The notes beneath the pieces were generated by a model that saw nothing but the letters and a program-made list of their open reading frames with translations, did not search any database and was not told the DNA's origin. This document shows, piece by piece, positions 1 to 64,000 of a DNA stretch of 64,000 bases. A program made the translations under genes and the position numbers. The DNA is taken from the NCBI RefSeq assembly GCF_021134715.1, contig NC_060023.1, positions 11,470,001-11,534,000 on the forward strand. Reading direction: 5' to 3'. How positions within the stretch are numbered: position 1 is the stretch's first letter; the number at the start of each line of letters is the position of its first letter. The stretch comes from Daphnia pulex. Taxonomy: Eukaryota; Arthropoda; Branchiopoda; Diplostraca; Daphniidae.

Positions 1-19
1 TTCCCGAAAGTTTGCTTTT

Positions 20-431
20 TTGGGCTCATTGACGCTTTCCCATTCTTCATTTGTTTCACCCCCCTATTACTCTCCTCAGTGATTTCCGGTAATTATTTCT
101 CACCCCTCGCACTCGCAGCTCGCCTTTGTCTCAGTGGTCGAGAGTTCTAGATCGGACTTTGATTTCACTGGCCAATCTGACCACCCGTCTATTAATTATA
201 CTTATCGTCATAAATTGACTCGTCAAGGAAAACCGCAGTAAGTATAGTTTGTCATCTTGTTTGTTTAGTATTTATTATTCCGATTTAAAATGATCCCGAT
301 CGACTTTTGGCCATGTGGTAACAAATTCGGTCGGTCGTATTCGCTCGAATGTGAAGCCATGCTTCAACCACCAACCCCTAAATGTGTATATGCCAATGTA
401 GAGACTCATCTCCTTTAATTTCCTGACACAG
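20..431 (+). promoter_or_regulatory. Leader copy 1: promoter, 5' UTR exon and first intron of family gene 1
   Basis: The motif gggctcattgacgctt followed by a CCCCC-rich stretch recurs near 7579 and, partly, near 4845, each time upstream of a family member. A 5' UTR exon ends at a donor GTAAGT at 238, and the intron closes at an acceptor CAG ending at 431, upstream of the ATG at 476. Positions about 146-388 are almost identical to 4988-5228, although the downstream coding regions have diverged. No TATA box is clear. Confidence 0.6.
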
Positions 432-475
432 GTGTGTGAAAGTTTCAAAATTCAATAATAGCCGGTTACGATAAA

Positions 476-2308
476 ATGACTGAGGAGTACGAGAACGCTG
501 AACCTATTGACGCAGACGAGATGGACGATGCCGAACGAATGCTGCCATCCCCTGTTGCTACATCTGCTGCTGCTGCTTTACCGAAATGCGAAGATAAATT
601 TCATAGCTGGATCATGGCCCGTGATAGTGCGTCTTCGCCAACTTTGCAAGGTATCAAGTGCAGTCCTCAAACGTCGATTGTATAATTGAACGGTTTCTTC
701 TACACATGGTTTGAACTCTGTATTTATTTCTTTGACAATCTAGCAATGCTGAGTGAGGATGCGTTGAAGCTTGAAAATAGGAAAAAGCCCGACATTGGAG
801 AAAAGCCAATCGTTATTCCGCCAGGTTACATTGCATGCCCGGGCAATGTGGCTTTCAAATGCCCAATCGGATACCACCCACCGGGAGTGAAATGTTCACA
901 AGGTCCCAGGTATTGGAAGGAAATACGGGCTGCGCTTACCGAACACGCGTTCCATTTAGAAAGGAAGCAGCCGTCTCTGCAGAAGCTTATGGAAAAGCTA
1001 ATTTGGTAGGTTCATTGTGTTTCAACCATACATTGTGTTATCAACTAATGTTTCGACGTCTTCAACGGCATATAGGCAAGTTTCCGAAAGTGTTGGTATA
1101 GCAGAAATCCTTTCGTCTCCGAAAGTGGTAAAACTGGAGAAATATACCATCAACAAAGGTCCAACTTGCAAGGCGTGCAATCGACGCGTGTCAATGTTGG
1201 CCAACGTAAAAGCTGCCACTTGTTACGATTGCTCTAATCGGATAACCACCGTCTACCGCGACGTGACCGACTACAACTTTCAAAATGATCTGCCGACTGA
1301 CGATTTTAAACCCAGGAGAGAAAAAACTTTGGTCTTTCTTTGTGCAAGACAATCTCCTGATGGAACCGAAAAGATTAATCATCAAGATAATTTCAAAAGA
1401 TTGATAATCTGGGTACAACGACTTGCAAGGTAATTGCCGTGACATCTTCAACGTTTTCAGTTACGTGAACTGAATATTTTTTGTTAACATTGGTGTTTTT
1501 GTTTTTCCCCAGCAATCCAGGCCCGTTTGGAGATGGCTATCCGAGAGAGATACAAGTAGTAGGAAAATTCGCTAGCATATCCAGTGGGCGTGTTCCTCTA
1601 TCGGCAATGAACATAGCGACTTTGAATCAGCCAAAAGACGTTTTGACACTAAATATGCTGTCCGATGCCATCATCAACGCATACTGGCCTGGCGATATTA
1701 TTTTAATAGCCATGAATCAACCAGCGTCCCTTTGTACAGGCCACCAAGACTTGGTAAGAGACATTTCCGGTTCAGTTCCATTATATATTTATTGGCTAAT
1801 CACCGTGTTTGTTGTACAGGAGCAGTTCATACGTGAATTGTTCGAGAGAGGAATTCCTCAGTCCGCATTGTATTTCACTTGTCGGGGATTGAGGTCGTTG
1901 GACGGTGCAACGGAGCCTTATGAAACCAACGTTTTGGCCGCAGATGTCAGAAACGCCATTTTAAACAACATGCCCCGTTATGGTATGCGTCCAGCGGTTA
2001 GTGCCTATCTCTACGCCTGCGACTTCGATGATCGCTACTTGTTTCCCACTGTACCCAGGGCGACCCTCTACCAATGTAATCCTTGTTTTCAATAGTAGCC
2101 CTGTAAAACAACAACATTTAGTGATAACCCATGTTTTACAGGTGTTCATCAGCGCGGCAACACAGGTGATTCGCCGATCGAGTTTCCGGCCGCGTTGACA
2201 GATCATCAGCCAGCCAAAAGGAGGCGTCTGCTGGTGTCGGACTCATCATCGTCGTTGGAAATGCCTCGGCCACCATCTGCCGCGTCGACCGGTGGCGTGT
2301 TCTTTTGA
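476..2308 (+). CDS. Family gene 1: CPGNV-motif protein with Cys-pair motif, 6 exons, about 484 aa
   Basis: I do not recognise this family. Exons are 476-650, 744-1005, 1076-1429, 1513-1753, 1820-2075 and 2142-2308; all introns are GT-AG and the reading frame is continuous. The N-terminus is acidic. Exon 2 carries CPGNVAFKCPIGYH, which is also found in the two downstream paralogues. Exon 3 has two CxxC pairs (CKAC and CYDC, about 17 residues apart), a possible zinc knuckle. Exons 4 and 5 encode a roughly 160-residue globular part absent from the other copies. The last exon has a basic KRRR cluster that could act as a nuclear signal, followed by a Ser-rich tail. No signal peptide is seen. A nuclear protein is a guess from KRRR only. 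It is the longest of the three copies and probably the least reduced. Confidence 0.72.
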
Positions 2309-2326
2309 GTCTGCGTTTAGCGACCC

Positions 2327-2332
2327 AATAAA
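2327..2332 (+). terminator. Polyadenylation signal of family gene 1
   Basis: AATAAA lies about 19 bases after the stop codon at 2306-2308, the expected place for a compact 3' UTR. Confidence 0.55.
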
Positions 2333-2339
2333 ACCTTCT

Positions 2340-3467
2340 TCCGTCACCGACGTACTGTCGGCGGGAAACGGTATTTTTCTTTTTGGGTAGTGGAGAAGAA
2401 TGGTGTTTTTAGTTTTTTAATTTCCTTTTCGTCCGATGTTGCGGCTTTCCGTCGCTCAAGTTTTCCCCTTTTACGGACGCCTTTTTGAAATGTTTTGACG
2501 GATTTTGAATATTAGATGATTATTGCGTTTGGAGCCAGCGTGAAATGTTGGCGCTGGAAAAATACGTTCGCAAATCGTTGCAAAACAACGGAATTAATAG
2601 TTCAAGTGTAAGTTTTGTAAAGTGTCCCAGGTTTTTGTGTTTTTTTAGTGGGGGAGTGTATTTGTGATGCCTTTCTCATCCAATTCACACGTTGCAGTTG
2701 TTTTATGTTTCCATTTCGTATACAGAAATACATTTTCTCTAATTATTCCGTAATTGTAGGCAATTTATGAATTGACGTGGGGTTAGTGCTTCATTTTACC
2801 AACTTGAAAAATGTCATCACTGTCTCGCTACACGAGTCTCCACTTCGTTTCCAACACATCTGTACGTCACAAAATTGATTTGGCCAGAATTGGAATGAAC
2901 CATTCATCAAGGCACTTGAGGAGAGTGTCAATTTGTAAAAGCAGTAGGCAATGACTTGGATGCAGCACAGTGATGAAATTCAAATTGGAAATGTGTATTC
3001 CTATTGGGATAAGGGTTTGGCGGCGTAACTTGATACAAAATAGAAAATTCAAGGTAAGTTTATCGTACGTTTGCAGTAACTCTGAATAAATGCGGTACTA
3101 AGAGAAATTGGCCTATTATTTGAATTGATCGATTGTGGCTGTGAATGTTTTAAAATTAAACAAATCTCTTGAATAGTTGTCGCTTCCCTATTGTATTATC
3201 GTCTCTCATACAGTACACGATGAACTATTCGAATCAATCTTCGTCACTTGGATATTCTGTCGCCAGTCATTTACCAAATCCACACCTAGCGTGTTCCTCT
3301 AAAGATTTCTTCAAAATGGAGTCGATGACCTCATTTCCTTCATTGGACCCTAGCACATGAATTGATAAGACAATTAGTTATATAATAATCGCTTCGTATT
3401 TAAATACATTTTTCGGGTATCACACCCAACTTTTTTGGCCTCAACGAATCAAAAAATCGGAAATAAT
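2340..3467. other. Spacer between family gene 1 and the HMG-like gene
   Basis: AT-rich sequence. A 46-codon open stretch from an ATG near 3220 ends at 3360, but it has no recognisable domain or splice partner. I see nothing else that can be supported. Confidence 0.4.
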
Positions 3468-4671
3468 TTAAATAACTTTACCGGTGAATCTTCGATATTC
3501 AACCTTGGCTCGGTGAATGAACGTATTTTTCTTCTCTTCAGTGAGCGAGGGCCAAGTGCTGTTGGCTTCAATGGTTATGCCTAGATAGTAGTCTTTCCAA
3601 TTGTACTTTGGATTTTTAACGTTCTTTTGGTGCTCAGACCAATGGTACCTATATAACCCAGGTAACGTATACGTGAGGAAAAACGTGTTGTAGGTAGCAA
3701 TAAACGTAATTTATACCAGGATACTGGATTCAGTCCACGTTTGTTTGCGATGACTTTGTCTTTTTCCAAGACATTTGATGGCAAAGGGGTAATTTCATAG
3801 CCTCTGTAGTCTCTTGCACCTGGTCGCAGCTGTATGATTTTCCTGTCAATCTTTTGTCGTTCCATTTGTTGTGCATCGTTTCTCCTTTTGGCAGCTTCAA
3901 TGTACGGAATTTTTTTCTCCTCTGTAAGACTCTGTAATTTTGTTTGAAAACAATTTTCCTACAAGTTAAAATTCACGAAACAGTTGCAAGTGTTTGTTTA
4001 AATTGTTCTACATTCCATTAGCCTAGTTTGTTCACATCACTGTTCAGGAAAGTGACCGATGTCAACAAAAGAAAATGCAATTTGCCTTTCATGTGACATG
4101 GTTGGAATCAAAATGTTTTTTGTGATTTTAGCCGAAATGAAAAATGATTGTAACTAGCCAAAAACTCTCCCCTTTTTGGGGTAACTTACCCTCCACATGT
4201 CTTCGACCAAAGGTATGTGGTGATCCTCAAAAGTGCAGTCCTTGTTTTCCAAAGCGAAATCTTTGGCAGCACAGTGGAGGTAATATCCAAAGGGAGTAAC
4301 ATTGGTTAGCTCCCAACGTTGCTTGATTAGCTTGGCAACGGTTTCTTTCTTTGCCATTACTGCAGTAATTCGGTGCACCTAGATTGTAAATAAACAAAAT
4401 ATACTCTTGTTAAACTGATGTACATGACCACAAATTTAAGTAACCGGTTTGTTTTCGCATTATTTTAGAATGGTAACAACATTTTTTAATGCATGGTTTT
4501 AAGATCATCCACCACAAAATAACATAACAAATTTAGGGGAAAATTATTTTGCTCCAGGAGAAAAAAAAATCAAATGAAATAAGTGGAACTCACCGTTTCA
4601 GTTTCGTCTCGAGTCTCGACACCACGTTCGCTGTCGACTGAATGTGTTTCCGGTGGATTACTAGACAGCAT
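3468..4671 (-). CDS. HMG-box-like protein, 4 exons, about 220 aa
   Basis: Minus-strand exons are 4594-4671, 4190-4378, 3717-3931 and 3468-3648, with continuous frame and GT-AG introns. The start is the ATG at 4671, the first in the frame. Residues about 40-105 resemble an HMG box: a PF-x-YY start, a Trp, then SLTEEKKIPYIEAAKRRN, matching the family pattern W-x-x-L-(S/T)-x-x-EK-x-PY-x-x-x-A. The same SLTEEKK phrase recurs near the C-terminus after WP, so the protein may hold a second, degenerate box. HMG boxes bend or bind DNA. Maelstrom-type proteins also carry a box like this, but I see no following Maelstrom RNase-H-like domain. The gene lies between copies 1 and 2 of the tandem family, on the opposite strand. 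The exon chain is secure; the function is inferred from the motif alone. Confidence 0.66.
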
Positions 4672-4842
4672 GGCGTTTTCCCTTCCCCTACTTTTTGGAG
4701 CTGAGACGATAACTCGCCAATACTTATCCGGAGCACAGCACTAACCCATGTCATCTTGTGTAAAACTTGAAAATTTTGAATAATACCATTAGACAGTAAA
4801 TTTCGTTTGCTTTAGAGTTTTAGAGACAAAAAATTGAAATGA

Positions 4843-5228
4843 GTCATGGTGACGCTTTGTCACTCTTCATTTGTTTCACCCCCCCACCCCTGACTCTCCT
4901 CGGTAATTTCCGGTGGAATAAAACGTGCCGTAGCCCGTATGGCGAGTTGGCGACGAACGCAGATGGCCTTCAACCTTCGTGGCATCGAGAGCTCTAGATC
5001 GGACTTTGATTTCACTGGCTAATCTGACCACCCGTCTATTAATTATACTTATCGTCATAAATTGACTCGTCAAGGAAAACCGCAGTAAGTATAGTTTGTC
5101 ATCTTGTTTGTTTAGTATTTATTATTCCGATTTAAAATGATCCCGATCGACTTTTGGCCATGTGGTAACAAATTCGGTCGGTCGTATTCGCTCGAATGTG
5201 AAGCCATGCTTCAACCACCAACCCCTAA
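4843..5228 (+). promoter_or_regulatory. Leader copy 2 (family gene 2)
   Basis: It repeats the gene 1 leader. The 5' UTR exon ends at a donor GTAAGT starting at 5085, and 4988-5228 match 146-388 with very few differences. The matching block stops abruptly after cccctaa. Further downstream the sequence instead resembles copy 3. Confidence 0.6.
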
Positions 5229-5644
5229 TTGTGCAAATGCCAATGGCTGTTAAAAGACTAAACATGAACAAGGTGTAATTTATAAATTTGCTGAGATGAG
5301 TTGATTATACCAGACAATTTTTGAACCTCTCCGGGAGGAGGAAAAAAATGGTAATGGACGATTTCTTTTACACGTGTTTGGGTTTGTGTCGTTGACGTAA
5401 TGCGCCTCACATCATCGAATTGAATCTCAATTTTTCTGTAGCATCCATGTATTTTATTTACTTTTCAATATTTTTGGCATCATGACACGCTCGCTCACAT
5501 TTCTCCCGAGTGCCCAAATGTCTTTTTTTATTCATCAGCAATCACTCTGTTTCTTTCGTCCTAAACCAATCACATCGGACATGTCTATGTCAACACTATA
5601 ACAAATCACTCTTTTGTTTAATATTCGTTTCAGTTGCTGAAGTG

Positions 5645-6640
5645 ATGTCCGGTGATAAAAATTCGTCAATGGACAGCACCTTACCTGTGCCACTCCCTAA
5701 GTCACCCAAGGAAGTCGTCAGTAGTGATGATTCTGATGAAGGTAAATAATTATCTGTACCACATTTCCTCTGTTTCTATCGGTTCTTTGTCAACACAATG
5801 CTTCTCTTGCAATTCAAAATGACCACGCTGTGTCCTGGGGGTGTAATGTTTTGTTTTTGTCTTTTTAAAATTACTTCCTCTCTTCAAGACGAGTCCATAG
5901 GGACGCCGGAGATGAGCGACGCCGACGAAACATGCGAGGAACGCTCGGAGCACATGCGTCGTTGTGAAGAGTTTTTCCGTAATCATGACCTCACCGAGAT
6001 GTGCAATCGCCACCTGGAGATGTTCAATCACCATCTCGCTAAGTTCCAACTTGAACTCGGTAATAAGTTTAAGCATCAACGTTGGTGACGTTTCATTAAT
6101 TTTTTTCTAATTGTGTTTTAAGCTCTCGAAGTTTCGCGTCTTACTGCCGACGAATCCTTTTCGCTGGACGGCAAGCTTATTCCTTGCCCTGGCAACGTTG
6201 TCTTCGATTGTATGGTTGGTTACTACAAAGAAAGCATGAGCTCGTGTCCCTTCTGTGACCGAATGTGGACGGAAATGAATGACATTCTGACTGATCCGGA
6301 TAAGGAACGTGAAACGTCACTCGCGAGATTAATGCAGACGTTGTCATGGTAAGTTTCGTTTATCCGTTTCAGTTCTAACTGGCGTTCATTTCTTTTCTTT
6401 TTGACAAATTGTAGGCGGTTGGAAGAGGGGGTAGGGATTATGATTATCTTGCAGTCGAAAGAGGTGATGAAAAGTTACGATTGGTCGGACCATAAAGGGA
6501 CCTGGAGAGAGCATGGAGAGACCTCTCCATACCCCAAGCGGCCCAAGGCTGTTGGCGGCGACGTCGCGCTGTGGTTAGCCAGTTTAGAAAACTCACGCAG
6601 GTGTCTTCGTTCTTCACGCCGGGTCGACGTTGACGAATGA
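5645..6640 (+). CDS. Family gene 2: CPGNV-motif protein, 4 exons, about 239 aa
   Basis: Exons are 5645-5741, 5889-6059, 6123-6348 and 6415-6640. The ATG is the first in frame after an acceptor ending near 5634. The N-terminus is acidic and Ser-rich. A helical Cys/His-containing stretch occupies exon 2. Exon 3 has CPGNVVFDCMVGYY and the tail DILTDPDKER, shared almost word for word with gene 3. The Trp codon split across the following intron (TG|G) is conserved in all three copies. The Cys-pair region and the 160-residue C-terminal part of gene 1 are missing, so this is a shortened family member. The function is unknown. Confidence 0.68.
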
Positions 6641-7576
6641 GTGAACGCAGAAAAGATTTCTGGTGGGAATGACCAGACGCAAGCTCAAGTTTCCCGTCTA
6701 CGCCGTTATAGTAGTTCCCTTTTTACTGTGTCAACATTTTTTTTTCCGAATATTGATGAGTTTCATCTTTGAGACATGTGTCGTCGTAGCGGCCGAATCG
6801 GGTTCACCGATAGAAGTTTTTCATCGCTATGTAACTTTTTAGTTTCCCTTTTTTTTTTCCTAATGTCATTTCTTCGCGTCTCCCGCAAGTTGGACTTTTA
6901 ATTAATTTGGTTTTTCTTTCATTTAAAATAATTTTGTGTATTTGCGCGTCATTAACGTGGTGAGATTGCGTCTCGGCTAACCCCCCTCCAAACAAAGAAG
7001 AAAAACAAAACTGTTGTCGGCCATATCCACATATATGCTCTGTTGCTCTGTACTGCGTAAACGTATGTAATATAACCTAATACTCCAAAAACCTATTGTG
7101 ATGTGTCAAAAATATGATTTGTCGTATATATCTACTATGAAAAACGTAATGACAATCAATTCTCACGCAACACATGCCCATTCACAGCTGATGCGAAAAC
7201 TTTGTGAATATTAAAGACGCAAGTGCTAAACATCCGCCTAGAGCTTTTAGCTAAAAATCGCCGTGTGTAACTCAACACCAGCGTAATTAGCCAATTTTTA
7301 TTTTCGCACGTGATGATAAAACAATTACGAAAGATGTAATTTGCTTAAATTATCGCTTAAAAATTCAAATCACGTTTTTTGTTATAATAAACGACCGCCG
7401 TATTTTAAGTTTAATCAATTATAGACTGTGCCGAAACAATAGTTTGCTTAAAAATTTACTCGAAATCAATTTAATATTGAATAATCTCATTCACACTCAT
7501 TGATTTCTCTCAGCGAATTATTCAATTTCAATGATTATAAAGCAGAGCGTTAAAAAGAAATTGAAATTGGCGCCCA
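6641..7576 (+). repeat. 3' tail and spacer of duplicated unit 2
   Basis: Segments at about 6960-7060 and 7210-7350 recur at about 9825-9920 and 10230-10375 downstream of gene 3. Units of roughly 2.7-3 kb (leader, gene and tail) were therefore duplicated in tandem. The rest is AT-rich with no gene seen. Confidence 0.6.
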
Positions 7577-7800
7577 TTGGGCTCATTGACGCTTTGTCAC
7601 TCTTCATTTGTTTCACCCCCCTATTACTCTCCTCAGTGACTTCCGGTGATTTCTCAGCCCTCTCAGTTGCAGCTCAGCTCGCAGGACGCAGATAGTCTTT
7701 GTCTCTGGTGGCATCGAGAGTTCTGATTTCACTGGCCATAATTTGACCACGCGTCTGTTAATTAAATAATTATACTCATTTGACTCGTCCAGTAAGTATT
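7577..7800 (+). promoter_or_regulatory. Leader copy 3 (family gene 3)
   Basis: Same promoter phrase at 7579 and a leader exon ending at donor GTAAGT (7792). It is more diverged from copies 1 and 2 than they are from each other. Confidence 0.58.
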
Positions 7801-8380
7801 GTTTTTGTCATCTCGTTTGTTTCGTATTTCTGTTTGGGTAGTGCATCACGCCGATAAAAATTCTTTGGGCTATCCCGATCCAAGTTTTTGGCCATGTTGT
7901 AACAACAGCCCTCCCAAAAATGCAATGGCTGTTGAAAGACTAAGCATTAACAAGATCTAATATAAATTTGCAGCGATGAATAGACTGTCTAGACACGAGG
8001 TCGTCGAATCGTTAAACCTCACTGTGAAATAAAATGGCAGACACGTGTTTGAGTTTGTGTCGCTGACGTAATGCCACGTTTCCTCTCATTTCATCAAATT
8101 GAAAACACACAACAATTGTCATCTCAATTTTTACTCATGCACTGCTGCCAATTCAGATTGCTTTGCTGTACAGCATTTGTCTTTTTCACTAGTTACTTTT
8201 CCATGCTTTCGGTGATATGCTCGCTCACAACGTGTGGCCAAATGTCTTTTCTCCGGCCACATTTTCCCCCTGCAACAATCACTCTCGTCTGTGTCAAGGC
8301 TAACAAATCACTCTTTTTAGAATAATTCGTTTGAATTGCCGTACGGCGAAATTGGATTTTCCTGAACAAAATTCGTCAAT

Positions 8381-9517
8381 ATGGATAATATACGACCTCG
8401 GAAGAATGGCGGCGACGGTTACCTCGAGCACTTGGAGGCAATGAGTGAATTTGAAGATCATCTCCGAGACACTGCTGATGTATCGGAATGTATCGCGTAC
8501 TGCCTCTGTAAGTTACCTCCGGACATGTCCAAACGACTCATTGATCATACATAAAAGTTGTTGCTGACTTTGTAATTTTATTTTTTAGCATATCTTCCAG
8601 ACGATGCCAATCCACTTTTGCAGGGTGATGGCGACGACGGCGCATCTGTTTCGCTTGAAGGCAACTTACCTTGTTTTGGCAATGTTGCCTTTTATTGTCC
8701 GATTGGTTACCACAAAGAAAGCACGTGTCCCGTCGATGGTCCGCTGTGGGCTGAAATTCATGACATTCTGACTGATCCGGATAAGGAACGTAAAACGTCG
8801 CTGGGGAGATTGACTGAGCCTTTGTCGTGGTGAGTCGTTGATCTATACGCTCACCTGTTTCAGTGTAACAAGCCTGTCGCCAACAATTTTTGTTTTTCTT
8901 TTTCAAACTAGGCGGAGGAGCCCGTTGCACGGCATTTTAGAGATAAATGAGTCGAAGGAGGTGGTGAGACTTCCTGTGAAAAAACATTTGTCAAAGGATA
9001 AGATAGTTAAGATACGGACGCAGGAGACCGACGACGATTCACCCGAGTCTTTGGCGGATATGAAGGCAATTGAAGATTTTCTCAACGACTGCGACTTTCT
9101 CGTGAAGATGGATCAGACCTGCCGTGGTAAGCTAAGAACCATTGCCGGAAACATGGCTAAATCGTGCTTAGGCTGCAAGCCTATGTGACGTTTTCATTTA
9201 AATTTGATTGCAATTGTTTTCTAGAGATGATAGCCCTTGCTACTGAACAACAACTTGCGCGTGAAGCTGCCGATGGTGATGTCAAACGGGTCGAAAGAGA
9301 CGGCGCAGCTGGACAACGTCACCCTGACGCCGGTGATGAACGCGACAGTTTGCCGGCTGCCGTCGACACGGAATCATCACGGGGCGTCTCCACGGCATCA
9401 GCACGTTGCGTTCCCATTGCCCAAACAGTCACCGACGACAACGAACAAGATGCTTCTGTGCTGCTCAAAGAAAAAGAAGGTGATTTCAGTGGTGATGTGG
9501 CGCACGAGGCAGTTTAG
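8381..9517 (+). CDS. Family gene 3: CFGNV-motif protein, 4 exons, about 291 aa
   Basis: Exons are 8381-8507, 8589-8829, 8912-9126 and 9225-9517, all GT-AG. Exon 2 carries CFGNVAFYCPIGYHKEST followed by WAEIHDILTDPDKER, the closest match to gene 2. The TG|G split Trp codon follows. Exons 3 and 4 are acidic and low in hydrophobic residues and differ from genes 1 and 2, so the C-terminal halves of the family evolve freely around a conserved core of about 60 residues. No signal peptide or membrane segment is visible. The role is unknown. Confidence 0.68.
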
Positions 9518-10896
9518 ACGCCAACCGATAAAGGGGGTCGACGTTGACGAGAGCGAACCAAGTAAGAATTTTCGGGAATAATCAGACGCGAGCTCAAATT
9601 TCCCGTCCACTCTGTTTGTATTAGTCGCCAGTTTGCGTAACTCTGGAACGACGCCCGTCGAATTTTTTTCTTTTAATTGTATCAACTTCAATTTTCGAAT
9701 TTAATTTCTCCATGTCGTCGTACGCGTAGCGGTTTTCATCGTTTATGCAAAGACACTCATTTTTAGTTTCCTTTTTTTTCCAACTGTTTTAAATGTAATT
9801 TCCTCACGTCCCGTAAGTTGGCCGATTGCGTCACGGCTAAGCCCCTCCCTCCCCAACAAAGAAAACAAAACTTTGGTCGGCCATATCCCTATACATACTC
9901 TGTACTACGTACTACACGTATAAATATAGCCTGATACAAAACCTTGAAAATATTCTTTCCCGTATCTCCTAGAAAAACGTATTTGAACAATCAATTCTCA
10001 CGCAACGGCCCATTCACAGCTGATGCGAAAATTGTCCGTTAACGCCATGTCGAGTTCTATTTTTGTTTCTTGGCCAAGCAATTATATCCTCAAATGGGCC
10101 TGTGAGTATAATCATGATGTCGCCATCAAGCTTCCGGGTGGTGGCTACTATACCCATTACTGTGGGGGTATACTTTTTCGTTTTGCGGTTTAATTGTGGG
10201 CAGTTGCCTATGTGAAATTGTGTGGATATTTAAGACGCAAGTGCTAAACATGTGCTGTGATCCGCCCTGAGCTATTGGCTAAATATCGCCGAGTGTATCT
10301 CGACACCACCACATTAAGCCAATTTTTATTTTCGCACGTGGATGATGAAACAATTACGAAAGATGTAATTTCATGCAATTTTTTTGTTTTATAATTAAGG
10401 AGCGCCGTACAATTTTCAAACAAAATCAACCAAATATGTAATAATGTGCAGCAGGCTTTTATGATATATAACTACCGGTACTCATTAGAATGGCGGTTAT
10501 ATAACATACAGAGGCAGATGTAAGAAAAATGGATTCAAGGAAACTTGTATCGACTCATTTACACTCGTTGATTTCTCCAAACAAAATAACAATAGATAAT
10601 AGACATATCAATTATTCAATTTCAAAAACAAACCCGACTGTCCAGCTACAGCGCCATTTTCTCTGAGATATATCCCCGTTATTATCATGTTCCAGTTCCT
10701 GTCAACGATAAATAACATTTGACGCGTCCATCGTATCACGCAGATATAGATCACGGTCTGAAAGAAAAGCTGCTGCTGCTGCTGCTGCTGGCGGGACTCA
10801 CGCGTGATGAATGGTGATTCATCGTTAAAAGAAGTTTTACAACAGAGTGCTGATGGGCATCATACAAGGAAACATCTATCGCCACCATTAACGATT
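9518..10896. other. 3' tail of unit 3 and spacer
   Basis: It holds the second copy of the duplicated 3' tail (about 9825-10375) and a GCT triplet run at about 10769-10790. No coding region is supported. Confidence 0.45.
10769..10790. repeat. (GCT)n microsatellite
   Basis: Seven perfect trinucleotide units in non-coding sequence between family gene 3 and collagen-like gene 1. Confidence 0.8.
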
Positions 10897-13295
10897 TTAC
10901 AGGAAGTTGACAAGCGGTGGACCGGGCGGGCCGGGCCGCCCGATAATTTGAGCGGGTGCATTTAAAATATCTGATTGACTTAATATTGGAGCAGGTCGGA
11001 TGGCTGGTGCGGCAGCGATGGGTTTCTTGGACGGCCTGTTATTATTTTCCGAGGTAATAGGTTTCTTTGAAGGTGATGCTGAACCGGCTGGGCGTTTGGG
11101 AGGGACGGGCTTCTTTTTGGAAGGTGTTGAGCTACTTTCTGGCGATGCTGATGGATTAGAATTGCCAGGTGCACCAGGCTCACCCGCCCCGCCATTAACT
11201 CCGGCTTCACCACCTGCACCGGGTTTCTTAGTGCCAACTTTAGTGTAACCAGATTGGCCACCGGAACCTGGTTTGCCACCCGAGCCCGGCTTACCACCAG
11301 CGCCGGAACTTGTAGGTAAATCCTCTTCTTCAGCGTCTTCAGCATCATCTTCAGCCTCCAGATCATCTCCTTCTTCCGCTTCTAGGGCGGCCTTTTCGGC
11401 TTCGGCGATCTTTTCAACTTCGGCGATGGCGATGAGCTCAATAGCTTCGTTGGTAACTAACAGCAAGTCGGTGGCCAATTGGATAATGTCGGCGGCGTTG
11501 GTGGTGGCAATGGAATCGGAAGATTCCGTCACGATGGTGCTGGCCAATTGGATCAACTTGGTAGAGATTGTAGAGGTTTGTTCTAAATTGTCCGACTCGT
11601 CCATGATAAGAATTGAGAGGTCGACAATTTGAGAAGCGATGGACACAGCTTCAGGATCGGTGGATTCGTCGACGATGGTCCTTGCCAATTCGACAATGTC
11701 GTTAGCGGTGGCTCGGGCTTCGGCTTGGGCTGTGGCTAAAGCATCTGCTGCGGCGGAAGCGGCAGAAGATGAAGACGAAGACGAGGAAGATGATGAGGAA
11801 GAGCCGGCGGATGCAGCGGATGTTGCGTCGGCAGCAGCGCCACCTCCTCCACCACCTCCACCGCCACCAGACGATGAAGAAGACGAACCACCGGCGGCAC
11901 CAGCCGCTCCGGCAGCACCAGGAACACCTTGAAATAATTGGATTGGTGGTCATCTAAAATTGTCAACGGGAAGGTAATTTAATAATTTCTTCTTACCTGG
12001 CACTCCGGGGGTACCATCGGAACCAGGTACTCCAGCTGCTCCGGCAGCTCCGGCAGCGCCAGGATTTCCCGGAATTCCGGGCAATCCGTCACTGCCGCTG
12101 GGACCCGTCGAACCCGTGGCCCCTAAACACAAACAGATCAAACCATTAGTTTCAATGGGTTTATTTAATTAATTAAGCATTATTAGGGATGAATTGCTTA
12201 CCTGTGGGTCCTGTTGCGCCTGCCTTTTAATTCAGATTAAACCCCAAAAATTAATAGTTGCTTAAATTTTTTAATTGTATTTTACATCATTGTATGATAT
12301 ACTTACTGGGCCAGTTGGACCGGTTGGACCTATAAATTAAGACACCAAAAAACATTTCATTAAATTCCCAAGTTCAATCGAGTCAAATAATTGTAAAAAT
12401 AAATTTACCTGTGGGTCCCATAGGCCCTGCCTTTTAATTCATATTAAACCCCAAAAAATGAATTAATTATTACTTGAGTTGCTTTATTTTATTACGTGAT
12501 ATACTTACTGGGCCAGTTGGACCCGTCGGACCTACCAATCAGAATTCAATCAATCAATTTACTTGTCACTAACTATAAAATATTTAAAACAGATTGACAA
12601 CTCTACCTGGAGGTCCCACGAGCGGGAAATACGACTGGAAGAATCTCAGCTTTTCTCCAATGTACCTGCCGGCTCTGTACCAGGGATTGCTCAATCGTGA
12701 TTCGGAGCGAAAGGAAGCAACGGCATCTTTATTATTGACTCCATCGTATTTGTGCTGGCGGTCGTAATCAGCTGGTCCTGGATTTAGACGGTGAGAATGC
12801 CATCAGTGTTACAAACGGGTCTCATATAATTATATAGTACCGTAATATCAAAACTTTTTGTTTTTACCTTGGGGTAATTCCAAGTGGTCGTCGTCAGGCG
12901 CTGGTGAGTCTATCGGCGGACCGATCGGACCGTCATCCGCATAAGCGTTTGCCTCCTGTTCGTACCTCGGCTCTAAAGTCATTCATTCATTAATCAACAC
13001 TGCTGCAATCAAACTTATAAGGTAGGCAAATGACTCGCCATTATTTTGTTCGTCGAGAGATGAGAAATCGACTGGCGGACCGGTTGGTCCTTGGTCTGTT
13101 TCTGTGTAATATTCGTCAAACGCGGCTAAATCAAAAATTAGAATCAACTTTTAAAAAAAACCAGACTGTAATCAAATAAGGAATAAATTAGGTATATATA
13201 CCTTGATGTCTAATGATGAAAGGATGGCGATAGGTTTCACTGACGTTGGACAGGAAAGCGACGAAACAAGCGGCCAATAAGAATGGCGACAGCAT
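10897..13295 (-). CDS. Secreted collagen-like protein 1 with Ala/Ile helical repeat and KP-rich tail
   Basis: Exon 1 (13202-13295) encodes a signal peptide, MLSPFLLAACFVAFLS. Exons 13039-13125, 12868-12972 and 12607-12777 encode acidic segments containing short GP-x-GPP pieces. Four or five tiny exons between about 12530 and 11995 then encode Gly-X-Y triplets such as GPTGPTGP. The last exon (10897-11927) starts with Gly-X-Y, continues through poly-Ser/Gly and an Ala-rich stretch, then has about four helical repeats around IV-x-LA-x-x-IV-x-ES-x-D. It ends in an acidic block, GGKPGS repeats and Lys-Pro repeats, finishing GPPGPPLVNFL. Intron 2 uses a GC donor (13038-13037); only this donor keeps the frame. 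It is likely an extracellular matrix or cuticle component. The helical repeat could trimerise the chains (inference). Confidence 0.78.
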
Positions 13296-13365
13296 TTTCG
13301 GTCGTGACCGGCGTCGAGTCTACCCACTAACAGAGTGATCGGTCCCCACTGGTGGACTCCGCTCT

Positions 13366-13377
13366 TCCCTTTATAGG
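13366..13377 (-). promoter_or_regulatory. TATA box of collagen-like gene 1
   Basis: On the minus strand CCTATAAAGG lies about 75 bases upstream of the ATG at 13295. Confidence 0.6.
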
Positions 13378-13379
13378 CG

Positions 13380-15167
13380 GCCCACCTCGCTTATCCGTTC
13401 TTCCCTGGGCGTTCTGCACAGGATGATTTTGTCCCTAATTTTTCGGGGGGGAAAAAACAAAGTTGTTGCCCATAGCGGACCCGCCGCCGCGTTTTATGTT
13501 GATAAGAAAAAATGGATTTGGGTTTATCGTTCCGTCTCCGTGACTTTACATCGCCTATATAGTACCGACCGACGAATAATAATATGAATCTGGAATGCAT
13601 GCGAATCTTTTATCCGGCTTACATGGCAATAAGGCTAAAGAGCTTGGCTTTTTTGCTTTTTGAGCACTAATGTTATTTCTTTGTAGAGGGAAACTGTCCA
13701 GTTCAGAAAGCTTTTAGAAGCCAAAAACATCCTGCTGTACAGTGCTTTCCAAATCTACATAACCGATGAAAGGATTCCAAAATCCCAATCGTCATTTTCT
13801 TCAATATCTGCTATCCTCTATAATCTGCTAATCAAATGAAATGGTAGGATTTTTCAGTTTCGTCTTTAGTGATCAGTTGTTGGTATACTTTTCTGATTCG
13901 ATTAACTTAACCAGCGCATCATGTATTAGGTTCACTTGTACTTGAACTTTGAACAGAAACAATATCAAGTTGACGAGCGTTAGAAAGAAAAAAGAAATGT
14001 ATTTCTGTGTAATAGTTGAAGACCGGAAATCATCTGCATGTGATTATGAGAATGAGTTTGAGGCGCAACCGGATAAATCCGACTAAATGGCCATCATGCA
14101 TATAATACACACCCGCTGCAATAACCCAGTTATTGCAGCATATAATCTCAATTTTTACCAATGCGTGACACGATGGCCCATAATAATGGGAAAAACAATT
14201 CCCTCTATATTTAGACTGCATGGATATAGCGTGAAACGGTGTGCCACGTAAAAAAAGAAACACACACGTAGAGGATATACTACGGCATCTATATACGCAT
14301 ATACTACTACTACGCTGTATAGTATTCGACATTCTTTTCTTCGTTTCTATGCGGCACTTTCGAAATCTTTTTCCTGGTTTCCACCGCACCATTCACAGCA
14401 CCTACTACACGCCCTATTATTCAAATCAACTTTTCTTTTGAAGAAACGAAGAAAAAAGGCACGTAGCTACACACGAGAATGTCGACAAAGCTGCGAAAAA
14501 ATCACGCCAAAATCTCGAAATTGTTTCCGAGAAGAAACACAATCATTTGTACCTTTGCTGGCCGACGACATTTCATAATTACAACAGCTGGTGTGGGCCT
14601 ATTTTATAAGAGCAGCTAGCTACTATAGCAGCAGCTATTTCTGGGCATTGGCCCCAATCACCCACTCGTATAGAATATTGTCTATAAAAGCAACAATAAC
14701 TAATAAAACAATTTTTACATTCTAAAGGTAATATACCAGCGTTATTTTAAAATTCGACATTTTTAATGTCCCACAATTATTATGTGGGATGAAAAAAAAA
14801 TGTAAGCGGATAAATGAAGTGGGAATCACGTAATATTCACACACCCATAAAAATCTGCTCACAAGCTAATAATATTATAGGCTCACTCATTCGTCCAAAC
14901 GAGGTGAAAATCTTGGGGGAAGAAATCGGCGCGGAGAAACGGGCGTACGTGTTTACTGGAACAGAAAAGAAATCGGGGAATTTCGTTCATTCGAATACTC
15001 GAAATAGTTTTCCCCATTTGTATGCAAATTGCATTTGAACTTAAAATTGTATTGTTCTAAATCAATTCATTACTAGACAATCTGTCATGAAATCGATACA
15101 TTTTCCAATTAATAATTTGCTATAGGAATCAAAACGGCTGGCCTTTTTTTAATTCTAAAATTTAGAA
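13380..15167. other. Spacer between collagen-like gene 1 and the VMO-I gene
   Basis: AT-rich, with only short chance reading frames. No RNA gene or repeat was recognised. Confidence 0.4.
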
Positions 15168-15814
15168 TCAACAGCAAGTGAAGCGGACGTCGTTGAGGGC
15201 CGTGTTGTCGTAGTGGCCGAGGCCTCCGTCGAACGGCTGGACGCGGGTCTCCATTCCGCAGATGCCGTCGAGGCATTCGCCACTTTCCTGGCCCCAATCT
15301 CCGCCCGTGTTTCCCGGCCCGTTGATTTCGTATCCGTTGGAGCACATGAAGCGGATGTCGTTGGCCGCCGTCTTGTCAGAACTGCTGCTGCTGCCGGACG
15401 ACGGGCTGACTCTCAAAATGAATTTCGTCAGGTAACCGCCAAACGGGCAAGTGACAATCTGCAGGAAATCTCCAGAACTAATTTGAATTAGAATTAGAAT
15501 TTAAAATCAGCAGCCAAATTAATTTAAAATGATTACAATCCAGGTGTGGATGTGAAATTGGTTGCCAATTCGTCGTTGCAGTAGAGGACGATCGTGTTGA
15601 GGGCCGTGTCGTCAAACAGCGGAGTGGCCAATTCATTGCGGGTCCGGAAACTGACGGCCCTTGAGCCGGGTGGGCATCGCTCCAACGGGCCCCATTGCCC
15701 TTCCAGTTCGCCGTTGGTGACCGTGATGACTTTCTGGGGCTCGGCTGTTGCAGTCGGTTGGGCCTTGGCCATTGCCACCACCAGCAGCAGGAAGACGAAA
15801 GCGGAAGTAAACAT
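15168..15814 (-). CDS. VMO1: Vitelline membrane outer layer protein I (VMO-I) family, 195 aa
   Basis: Two minus-strand exons: 15537-15814 and 15168-15477. The start is ATG 15814 because a clean signal peptide (MFTSAFVFLLLVVAMAKAQ) follows at once and a TATA box lies about 85 bases upstream; the reading frame stays open further upstream but has no such signal. The three-fold beta-prism repeat of VMO-I is plain: DDTALNTIVLYC, DKTAANDIRFMC and DNTALNDVRFTCC at the ends of the three repeats, each with GG/G-W turns. It ends in CC, as in vertebrate VMO1. In birds the protein is a layer component of the egg vitelline membrane; in arthropods the role is not settled. It is a secreted protein. Confidence 0.9.
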
Positions 15815-15896
15815 TTGTCGAGATGTTGTTTGTTGAATGACTGCCAATGAATGCCAATGAGAAGAGCTGATGATGGAATAGACCGGCCGTCCATTT

Positions 15897-15907
15897 GTAT
15901 TTATATC
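15897..15907 (-). promoter_or_regulatory. TATA box of the VMO-I gene
   Basis: GATATAAATAC on the minus strand, about 85 bases upstream of the ATG. Confidence 0.55.
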
Positions 15908-16796
15908 ATCCCGTCGTCGATTCCTATTCACACCTTTTCCAACTGTCAAGATAAGGTAAGACGTGTCATCTGGTCAATTTGCATGACACACTATAACCGT
16001 CCGTCTGTACAAAATTGTGTAATTCTGATTCATTTCTCTTATCGCCGAGCCCTGCAGCCAATGGCTATTACTCAGCACCTGCAATCATCTTGATCGATTT
16101 ACTTTTAGTAATTATTTGTTTTCACAGTTAAAAATGTGACGCATCATTTTCGTCATCTTCCTTTTTTTTTCTTTTTCAAACCCACCCTCCTATTTGCTCC
16201 TAATTTAAATAAATATTAGAAGGGGGCGTTGTCAATGCACTGAAAAGTCTGAAAAAAAGAAAACAAACGTGAATCACTTCTCAGTTGTTATTTCGACAGT
16301 GCAGTTATTGTTCTTGGCTGCCGATTACCCAGCAGGTTAGTCACCCATTTCTTGGCATTTGATTGTACAACATGTGAAATGAGTCAGCGATGATTGTTAA
16401 ACTACCGTTAAGGTTGTATACAGCCCGTACGTAGATGTTTATTCGATCAAGATATCTTCTCTTTCATCAAAGTAGTTTTGGCTTTTTATTCTTTCTTAAT
16501 CGACATTCCTTTTGATGTGACCCCCCCGCCATTCTGGATGTATAGAATCACTCGGCCCGTAGAAAATAATCTGACGTCTTATAGAGTACATCAGAATGCG
16601 CGTGCGGAATAATGTATTGAAAACAACAATCGACTTGCAGCTGCTGGATGCTGCGGCACTCCTCGATGACTTCTTCTCATAAGCCAATTTGATCTAAAAG
16701 GGGGGCTGACGTGACATTCCTGCGCCAGCGTAGACGAGACGTCCGCCATCAGAGGGCAAACGCCTTCCACCCTCTAAACTCTGAATTGTGTGCGGA
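15908..16796. other. Divergent intergenic region, VMO-I / MOXD1-like
   Basis: Promoter-bearing spacer between two divergently transcribed genes. No coding exon was recognised. Confidence 0.4.
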
Positions 16797-16800
16797 TGTA

Positions 16801-16808
16801 TATAAAAG
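16801..16808 (+). promoter_or_regulatory. TATA box of the MOXD1-like gene
   Basis: TATAAAAG lies about 55 bases upstream of ATG 16859, leaving a short 5' UTR. Confidence 0.7.
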
Positions 16809-16858
16809 GACCCGCCTGATCGACGGACCCGTATAGTTGTCGCTGGCTGCTGTCCATC

Positions 16859-19527
16859 ATGTCATCCGTCTTATTATTCATCGTCGCTCTGTTTCTCTCG
16901 CCAGGATTTCTAGTCGATTCGACACAAATTCCAGCAGGATCGGCTCGTAACAAATCGGATGTCCAGCAGCATCGACACGGACACAACAACAAGCGATCCG
17001 TCGTTGTCTCTGATGACGACGGAATTTTGGCCAGCAATCAGCAGCCGAGTAAATTGGCCTATTCCATCTCCCTGGATCCTGATTCGAATTTTCATCTGTC
17101 CTGGACTCCCGATTTCCAGCGGGAGCAAATTCTATTCCGCGTTGACGTCCGCCATTCGCCTCCTCAGTCGTGGTTCGCCCTGGGCTTCTCCGACCGCGGC
17201 GACTGGACAGGATCCGATCTCTGCGTCGGATGGGAAGACTGGAAAGGATCTTTTATCGTCCAGGTATTTATTAATTCCGGAATGATAATAACCCGGTGGA
17301 AAAATGTTTTTATTGGATGCTGTTATAGGCTTTCTTTTGATTGCATAATTGATTTGTTGTTTATAAGGACGCCTACGTCGATGGATTGGGAGTGATGCAC
17401 GTCGACGAGCATCACGACGATTGCCGCAGGGCGTCTTACAAGCGCCGCAAGGATGATGGAGGCGTCGCTCGGCTGGAATTCATCCGCTCCTTTGATACTT
17501 GCCATCTGGACGACTACAAAGAAGAAGATTATCTGATCGAAGATGGAACTGTCCATGTCGTTTACGCATCCGGTTCCGGCCCTCTCTACAGGTTGGCATT
17601 TGTTGACTTTTATACGATGGCCGGATTATTTTACTATTTAAAGAAAAATAGGATCAATGGCGTTTCACCTACGACAGAAGACGTTGGATTCCAGCGGACG
17701 CGTTTGCTAAAACCTCCGGTGACTCAGCACAAACATCCGAAAATGAACGATCCGCCTCGTCCGCTTTTGATTGCCAATGTCCAGTTGAATGTTCCGGCTC
17801 AGGAAACGACCTACTACTGTCGTGTCGTTCGTCTGCCGGAGCATTTCAGCCGGAAGCATCACGTTATTCAGGTAATATTCGTTTAAAATCCTTTTGATTG
17901 TTGTTGCAATTTAATAAAAGACGGTTAATACAGTTTGAGGCGGCCATTGAAGAAGGACGGGAATCGATTGTCCACCACATGGAAGTGTTTCATTGCGAGG
18001 CGCCGCCGGATGAAACGATTCCGGAATATCGGGGCCCTTGCACCGATCCCAGTCGACCCGATTCGACCCGGGTCTGCAAACGGGTCCTTGCCGCTTGGGC
18101 CTACGGCGCTGGACCTTTTCTTTACCCTCCGGTTAAAATTTAAATTTGAATTTAATTCCATAATTTTAAAATACTTAAATTTAATTTGTTTACAGGAAGC
18201 TGGATTGCCGATTGGCGGACCGGATTTCAATCCTTACGTCATGTTGGAGGTTCACTACAACAATCCAACAATCCGCGGAGGTACGTAAATGCCTGCAGGG
18301 TAAAAATATTTAAATGAATTTTACAATTTAATTAAACATTTTAGATTGGGTGGATTCATCGGGAATTCGGATGTGGTACACGAGCCATTTGCGTCAATAT
18401 GACGCCGGCGTGATGGAACTCGGTTTAGAGTACACGGACAAAATGGCCATCCCTCCCGGCCAGGATTCCTACACTCTGACGGGCTACTGTCTACCCCAAT
18501 GCACTGCAGTGGTATGCCTAAATAATTCATTTACATTATCCTGATCCTCTTTTCTGATTTGTTTCAACGAATAATTCAAGAGTTTACCCAAATCGGGAAT
18601 AACCATTTTTGGTTCGCAACTTCACACTCACCTGCTGGGCTACCGGGTCGTGACCCAACATTTTCGGGCCGAAGACGGACTCGAATTGCCCGAACTGGAC
18701 CGTGACAATCACTACAGCACTCACTACCAAGAAATTCGTTTGCTGGCCAACCCCGTCAAAGTCTTTCCGGTGAGGTTCAATTATCAACTAAAATTATTAT
18801 TAATTTAATATTTTAATTACTATAATTTAGTTCAAGTTAAAAATTAATATTGCAATTATTTCAATTTATTTCAATTGTTGTTTATTTATTTCAATTGTTG
18901 TAATTTATTTCAATAGTAATTAATTATTAATTAAATACTAAAATTATTAAAATTTATTTATCATGTAATTAATTCACTGAAAAATCAATTTGATTGGCCA
19001 TCAGGGAGACGCCCTGCTGACGACGTGTTGGTTCGACTCTACGGAAAAGGTGAACGCGACTCTCGGCGGTTTCTCCATTTCGGACGAAATGTGCGTCAAT
19101 TACGTCCACTATTTCCCGCGCATCAATTTGGAAGTTTGCAAAAGTTCCGTCAGCTGGCAGGCCTTGCGCAATTACTTTCAATTCGTCAGCGAGTAAATTA
19201 TTAAAACAATTCCGACGCATTTTGGAATGCCTATCAGAATGTAAAAATATTTGTTGGTTTTTATTCAGGTGGGACAAGCAGCCGACGAGTCCGTCGAACG
19301 GAGTGTCGGACAATTATCACGCGGTCGAGTGGACCCGACTGAGGGCGCAAACTCTGCGCGATTATTATTCGGTGGCGCCCATCTCGATGCAGTGCAACCA
19401 GTCGAGCGGCGAGCGATTTCCAGGCAACTGGGAGGGACTGCCGTCGCCAGGATTCCCGCTGCCTTTGGCGGAAGCGATAATGAACGGGACCCGATGCCGA
19501 TCCCGAGGCGAATTTGTCCCCGATTAG
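16859..19527 (+). CDS. DOMON / copper type II monooxygenase, MOXD1-like (DBH family), about 644 aa
   Basis: Nine exons: 16859-17263, 17368-17591, 17652-17871, 17934-18131, 18196-18280, 18345-18511, 18581-18769, 19005-19192 and 19269-19527. An N-terminal signal peptide precedes a DOMON domain (residues about 70-200). The two copper domains follow with all expected ligands in view: HHMEVFHC and EVHYNNP for the first copper, HTHLLG and the Met in DEMCVNY for the second. This family hydroxylates substrates at a benzylic carbon using ascorbate and oxygen (dopamine to noradrenaline, tyramine to octopamine). The FDTCHLDDY and EDGTVHVVYA phrases of the DOMON end look closer to MOXD1/DBH-like proteins than to tyramine beta-hydroxylase, so the substrate is uncertain. 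It probably acts in the secretory pathway lumen. The enzyme looks intact. Confidence 0.88.
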
Positions 19528-19597
19528 GACATTTCGATTAAAATTGCGCAACGAAAATTTGATGGCAGGATTGAAAGTAGTTAAATGGCGTAGCCTG

Positions 19598-19603
19598 AAT
19601 AAA
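19598..19603 (+). terminator. Polyadenylation signal, MOXD1-like gene
   Basis: AATAAA about 71 bases after the stop codon; a second AAATAAA follows near 19627. Confidence 0.5.
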
Positions 19604-19639
19604 CGAAATAATTCACATTATACCGAAATAAACTTAAAA

Positions 19640-20048
19640 CACGCGACTTTAATTTGGGGATTTGATTTGTTTTTAAGTAATTGCATTAACTTTTTTTTTG
19701 CTCCGCTAAATGAGTAACAGGTGTTAAATACCTTGGCATCAATAAGTAGAGCTGAAAATCTGCTGCCAAGTATTTTAGGTTAATTCAACAGTGAGGTGAT
19801 GGTTCAGGTGCGCTGGTCTCATTGGTCTAATTTGCTTAGTCGCAAGCTGATTAAATATGTACAGACTTGCTAAATCAGGACGTTGTTTTATATTTTTCGT
19901 TATCGTGAATATTCTATCTTCTTTTATTTTGTGTTGGCGGATTATACCTGCCAATCCGTTGACAGTTGCTGGAATGGGATCGTTCCGATTTCAGTAAACT
20001 AACTGTCAATCCACATTAAAAGAGCCGAGTAAAAGCGGATGAATTTCG
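19640..20048. other. Intergenic spacer
   Basis: Short AT-rich spacer between the MOXD1-like gene and the protease homologue. Nothing coding was seen. Confidence 0.4.
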
Positions 20049-20055
20049 TATAAAA
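20049..20055 (+). promoter_or_regulatory. TATA box of the protease-homologue gene
   Basis: TATAAAA about 80 bases upstream of ATG 20132. Confidence 0.65.
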
Positions 20056-20131
20056 GGTCCAAGTGTTTCTGATGAACAGCACGTCCAGCAACTTGTCTCA
20101 GTTGTGACATCCAATACACTGCGGCTCCAAC

Positions 20132-21566
20132 ATGTCCGGTCTTTTACTCCAGGTATGTACATCTCTAATTTGAATGTTATAATTTCACGATCAAATCATC
20201 TGTTTTGTTGATGTTTAGGTTCTTTGCTTGATGTTTGTGTCTGCCTGTTTCGTCCGCGCCGATTCAGCAGGTAAATCATATTTCACATTTCTAATAACTA
20301 TATAATTTAACTTGAACTCATTTGAAATGCATTTCCCATGTTATTTCTGCACTATATTGTTTTCCGAAGATGATGAAACTGACTCGATCATTGGTGGTAC
20401 AACGGTGGTCAAAGGCCAGCACAAATACATGGTCTGTCATCAAAATTCAACTCAATGGAGTCAAAGTAATGTCATCAAATTAATTTGATATTGGATTTAT
20501 TATGCAGGCTCTCATCCTGAAGAAGAAAGGCACAAAGACCACCATGTGTGGCGGCTCTATCCTCAGTTCCCAACACATTCTGACTGCAGCTCACTGCTTC
20601 GAAGCAGCCGAGTATAAATCTCTATAGTCATTCTAATAGTCATAATGATATCAGCACATCATTCAGATATACTTATTTCAATTTGTTTGATTAGTCTGCC
20701 TTATGATTCGATCGACGTCCACGTCAACACCTACAACCACAGCCCGTTGGACTCGACCGTCATCAGCCGTAATGTTTTAGATCAGACGAAAGACATTCGA
20801 AAACATGCGCTCTACGATACAGACAAACGGGTATGATATTTAACTCGATTCTTATAGAATAACAGGGAAGGTTTGTTTTTTATCAAACATTCAAATTGAT
20901 AATTGCAGACCGACGACATTGCCATTGTGAAGCTGAACAGGGCACTGACCGCCGCAGAGTTGGCCAATGTCGCCATTGTGTCGCGATTGAACACGACGCT
21001 CACCTACGCCGGATCGGTCGGAGTCGCCCTCGGTTGGGGTGTCACTAAAAGCGGTGAGCTCATTGTTCATTTATACTACAGTTCTCATATGATTCTAGAA
21101 ATTGACTAAAAATTTCATTCTTCAACGATATAGATGCGGGGACGTTGGTTTCACGATCGATGCAGCAAGTGTCGCTGAATATCCAGGACGACGATTTGTG
21201 TGACGCTTTGTGGGAAGCCAAATACCTTCCCACCAGTCACCTATGCACATTCACTCCCAAGAAAGCCGTTTGTTGGGTAATAGAACAATTCAAAGTTTGA
21301 CTTTTATTTTGGATTTAAGTATAGTTATACTATTTCTTAATTGCGGTTTTATGTGTTAATTTCAACAGGGAGATGATGGAGGCCCCATTTTGGTCAACGG
21401 TGTCCAGGTCGGAATCAGCAGCTTCAGCAAAGCCAAAATGGCTGACGCAGCTACTGGCACGGCCCCCATTTGTGAGAGAGGATCGGTCTTCACTCGGGTC
21501 TCTACCTACGTCCGCAACGGATGGATTCAAGAGAATCTGCTGGATCCCATCGACATCAGCATATAA
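20132..21566 (+). CDS. S1-family serine protease homologue with Asp in place of the catalytic Ser, about 286 aa
   Basis: Eight exons: 20132-20152, 20219-20270, 20370-20431, 20508-20611, 20695-20830, 20909-21053, 21134-21276 and 21369-21566. A signal peptide (MSGLLLQ, then a hydrophobic stretch ending near RADSA) is followed by IIGGT, a chymotrypsin fold with TAAHC (catalytic His) and TDDIAIVKL (catalytic Asp). The catalytic loop reads CWGDDGGP instead of C-x-GDSGGP: the codon for Ser195 is GAT, spliced after TGG|GGA. The residue before IIGG is Ser, not Arg or Lys, so ordinary trypsin-like activation is not possible there. Both facts suggest a secreted non-catalytic homologue of the chymotrypsin class. 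Such homologues act as cofactors or binding proteins in arthropod immunity and digestion; which one applies here is unknown. Otherwise the frame is intact. Confidence 0.87.
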
Positions 21567-22026
21567 ATAAGCAAGTAAACCCGAAACCTTTTGTCCGAAA
21601 TTGACGCACGTTGACTTTATAACATGCGATGCTATTTGAAACCCTCTTGTGTGGTGATTGGCATATATAATCCATCCATTATCATTTGCATTTTTGCGCA
21701 TTTAGTCCAAAAATGCCTATGATGATGACAATATACTAATTCAATTATTGGAATCGATTGATGCTTCTAAACTTGTATTTTTTGGTAACCAGCAAACACC
21801 CAGCAATGATTCAAAATTCAGAGTATGTAGGATAATAATAGGATAAGGCCAATAGCGCAATAATTTAAAATGCAATGTCAAATACTATCTTGGACCACTT
21901 ACCGAAAAACACGGAAGCAGTAGACAGTCGAGTCAACAATAGTTAGGGCTCAGTTAGGGTTCAAAGCAAAACACATTTTCCATTTTTCTAAGGAAAAAGA
22001 AAAATTGCTGGTAAATCGGATGACAT
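21567..22026. other. Convergent intergenic spacer
   Basis: AT-rich 3' flanks of two convergent genes. No further feature was seen. Confidence 0.4.
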
Positions 22027-23072
22027 TTAGGCACAGACAACATATCCGGCTGGTAAGCAAACAGCAACATTCATTGCAGTTGGATCGAGGATGACTGTGC
22101 TGGTAAGAGTAGCTGCAACAAACGAGTAAGATGTTACAGTTGTCGACGCCGCAATGCCCCTGCCGAAAAATCTTTTCTCTCTCGGATGGCTCTGGTTATC
22201 TTCCAGCAACATTCCGGCAGGACGACCTTCATCTTTGGAAGAGTCAACACCTTGATGAGGATCCACCTGCAGCTCATTCACCAACAGGTGACGCGATTCC
22301 CGGTGGTTTGGCATTGTCGAACCCAACGAAGGAAGAGCCGTCGGAATCAATCTTTGATGAGAGAAGTAAACTGAAATGTCTAAATTATTTTAAAATTATA
22401 TTTAAAATGCAAATTTACTTGAGGGTTTCAGATGGGGAGATTGGAAATTGATCGCTGTCGGTATCTTCGGTTTGACGTCGTCTGCGGCCGGCGCAAGTCG
22501 GTGCTGGAACAGCTGCCAAGTTGTTGGCTGGAACACACAGTACGATAGAGGCAACGGTTGTCACAGTCGACGAAAGGGTAAAAGTTGCCGTTTTCAGGAA
22601 CGGATTGTTGATGGTTGTGCTGTAGAAAAATCGACCGTTGTTCTTTTGCTGAAGAAATTTGATCCTGCCCTGAGTGTCTTCCGATTCGTCGATTTCCTCG
22701 AGGCTGTTTTGACCATCTTCGTTAGCGAAAACCCCATCCGGATTGATATCTTCGTTCTAAAAATCAGACCAAAAGTGTCAACGTTTGAGTCGATAAAACT
22801 GAAAGTTAAATTTCATTGGAAAATACCCTGAAGAAGGTGATAATTTCACCAATTCGGGTAGACGGTCTCGTCCATTGCTGATTGATGCGATGCGGAATTT
22901 CGTCGCCGTAAAAAACCTGCGCTGATTGTGGATCGTTCTTGATGAATCCCTGATGCTGTGGTGAGTAAGGTGACAGCCAAAACAAACCTCTCGGCCTTGC
23001 TTTGTATTGAAATTGCTGCTGAGACGAGATGACCACAAGGGCCGACAGCAGGGAAATCAACGCCAATTTCAT
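22027..23072 (-). CDS. Secreted furin-site protein, copy 1, about 302 aa, family unknown to me
   Basis: Minus-strand coding exons are 22827-23072, 22419-22756 and 22027-22351. An upstream 5' UTR exon (about 23138-23195) is spliced directly to the ATG: the acceptor AG immediately precedes it. Signal peptide MKLALISLLSALVVISS. Residues about 130-160 (FFYSTTINNPFLK, then TFTLSSTVTTVASIVLCVPA) are followed by RRRR. A second, similar unit at the C-terminus (REKRFFG, then TVTSYSFVAATLTSTVIL and VCLPAGYVVC) follows a furin-like REKR site. So the protein has two related beta-rich, Thr/Val-rich modules next to dibasic sites and may be cut into two chains. Its twin lies at 29079-30088. I cannot assign a function. 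Confidence 0.72.
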
Positions 23073-23216
23073 CTGGAATCATCAGCATTTTTAAAATTGT
23101 AATAGACTCAAATAATAATAGTTGATTTAACAAAATCAGACCTTGTTGAGGATGCAGGTGCTCGTCGACTGGTCGCCAAGTTGACAGTGGATATCCCAAC
23201 CAAGAGTTTCAGCGTC

Positions 23217-23226
23217 CTTTATATAC
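23217..23226 (-). promoter_or_regulatory. TATA box, secreted protein copy 1
   Basis: GTATATAAAG inside the phrase CTGGTATATAAAGGACG, found again upstream of copy 2. Confidence 0.7.
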
Positions 23227-23234
23227 CAGTGCCG

Positions 23235-24902
23235 GTCCTGTACCGACGGTATATGTACATCGTCCTTTTTTTCTTTCAGAATGACATATTCGTTTGGAAT
23301 GAATAAGCATCATCACATTAGCTCAATCATGGAAAAGGAAGCTGCTGTGCTCATCAGATTTCCTCAAGGCGATAAGTCTACACACGAGTTTTCCCGCGAG
23401 CATAGAATAAACCGTTTAATATTAATTGTTTACGTCAAACTCACGCGGGAACATTGAAAAATGTCGCAAAACTGCTGGACATGAATTTAGATTTTGTATT
23501 GAAAATGAATAGCGTCAAATTAAATTTGTTTGACTTTTATTACACCATTATTGGTCAGCTTAAATTTACTGCTGTGTAATCATGGTGATGGGTTGGTGCC
23601 ATCATTCAAGAGTAATTGTTCCGGTTTGAGTCGCATGACCGTGACGAAGGTACGCACCAAATTTGATTACCCTAAAAAGGCAATCCCACAGACCACTGAT
23701 CTTTTAGAACCGCCGACAAAACCTGTTATTAGCGACCCTGTACCTTTGAAAAATTGTGAGTCGCAATTTGTGACGAATGATTAAGTCGTCACAAAAAATG
23801 ACGTTCAAACGGACACAAAGCCAGCGAGGTGAGTTTTCCACAGGCAGATGACTAATATTTCTATTTTGTTCGCCATAGAAATCAAACCGAATAAAAAAAG
23901 GTACATTAATAACGCTGCTAGACAGGAGTGCTGCATGTTAAGTAGAAGAAGAATTGAGCTAAACAGCACACGCAGGAGTGCAACAAATATTTAAAATATG
24001 TACGCACCTGACTGGACATTTCTAGGTTTAAAATGCTAAGTTTGTTCATCAGTGCGTGGTGATTTTTCTTGTTAGAAAAATGAATAAGGAAATTCGCCGT
24101 AAATAATTCCTTTATCCCGCTCTTTATATAGCGTACAGTTACCTTGACTTTGAATGTAGGGTTCACTGCGGTCGCTGTATAGAGACATTTCTTGCCTGTA
24201 TAAATAAACAACAGATTTCAAAAGGATGCGAGGTAAAACCCGTATTAAAGGACCAAAGATCTATCGGGAAGGAAGAAAAAAGTGCGTCGTTCATTATTTG
24301 CGTGCGACAGGGAGAAACGGAGCTAAACAAATTTGACGACAATGGCCGGCAACAACTTATTAAGTTTCAAGATCATTTAGCCAAAAGGATATTTAAATTT
24401 CCTGGTCTTGGAAGGGGACGTTTATTTTCTTTGAACATTATTGGGCGACTATCCATTAAACCACAAACGAATGCTCTCGTTGCGTAGCCTGAGGGACGAA
24501 TGACATTTGCAACAGAAAACAATTAATTGGCAAAAGTTAAAATAGCCTAGTAAAGTAGTAATCCTTTTTTAAACTTAACGAATTCAGAAATATTTGTTTG
24601 AATCATAGTGCAAATAATCGCCACAGGTGGCGTAAAGCTTGTTCTTTCTTTAAAGCAAATAATGAGAAAAACTTTTTTTCTATCTGGTTAACATTTTAAA
24701 AAATTTTTAATCATTAAATTATCGCTCTTTTTCATATTCTTATTCATTATTTATCACAAAAGAAGTGTGTTTCGAAATTGGCAACGTTCTCTGATCACGT
24801 GCTCCAGAGTCCTTTCTCCTCCTCCTTTTTCTCCATCTTGGCCATTTTCGAGGACGTGACCGGTCTCAATCTCGAAATTTTCGTTTACAAATCGGCTCGA
24901 AA
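23235..24902. other. Intergenic region upstream of AIF
   Basis: An open stretch at about 23590-23784 encodes a Lys/Pro-rich peptide with no recognisable domain or start; it may be a chance frame or a relic. The remainder is AT-rich. The AIF promoter must lie near the right end, but no core element is clear. Confidence 0.4.
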
Positions 24903-25859
24903 ATGTACAGATGCCGGCAATTGGTTTCTCAATGCTCAACCACCATTAAGTCAAATCTTGGTCATGGCAGACAACGATTTGTCGGTAAGATATAATTTCA
25001 TTCATTTATGTGTAGTTTATATGAATTGCCAGTTTCAAGAAACTATAGCAACGTGTCTGTAAGTTTAGGAACTGATACGATGTGTATTAATTAGGCGAAA
25101 GTACAACTAAGAGATTCGGCTCAGATCATGGCTACAACCCGCCAGCAATTAAACCGGCCACGTTGAACGAAATGCCTACACCTAAGGGTTCTTGGGCTTC
25201 AGAACATTCCCGAGTACAAGCAAAGTACAACATGCACTTGGCTGCAGGTTTGGGTTTCACGGCTTTCACAGTTTTTGTGGTAAATTAAATATTTATGTAA
25301 AATGTTACAGCATCGCTAACAGCATTTTCTACACACACAGGGATACCAAACAGGTTCATTCTACCTTAACCTTGGCCCCGAATTGAATACCAAAGTCAAT
25401 GTATTGAGTCACGAACAGGTTCGCAAGCAGGCAGCAGAAGCTGCAGCAGCCGCTGCTACAATTGTAGAAGAGCCTATTTCTGAACCAGAAGTTGTTGCTT
25501 CAGTGGAAATTGTTGAAGAGGTTGTTCCAGTTGCAGTTGTGGAAGAAGCTGCTCCAGTTGCAGTTGTGGAAGAAGCTGCTCCAGTTGCAATTGTAGAAGA
25601 GGTTGTTCCAGTTGCAGTTGTAGAAGAGGCTGTCCCTGTGGCTGAAGTTGCTTCCGTCATCGTTGAAGAAGTTGCTCCAGCATCTGTACCTGAAAGTGTA
25701 GAAGCTGTCCCAGCTCCTAGTGGAAATGAATCAGGGCCCTCTGATCAATCAGAAGGTGAAGTTCAATCTGATCCTACAGTGAGTGTTGCCTTGACTGTAG
25801 AAGTTGTTGCTGAAACTGTTTCTGATGGTTCTTCATCAGTCACAGAATCACAATCATAA
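24903..25859 (+). CDS. Possible short form: Deltameth_res-like single-pass mitochondrial protein, about 261 aa
   Basis: If the exon 3 donor at 25756 is not used, the frame runs on to a TAA at 25857-25859, giving the presequence, the Deltameth_res-like segment ([16 protein letters not shown], then the membrane helix and NLGPEL) and an acidic Ala/Val/Glu tail. Deltameth_res proteins (prag01) are usually short stand-alone proteins. I see no AATAAA between 25860 and 26240, which argues for one transcription unit with AIF, but a non-canonical signal cannot be excluded. It may be an alternative transcript or simply the unspliced reading of the AIF linker exon. Confidence 0.45.
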
Positions 25860-28592
25860 GTTAGTTATTAATTTAGACTCATTCGCTAGAATAGATGAAT
25901 TGTATCAAAACTGCCACATCTATTCAGTCCATTAACAAAATAGTCTTATTTTGGAATATCGCCAATTTTAGCCCAGTGCCCAAAAATTTATTTTAACCTT
26001 CAGAGTTTATTGTTTGTAATTTGCCGCAACACTGGCTAAATTTCGATTCAAAGTGTAGGTTGTGAAATATTTGATGAAATGAATGGTTGGTGGAAGACTT
26101 ATTGTACGTTGGCCGATTAGAAGCAATACAATTTCGAGGGAAGCTGAGTGTTTGATCAAGAAATCCCTTCTTTTAGCTGTAGAAAAATTTTCTTAATGTA
26201 GAAAAGTTCTTAATTTTATTTTTTTCCTTTTTTTTTAACAGTAGTTCCAGCTGCAGCAGCAGCCGTTGCAGTCGCCGGTGATTTTCCCGTGCACGTTCCT
26301 TATCTATTGATTGGAGCTGGTACTTCATCGTTTGCCGCTTTCCGTGCCATCAAATCACGTGACCCGAAAGCAAAGGTAAAAAAAATTTTTATTGGTTTTG
26401 TTTACATGCATAGTAAAAATATTTGTGTTGTACCCATTACAGGTTTTAGTCATCGGTGAAGAAAATCACTTGCCCTACATGAGACCACCTCTGTCGAAAG
26501 AATTGTGGTTCAGTGAAGACCCCGAAGTTTCAAATAAACTTCGATTTAAACAGTGGAACGGCAAAGAGCGAAGGTGAGCCCAATGTTAATTACAACTATG
26601 TGGAACATGTACTAATGACTTATTTTCCTTCCCAGTCTCTTTTTCGAACAAGACGAATTCTATTGCAATCCCGTCGAATTGAACAGCAAAGATAATGGCG
26701 GCGTTGCAGTTGTACGTGGACACCGCGTCGTTAAACTTGACATTGTTGGTCGGAAAGCCGAACTTGACGATGGTCGTACCATCACATACGACAAGTGCCT
26801 TATTGCCACAGGTAAACATTTTATGCTAAACGAAATTCGTCTTTAAAAGTCTCAATGATTACACCCTTATGGAATGTTGAACAATTTTGATAATTATCCT
26901 GCTAGATAGTATCTGAGAGCCTTTTTAAATTTCAGCAATTTATTTGTGTTTTTACGAATCACTCTAAAAATGGCCGTTGTTTTATTGCTAGGTGGTAAAC
27001 CGAAATCTTTGCCATCCCTGAGCAGTGCCCCTAAAGATGTCCAGGAACACTTAACCTTGTTCCGCAACATCGATGACTTCCAGCGACTCGACTCCATCTC
27101 CCGCCAGGTCAAGTCCATCACCATTATCGGTGGTGGATTCCTTGGCAGTGAACTTGCCTGTGCTCTTGGCAGAAGAGGTAAATAATTGAACCATTCATAA
27201 AATCATTTTAGTCACTGTGATTATAAATTATGGAATGTTGAACGACTATGATTGTCTTCCTGCTAGATAGTATCTGAGTATTAACCTTGTTTTGAATCCA
27301 TTCAAGTTGTTGGCAAATTGCATAATGGAAACATATCTTTCATTTAGCCAAAAGTAATGGATTGGAGGTGCTTCAAGTTTTCCCTGAGGACGGTAACATG
27401 GGCCGAGTCCTCCCTAAATATTTGAGCCAATGGACAACCGAGAAGGTGAAAGCGGAAGGTGTTCAGGTTATGCCCAAAGCTATTGTTGAGGGTGCAAGCT
27501 TGGAAGACAACAAGGTCGTATTGACCTTAAACGATGGTCAAAAGGTAAACATTTATTTTAATACATGTCTTAGCGATGTCAACTAAAATCTAACAATTAT
27601 TTCATCAGATTAAAACTGACCATGTTGTCGTTGCTGTTGGTTTGGACGCAAACACGGATTTGGCCGTCGCTTCTGGTTTGGAAATAGATTCCAATTTTGG
27701 TGGTTATCGAGTCAATGCCGAGCTTGAAGCACGATCAAACGTCTGGGTGGTAAGAATTCTTGGAACATTTTTCATTTCATATTTTTGTAATACTTGTGAT
27801 TATAACTTAATCAACATTGACTTCTCTGATGTTGTTGCTAGATAGTATATGAAGTTTTTGTTAAGTAATTTTACACCTTTGAAGGTAAAATTAGATTTTA
27901 ATTTTGCATTTTGGCCTTGATGTTTTATTAGGCTGGAGATGCTGCCTGCTTTTATGATATCAAATTGGGTCGCCGTCGTGTGGAACATCACGACCATGCT
28001 GTTGTATCAGGGCGATTGGCTGGAGAGAACATGACCGGTGCCGGCAAACCTTATTGGCATCAGTCCATGTTTTGGTCAGACTTGGGACCTAATGTCGGTT
28101 ACGAAGCCATTGGTATCGTGGACTCTTCTTTGGAAACGATGGCTGTCTTTGCCAAATCAACTGCTGCCGACACACCAAGGGCTGTTGTTGAAGCTACCGG
28201 TGAAGGTGTCCGATCAGAAACTGAAAATGTACGCAGTCGATCATTCATATTGAATAGTCAACAGCATATTTATACATTTCTTCCGATGCTTTAGGCCGCT
28301 TCTGAACAATCTTCTCTGAAAGAGTCGAGCAAACTTCACGCACCTGTCGCCGGAGAAGACTACGGCAAGGGTATCGTCTTTTACACCAGAAATGACGTCG
28401 TGGTGGGCATGGTCCTTTGGAACGTCTTCAACAAAATTCCTGTCGCCCGCCGAGTAAGACTTGAATATTAGTATAAATAGTTCTTTGTTGTTATATTATC
28501 AACCATATTTATTTTTCTTTTAGATTTTGAAGGAGGGTTTGACGACGGATAAACTCGCCGAAGCAGCCAAACTCTTCGATTTACACGAGTGA
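24903..28592 (+). CDS. AIFM1: Apoptosis-inducing factor, mitochondrial (AIFM1), long form about 723 aa
   Basis: Exons: 24903-24984, 25095-25279, 25341-25755, 26242-26375, 26443-26573, 26636-26811, 26992-27177, 27348-27544, 27609-27749, 27932-28228, 28295-28453 and 28524-28592. A basic presequence ([10 protein letters not shown]) precedes one membrane segment ([20 protein letters not shown]) whose surroundings look like the Deltameth_res domain. An Ala/Val/Glu repeat linker follows, then FAD-binding [30 protein letters not shown]-binding [20 protein letters not shown] and the C-terminal AIF domain ([10 protein letters not shown]). AIF is an NADH/FAD oxidoreductase anchored in the inner mitochondrial membrane and facing the intermembrane space. 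It supports respiratory-chain import with CHCHD4 and promotes DNA degradation in cell death. The exon 3 to 4 junction is my inference: donor GAAG|GTGAAG at 25756 and a tandem acceptor at 26241/26244, both in frame. The rest is firm. Confidence 0.88.
25513..25647 (+). repeat. 27-bp coding tandem repeat in the AIF linker
   Basis: About five units of nine residues, PVAVVEEAA and close variants, in exon 3. It forms a flexible, negatively charged linker between the membrane anchor and the FAD domain. Confidence 0.75.
26849..26920 (+). ncRNA. Candidate box C/D snoRNA 1 in an AIF intron
   Basis: It lies in the intron 26812-26991. C-box-like ATGATTA at 26855-26861, D box CTGA at 26913-26916, with CTC before the C box able to pair with GAG after the D box. 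The antisense element just upstream of box D is GCTAGATAGTAT. Counting five bases from box D would direct 2'-O-methylation of the U in UACUAUCUAGC, a segment I recall as conserved in eukaryotic 28S/25S rRNA (the yeast snR66/snR78 target region). Two relatives lie in other introns of this gene. Confidence 0.62.
27212..27281 (+). ncRNA. Candidate box C/D snoRNA 2 in an AIF intron
   Basis: Intron 27178-27347. C-box-like GTGATTA at 27217-27223 and D box CTGA at 27274-27277. It shares ggaatgttgaac in the middle and the same antisense GCTAGATAGTAT before box D with candidate 1. The terminal stem is weak. Confidence 0.58.
27791..27856 (+). ncRNA. Candidate box C/D snoRNA 3 in an AIF intron
   Basis: Intron 27750-27931. 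C-box-like GTGATTA near 27796-27802, the antisense GCTAGATAGTAT, then ATGA in place of CTGA at 27849-27852. ACT before the C box pairs with AGT after the D-like box. This is the most diverged copy; the altered D box may weaken or abolish function. Confidence 0.5.
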
Positions 28593-29078
28593 ATGCCAAT
28601 TTTCTTGAATTGTTATTCACTTTTGAACCTGCCAGTTGTATAGGTAAAGCCTATCGAAATCGTGTAGAAAGTGAAATGATTGTTGCATCTCCTCCCTCCC
28701 CCACCCCCGCTCTATTCGGTGTTGTCGGAGTTCCAAGACATTTGTTTTTTTACAGCGACGATGGTAATGGCGGTTCTTTGTACAATTACACAGTATGATG
28801 AACGAAAATACAGTTAGTGGAGATTCCCCCAAATTTTCCCAAGTCTTCTGGTGTCCGCGGATGTCCTTTTTTTTTCAGGTGATTACTTTTAATTGAAATT
28901 AATTGTATTATTCCTTCATTCCATACTAATCCCAGAGTTATTACAGAATAAAAATGAGTTAATTGAGGGGGAAAATGTTTAAGGGAAATTGAATTACAGG
29001 CCCGCGTAGAAGGCAACAAAGAAACTGATTGAATTTGAAATCTAAAAGGTAAAACTATGTAGACGATTTGTTGAGTTT
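28593..29078. other. Convergent spacer, AIF / secreted protein copy 2
   Basis: It holds the 3' UTRs of two convergent genes. Nothing else was recognised. Confidence 0.4.
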
Positions 29079-30088
29079 TTAGGCACATACAACATATCCG
29101 GCCGGTAAGCAAACAGCAACATTTCCTGCAGTTGGATCGAGGATAACTGTACTTGTTAGAGTTAATGCAACAAACGAGTAAGATGTTACAGTTGTCGACG
29201 CCGCTATGCCGCCGCCGAAAAACCTTTTCTCCCTCGGGTTTTTCTGGTCATCTTCCAACATTTCGGCAGGATGACTTTCATCTTTGGAAGAGTAAACACG
29301 TTGATGGTCTATTTGCAGCTCATTAATGGGTAGCGGACGGGATTCCCGGTTATTTGGCAGAGTCGAACCCAACGAAGGAAGAGTCGTCGGAATTAACCTT
29401 TTGAAAAAAGATTGTCGCAATTGAATTTTAAGTTATTTCGGAACAATCATCAATGATATCTAAGTGAAAATTACTTGAGGGTTTCAGATGGAGAGATTGG
29501 AAATTGAGCGATGTCGGTATCATCGGTTTCACGTCGTCTGCGGCCAGCACAAGTCGGTGCTGGAACAGCTGCCAAGTTGTTGGCTGGAACACACAGTACG
29601 ATAGAGGCAACGGTTGTCAGAGTTGATGATAGAGTAAAAGTTGCCGTTTTCAGGAATGGATTGTTGATGGTTGTGCTGTAAAAAAATCGGCCGCCGTTCT
29701 GTTTCTTGTAAACAACCGACGGCCACCTGAGGACGCCCTTGGATCTGGAATGGGCATCGACTGGAAGCTCGTCAATAGGCTCATCTTCGACGATATTTGG
29801 GGTAAAGTCTTGGTTGAAATCCTCGTTCTGTTTGAGAATAATTATGTTTAGTTAAATATTCATTTCAACAGGTTAGTGATTTATTCTTACTTGGTAATGG
29901 ATATCTCCGATTCGACTAGTTGGCCGGTACGGAAGATAATCGTTATAAAAACGAGCTGGATGATAATTATCGAGTGCGTCCCGGTGTGGGTAGTGCGACA
30001 ACCAGACCAGTTCTCTCGGCCGTGTTCGGTGTTGAAATTGCTGGTGAGAGATGACTACGAGAGCCGACAAGATCAACACCAATTTCAT
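29079..30088 (-). CDS. Secreted furin-site protein, copy 2, about 289 aa
   Basis: Exons are 29891-30088, 29475-29827 and 29079-29397, at the same phases as copy 1. The ATG again follows an acceptor directly, so the 5' UTR exon (about 30160-30215) carries no coding sequence. Signal peptide MKLVLILSALVVISHQQ. The middle module (FFYSTTINNPFLKTATFTL, then VCVPANNLAAVP... before RRRR) and the C-terminal module after REKR are nearly identical to copy 1. The N-terminal 60 residues and the acidic part before the middle module differ much more. The pattern suggests selection on the two modules and the dibasic sites. The function is unknown to me. Confidence 0.72.
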
Positions 30089-30231
30089 CTGAAACCAAAC
30101 AAGTTAGTGTTACATTTATTTCATGGGATTATGAGCTAGCATGTTGACTTAAAATACCTTTGAGGAAGTGAGTTGTTAGTCGACTGGGCGCCAAGTTGTC
30201 AGTGGATACCTTAACCAAGAGTTCTAACGTC

Positions 30232-30241
30232 CTTTATATAC
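30232..30241 (-). promoter_or_regulatory. TATA box, secreted protein copy 2
   Basis: GTATATAAAG within the same CTGG...GGACG context as copy 1 at 23217-23226. Confidence 0.7.
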
Positions 30242-30244
30242 CAG

Positions 30245-33200
30245 CTAGATCTACATATTCTGTTAGGAAGCACGTAGCTTTTTTAAATGCCTATACCAGG
30301 GGGCAATGATGTTATGTAAGAGGCTGCACCATTGTTCTTTTAAATTAAGAAATTTCATAGCACACTGTAGTGTAAGAACTTTTAATTATCTAGACGAAAA
30401 TGACGGATATAAAATGACGACAAAACAATTGATGTATTAAAAGGAAACTGTTCTCGCTGTACATTGACGTTGGGATCAGGTCTTCAAACAGTATCAAAGA
30501 AAATTGTATAAGATAATCGTCGTCCATCATTATAGCAGCTGCCGCGACAGAGGTCGTCTACTCAGAATGTTACCTCTGTCATCCGAGGACATGTGACCAT
30601 ATTGAGAATAATACTTAGATCCGCCGTCTAGGTTTATCCTTTTAATGTCGTACCTGAAAAATGCTGACCACTTTAAACTTAATACAAGTTATAGCGGGAC
30701 ATTGAACGAGGAAAATTGGCGAGTTCCGCGTATAGTAGAACTCCCCATCACATGTAAAGTTCAATTGTAAATGTCATTATAGAGAAGTTGACTAGCTATG
30801 TTAGTGACATCCAACAGGGAGGGAGGCGATGATTATTAGCCCATCTCGCGTCGAAATCCATTTTCAAATGTACCCCCAATTGGCCATCAACAGAAAATTC
30901 CAAGTTCCGATTGCCCAAATGCATATGCGCTAGCATGCTGGCCAAATTCAACTCCCCCCTTCTTCCTTCCTTCCGTTTTATCGTCGGGTGGCGGGAGCGA
31001 ATTCCCCCACTTTCAATCACTTTGACTTTATTTTATAACTTGTACACATACAACTGCTTCCCCCCCCCCCTGCCGGGTTGATTGACATTCATTGAATTTT
31101 CAGTTTAAAAAAAAAGTTTTGGTTAAAAATAATTTAGACTAAATCAGCTTAATTCAATTGAATGTCTGGCTGGACACGACCGGACGGCAAACCTTTCACG
31201 TCAGGAGCAAATGGAATTAGATTATACACGGATGACTGAAACTCGATCGATATTTAATCCATTTGATTCCCTCCCGTCCATCAGCGAATGAAAGTGAATT
31301 GAACTCGTTCGGTTCTATCCGAAAATAGAAATATCAACACGACACAATAGAAGCGATGCTCAAACTTTGCCACGACAATCAAGTCTAAACAGTTACATAA
31401 AAGTCTATATCCCTCAAAAGGTCTGTTGAGATCGATTGATGGATATAAAAACCCATTTTGCTCGCAACAACAACAGCGCAAAGTGGCTAGATGGGCGTGG
31501 TGTATCGCCCTGAAGCTACGACGACTCATCTGGGAAAAAGGAAATCAAAACCTCTTCGATCTCGACGGGAAACGGCCGGTGCCTGAAGGCACTGTGCTCG
31601 TCAAGCGTCATCATCACAGCCTGAGGCGTACCTTTTGATTAGTCAATCGAGCACAACTCGTCGGCACGAGCTAGGCACTTTGTCGACTCAATTTGCCATG
31701 TATAAAACTACAAATAGATCAAACAATTTTTGAAATCTAAACAGACGTAATAATAGTCTTAACTAAACTAAATAATAGAACGAGCCTTTACTTTTGTTTT
31801 CCACCCTCTGTGAAATGCGATTCTATCTTTTACATTCACGTTTTTGATGATGGACGCACGCCGGTCGTGTCGATATCCATTCAGCCAGTAGGAGGTAAAA
31901 CGATACACAATAAAAAGATGAGCCCAGATTGAATGACGACGACGACGCTTCTTCTTCTTCTTTTTATGATTAGACAATAAACCTTGACAGGCAATGAAAG
32001 GGACTCGCAGTCCAGCCCGCAAACGATAATAAATCTGAAAGAAGAGCTAGCAGCAGCCGGTGGAAGCAGATTGAATGAAGGATGTTTAAGAGTTTTTACC
32101 GTGCTGCATATGCGCTATCAAAGGAGACGGCGGCCATTAAGTGGGACATGATAAAAATGGAGGCAGATGATTAACAGACGAGCGAAAAAAGTTTTTGTTA
32201 AAAATTTGTTTCTTTTTTTTCGTTCAATTGTTTACAAATGGCGTCGATTTTCTTCTTTTTTTCTTCCGTTCGTGATGTCGACTTTTTGATCAGCTATTGT
32301 CGAACGTGTCGTCAAAAGGATTCGACTTATTCTTTGCGATGGAGAAATCAATAACTTGCATCGAATTCGATTTTTAAGTCTAGCAAATTGTATCAAAAGT
32401 TGTTGGAAACATCCGCGCTGACTGGGTGGAAAAAAAGGGAATTTTTTCCCGCATCAGTGGAACGTGAGGGTCAGCCGTCGGCGGTGAAAATGTCGACGCT
32501 AATAAGATTTAGAGAAAAAAATTGGAAAGTAAAAAAAAGGGAATCGTCAACTGATGGAAAGGAAGTGAATTTATTTCTTTTTAAAGGACATCAAACATTG
32601 CGAGTAAAAACAAATTTCCGGAAATTTTCAAAAGTAAATTAACTGCGCTCTGCACAAACAAACAAATTGAAATCAAGATTGGATGAATAGAACTTTGATG
32701 AGTAATAAATACTCATTTTTTTAAGAATCAGATATGTCTGGAATAGAACAAATTGGAGCGAAATCTAAAATCAGTTGCATTCATCGTACAGTATCGTCTC
32801 CCGAAAACTATGTCCGAAAAGTATAGTATAGAGGGGGGAAACATAAAATGTCAAGTCGAGTCGCTTGTGTTTGATGTTTAGCTCTTTGTAAGGATCCCCC
32901 AGTACCCCCTCATCTGTGCCTCTCTTGTCTACTACATAATAGCCGGGCTTATATTCATCCCCCACTCGTGTGTCTATACGAAATCAATCGATTTCTCGTT
33001 TCTTTGCAAAAGACGACGAGTGCATCACATCACAAAAGATAATGGCAATGTAGGGAAATGAAAAAAAAAGAACACGGCGTATTGAAGGATTACATGGAAG
33101 AAAAAAGAGGAATAAGTGCCCTTATTCGTATAGTTTCTGATTAGAGAAGGAGTTGCGCGCGCAGTTGACGGTGATGCGCCGGCCAATCGCTTCATTCTCT

Positions 33201-33358
33201 TTTCGTGATTCTTTTTTATTCTTCCAGTATCGAGGATGAGAGTGCGGACAACATCAAGGCGATGCTGGAATATAAGCGTTGCCCAACAGGAAAACAACCG
33301 TTAGTTGCTGGCCTTTTCCCATAGCGTGTGGTTGCCAGCCACAGGTGTGAACGGCCCA
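30245..33358. other. 3.1-kb intergenic region
   Basis: AT-rich with several homopolymer runs. The open frames at about 31430-31640 and 32390-32640 lack family resemblance and splice context. No gene, RNA or repeat is supported. Confidence 0.4.
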
Positions 33359-36356
33359 ATGATGACCGACTTGGCCGTCGTCATTTGTCCGCTAATGGCT
33401 TTTCTACTCTACTACAACACCCTGCAGGCCGGATTCGTCTACGACGACAAGTAATTGAATTTCAAAATTAATTATTTTGAAATTTAAAAGTTTTGTTCAT
33501 TTCATTTTCGATGAATTTGCAGACGGGCTATTTTGGATAATGCGGATGTCGCTACAGAGTCGCCTTTGGCGGATTTGATGTCGCACGATTTTTGGGGGAC
33601 TCGGCTGAACGCTTCCGGCTCTCACGGATCGTATCGCCCGTTGATAACGTTGTCATTCCGGTGGACAGCTCAACTGGTTGGACTGGATCGAGCCTATTGG
33701 CACCACTGGATCAACGTTATGCTTCATTGCGCCGTTACGTCTGCCGTCACTTTAATAGCCGGAAGAGTTTCAGTGTTTTTATTCCGCCGAGACTATTCCT
33801 ACGGCAGTTACGTCAGCGGTTTGCTCTTTGCCGCCCATCCGGTCCACTGCGAAGCGGTGGCCGGATTAGTCGGAAGGGCCGATATGGTCTGCACTTTCTT
33901 CTTCCTGGCCGGCCTTTTCACCTACACCAAACGGAATTTGACAGGCACTTTAATTCTGACTTTGGCCGCCTTCCTCAGCAAAGAATACGGAATCATGTTG
34001 ACGCCCGTCTGTCTTCTTTACGATCTCGTCGTCTTTAGCCGCTCTCGAATGAAACGGACAATATTTAACTGGGCCGTTTTAACCGCTTGGTCTATCACCT
34101 TGGTGACGTTCCGCTTTTGGCTGTCTGGTTTTCACACACCACAATTTGCTAGAGCGGACAATCCAACAGCTGCATCGCCGTCATGGACCACCCGCTCCCT
34201 AACGTTTCTCTATTTACCGGTAATAATAGAAAACTTACAGAGATTTTAAAAAAGATCATTCGACTTAATATTTAATTGTTTATAGGTATTCCATTTTGGT
34301 CTGCTCCTGTGGCCGCGTTGGCTCAGTTTCGATTGGTCCATGGACGCCATCCAGCCCGTCACTTCACTCAAAGACATCCGCAATTTAGCGACGCTCGTTT
34401 TCTACATAGTTTTAGCCTTGGCCATCCGGAAAATTGTGTCGACTCGACACCAAAAATATAGAATCGTCTTGGCTCTGGCCGTCATCACAACTATAATTCC
34501 TTTTCTTCCGGCTACGAATCTCTTCGCTTATGTTGGATTTGTCGTTGCCGAGCGGATTTTGTATTTACCATCGGTCGGATTTTGCTTGTTGGTCGGACTG
34601 GGAGTGCAAATGTTGATCAAACAACGACAGTTTCATCAGATGATTTTTGGTTCGATCCTGATTCTTTTATTGGCGTCGGGTTGGCGAACAATAAAAAGGA
34701 ATGGCGACTGGATCGACGAGGAGCACCTGTACCGTTCCGGCATTGAAATCAATCCACCTAAAGGTACTATATACTTGCTCGCTAAATGCGTTGTTGTTTG
34801 AGTTGATGTAATATCAAAGCAAATAGATGGGATAATAGGAACATGGTATCATAAAAGAAAAAACCACAATAACAACGACAGTCTCCCGCATTCGGTATCA
34901 TTAAGACCGTGAAATTGGATGGGCAATTAGTGTGGGTGTCGTTCATCACACACAACACCCGGGCTCTAACATAATATCCGACATAATCGCCTACTCACAG
35001 GGTTTCCCCCCTCAACCCACCCATCCGCATTCATTACTATCCAGTAGACAAGAAAAAAAGCTAAAAGGAAGGGACGCCCAGTGTGTGTGTGTAAATTTAT
35101 ACGAATGAATGCTCGGTTTGATTTGAATAAGCGTCAGCTCTCGTATTGCACTCAAGACTAACGAAGGCATTATTCGCCGGAATTGTTATTTTAAATTTTA
35201 ATTTAGTAGTACAAATGATCATAATTGTATTTTGTATGCTTTAAACAGCGCACGGCAATTTGGGCGTCGTCTTTCAACAATCCGGACGGTTGACTGAAGC
35301 CGAATGGAATTTCAAACGAGCTCTATCTTATCGTCCCAACATGGCCGACGTTCATCACAATCTGTGAGTCGATTTTATGAATAATACTCGCTAAAACAAT
35401 CAACTTTAAATGTTATTCTTTTACAGGGGGAACCTGTTCCAGCAACAATCTAGATATGAAGAGTCTCTACAGGCCTACAATAAAGCCATCCATTTCCGTC
35501 CGCAATTAGCTGGCAAGTTTCGAACAGTTAATGTTGAAATCTGCAACAATCTTTAAATGTTTTGTTCTTTTTAATAGAGGCTTTTTCTGAAAAGGCGAAA
35601 GTTCTCTACAAGTTGAAACGGTGGGCAGAAGCAGAAAGGACCTTGCTGGATTGCACTCGGTTGAAGGACGATTTTCTCAGAGATCCCAGGGCCCACCAAA
35701 CTGCCAAAGTGTCGGCCACCATACTGCTGGGCGACTTATTATCTAAAAATGTAAAAACGATTGTTCCAGCAGCTTTTTCTAGTCCAACAATTTTAACATT
35801 TCAATTTGTTCCGCAATCTTAGTCGTCCCGCGAAAAGGAAGCTGAAAATTGGCTACTGCAAGCACGTCAACTAGCACCGAAAAATCCTCTCGTCTACTAT
35901 CAGTTGGGCGAATTCCTATCTGCACGTTCGAGGCACAACGAAGCTGCAGAGGTGCTCATCCAGGCCGCCGAGATGGACCCCAACAATGTGGCCTGGACTG
36001 TGGCGGCCGCTCACGCTTTGCACGACGCCAGCCGCAATGTTGAAGCGGAAGTCTACTTCCGGAGAGCCGTCAACCTTTTCCCAATGGTGAGCTCGTTTTG
36101 GAATTTGTGTAAATATGTGGATTTAATTAATTTTGATTTGGTTTATTTGTAGGATATTTCGCATAGACTTAATTTAGGTGCCGTGCTGCACGTCCAGGGA
36201 AAATTGGACGAAGCCGAACAAGTTTACCTCAAGGCTCTTCACCTTTCGCCCAATCATCCGCTGACGACGGTCAATCTGCGACGCCTTCGCAACTCGTTGC
36301 TGAACATGAGATCGTCACAGCACCAAAATCACAAATGCAATCAAAGTCTAACTTGA
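33359..36356 (+). CDS. TMTC2: Transmembrane O-mannosyltransferase with TPRs, TMTC2-type, about 702 aa
   Basis: Exons: 33359-33450, 33523-34219, 34286-34763, 35249-35363, 35427-35512, 35578-35750, 35823-36086 and 36153-36356. Two adjacent ATGs; the first is taken. A multi-pass membrane half (residues about 1-420) has the luminal FVYDD loop and the TMTC phrases GSHGSYRPL, VAGLVGRAD, LSFDWSMDAI, RTLTFLYLP-like SLTFLYLP and VVAERILYLPS. The second half has about seven TPRs, starting at AHGNLGVVFQQSGR. These match TMTC2 better than TMTC1/3/4 from memory. TMTC proteins sit in the ER membrane and add O-mannose to cadherin EC domains; TMTC2 also affects ER calcium. The protein is shorter than human TMTC2. 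The intron after 35512 uses a GC donor (GCAAGT), the only one that keeps frame. Confidence 0.88.
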
Positions 36357-37445
36357 AACTGAATATGTACATAATTCAAATTTTACATCAAATTTGATTT
36401 GTAAAAAAAAAAAAATTAAGTTTTTGTCAAATTGTTGGATTTCACGAGAAATCACTTTTATCAACACGAATTGAATCTTATTACCGAATTTGATATTACT
36501 AAATTTGATGTGTCACAACGACGTGGACAAAATCAAAATGGCCTAAAGTTTGAATTGGCAAACCTGTGTGGTGGCTATGATTCGAATTTGACTCGATTTA
36601 ATAAAAGCCAAGAATGAAAATATTCACTTGTTTGCATGTACCGCAGTGTATACATATTTCAGTAACGTTAATCCAACGGTGAGGCGCGAGTTCAATGTTC
36701 GTCGACGAAATGAATTTATAGCCTCAAATTGTCGGGTATCGCGTGGGAAGAATTATAATTTGAAAATCAGGTATTAGACTATTATTTATTCGAGGGATTT
36801 CTCCTTTTTCTGGAAACATTAACTGTTTTTTTTTTTCTTTTTTCTAATTACACCCATGGCCAAACAGCATATCATCTTGCCCAGTCGTCACACAGCGGGG
36901 AATACCGACCTAGACTACTACACGTGTTTGACTGACGATATCCATACGTGAACAGGCTCGGTGCTATACCCTCGTGCGAGAATTGTTGCAGGAGAAACAA
37001 ATTCCGCATATGAAAAATCCAATTACTTTTCTTTCCATTCGAAGCGGTCGGTCATCCATCGTCCAACAGCAGCAGCCCACACGTAACTGACCAGTGCTAA
37101 TGGTGGAAACTGAAACCAAAAGTAAAATGAACTAGACGAAAGAAATCGGATCCTCCCATCTGTGGTGTGAAAAACCAGAAATGTGTTTAGGATCTTGTCC
37201 AGCGGACAATCTGGTGGGATTGTTTTTTATCGGGGAATTTCTATTTACGGAACTGTCTCTGATTGGTATAAGCAGCGGAACGGTAAGCGACATAAGTGGA
37301 GAGATGGCAAGAATAACTAAACTAATATTTATTGCCATTTTTTAAAAAAGAGACGCGGATGAAATAAGCACCAGACCGGTTCAAGACGGAAGAAAAAACC
37401 GCATGACGCGGAGAGAGAAAAACTACCCGGAAACGGATTGCCTGC
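36357..37445. other. Spacer, TMTC2 to collagen-like gene 2
   Basis: 3' UTR plus AT-rich spacer. Nothing further was recognised. Confidence 0.4.
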
Positions 37446-37470
37446 ATACATATATAAAGAGGTATAAGCA
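37429..37470 (+). promoter_or_regulatory. Core promoter of collagen-like gene 2
   Basis: TATATAAAGAGGT at about 37451-37463, preceded by CCCGGAAACGGATTG. The same two elements, with nearly the same spacing, precede collagen-like gene 3 at about 55792-55825. Confidence 0.7.
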
Positions 37471-37525
37471 CATGGATACATCGAGCTGAGATTTTCATTT
37501 CGATATCGTAGGAGCAACAAGAAAC

Positions 37526-40500
37526 ATGTTGCCTTCTTTGCTGTTTTTGTGCACTTGCTGTTTTGTTGTCTCTGGTAGAGGCAGTGGAGGGTTTACACCG
37601 CCGTTCTATCCTGTTGATAATCAAATATCATTCTCTCCTTTACATCGTGGCTATTTTACGAGTAATCAGATAAGAGGTCAAAGTAATTTGCAAGGTAAGA
37701 CATTTTTTAATTCGTGATGATGGTTGGCAATATTAGCATTTTAACTAACATGTTTTAACTTTTAAACTCATTTTTATTCAAGGATTCGGACCTTATTATG
37801 TTGATCCCACCATCAATTATTTCCACAATTTTCCAAATAACCCTCCGCCACCAATATCTCGTTCAATGTTCGGACGTCAACAACTGCCATCTGAACTGAA
37901 TCGCCAAAACTCGGTGTTGTTGGACCTCCAGGAATTACTTGCCGAAATTGTTGATGGGCCTAGAGGAAATCTTCGTCAAAGAAGACGTACTGTTCGTCAA
38001 CAAGGTGATGGTGTAGATGACCTGCGTGTCTCTGGAAGTCTATAGTTTACACGATTTGTTTTGTTTGGAACTTGATGATTATTTACAGATGATGAGTTTG
38101 GTCAGGATTCTATTGGTGCAACCGGTCCACCAACCACCACTATCTACGACCACCTGCCACCTGTCGAGGATGAATCAATCAATGGTACGTACGTGATGGC
38201 AACAATTCTGAAATTGTTGTTGATTTCAATGTGTTTTTTCTACAGTTGATCAAAGATCTGGACAAGATGAAAAAGCATTACAAACACGTCAACCACCGAG
38301 TAGAACGGATCCCTTGTCCAGTATTGCGAGATACATTGGAGCGAGATTTTTTGGATTGTTGCAGCCACAGTTTTATCCATATCAGCAGCAGTACGCCCCA
38401 GGGCCACCAGGTATAATTGACATCAACTCCAGCAATCAGAATCACGGTTATATTAAATTGTTCATTCAACGTTTTTAAGAAAAAAGAGTCTACTACGACA
38501 ATACTAAAGATAAAGAGAAGAAGAAGAAGAAGATAGTGATCTTCTCTCTGTTGCTTTTACTTGCGTCTGTAATGTTTCAGCCCCAGAACTATCAATATGC
38601 CAATTATGTCGTCACAGCACTACCTGGTAAGAATACATCTCTCATTCTTTTTTATTCATCTTATTCGGACGGAAGATTGAAATCCACCTTCCGAGTAAGA
38701 TGACAAGAGAATAAGAGTTTATTCTTGATCAGGTTTCTGTGTGAGGTTCATTCTTGAAATTTACACTTGATTCATCTTTTTTATTTGTATCTTTTTAAAA
38801 ATAGGTCCACCAGGTCCTACTGGACCAACAGGTGATATTCCTTATTACTACATTGTCTAAAATCCTGATGATAATCAATGGATTCCAATTTATTGTGTAT
38901 TAGGCCCAACCGGAGTTGGAATTCCTGGAATTCCCGGTACTCCTGGCACACCAGGTATGGACACTCTTAAAAAAATAGCACAATAACTCTGTTAAATGTT
39001 ATTATTGATGATAAACATGTAATTTCATTGACTAGGTGCGGCTGGGGCTGCTGGTGCTGCTGGGGCTGCTGGAGCGGCAGGTTTGTTGCGCTTCTTCTGA
39101 ATTTCAGTCGATTTAAATATGGGACATTAGTTTATTGACTTGACAAATCGAAATATTTCGCCTTTCTCAATAGGGCCCACGGGAGCTACTGGACCTTCTG
39201 GAACGACCGGAGCGACTGGAGCGACTGGGTGAGAACCACACACAAAAAAATACTACCAGTTCATTGGTTCTTTTAATTTATATTTGAACTCGATTAGGCC
39301 GTCTGGTCCAGCAGGTTCGCCTGGTCCGACAGGGGCAACTGGTAAAGTCATTTTTATTTCTTTCTTTCCTGTTTATTATTTTTCCTAATTTTTTTTTCTG
39401 TTTAAACAAAATGTATGGTCTCTAGGTCCCTCTGGAACTTCGGGCGCTGCAGGACCGACAGGGTAAACATACCAAAAATTCTGATAGGGTGAATTAGTTA
39501 ACAGGAATTGAATCATTTGAATAATCCATTATAGGCCAGCTGGAGCGACGGGATCTTCAGGTCCGCCAGGTATGAACAGCCGCCTAATTAAGGTTAATTA
39601 ATGTCAAACGAATAACTCTCGTATCATTTTGTTTTGTTTTCCGTAGGTTCTACTGGTGCTCCAGGACCAAGCGGACCAAGCGGTGCAACAGGGCCTCCTG
39701 GTTCTACGGGGGCTACTGGGGTTTGTACTTGTTTCTATAGTTTCTTCAATTTTATTTCGTTTTAATTCGGCCAACAGACAATAATAAAATATCCTTCTTG
39801 AACGTCACAATAGCCTTCAGGTTCAGACGGTTTGGATGGATCTCCGGGTCCGACTGGAGCGACAGGTATGCGGTTTCTCACCCAATCTTTTTGTTTTACG
39901 AAAGAAAATTGATTTAATTCTCAATTCAATTGGTACTAGGACCTTCCGGAACGACCGGCGCCGCTGGACCAACTGGCGCCGCTGGGGCGGCTGGGGCGGC
40001 TGGAGCTGCTGGGCCGACAGGGTAATCGCCTTAATCGTTCATTCTTCAGTCCCCAACCAAATTAAATTAATTGGAATCGAATTGAATTAAACCATAGGCC
40101 ACCGGGAACATCCGGATCGGCTGGTGCTGCTGGAGCTGCAGGTGCAACAGGTAAATGTTTGAGTTAGAGTAGTACTCTCTTCTATGCAAGAAGATGATCA
40201 CAACTGAACTGGCCCTCTTCTGTTGTTTAGAATAATGTCTAAATTGTCAATTTATGTTTATTTGCCAGGACCTCCGGGACCTCCTGGACCGACTGGTACA
40301 GCCGGTATGTTAGTTTTTTTGTTATTTTGTTCGAATTCTTTTCCTTTTTTTAGCCACCACCACGAGTCTATATTTTCTTTAAAAAAAGGGGTAACACTAG
40401 TTTCGTTGTATGTTAGGTGCTGCGGGATCTGCAGGATCAGCTGGAAGTGCGGGTTCCACAGGAGCTACTGGCTCTCCCGGTAATGAATCAATGATAGCCC

Positions 40501-41771
40501 CTAAATATCTTTTCGGTTTTCACTCTATTCTAAATGCAAATTTTATTGGCTAATATTAGGTGCTACTGGTCCGCCTGGCCCTCCTGGTAAACAAATCAGA
40601 TTTAAAATGTTAATCGCATCATGAATTATCAAGATTTAATATTTAAGGTGCTCCTGGACCTTACGGACCTGCTGGTCGTATCTTGCTCGAGGGTGAAACC
40701 GAAGGGATTGAAGTATTTGACAATGATCTCGATTCCATTCATATTGAATCGGACGATAGTACATTCCTACCCTTTAATAACCCATTGCCGGTAAATTTTT
40801 CTTGAAAAACTTTTACTATTTTTAGAAAAATTTCTCATCTTTTCCAAAATGTTTTTTCAAAGATCTACAATTCGACTGAGCTGTCTGTTGAGCCGGCGAT
40901 AAAGAAGCCAATCAGAGTGTTGATGACCGCCACGAAGAAAGTTGTACCAGTCAATTCAACCGATGGGTCCGAGCAAAAGGAGAATAAACCCATCGGACCA
41001 CCGATAACGTTGAGTGAAGAAATGCTGCCAACAGAAAACTGGACACAACCAATCACGGTCACTTTGGAGCAAACCAAGAAACCCGAAAACACTACAAATC
41101 AGACGAAGAATAAGCCAGTTTTCCCGATAGAAGCATTCGAGCTGGTGAAAACAGTTCAAGAGTCGATTGAAAACAAAACTAAACCTTTATTGGATATGCC
41201 ACTGCATCAGTTGGATCCAAATAAGAAGCCAGCAGAGAAGAATGAGACGGTTCTTATTGTCGCTCAGCAAAAAGTCAAGCCCATTAAATCAGTGATGAAA
41301 TCAGCTGTGCCGACTAAACAACCAGCGAAACCGGAAGTGAAAAACAAGAAGCCGGTTCCTCCGGCGAAAAAGTCCGCAAAACCGGAAAAGGTTTCCGTCA
41401 CCAAACCAACTGAAAAAGAAACGACGGTCAATACGGAAACGATCAAAAAGTCGGAGCCAAAACCGAATAAACCCGCCCCGATGCGTACTACCACCGCAAA
41501 ACCACCAAACAAGTTGGTGCCGAAGCCAGTCACGCAAAACCTGAGAGGATACAAAAAAAGGGCTAAAAAGGTGAAGCCAGTTGTTCAACAGCAGCATGTA
41601 GAACGAAGCAAAAAACTGGTGGAATTGGAGCCACACGTGAGCCCTACAGTGGTATGGGCAAAGTCTGTCAATCCGCAAGAAAAATTTATCGAAGAAAAGG
41701 AAATGCCAAGGAATAAGTCGGTGGAGTCGGAACCAAAAAGAGGACGATGCAGCCGATTTGGGACTTGTTAA
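37526..41771 (+). CDS. Collagen-like protein 2 with internal hydrophobic segment and Lys/Pro-rich tail
   Basis: A signal peptide (MLPSLLFLCTCCFVVSG) starts exon 37526-37694. Exons 37783-38004, 38089-38184 and 38246-38410 encode a Gln/Arg/Pro-rich region with a basic RQRRR site, ending APGPP. Exon 38480-38626, in phase, adds a basic run KEKKKKK directly followed by a hydrophobic stretch of about 15 residues (IVIFSLLLLLASVMF), then a Tyr/Asn-rich piece. About 14 small exons from 38805 to about 40670 encode Gly-X-Y triplets (GPTGPTG, GAAGAAG, GPPGPP). The exon ending near 40790 adds an acidic segment. The last exon (40863-41771) encodes about 300 residues rich in Lys, Pro, Thr and Glu, ending CSRFGTC. 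It is an extracellular or membrane-anchored matrix protein; crosslinking through the Lys-rich tail is speculation. Confidence 0.76.
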
Positions 41772-43660
41772 ATTGGTTAAATCAGTATAAAAGAAAAACA
41801 CAGAGATAGCGAATCATTAATATTAATATTATTTATCGATTGCATTTCAATGATTTTTTGATCGCTTTTTCATTTCCTGGTGATTCCTAAGAGCAATATC
41901 TGATTGACTTTAATGTAGTTTTTTTTTTTTTTTTACACGGGCACAGGTGAATGGTTTACAAGGGCATTATGGTATGGTTTTATTTAATCACTTGTAAAAT
42001 ATCACTTTCAAATTTTGTTGAAAATACACGGTAATCTTCTCGGTTGACTTCATTTTTTAATATTTGTGCTAATTGCTAATTTTCCCTTTGTGCTACTCTG
42101 TGTGTGTTGGTGTACATACGAAGATAAGAACACGGTAAATCGGTGATTATCAAATTTGTTATTGTTGTTAATCAACGTCAAGTTTCCTAAGTTGGCATCG
42201 CCGCTTCCGCTTCTCGACTAAGGAAGTTCGTCTGCAGGGAATGCAGGCCTTGTGCAAGTGCAATTGTGCAATTGTCCAACCGCCAAGGAGTGATAATTTA
42301 AATGTTTTTTGTTGTGTTTTTTTTTTTTTTTTTTTTCTAGTGAGATTATACTGAACTGAACCTTTATTAAACAAGACTGTAGAATTGTTATTTTCCCAAT
42401 CGAAATACCCAGTGTTATTCATCACGGCTTTGAAACAGCCCACATCACATCGGTGTGAATAGCAAATAGGTATTTACCTATTTATTTTTTCGCCCACATT
42501 TGACTCTACACCTCCATGTGGAAAGAAAGTTTCTTGTTACACACATCTCAGTAAGCCTAACATGATAACTTTATTGGCATTTCCAGCAAATTTTTGACAA
42601 CGAGATGTAGTACAGGTTCCCTGGTTCCCTCTTGAATTTACAGTTTACTTAGAGGTCATCTTCAACTTATCTTTACACAGAATTTAGAGAATTTTTAAAG
42701 TGATGTGTGTTTCAATTATTTCTGAAAATTTCTAATTCCAGATTTTGTCAGACTGAATGAAAATCTCCTTACGAGTAAAAGAACAACACGGTTAATGAGG
42801 ATTTGTTGTTTGTAAATTGTTAGCTGCTGTAACCTCTGGTTTTAGTTCATTTGTGTTTCTTGATTTGAGGTATCGAATTGGTGTCACTGCAATGTTTGAA
42901 AATTGTTGGCATCTTACCAAATGTCCATTCTCCATTCAGGTTAATCCCTCAAAGCTGTGTTGTGGACTGGTTTCTTACAGCACTATTTGTTGCGTGCCTG
43001 AGATCGCAAGTAGGCCGCCTACGTCAATAATCTAAAACACAGTGTGTTTATTAAGTGGTCCTGGCACGGAGATCCTTGAGCCAATGTTGGCCTTTGTCCA
43101 TGAGAGAAGAGTGACTTTACGCCCTGTAACTACGGCCTGTAGCTACCCAACACGAGGTCGCTGGGCACTCGCAGTCAAGAGAAACTAACCTTCCACGGCA
43201 GTTGCAGACCCCCCAAGATCAATCCTGGTCGTTCCTTGAGCCCGATTAAAAGCAAGTCCCTGACTATTATGTGTCAGATCTTCAAAGATTGAATGGTCTT
43301 TGGTTGAGACTCGGATTGCAGAGAGACGATATCAATGACTTGTGAAGTTTATTATCAACATCGTCAAGATTTTTTACCCCTTTATTTAATATTGGGTAAG
43401 CGCAAACTTTAATTGTTATACAGCAATCGAAGAGTGGTAGCGCATAAAGTGACACCTTAAAACTAAAATAGATATTGGTACTGCAGGACAAATATCATCC
43501 GTCGTCTGCTTTATTCTCTTTACTTTGTGGATGATGGAGAAACAGTCGTACACTCGTACGTTACTCAAACTGTTTAAAATTAAATTTAGGTATATTTTCA
43601 ACATGTTCCAACTGATGCAGTGTTTGTTAATTATTTTTCAATTACCATTGTAGAGTTTAA
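41772..43660. other. Spacer, collagen-like gene 2 to the YYTTKA array
   Basis: AT-rich, with T runs near 41925 and 42320. The segment at 43059-43113 resembles an inverted copy at 48729-48785 (separate entry). No gene is supported. Confidence 0.4.
43059..43113 (+). repeat. Dispersed repeat, copy 1 (PGTEIL segment)
   Basis: About 55 bases starting TCCTGGCACGGAGAT match, in reverse orientation, 48729-48785 with roughly 50 of 57 bases shared. In one frame both read PGTEIL-x-PML-x-FVH, hinting at a coding origin. The family is unknown. Confidence 0.5.
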
Positions 43661-43666
43661 CCTGCA

Positions 43667-43818
43667 GACGGGCCTGCCAGTTTGCATGTCCTTCACGCTT
43701 GAACCGTGCTTGAACGTCGCGGGGAACATTACGTAAAACTGTCAATGCGGCGGTGTAGAGGTTGGGTGAGGACGACACGTGTAACATCATTATCAAGCAG
43801 GTACAATAGCCGCAAGGC
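43667..43818 (+). repeat. Upstream module copy 1 of the YYTTKA array
   Basis: About 150 bases recurring at 43860-44018 and 44819-44965: a GT-rich part with tcgcggagatcatta-like text, then ggttgggtgaggacgacac and taacatcattatcaag. It lies upstream of the TATA boxes of the array and is probably a duplicated promoter-distal region. Confidence 0.6.
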
Positions 43819-43859
43819 TCAGCCATTTGATATTCATTTTGATTTTGGTTTTTGTAGAC

Positions 43860-44018
43860 CCATCCCCATCAACGTCAACCTAAAGAAGGAAAGGCCCGTT
43901 TGCATTTCCTTCGAAGGTCACGGAGATCATTACGAAAAACGTGTCATGCGACGGCGAAGAGGTTGGGTGAGGACGACACGTGTAACATCATTATCAAGTA
44001 GGTAAAATAGCCGGAAGG
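43860..44018 (+). repeat. Upstream module copy 2 of the YYTTKA array
   Basis: Second copy. It shares ggttgggtgaggacgacac and gtaacatcattatcaag exactly with copy 1 and lies 30 bases before the TATA box at 44051. Confidence 0.6.
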
Positions 44019-44050
44019 TATAAGATGTGGGTCAGGGTGAGAAAAAGTCG

Positions 44051-44058
44051 TATAAAAG
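44051..44058 (+). promoter_or_regulatory. TATA box, array copy A
   Basis: TATAAAAG within GGTGAGAAAAAGTCGTATAA; the same context recurs at 44985-45004. Confidence 0.65.
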
Positions 44059-44170
44059 GAGAGAGAAAAATTGACATGGATCAGTCGAGTGAGTATCTCC
44101 GACACGGTAACAACTTCAGCGCACTATTGGTCACCTGCTGCATTCTTCATCGTATCATCAGTTCGCAATC

Positions 44171-44460
44171 ATGGGTAAATATTCTGTTACTTCTGTTATT
44201 TAGTATCAATTTCTATTGTTATTAGTCAGTAATTTTTGAATATTAATGTTCAAATTATTTATTGTCTAGTAAACTATGGCGTTGTTCTGCTGTTGGGTGT
44301 TGAATCGCTGACGGTTGGGTCGACCACTGGTGTACCGATGTCTCCTGGTCCTGTGTATGGTGGATATCAAAGCACAACATTGCTGTCTTAATACTCATCA
44401 TCAACCAATGCTGCTCCAGCTTACACCACCAAGGCTTCAGACAAGTTGCATTAAAGGAGA
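44171..44460 (+). pseudogene. YYTTKA-array copy A, broken
   Basis: Exon 1 is only ATG G (44171-44174, donor GTAAAT). Exon 2 begins at 44270 and restores VNYGVVLLL, a signal peptide, then VGSTTGVPMSPG. The frame shifts near 44388: it reads LLS then TAA, while the following bases still encode Ser/Ala/Tyr text (AAPAYTTKA) in another frame. A one-base loss is the simplest explanation. The parent would be a small secreted Tyr/Thr/Ala-repeat protein of the kind found in crustacean cuticle or adhesive material (inference). Confidence 0.6.
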
Positions 44461-44469
44461 GAAAAGGCT

Positions 44470-44800
44470 TTTCCGACACGACAACAACTTCCGCGCACAA
44501 TTTGTCACCAACTGCCTTCTTCATCGTATAAAGCGGTAAATTTCAGTTTTCTACATGGAATTGTGTATCAACTTTCCTTTTTTTAAATAATGTCTGTTGC
44601 ATAATTATGTTCCAATAATTTGTTGTATAGTAAACTGTGGCGTCGTGCTGCTGTTGGTTGTTGTCCTGAAATACTACACCACCGAGGCTTCAAAGTATTA
44701 CACTACAATTTATGCTGCTGCGAGATGCATCACTAAAGAGCCCGAGTACTACATCCTGTTTCCATTCGTATTAAGCCACAACCATTTGGTATTAATTTGA
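44470..44800 (+). pseudogene. YYTTKA-array copy B, broken
   Basis: The 5' UTR-like text at 44470-44530 matches copy A but lacks the ATG part; the donor follows directly. Exon 2 from 44633 (acceptor TATAG) encodes NCGVVLLLVVV, then KYYTTEASKYYTT. The region coding for the signal-peptide end and TTGVPMSPG is missing. It ends soon after in unrelated residues. Confidence 0.55.
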
Positions 44801-44818
44801 TATTGTTTGTTGTATACC

Positions 44819-44965
44819 CACCCCCAGCAACGTCCAATTTGCTTGTCCTTCACGCTTGAAGGTCGCGGAGATCATTACGTAAATCTGTCAATGCGGTGGT
44901 GTAAGGATGGGTGAGAACAGAAAGTGTTTGCTTTATTATCGAGCAAGTTTAATAGAGGCGTAAGG
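44819..44965 (+). repeat. Upstream module copy 3 of the YYTTKA array
   Basis: Third, more diverged copy of the module, ahead of the TATA box at 44998. Confidence 0.55.
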
Positions 44966-44997
44966 CTTAAGAGAGGGGTCAGGGTGAGAAAAAGTCG

Positions 44998-45004
44998 TAT
45001 AAAT
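44998..45004 (+). promoter_or_regulatory. TATA box, array copy C
   Basis: TATAAAT in the same AAAAAGTCG context as the TATA box of copy A. Confidence 0.6.
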
Positions 45005-45116
45005 GGCAAGAGAAAAGTCGATAGGGATCAGTCGAGTGAGTATCTCCATCACGGCAACAACTGCAGCCCACTATTTGTCACCAACTGCCTTCTTCATTGT
45101 ACAACTAGTTCGCAAT

Positions 45117-45797
45117 TATGGGCAAAAATTCGTCTTTATTTCGAGTCGTGAATCAATTTTGTCTTGTTTTCAGTTTATATTAGTAGTTATGAGTTTATAT
45201 TCGATAATGTTCAAATCGTTTATATTGTTTAGTTCACTCTGGCGCCGTGCTGCTGTTTGGTGTCTTATCGTTGAAGGTTGGGTCGACCACGGGTTTACTG
45301 ATGTCTTCTGGTCATGGTGGAGACCAAGCAACAGCAGCGAAAGAATACTACACCACGCCGCCGCCTTCGCAACATCTACTTACAACACCGAGGCCCCCAA
45401 GTGGTACACCACCAAGGCTCAAGAGTTACGCTACAAATTACGCTGCCCCGAGTTACATCACCAAAGCGCCTGAGTACTACATCCCCGAGGCACTACAACT
45501 GAGGCGGCGAAGTACTACGTAGCCTAGGCTTACAACACAGCAGCTGCTCCTTCATACTACGTTGAACTGAAATACTACACCAAGGCTGCAGTTGACTACA
45601 CCACAACCTACGCTTCACTTAGCTACTATGACGAAGCCCCCAACTACTACACCGAAGAGGCCACATGTTACACACCAACGTACAGTGCCCCAGTTTACTA
45701 CACCGAGGAACCCAAGTATTACTCTGCTCCAAGCTACTACCAAACTGAGGCTCCTGTTAACCAAGGCCACCGAGTATTATACTACAACCAAACGGTA
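45117..45797 (+). pseudogene. YYTTKA-array copy C, broken
   Basis: The ATG at about 45117 is followed by GGCAAA where copy A has a GGTAAA donor. Exon 2 text starts near 45233 (HSGAVLLFG, then VGSTTG). Within the repeat region the Tyr-Tyr-Thr reading jumps frame several times, although each piece still reads YYTTKA, YYTEE and SAPSYY. Stop codons lie in frame near 45522. It is clearly derived from an intact repeat protein and not translatable as such. Confidence 0.6.
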
Positions 45798-45901
45798 AAT
45801 ATTGTTTCTACATGGAGTTTTGTATCACTTTATTATTTTTTTCTCTTTGTTAATATGACATTTCATATTGAAAATTGATGTTCATATTTTGTACCGTCTA
45901 G

Positions 45902-46788
45902 TTAACTATGGCGTCGTGCTGCTGTTGGTTGTATGATCCTTGATGGCTGGGTTGACCACTGGTGTACCGATGTCTCCTGGGTATGGCGGATACCAAACCG
46001 CAACGCCGGCGTCTTACTATACAACAACATACGCAGCAACCGGATACTACACCCCCAAGGCCCTAGAGTATTACACCATAACTTATGATGTCCCGAACTT
46101 CTACACCGAAGCTTCGAAGTTTAACTCAGCCCCGTGTTAAACCACCAAGGCAGCGGAGTACTACACCACCAAGGCAGCGGAGTACTACACCACCAAGGCA
46201 GCGGAGTACTACACCACCAAGGCAGCGGAGTACTACACCACCAAGGCAGCGGAGTACTACACCACCAAGGCAGCGGAGTACTACACCACCAAGGCAGTGG
46301 AGTACTACACCACCAAGGCAGTGGAGTACTACACCACCAAGGCAGCGGAGTACTACACCACCAAGGCAGCGGAGTACTACACCACCAAGGCAGCGGAGTA
46401 CTACACCACCAAGGCAGCGGAGTACTACACCACCAAGGCAGCGGAGTACTACACCACCAAGGCAGCGGAGTACTACACCACCAAGGCAGCGGAGTACTAC
46501 ACCACCAAGGCAGCGGAGTACTACACCACCAAGGCAGCTGCATATTCGTACTACGTTGAACCGGAATGCTAAACCGAGGCCTCAGTTTTCTATACTACAG
46601 CCTGCGCTTCTCCCAGGTACTATACCACCAAGGCTACTGAGTATTACACCACTTCTTACGCTGCTACCACCTACTTCACCGAAGCTCCGAAGTTTTACTC
46701 TGTGCTGAGTTACCACACCATTAAGGAAGCCGAACATTTCATCACAAACGCTTCCGCAACTTACTACATGAAAATTCCTAAATGCTAG
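45902..46788 (+). pseudogene. YYTTKA-array copy D: nearly continuous, two TAA codons in frame
   Basis: After acceptor CTAG at about 45901 the frame reads NYGVVLLLVV-like text. Taking the ATG at 45943, MAGLTTGVPMSPGYGGYQT runs through YYTTTYAA repeats to SAPC, then TAA at 46138-46140. The same frame continues with 16 copies of TTKAAEYY, then PEC and TAA at 46567-46569, then TEASVFYTT and on to a final TAG near 46788. Both TAA codons follow Cys exactly where other copies have CY (TGT TAC), so each looks like one Tyr-to-stop change. It is either a young pseudogene or a case for readthrough. Confidence 0.55.
46141..46533 (+). repeat. 24-bp tandem repeat, 16 full units plus a partial
   Basis: The unit is accaccaaggcagcggagta + ctac, coding TTKAAEYY. 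All units are identical except for two adjacent ones with GTG for GCG (Val for Ala). Such uniformity points to recent expansion or homogenisation. It opens long reading frames on both strands, which have no meaning. Confidence 0.9.
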
Positions 46789-47308
46789 ACCCGAAATTTC
46801 TAATTGGTTTTATTAAGATATGTCGGTTGTCTTCATGGTCATTGGGAATTAATCGTTGATGTTGATTGAGAAAATAAAATTTCTAATGCCGGTAATTCTT
46901 TTTTAAGACTTGGTAGTAACTTCAAGCCTGTCAACGTTGCGGCAGGTGTCTATTGGTGTTGGACTTCTTCAAGGCCAGTATCCTACGTTGTGATTTGTCT
47001 GTTAATCGATCTGCATACGGATTTGTTTTAGTGGTTCGACGTGAAGTTTCAAGGGAAAGTTACGAAAGAAACTTGTAACTGTTGATTTTTGCAAATCTTA
47101 TATGCAAGTAAAAGGCAATTGGCTGATCTTTGTATAATGAAGGACTTAAAAGTTGAGGAAATTCCTTGACAAAACTTGGTATAAATTACTTTGTGTAAAT
47201 AAAAGACAATGAACAAAAAAGTTGTAAAAAGAATTGTGTTATATTGTCCCACCTCCACCCACAATTCCACCACATTTTACAGTCACATGCATACATACAT
47301 ACACTTAA
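46789..47308. other. Spacer after the YYTTKA array
   Basis: AT-rich, no feature recognised. Confidence 0.35.
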
Positions 47309-47581
47309 GTTAACCCGTTGGCTGCCACGCCATACAACCCGTAGGTTGCACTCTACTAATTTACGCGCCACGTCTGAAGGATCCATGACCAAGTGGGACT
47401 TGCCATTGATGACAAGTCCGTGCTGACAAAGGGGGGACTAAGGTGCATTGCCTTTTAACAGGCTTGCCTTGCGGCAAAGTTTGGGCTTGGCGACTCCCCG
47501 ACCCCGCGGCTTTTAAACCACGAGACCGAACAGCGCGGCCCGTGCAGTGGAGAACAAAGGTGTGGCAGCCAACGGGTTAAC
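47309..47581. mobile_element. MITE-like element with 23-bp inverted ends and TAA target duplication
   Basis: The left end gttaacccgttggctgccac (plus gcc) and the right end, read on the other strand, agree at 22 of 23 positions. The element is flanked by TAA on both sides (47306-47308 and 47582-47584). A 3-bp TAA duplication and short inverted ends fit a non-autonomous PIF/Harbinger (Tourist-like) element. It has no coding capacity and a GC-rich interior (about 47440-47560) unlike its surroundings. Confidence 0.72.
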
Positions 47582-47912
47582 TAACACAAACACAATAATA
47601 CCAACAATACGATGATCCACGTTGATGACGAGTCTCGGTGTCGGTCGTGATTCCACCGAGTTTCGTTCGCACCAGAAGCAGGGGCAACATCCGACGGAGA
47701 CCGGTGACGATTGTTAAAGATGAGAAAATCCATCTTCTCGACGTCTCCTCTGCATTACCTGAATAAAGACAAAAAAATTCTTATTAAGTGACATGCCAAT
47801 AAAAAAAACATAATACATATAGGCACATTGAACTGGTTTTTTAGCTCAAAGATTTAAAAATGCAATTTTTTTAACTTATAAACAAGCTTGCAATATTGAG
47901 AACTACACACAG

Positions 47913-48300
47913 AACAAAGCTCACTTGCTAGTCTAAAAAAAAAATTCCGGAAGTATACCGGAAGTAACCACAGCGCCTCAACCATTGAGCTGTCGTCAAA
48001 TTAAACCACATATTCGTGATCTCCATGAAATTTGGGGTCGATTAGATGTGATTTAAACGAAATCCAAAATTTGGCCAAAATCGAGAATTTTCCTGAACTA
48101 TAGTTCAGGAAAATTTTCGAAACCGGAAGTACGAAAACGTAAAAAATATAACATGAACTTTACCACAAATTTTACGAGGATCACGAATATGTGGTTCTTT
48201 TGCTCCTCAAATGAATATTTACTGAACTACAGACTGAAATGAGCAAACCGGAAGTAGAAAAAAAAGCAAAATATAGAAAATTTAACAAGTGAGCTTTGTT
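47913..48300. mobile_element. Fold-back element, about 390 bp
   Basis: Ends aacaaagctcacttg and caagtgagctttgtt are perfect inverted repeats of 15 bases. Inside, acatattcgtgatc near 48007 is mirrored by gatcacgaatatgt near 48180. A central palindrome tcctgaactatagttcagga sits near 48092-48111. Nearly the whole element can fold into one long hairpin. The phrase CCGGAAGT recurs several times. No target duplication is certain. It is probably a non-autonomous DNA transposon. Confidence 0.65.
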
Positions 48301-48728
48301 GCAGGAATAATAATCGTCAGTTATCACTAAATATTTCAAAAAAATAACTGCCGATAAATGTTAAAAGACATGTGCAAAGTTTCTGAAACTGACTGTTTTG
48401 ACAGCTGCAAATTATCAAAAAGCCATCTAGCGTTAGAAAAAAGAAACGTCCAAGTAAATTTCGTTGGCGCGTAAAATGACCTGATTTTGGAAACTATTAC
48501 ACAGCTAACGCAACTAGATTATTACTAGATAACCTACGAAAATAAGTCAATTGTTGGGTACCTGGGCATAATCCCGTGGTGAGTGACTGCAGGTGTGTAA
48601 CAGCGGACGGAAGCGATCACTGAAGTGGTCCAGAAACTCGCCAAGTCGCCAGTGAAGTAAAACAAGTTGTGTTTAGAAGCAGTGAAGCTAGATGAGCATG
48701 CGTCGCGAAGATAAGGATGTTGGTGGAT

Positions 48729-48785
48729 GTCCCTCTTCCGTCATGGACAAAGGTCAGCATTGGCACAAGAATCTCCGTGCCAGGA
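48729..48785 (-). repeat. Dispersed repeat, copy 2 (PGTEIL segment)
   Basis: Inverted partner of 43059-43113. On the minus strand the frame reads PGTEILVPMLTFVHDGR within a 62-codon open stretch. Confidence 0.5.
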
Positions 48786-51700
48786 TAGCACGATTTTGAT
48801 TCCATAAAGAAACTGCGTGCTCTGTAATAACAAATGTTTTACATTAATGAAAATATAACAATGAATAAAGCATATCAATCTTTACCTTTTCTAAGAAACA
48901 CACTGAAATGTTCATGATAAGAACAGGAAGAGAGAAGAAACCGTAAAAATGGGATTCACAGGAACCAACAGCATAACTTCACATGATGAGATAAATTTCC
49001 TGATGCTAAAGAAAGTGGTATGAATTATTGCAGTAGTGTGGTGATAGTGTGTATTGTTGCTTACCTTTTTCATACGGGTGATGAATTTAGTAAGGCATTT
49101 GTCTTTCATCAAGCAGATCTGGTACACACATGGCAGGTCACTTCATATCTTCATGTCTCTGAAACACTAAGTAGCAATGGGACAAGGAAATCCTATATGT
49201 TATTTACAAATTAACACAAATTTACCTATGAGAAATAAAACTCTACCTATCCCTCATCTGGGTTGCCTTCTAAACAGAAGTAGAAACAGCCATAACAAAA
49301 AACATGTTGTTGCAGGGTACACCACCAAAATTGCGAGATTCAGAAAAGATCCTATGGTTCATGAGCAAGAATACCTATGTTACATGAAAATCTGAATGGT
49401 AATGGTTTGGTAGCAGTAATGGGGAAATACCTTATCTCAGCAAATTTGTATTCCACTATATGTCTTCTTCAAACATGAGTTTTAGGCTTTTGACATCATG
49501 AAGGGCCTAATAGATTGAAGTTGACTGAGCGCTTAGTCAACTTGTTGGAATGACTGACAGTATGCATCTAGAATTTGAAGAAATAAGTTGGTACAGTATA
49601 AAAATAAGGAAACTAGGTCAAGATAAACCTACATATGATACGAAGTTCAATTTGGTATTTGAAATCACAGGAATATAAGTATTAATTAGCAACAATTTGT
49701 TTCGCCCTTTTCTCCTCGTTTCACGACGTCAGAACAACATGGGTGACACTGGCGACATCTAGTAATGAGTTTTTAATCCTAAGTTTGTTGCACTGTCAGC
49801 TGTCAGTCAGTCACAGACGGACAGTATGACATTACACGTCGTAAATTTCATAAGTTACATAAGTTACTTAAAAAGTTTAACAGCAGAGATCGGATAGCAA
49901 GTCAACTGTTTTAAAGTAATAGATGAAACAATCTTTAGCTAATGATTCTTACTGCATTCTCGACTAAATGTTTTCAGATAATTTCAGCTGAAGTTTTCAT
50001 GTACCTGGCCATTAGCTAGGTGCTCGTGACAATAGAAATGAAATGATCTAACCCAATAATGCAAGCTCACAACCTATGTCTTCAGCAAAATAATTTTTGT
50101 TGCAAGGTAGTTATTTCTAAAGTATTTTATTACTGTGTTCTTTAACGCTTTAAATAATGTTCACGTTAACTTTTCCCTTTCAAATTGTAAATCTTCAAGT
50201 TATTGATGTCTTCGCCAGATCCCATTCTTTGTTGCTATCTATTTTGAGGACAACAGCAAGAAAGTGCTGCTACTCTAGATTTGATGGTGACCACCCCTTT
50301 GTTCTAATTTAGGACAATGTAAGATTGATTGATTTTAGGTATTGCTTTCTGTCACTACAATATGGTTAGAAAATTATATCTAAATATACTCTCCTTTCAG
50401 GTTAATTCCTCTCCACTGTTGTAGTTGTTTGGAAACCAACGAGAGATTGCTGGAATTGAAGACTGATAATATGTGTAGGTGTAGATAATTTACGAGTGCA
50501 TATTTGGGCTCCCACCTTTTCTGTGGACTCCCTAACTATCTATTAACCAACGCCCGCCGGTGTGCAGTCATCCGCTGTGATAACCAACTGTAGGGGAAGG
50601 TGCTGGTCGAACGGTGAATTGGAAGGGTGCATGATTTGATGGAAGTTTTTGGAGGGTTTTAATTATAAAGCTTAGCAGATTATATTTCCCCAGTGAAATT
50701 GGCCTTGTAACTGGCCACAGGCCAGGTATTTTACTTGGTAGTAGTCAGGCAATGTAGTATTACATTTGTCTTGATTAATTGCATGAGGTGTAGTGTTAAT
50801 TGGTTGGTGATAGTGTTTTTATTTTGCAATAACTTATTCTTATACAATTTTATAATAATCATTAGATTCTGCAATTATTCATGATATTTACTAACATACT
50901 AATAGTAAGTTAGTAAAGTACATGGTATGTTCCTATGTTCTTTAATATTAATTCATTCAAGCTTATCTAAAACTAACCACCCTCAATCATCGTGCAAGGA
51001 AATTAATTCCACTTGGTAAAACTCTTGCAAAAAAGCGGAAAAATCATTATCCACATACCAACTGCAAAATGATGAGAACACAATTATTGAGAAAAATAAA
51101 CAAAAATGGAAAATAACCAGCAACATTAATTCTGTTCTGTTCAAGAAATTTTTAAACCAGGTGACAGGCAGGAACATTATCAGCACATTGTACACCATAG
51201 GTAATTTCAGGCATACCCCAAACATCAACCAACAGTTGGAAAATCTATGAAATTGATGAGACATTAAGTAACAAGTTGTTTCACATGTGCAAGAAAAACA
51301 ACAGTTATTCCCAACTTACTCAGTTAGCAAGTCAAAATGTTCTGCATTGGACGGCATCAGATAACAGCTTCAACATAATCTGGCAGACATACCCTGTCAA
51401 AGAAAAATGATTACACATACTGTGAGGCATATCTGTCACAGAAAACCAGCTAGGAGAATTCAGATGCTGTTGTCAAGATTGTCGGAGCTCGGATACAAAT
51501 CGGCTATGGGCAAATACCAAAAAGTGGTAACTTCGTCTACGTCATCATCTCATTATCATTTTGATCACGGTCGTCCTACACCTACTAGCGAGTCGATCGC
51601 CATCTGGTGGCAACAGGGTTGTTAAGACCGACATTTACATGTAGCAACATGTAGATTCCACATCGTTCTTTTAATGATAAAGTGACAATTAGGCTTACAC

Positions 51701-51924
51701 TTACACTTTCAGCTCAACGCTTCACTCCACTCCACTTTGTATTTCCGCGCTACACTGATGTCGAAGAGGTGTCGAGTGCCGACGACCTTTTGATTTATCA
51801 ATCGCATCCTGCCGGCCATTATCTATAAACACCCAAATGAAAAAAAAAAAGTGCATTAATAAATAATAATACAATTTAACTTCAAATGACATGAAAATTA
51901 AACTCACAGGGGCCAGGTTTTTTT

Positions 51925-51957
51925 TCTACTGATGCAAGTTGATCTTGCATCAGTAGA
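51925..51957. repeat. Perfect short hairpin
   Basis: tctactgatgcaag and cttgcatcagtaga form a 14-bp perfect stem around the loop ttgat. It lies next to a T run in AT-rich sequence. It is too short for a microRNA precursor and of unknown meaning. Confidence 0.75.
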
Positions 51958-52559
51958 TGATTACATCACAACTGACAACTTGTATAAAAACACAATGTTG
52001 GACTGCAATTCTTCAAATCTCTATTATTTCAACTATCTTTTAACTGATAGGCTGTGAAGTTGTGGCACAACCATAAATAGCTCACCAGCAACACAATATT
52101 TGAATCCTATGAAATAAAGAAAATTAAAGTTAATGCACAAATAAAATGTTTGCTCTAAAAAGCTAAACCAAAAACAGAAAAGCCAGCAGTACCGGCAGTA
52201 AAAACTATCTTGACTGCATAACTTAGTTATTTTTACATTTTAAGGTTTTATAGTTATAGCAATATTGTTGAACTGACAACATCAAATGACATACTTCTTG
52301 CAAACAATCACAAATTCGTAGCAACCAATTAATAACATCTTCTTATAACTGTAATATTCAATAGTTACCAACATTTGTCTTTTGATGCACATCGAAGTAT
52401 TTTAGGCGGCTTTAGTGCTTCGCCATAACACCCACGTCAACCTAATGGAGGGGAAGTCCCGAGATGGAACGGAACACAACAGTATTTTTTTTTTTAAGAA
52501 TCATTTAACATACAGTTCCAGAGTCTTGATGTAAATAACGAACTAAAATCACTTAAAAT

Positions 52560-52763
52560 TTACTTTGTAGCCGATGAGAAATTTGATTTCGGCATGATGT
52601 CAATCGTGACGTAGGCGTACTGGCACTGGACGCATCTGAAATCCCATCCCAAGTTTCCCAACCTCCAAGTCCAAAGTCCAGTTAGATTTTTTGCCGTCTG
52701 GTGGTGAATCCGACAACGACAATTTGGACATTCATCGCCACCTTTGGACAATCCATACAGCAA
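52560..52763 (-). CDS. Short Cys-rich open frame (possible zinc-ribbon exon)
   Basis: On the minus strand an open stretch of about 65 codons holds CPNCRC and, about 30 residues later, CVQC, with a Trp-rich middle (GLWTWRLG). Spacing and residues recall a zinc ribbon. A TGA lies just upstream in frame and there is no clear ATG, so it would have to be a downstream exon or a relic. I found no partner exon. Confidence 0.25.
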   Translation of the reverse strand: MLYGLSKGGDECPNCRCRIHHQTAKNLTGLWTWRLGNLGWDFRCVQCQYAYVTIDIMPKSNFSSATK

Positions 52764-55700
52764 GGTGGTTTTTCATTTTAAGATGGACTAGAAGCAGAGA
52801 ATAAATCTGTGAACATGCCTTTGAACAAGAAAAACAAATCAGACTTTGTTGGAATACAATACAATCAACGTGAATGGATGATATACTTTTGTTTGAATGC
52901 AATCGCCAAGACTTATTCTGTAACTTTTGAAACTACAATGAAAAATGAAAGCTAATAAAAAAGCTGAGGGAAATTGAAAATTCATCAACTGCTCTTCAAT
53001 CAGAAATGTTCAAATATGTACATTACATGAATTTTTACAATTTTAAGAGACATTTACTTTTAATTTCAAAGAGATTTACTCCACATCTCAATACCTCTTT
53101 CTACTTGCAGATACAAAAAATTTTTAGTGGAAACCTTTCCTTTGGCTAAGCTTATCAAATTATTATTCAAATGATTATCAGCCCTATCAACCCATAAATC
53201 TCAGTAACTGATTTGATTCAGCCACATGAAAGCTACATCTTAATTTTTCTGTGAGGTCCCTGTCACTCAACTTACTTTATTTCTAGATATGTAATTATCC
53301 TCACTGACAATTCAATTGCTAAAATAGGTTAAAACTAAATGTTGAGAACACTAGAGATGAACTACATACCACTAAAAGTTAAAAACTAAAGATAAACGAA
53401 CACTTTTTACTTAGCTGACAAGCTGACAACTCAACTACAAGACAATTCTCAAAATCCTTTTACTTACACACAACAGCTTTCCATTCATTACGATCTGTAT
53501 GGTGATAATTATTAATCATTTGTATTAGTAGTCATTGCAGGATTATCCTGTCAAATTGATAAAACAAATTAGGAAAAAACTAGTAATTTGAACTAAATAA
53601 TTTGTGTTTCTTTTCTTACCATTTGTTGTCATAACTAGGGATGATCATTTGTGTTCAATGAGGCCCCCTCCACTGGAAATCCACTTCTTGGCAATTTCCG
53701 TCTTGCGGGAAAAGTAACTATAAATCACAATGATCATTTGCATAATTGTTTAACAATATTTGACTTGTCTGTACTTCTTACTTTGACTCAAATAACTAGT
53801 GTTTCAATTCAAATAGTACATCATCATGCAGTCAATCCCCATGAAGCATTAGATCAAAAGTAAAACTACTTACTTACTAATAACTTACTCGTACCAGAAA
53901 CTGATTGTATCAAGCAGACTTTTTTTCCATTTACGCCCGAAACAAAATTGATTCGTAAACATGCGGTTACATTTTTTAACACTTTCGTTCAAGGTTCAAC
54001 CAGCTCTGGTTCAACTGCAAAGCATGCAAAATTCTGAGGACCTGGCAGTCGTGTACTCATGCACTTGCAGACCACGTGCAGACGAATGAAGGAATGTAGA
54101 TTGGCGTATTGCCGAGAATGGCTTGCGCCATCTTGCGCTGACTGGAATGGGCTCGTTTTGTAACATTGCCAAATAAATAAAATCAGATTGCGATCAAGAT
54201 AGTAAAGATAAAAGAAAAAGACCAAATCTGTGACGAAAGTTAGCTACGCGGGGCGCGGTTAAAAGTTTATTTAAACTAGTTACTAAAAACACATGTTAAG
54301 CAGCTCAAAAATCAAGATATCGAATTAAATATTATTAGGTGATGCGCGTGCGCCTGTGGTGCCGTGGTGGTGATGAAGCCTTCACACAATACAAAACACG
54401 CACGAACACGATGGTACAAAAATTTAAAATTAGAATACAGAATAGACAAATTTAAAAAAAAAATGTCACTTTCAACTACATAAGTACTTTCTTTGGTGAA
54501 AAATACAATGACAATTGCATTCAGAAACGGGAGGCTGCCGCTACTGAATGAACCACTCGGTATGATGTAATCGCCAGCCCTAGACGTTTCTCCCGCTTTC
54601 CTGTAAATATAAACTCGACCATCAAAATGTTATTGCCTTGATATTTACTATGTACGTACAGAGGGTTATTTTTGAATGCGGAAGTAGTTTAAAATAAACT
54701 TCAATTGAATCGTTTCAAATCAATGTCAAAAAAAGTTCTAAAATAGTAAAATTACATCACCATTACGTCAGAGATATAAGAGAACATGCACAAGAGTCGA
54801 GGCGTCAAATAAAACAAAAAGTCTTTCCCACCGACTGCCGGCAAAGAACACCGTTAAGCTGTCTTTCATGTGATGTAACTCGTTGTAAGCCGTATAATGC
54901 AGCTCAATAACTGATCGTTTATCAACTCTCAATACATGCTGCTTTTGATCAGTCACCGTAGCAGAGATGGCCACTAGAGCGTGTGTTTCAGGCTACTCTG
55001 TTATCGCCAGGAGAGCAACAGAGCAGAACAACCACAACATGTTTCCAGGATATTTGTATTATTAGGTAATAAAGCCTCTTACCGCGGAGAACCTCCTCTA
55101 TGGAGATATTGTTTCGGCGGCGGACTGTAAAAGTCAGAAACAACCACAGCAGATGGTGGGATAGTTCACCGAAGACGAATCCCCCGCTGTGTCGATTCTT
55201 ATGGATATGTGCCTCGTCTGTGATAGGACGTGGCTCGTTAATCCCGTCGCCTTTCTTTTTTATTTTCGCTAACGTGAATCCATATGAGTTATGGCATTGC
55301 CAAAGCTATTCAGTTTCATCCCGGAGCCAAATTGCGAGCGATTGTTACTACACGGATCACGAAGTTTGTTTTTACCTGTAGCGGGGAGAGAGAAAAAAAC
55401 CCGACAAGAGTTTAACGAGGACAATGAAGGTATTGTGTCTTAGATGTAACAAATTGCTTTTTTTATTTGATGTTATGCTTTTAGTTGAACTTGCCGTTTT
55501 CGAAATATCAAAATAAGCATTTCAAAGGGACTAATCACATCACATCAAAAACTTGTCCATAAAAATAAGCAAGGAACATCTAGTAATTGAACAACTTAAA
55601 GAATATCAGTTGATAAATTAATAATTACCTTTTTAGTCAGACGTTGGAAACAATATGTAATTTCTGGTATAGGCTGTAGTAGTAAATCAGATCAGCGGGA

Positions 55701-55791
55701 CGTGTCGAGACCCTTTATTCTATTGCTGATTGGGACTGCCCCGTTTGGTCAAAGAACTCAAACTGTCTGTTGTTCAAAATCGACGCCCACC

Positions 55792-55830
55792 CGGAAACCG
55801 ATTGACGCCGAGTATATAAAGAGGTGCACT
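55792..55830 (+). promoter_or_regulatory. Core promoter of collagen-like gene 3
   Basis: TATATAAAGAGGT at about 55813-55825, preceded by CCCGGAAACCGATTG: a near copy of the collagen-like gene 2 promoter. Confidence 0.7.
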
Positions 55831-55905
55831 ACATTTCGTAAAAACCTGCCATTCGATCGCCGGCTATAATATAGATTTGGTGAAGGGAGGAAGCAGCACA
55901 CGAAC

Positions 55906-57296
55906 ATGTTGCCTTCTTTACTCATCTCTTATTGTAAGTGGTCCTGCTTGGTCGTCTGTTTTGTAATACCTGTCATCGGCGGAGATGATGGGTCCCATGA
56001 TGTTCCTGATGAACACAGATTGCTGCCATCCACCTGCCAAGATTTTCTATCCTGCGCTGCTGAACTGTCCTTGTACAATTTGGCTTCTCTGTTGAATTAC
56101 ATGACAGCCGAAGATAACACTCGGAAGAATAGCCAACCAGGTAAGGTTTGAAATCTAAAAAAAAGTATTCACGTTTGGAAACAAAAATTCAATTTAATTC
56201 GCTTCTTATTCTGTAGAAAATTCGTATTCACCTGCCCCTCATAGGACCCCATTGGACTCCCCGGTACATTCATCCGATTTGAATCTTTCACAACCTGCTG
56301 AATTAAATCAGCAAGACGATGACGTGGTCCAACGTTTACTGAAAAAGGCCGAACAAGGTCAGGAGCTAAATCAAATGGCCAGGGAAGATTTTCGACATCG
56401 AGAAGTACGATCACTGCCCAGAGGACCGCCCAGTAACTTGCCGCTCTGTTTTTACATAAAATGGGCGTTGTCATTTGAACATTTTTATCGCACAAACTTG
56501 TTCAGGTCCTCTTGATCAGCAGCAATCCCTTGAAGAAAAAGATGATAACATATCAGGATGGGGGCCAAGGATTTTTGGATCTAATTGGTTATGGTATTGG
56601 ATTGGATTGAAATTGAATGTATTATCCAACCTTTGTAATTGTCCACCAGGTATGCATTTAATTGTTTTGTTTGGCTAACTGTTTTACTTTACCTTTGATT
56701 TTCTCGTCTTTTTATATCAAGGTCCGCCCGGTCCCACTGGCCCAACAGGATCTACAGGTCTGACAAGTTGAAAGCTTATTGAAAAATAAAATTTTGTAAC
56801 ACCTGACTTTGTTGACACCCTAAAAGGTCTTACGGGAGCTACAGGAGCTACAGGAGCTACGGGCGCTACTGGGCCGACTGGTAATCAATCAACTACTACA
56901 TTTTTCTTTCCTCGGTGAATCGAATAAAGCATTGATTTCAATTGTTGTGTGTTAGGAGCTACTGGAGCTACTGGCCCGACAGGCCCCACAGGCAAGCGAT
57001 CAATTTTGTTTTCCTATTTCTTGGATTGGTTTGTTAAAATTCGTGCATGTTTGATTTAGGTGCCGACGGTCCAGTGGGTCCTCCTGGCGCAACCGGTCCT
57101 GTCGGCCCAAATGGTCCACCTGGCGCGACGGGACCTCCAGGACCTCCAGGACCTATAGGTTTGAATGAAATCTCACTCTTTTACCCAAGAAATCAACAGG
57201 ATAAATCCATAAAATAACATATTAATTTGTTCAATAGGACCGACAGGGCCAACAGGACCACCAGGCAACAACGGTCAAGGTGGTGGAGGGGGTTAA
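55906..57296 (+). CDS. Collagen-like protein 3 (short)
   Basis: It starts MLPSLLIS, like gene 2 (MLPSLLFL), with a signal peptide ending near VIGG. Exon 1 is 55906-56140. Exon 2 starts at 56217 and ends at either of two donors I cannot decide between. Exon 3 (about 56506-56650) encodes [13 protein letters not shown] and CNCPPG. Small Gly-X-Y exons follow ([39 protein letters not shown]). The last exon ends [13 protein letters not shown] and TAA at 57294-57296. It lacks the long Lys/Pro-rich tail of gene 2 and the Ala/Ile repeat of gene 1. The shared start, promoter and R-x-FG motif before the collagen part mark it as a paralogue of gene 2, 18 kb away. Likely secreted into matrix or cuticle. 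Confidence 0.74.
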
Positions 57297-57984
57297 CTGT
57301 AAGTGGCAAATGTGTGCAACCAACAAGCCTTACATCTGCAAGCCTGGACCATTAGCCGTTTTCCTGTCAAGAAATTAATATGGATCGTTTTCTGAGCGCC
57401 AATTTAATTTGAATTGATACTTCTTATACAAAAAATGGGGTTAGATAAATGTGTGTATACTTAATTTATTGGAATGTTGAAGCGAGATAAATTGTGTAAT
57501 TCTGATTAGATTACTGTTCTAAGGCGCTTTAAAATATTGAGAAAAAAAGTAAGGCTCATTATTATTTAAAGTGAAATGAATTCGTTAAATATTACACTTT
57601 TTTGTTACTGTTAACGGGATTTCATGGGGCCGAACAAGATTTCTCTGAAGGTGATTTGTCTGCCGTCCAATCAGACGGTCACTGGCGTCGCCCGAGAACA
57701 TCCTGAAACATCTCACACCAACAAACCTCAATTTTCCAGAAAAAAAAACTAGTAAAGATAGAATGGTTATACATGATTTACAATGACACAAAATCCATAA
57801 GGTACCGTAGTTAATCCCCATACTCTTTTTAATAATTTATTCTATAAGAAAGAGACGTACACAGACACAAAATGGTTTAATAAAAAAGAGTATTAATGGA
57901 AAGACCCTATTGGTATTTTTTTTGTTTTAAGTGATTGAGAGAATTGCTGAAAGAATTGACAAGTCCTTTTTCGAGTCTTTTTTT
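57297..57984. other. Convergent spacer, collagen-like gene 3 / ELOVL
   Basis: 3' flanks only. Nothing else was recognised. Confidence 0.4.
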
Positions 57985-59474
57985 TTATCTTATTTTCTTT
58001 TGAGAGTGCTGCATGATTATCAATGGGAAAAAAGTTAGTGATGAATGGGAAACAGAAAGGGGATTTACATAGTTACCTGTTTCTTTAGAAGATAAGCATT
58101 TCTGTAGTATTGGCCAAAAAGGAAGAGGAATGATGACATGTACACCACCAAGGCATACTGCATCCAGAGGGGAAAGTCACAGCCGTAAATCAGGGCTCTC
58201 ACACCCAGAACCAACGCTGAGACAAATTGTGCCTGCAAATCAAGTGTGCGAAAAGTTTAAATCACGCACTTGCACCAAACATGGACATGACTAACCATTT
58301 GGAGAATAGTGAGGTATTTTTTCCAGCAGAGATATTTTTGGACCTTGGGACCACAAGCAGCCAAGGCATAATACAGGTACATGGCAACGTGAATAATACT
58401 GTTGACCATGGCTGCAAAGAACGCTGCAATTGTTTGCGAGTAACATACAGTTAAAAAATGACTTGGTTTGCAACACATAAAATAAAAGTGTTCCAATACC
58501 TGATCCGCCGGGAACCCATTTCACACCAATCCACCAGAGCATAAACATTGTCGAGTGGTGGTACACGTGCAGAAAAGTCAATTGCTGCCACTTTTTTCGC
58601 ATCACCAGAAAGATGGTGTCCAGCATTTCAACCAGGCGAGAGACGTAGTAAAACCATAATGCCGAAGCGATCTAAATCAATCATTCAAATCGTTTAATCT
58701 TGAATTCGAATTCAAAAATTTTCCACAGAGAACGACAAGTCGACAACGAAGTTGCTCTGCCATTTTTGAAAACCGCAACGAAATATTTTGAACATTCGTC
58801 TGCATTTCAACTAGTTCGACCAGTGACTACTAGATGGCCATGCGACTGACAGTTGTCGTCGTCTGCTATTGAAAACTCGACAACTATGAACTATCGGCTA
58901 AATTTTTTTAAGTTAAAATGTCTTTTACCCTAATTTCATCGGGATCCTCAGAGTAATTGACGGGTTGACAGAGCCAATTGTATTGCTTGCGATGTTGCGT
59001 CACAGCCAGCTGTCATCAAATGAACCCGACCAAGAAAAGTTGATGTGAAACAATTAATGACATTATCAGTTGAATGGAATAATCACCTCAAGTCCGATGT
59101 AGAGATTAAGTAGCGCCATGGCCAGATTATAAGGTATCAGGATACCACGTATGGAAAACGGTTTCCTTTTGGCCATGAACCGCCTTCCGTAATAGATGGA
59201 CGTGAGGTAGGCCATGGCGATGAGCAATGTCGGAACAGGAGACGCCATCAGCGGCCATTTGGCTACTCGTGGATCTATAATATGCCGGCCGACACAAATT
59301 TTTAGAAAATCACCCGTCAATGAGAGGACAATAAAAAACCAAATTTCAATGTTAAATGAATGACTACATACCTGCCCGGCTCATGCACCATCCGTAAAAC
59401 TGGACAACTCGTTGATAAACACTGACGAAATGAAACGAGAATTCCGAATAGATTCGACTGATGGACGTCTCCAT
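57985..59474 (-). CDS. Very long chain fatty acid elongase, ELOVL4-like, about 283 aa
   Basis: Minus-strand exons: 59372-59474, 59087-59274, 58929-59009, 58500-58671, 58296-58423, 58077-58232 and 57985-58008. It has the complete ELO set: VEMLDT, the histidine box [18 protein letters not shown] and T-x-LQ-x-x-QF. About six or seven membrane helices are expected. The last tiny exon encodes HSQKKIR, so the protein ends KKIR, an ER-retrieval KKXX signal. ELO proteins catalyse the condensation step (acyl-CoA plus malonyl-CoA) of fatty acid elongation in the [13 protein letters not shown] and the [16 protein letters not shown] region resemble ELOVL4 more than ELOVL1/7 from memory. The start is ATG 59474; no good upstream alternative. 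Confidence 0.9.
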
Positions 59475-60317
59475 CTTTTTTTTCGACAAACTTAACTCAA
59501 ACCAAAAAAACACGATGCAATTGCACACAACACCCTTACGGTATAGGTAACGATTACGCAATGCAGCAATAAGCCACGAAGAAGAAGAAGCTCGCGGATT
59601 ATTCCGGCACGGAAGAAGAAGCGCGTGGCTTGCCGAAAATGTCGGTTCGGTTTTTAACACGACCAGCCAAATAATATGTCTAGTCGTTCGCTTCTGCTCC
59701 TGCTGTTGGAGGGGGGGATTTTTATTTCGATCAATAAAGAACGGAGAAGGGGAGATTTCCTGCTCGTATTAGGGGTGGAAGGGGGGACCCCCACCACCCG
59801 GCGACGCAGTCGCAGTCCCATCATATCATTCCAACCGATTCGAAACAAATTGAATAAAATTATTTTCTAGTGTTTAATTTGGTGTGTATTTTTTATTATA
59901 TCGTCCGAAAATGCGACACGTAAGATAGAAATCAGAATAACTGTTGTTTGACTAGAATTTCAAAATAATGGCTGATATCAAATTTGGTTATATATTTCCT
60001 ACAGTATTCAATACAGTTCAGATTGAATTTCTGTGTTGGTTAATTTAATAGAAATGATCCGCTTTGGTAGGAGGACGTATAGACGGCGTGTCGTTCGAAT
60101 TTGAATTCCAATCATGTTTAAATAAATTATTTTGATGGAATATAACGATTAAAACATCGATCAAAAGATAGACAAGTAGGAAATTGTTGGTAATAATAAT
60201 AACATTTGGTGGTGGGGGGGAATCAAATGTCAGATACATCGAACAGGGGGTGGAATAATAGGGGGGCTGTGCTCTTATTCTCCGAGTGGATTTTGTTGTT
60301 GTTGGTGGTTGCGGGCA
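59475..60317. other. Spacer, ELOVL to RFamide gene
   Basis: ELOVL promoter region plus the RFamide 3' flank. No core promoter element is clear. Confidence 0.4.
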
Positions 60318-61731
60318 TTAACGGCGAGAAGAAGAAGAAGAATCGGGTAGGTGGACAAGGCTCATCATTTGCCGGCCGGCGGATGGAGTGCGGCGGGCGG
60401 ATCGGCGTACAGTTTCGCCCCATCGGTTCGACGTCGGGAAGAAACTGCGACCGAAACGAATGAAATTGGATCTCAAACTGCGAGAAGGGCGAGCCGGATG
60501 AAACGATCGCTCTCCATCCTTGCCGGAATCCGATTCGTTCAACCCCATCAACCTGAGATTCATTCCAGACACACAAACACCCAAAAAAGAGAAGAAGAAA
60601 ATAATGTAAATAACATTCGGGTTACAACGCACGGATGTCTTATATAACCTCCCACGCGCTCGGCACAGATTTCACGAGACCGGCATCATTTTATAAATAA
60701 ATTAAATTTCAATGCCAGTTAATTTCTCTCGGAACTTGGAGCAGCACAGCAGTCGAAAAATATATGGGCGACATTTTTCTTCCTCCTTTTTAATTGGTTA
60801 CACAACTTTTGAGCTCTGAAAAAGTTGACAACAACTAGTCGATTCAACTTTTATGGCGCTCGGGTGACAAGTGGACGAATTTCGGCGGAATTTCGGGAAA
60901 GTCGCACATATCAATTTCATCAAGGGAACATTAAAAAACGTCAAGACTGCTATCCTCGAAAGATGTGAGAGCATTAAAAAATAGTCGTAAAAAAAGTTTG
61001 GACTCGAGCGAGAAGGAATCGGGAGCAGTTTGGATGAAATATTTCCACTGATTTAATTTTTGAAATTCAATTAACTGTGAAATGGATCGAAAAAAAAGAA
61101 TCGCCGAATAAGGGACTTGAACCCTTGACCTCAGGATTAAAAGTCCCGCGCTCTACCGACTGAGCTAACCCGGCGTTATCAATTCAAGTTAAATAAAAAA
61201 TCCGGACCTTATTTCCTAAAGTGATTCGATCAATCATGTATAAGGGGGAAGATGGAAAGTGATTAAACTTAATAAATAGGGTTAGTTTTTAAAAAATAAC
61301 CGCCGCGATATATACCTGATGGGTTGCGTTGGCTGCATCTGACGGCTGACATCAGTCTTGATCACTCCTCCGCCGCTGCGTCCGAACCGGATGAAATTCT
61401 TATTTAACGCACTGCGGCGATAAAGCGCAGCGATGGGAGCCGATGCCCCACTTCGGCTGGTAACCAACGGCTCGGCTTCTTGTCTCTTGCTCTGTCGATA
61501 AAGATCTTTCATGGCGCTCAAGTACAATTCAATCCCTTTATTGTTGTTGTCGTCCTCTTCTGCCGAGTCGGATGATCCAGCAGCACTGCCGGATAGAAAA
61601 TTCTCGTCGTCGACATCTTCTTCCGGCGTTTCGTCATCCGGCCGGACTTGGCCGACGTTGACGATCATCATCAGACCGAGAATGAGCATCAGGAAACGCA
61701 GCCCGTTCATGTTTCTGTAGTTCCGGTTCAT
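60318..61731 (-). CDS. FMRFamide-like (FIRFamide) neuropeptide precursor, about 216 aa
   Basis: Two minus-strand exons, 61316-61731 and 60318-60552, joined in phase across an Arg codon (AG|G). The signal peptide is MNGLRFLMLILGLMMIV, from the second Met at codon 8; the first ATG at 61731 adds seven residues. An acidic spacer precedes RR, then SALNKNFIRFG-R. Exon 2 holds SR, then SLRSNFIRFG-R. Each core ends FIRFG before a basic residue, giving two predicted C-terminally amidated peptides, SALNKNFIRFamide and SLRSNFIRFamide. The ends resemble the extended crustacean FMRFamide-like peptides (NRNFLRFamide). Such peptides act on muscle, heart and neurons through GPCRs. A tRNA gene sits in the intron on the same strand. 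Confidence 0.82.
61103..61174 (-). tRNA. tRNA-Lys (anticodon UUU)
   Basis: The 72-nt cloverleaf read on the minus strand closes fully: acceptor stem GCCGGGT/ATTCGGC (two G-U pairs), D arm GCTC...GAGC, anticodon arm CGGGA-CTTTTAA-TCCTG with anticodon TTT, T arm AAGGG-TTCAAGT-CCCTT. No CCA is encoded and no intron is present, as expected for a nuclear tRNA. It lies inside the RFamide precursor intron, same strand. Confidence 0.95.
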
Positions 61732-64000
61732 ATTCCGTCAATCCTTTTTTCTAGAAATGATTTTCCAATTGAAAAAATTTCGTTCACGAAATTAAATACT
61801 GCTCAAATTAAATACAAATCGAATCTATAATGAAGGGAAAGTATGAAATTGCCCATTCCACAACAGCAGTCGACTACAAGTAATTGCAAACGTACGTCAA
61901 TTGCGGTTTAACGTATTAAGGAAAATGTATACTAACCGATTTTAGATATCGTCTGCTGTCGGTGACGTGTTATTAGTGATGCTGTCCGATCAAGGTGACA
62001 GTGCCGGCAGAAGAAGAAGCTAAGCTTTAGCCAGCGGCCGAAAGGAATCTCGATTGAAAACCCAAAAAAAAACAATGTTGCGCTGCTGCTGCTGGAACTG
62101 GAACGGCTGTGACGAGTTCGTTCGTGAGACTGGCAGAGTCTGCGGCTGGTCGGACCACTTTTGACTCGTTCGGGTCGGCTCAGCCTCGTCTGCTGGGAAA
62201 AGGAAACCCACGCCCCAGCTCCACCCCCATCTTAAAAATCCTATTCCCATCACTCACAATAACATTGCGTCACTACAAGAAGAACAAAAAATGAAGGGGG
62301 GGGGGGGGTCGAACAATTTGACATTTATCGAGTGATTTGTTCGAGAGAGGGGGGTGCGAATCGATCAAGGGGGTTGTATAGTGTGTGTCGAGTGTCACGA
62401 CGGGATGAGCTTTTGGGTTGCATCACGCGCATTTCAAAGCATTTCGTATCGGCGGGCCCCATCATCCCGCGTGTGGTTGTTTGATGTGTTTTGTATCACT
62501 CGTTTCATCAACATCCGGTCGAGTGTCACATTCGCAATATGGTCATATGTAGGAATCGAATGACAAGGACTTAAAATATCAACCCGCCATTTTTGAATTG
62601 AAATTTGTTTTTGGGCTTTTTTTTTTAGAATTAAAATTAAATCCAAGTGAATCGTCGTGTGCGGACAGACGGAAAATTTATGTACAACTAGAACAAAAGT
62701 AAGTGGGCGATAACATGTAATTTTAAATTTTTGTTTGGCGCACAAGTAAATAAATATATATTCAATGATTCTATTATGTTTCCGTAACATACTATAAGAG
62801 TTCCGGAATAAGACTTCAGGAAGAATCAAAAATCTCAACAAGTTGTTCAGACAATACGCAGGTGAAAAAACCAAAAAATTCAAAACTTTTTTTTTCAGAA
62901 GAAGAAGAAAAGAAAAAAAACTTGTCGGATTTATCAAAGGGAGCGGAAAAAAACATTTGAAAAGCTTCAAAAACTTTTGCGTGTAGTACCAGCGACGGAA
63001 GAGCTCTAATTAACTGGATGTTGAAGTCGCTCGTTAATCAATGCTTTCGTGATATATAGGTTCAGACAAATAATATCTCCACGCATTTAATGATCTACTA
63101 CACCGCCGAAAGCTCTTGTTTTAGACGGAATTAGAGGGAAAAACGTTGACATTTGAATGATAAATCCGCCAGCCGCCGATTTCTGACTGAAGGCCAATTG
63201 CATCAAATGGCCATTCCGTGTAAACCGGCGGCTCCTTATACGACTTATAATGGACGAAAAGGTTGGGTCAGGCACTCAGTTCCCATCAAAATATTAGCCA
63301 ATTCCGTCTTTTCATATTCCGGTCGGCCGGCAACAGCACTGCGTTTCCGTTTCTTACATAAATGCGCAATCCAGAAACTTAAATGATGTGATACGAGGTC
63401 ACTAAAATCCGTATTACCACTGAGTGCTGCTGCTACTACTCCTGTTGCTTCGACTCGAGACTTTCTTATTAAATCTTTTAAACATTATTAAGTGCCAGAA
63501 AGGGGGGGGGGGAGGAGGACTCTACGACCGGAAATGGCGTCTTTCTTTTGTGCCACCCTTGTGAAAACTGAGTTAATACAAAAAAAAGCCCAACTGCATT
63601 TCGGCTGGCCTGGTGACGCCGGAGTAGTATAAGAATCAAACGTTATTTCGGCTCCATTTTTTTTCCCTCTTTTGTATTTTATTGGACGTCATTCATAATC
63701 AAATTTGACGTTGTTCACTCCACTGCCGTTGGCTCTTTTTTCTATATGAGAATTCGTACGTACCAAAGATTATTCCCAATGGCATCAATCAGCACTCGCT
63801 TTTTCTCACTTGGCCAACACGCCCCCTTTTAAAAAATCACTAATCGGGTTTCTCAACTATTAGATCGGCACTGATCAAGCGTCCTTTGAACATCCAGCCG
63901 GAATGAAATGGTAAAAAAAAACACTTTCATCCATTCCGGTTCAAGAAAAATAGAATTGAGACAAAATTCACATTTTTCTTAATAAATAATTTGGGCTGTA
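61732..64000. other. Right-end intergenic region
   Basis: AT-rich with G runs at about 62297-62308 and 63502-63512. The upstream region of the RFamide gene is probably here. No coding exon is supported. Confidence 0.4.

Follow-up and report, generated by a model that had tools for sequence, protein, structure and literature searches.

Three candidate box C/D snoRNAs that share a guide, in introns of the AIF gene of Daphnia pulex

Three introns of the AIF gene of Daphnia pulex carry the same short sequence, GCTAGATAGTAT, which raises the question whether the introns encode three small guide RNAs with one rRNA target or share the sequence by descent or insertion only. The window analysed is a stretch of 64,000 nucleotides (contig NC_060023.1, positions 11,470,001 to 11,534,000 of the forward strand), and the genome searched comprises 133 Mb in 13 contigs. 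The boxes, the position within the introns, the enlargement of these introns, the 11-bp guide and the similarity of the copies support the original prediction of box C/D snoRNA candidates with a shared rRNA guide, and the three are very probably intronic box C/D snoRNAs of this kind.

Host introns and anatomy of the three units

The plus strand from about 26244 to 28592 is the part of the AIF (apoptosis-inducing factor) gene whose exons were read; upstream exons are outside the mapping. The protein obtained by joining the exons matches Pfam AIF_C (1e-56) and Pyr_redox_2 (8.8e-47). The eight introns read are, in order, 67, 62, 180, 170, 64, 182, 66 and 70 nt long. Exact copies of GCTAGATAGTAT are found at three places in the window, 26901, 27262 and 27837, all on the plus strand, and the motif is confined to the three long introns (170-182 nt), while the other five introns read (62-70 nt) are without it. 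The features are as follows, with boxes and guides read from the sequence.

26244..28592, plus strand: AIF gene, part read (host gene), with Pfam AIF_C and Pyr_redox_2
26812..26991, plus strand: third AIF intron read, host of sno1, 180 nt, GT...AG with an open coding frame on either side
26855..26916, plus strand: sno1, candidate snoRNA from box C to box D, 62 nt
Parts of sno1, plus strand: box C ATGATTA 26855-26861; D'-like TTGA 26877-26880; C'-like TGAT 26888-26891; guide GCTAGATAGTAT 26901-26912; box D CTGA 26913-26916
27178..27347, plus strand: fourth AIF intron read, host of sno2, 170 nt
27217..27277, plus strand: sno2, candidate snoRNA from box C to box D, 61 nt
Parts of sno2, plus strand: box C GTGATTA 27217-27223; D'-like TTGA 27238-27241; C'-like TGAT 27249-27252; guide GCTAGATAGTAT 27262-27273; box D CTGA 27274-27277
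27750..27931, plus strand: sixth AIF intron read, host of sno3, 182 nt
27796..27852, plus strand: sno3, candidate snoRNA from box C to box D, 57 nt
Parts of sno3, plus strand: box C GTGATTA 27796-27802; D'-like TTGA 27817-27820; C'-like TGAT 27827-27830; guide GCTAGATAGTAT 27837-27848; box D ATGA 27849-27852

The order of box C, TTGA (D'-like), TGAT (C'-like) and box D is kept in all three copies, each of which has the pair of boxes expected of a box C/D RNA, RUGAUGA near the 5' end and CUGA near the 3' end. Box C is RTGATTA throughout, with one departure from RTGATGA (G6 to U), and box D is CTGA in sno1 and sno2 but ATGA in sno3. The D'-like and C'-like words are separated by 7, 7 and 6 nt; being short, they carry little weight. 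The RTGATTA box, the shared element and the closing CTGA or ATGA are therefore present in three AIF introns as originally described. The stretch between box C and the guide had been put at 50-60 nt and is shorter, 39 nt in sno1, 38 nt in sno2 and 34 nt in sno3; counted from box C through box D the units span 57-62 nt. Terminal stems of 2-3 bp were read by hand (CTC/GAG in sno1, AC/GT in sno2 and ACT/AGT in sno3), with paired bases that differ from copy to copy and one unpaired base preceding box C. Free folding of the three units gave no gain over shuffled sequences (z 0.51, 0.09 and -1.32).

The usual distance of box D before the 3' splice site is 70-80 nt. Here the end of box D lies 75 nt (sno1), 70 nt (sno2) and 79 nt (sno3) before it, and the stretch between the 5' splice site and box C measures 43, 39 and 46 nt. 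Measured from the splice sites and not from branch points, all three units thus have the fixed spacing to the 3' splice site that is expected of intronic box C/D snoRNAs; the portion of PMC8162545 consulted describes for them a conserved position, roughly 50 nt upstream of the branch point.

With up to 2 mismatches allowed, GCTAGATAGTAT has 7 matches in the window, 3 of them exact. A shuffle control gave a mean of 2.80, and 4 of 100 shuffles reached 7; this control covers up to 2 mismatches and therefore does not bear on the exact matches. A combined scan was made for RTGAT[GT]A followed by a word of 10 nt antisense to L064, a 3.1-kb piece of eukaryotic 28S (see below), and then by [CA]TGA. 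The four matches in the window are sno1, sno2, sno3 and one at 32035, which is probably due to chance. Reversed and sense 28S words both gave 0 matches, and among 60 first-order Markov windows there were no matches in 44, one in 11 and two in 5. Once the demand for box C was dropped, the signal could not be told from noise (13 antisense, 9 reversed and 13 sense matches), so the boxes matter.

Between the introns of sno1 and sno2 the local alignment spans about 70 nt and scores 68; between those of sno2 and sno3 it spans about 62 nt and scores 39. Neither score was reached by any of 1000 randomised introns. The introns of sno1 and sno3 are weakly alike (score 31, reached by 5 of 1000). By these alignments the three look like one paralogous set, in which sno3 shows the greatest divergence.

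The guide and its predicted target

No snoRNA was found in the window with Rfam at the gathering threshold, and the only match was a tRNA gene (61102-61174, minus strand, 71 bits). At a relaxed threshold sno1 matches snR65 (RF01204) at 26870-26969 with 31.4 bits (E 0.49), below the gathering score of 40, while sno2 and sno3 are unlisted for RF01204 and have no Rfam snoRNA match up to E 10. A match of sno1 to the box C/D family U54 is no better than chance (17.3 bits, E 9). The alignment to snR65 sets the AUGAUGA of the model on the AATGTTGA stretch, off box C of sno1. The 17 nt of guide and box D in sno1 and sno2, UGCUAGAUAGUAUCUGA, are identical to the Rfam consensus of snR65; sno3 shares the first 13 nt and then has ATGA.

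Searches of the assembly with patterns, with a DNA query of 601 bases and with the 5.8S family, for which 39 of 4056 candidates were scored, found no intact rDNA; very common words are skipped by the search, so absence of rDNA from the assembly is not established. Because the species' own 28S was not found, the 28S reference was taken from L064 and the target is a predicted one. L064 is a Gammaproteobacteria MAG contig that matches eukaryotic LSU and covers part of the 28S. The sole LSU-like piece found in the assembly, at C9:4166929-4167145 (locus L069, in G000), is degenerate, and its sequence at the target site differs. This piece is at 78% to L064, has what look by eye like further LSU-like stretches nearby, and is perhaps a pseudogene or parasite-derived.

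The sequence CTACTATCTAGCGAAACC is present in the eukaryotic LSU of L065 and L066, from cyanobacterial MAGs, and also in L067 and L068, which have no Rfam match. Since L064-L066 come from bacterial MAGs yet match LSU rRNA of eukaryotes, they are probably contamination. Among the best 10 of 494 plasmid records and the best 10 of 17 phage records only partial matches were seen, with 60-90% identity and none over more than 80% of the query; we infer that these are bacterial 23S. Viral contigs had 0 matches for two longer patterns and 2 for an 18-mer.

On the 28S of L064 the guide forms 11 contiguous Watson-Crick pairs and one G-U pair with a stretch that reads CCCTATCTACTATCTAGCGAAACC, which bears out the predicted complementarity over 11 bases to the segment UACUAUCUAGC. 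The pairing begins one base from box D and, as counted on L064, reaches the length of about 10 nt or more that is looked for immediately before a box D or D'. A hand count anchored on positions 2337, 2340, 2349 and 2351, taken from the accessible part of PMC8307265, places the equivalent of yeast U2347 opposite the fifth guide base from box D. The identical guide and this hand-counted position on L064 correspond to those of snR65 as a guide to LSU U2347, and sno1-sno3 would accordingly share its predicted target; whole-RNA common descent with snR65 is outside this claim. That the fifth base falls on a U methylated in yeast agrees with the hand count, as U2347 is the site of snR65, while the names first given for it, snR66 and snR78, do not fit. 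The sites of these two (25S 2417 and 2421) are 70-74 nt downstream of 2347, and they were rejected as counterparts.

The proposed mechanism is that sno1-sno3 would be transcribed with AIF as three paralogous box C/D snoRNAs, released by processing of the spliced introns and built into fibrillarin snoRNPs; RNAs of this class are stable and are bound by fibrillarin, NOP56, NOP58 and 15.5K. The element of 11-12 nt just upstream of box D would pair with the conserved 28S segment, presumably also present in the 28S of this species, and direct 2'-O-methylation at the yeast 25S U2347 equivalent, the U that faces the fifth nucleotide upstream of box D. It is conceivable, though quite improbable, that three redundant guides in introns of AIF, a gene of apoptosis and respiration, let AIF transcription set the dose of the partial modification at this position and so couple mitochondrial state to ribosome composition.

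The alternative that survives best, although unlikely, accepts the snoRNAs as real and supposes that at least one of them, sno3, mainly serves another target, or is an orphan or decaying. The stretch before TTGA, where a D' guide would lie, is TTATGGAATG in both sno1 and sno2 and CTTAATCAACA in sno3, which also has the deviating box D. The D guide of sno3 is nevertheless identical over 12 nt, and its best D' match in L064 has 9 Watson-Crick pairs. The best matches for sno1 and sno2 have 8, in runs that for all three are of 9-10; no control was made for these counts, and nothing convincing emerged as a D' target in L064, which covers only part of the 28S.

Copies of the motif outside AIF

The relaxed motif of guide and box, GCTAGATAGTANNTGA, occurs at 24 places in the genome (reversed control 1), comprising the 3 in AIF, 13 in AIF fragments and 8 in copies of a different repeat, located on C3 and C10. 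Among these places no intact host gene other than AIF was seen, and we infer that export of the motif from AIF is likelier than its import.

A search of the genome with AIF sequence gave 71 matches; among those listed, the main ones share 74-88% identity with AIF. The 33 AIF fragments (L031-L063; G000 C2, C4, C5, C7, C8, C9 and C11) have retained introns, and those carrying GCTAGATAGTANNTGA match both AIF exons and introns. Fragments that match on both sides are without the equivalent of about 27076-27390. Many fragments form inverted pairs separated by some 6-17 kb, and one pair, L032/L033, is a palindrome with 7-kb arms (99.6%). In the two fragments checked, L032 and L036, a same-strand stop-to-stop ORF with tyrosine-rich YYTT repeats follows, for which there is no Pfam match. 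The copies at C7:1.5-2.0 Mb (L036-L042, L062 and L063) form a second fragment type, in which the BLAST match starts at window position 27270, inside the sno2 guide, and runs through sno3.

Gaps that are not a multiple of three are found in 12 of 22 alignments of exon 3, 17 of 30 of exon 5 and 21 of 32 of exon 6, with inverted twins counted apart and alignments below 60% of the exon dropped. The sno1 intron could be aligned over at least 70% in 19 of the 33 fragments (14 dropped), 17 of which are distinct. Guide and box D are kept in 4 of the 17, all chosen by the motif, and in 0 of the other 13. For the sno3 intron 12 of 33 fragments were aligned (21 dropped) and 9 are distinct; the 6 that keep guide and box D were all chosen by the motif, and 0 of the other 3 do so (L062, L063 and L033, the last chosen for the sno1 motif).

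Taken over all distinct copies, the alignment cells that differ from AIF in the sno1 fragments number 6/119 in box C, 26/204 in the guide, 15/68 in box D, 114/663 in the rest of the unit and 450/2023 in the flanks. In the sno3 fragments the corresponding values are 7/63, 5/108, 3/36, 64/306 and 210/1170. Inclusion of motif-chosen copies makes the guide and box D counts too low, and the cells are not independent since the fragments share descent. Box D of the sno1 fragments differs as often as the flanks and the guide only somewhat less, so the fragments alone show no selection. As a group they look nearly unconstrained.

Duplication within AIF, with a segment copied between introns and the shared text owing to descent only, with no working RNA, has in its favour the clear paralogy of sno1 and sno2 along some 70 nt and a tendency of AIF sequence to be duplicated, as the 71 matches indicate. 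It is nonetheless a very doubtful account: apart from the guide and the boxes sno1 and sno3 have little in common, the core that is shared is antisense to 28S and sits beside box D at a near-constant distance to the 3' splice site, the reversed and sense 28S controls gave 0, and the motif is intact in all three AIF introns but in none of the 13 distinct fragments that were selected without it. A repeat or mobile element that carried the motif into the AIF introns would explain the many places of GCTAGATAGTANNTGA, 8 of them in the C3/C10 repeat, and is the least credible reading of all, because 13 of the 21 places outside AIF are fragments that match AIF exons and introns and the C3/C10 repeat, as judged by eye, is unlike the AIF introns beyond CTGCTAGATAGTA. 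This repeat reads AATTGA or AACTGA where the AIF counterpart is ATCTGA or ATATGA, and its copies (L010-L015, L029 and L030) have CTGCTAGATAGTAATTGA in 7 cases and CTGCTAGATAGTAACTGA in 1.

Comparison with known guides

Three intronic guide RNAs remain the preferred reading; sno1-sno3 would be new instances of a class already known, ordinary in kind and less ordinary in their target for an animal and in their threefold redundancy in AIF. Yeast 25S Um2347 is guided by snR65 (PMC5199042 and PMC8307265, both in excerpt) and is partially methylated, with values of 61-76% in the former. In the part of PMC11542601 consulted the yeast entry is Um2347 and that of both tomato and tobacco Um2350, with Arabidopsis unmapped and the human column blank. 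PMC8307265, likewise in excerpt, marks 2347 as conserved in human; its entry reads Um, Psi or Psim, and the mark may therefore mean pseudouridine. U2347, modified only partially in yeast and blank in that human column, is an unusual site for an animal guide; if the reading is true, the lineages known to guide this position would gain an animal member. Three paralogous guides in one host gene, together with decayed intron fragments, would also be a natural system in which selection on guides and boxes can be measured.

Human 28S U3904 of the older numbering is taken here to be Um3925. The table of PMC11542601, as far as it was available, aligns human Um3925 with yeast Um2421 and pairs it with Arabidopsis Um2422, a pairing adopted over that of U3904 with Arabidopsis U2411 in the accessible part of PMC6461891. 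Human SNORD52 was rejected as a homologue by position, its site being yeast 2421 in the same table. No Drosophila guide named for the U2347 position was seen in the passages of PMC13228274 and PMC5932544 consulted, and among the titles listed by searches of open-access text none concerned snoRNAs in AIF introns or a guide for U2347 in crustaceans.

The closest known system is yeast snR65, with the identical UGCUAGAUAGUAUCUGA of sno1 and sno2 covering the guide and the CUGA box, and with the same predicted target nucleotide. In the snR65 model of 100 positions this CUGA stands at 44-47, in the middle of the RNA, which by our reading is a D' position, whereas in sno1-sno3 it is the last box of units of 57-62 nt. 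The Daphnia units also differ from snR65 in being three copies, intronic in AIF, and in the score of the sno1 match, which is below gathering. Human SNORD52 (28S U3904) and yeast snR78 (25S Um2421) are likewise box C/D guides to a U in the same LSU region, but their site is 74 nt downstream of U2347 and their target differs from that of sno1-sno3. Several isoforms per guide are found in box C/D families of Drosophila too, for example CD5a-c in the main text of PMC13228274.
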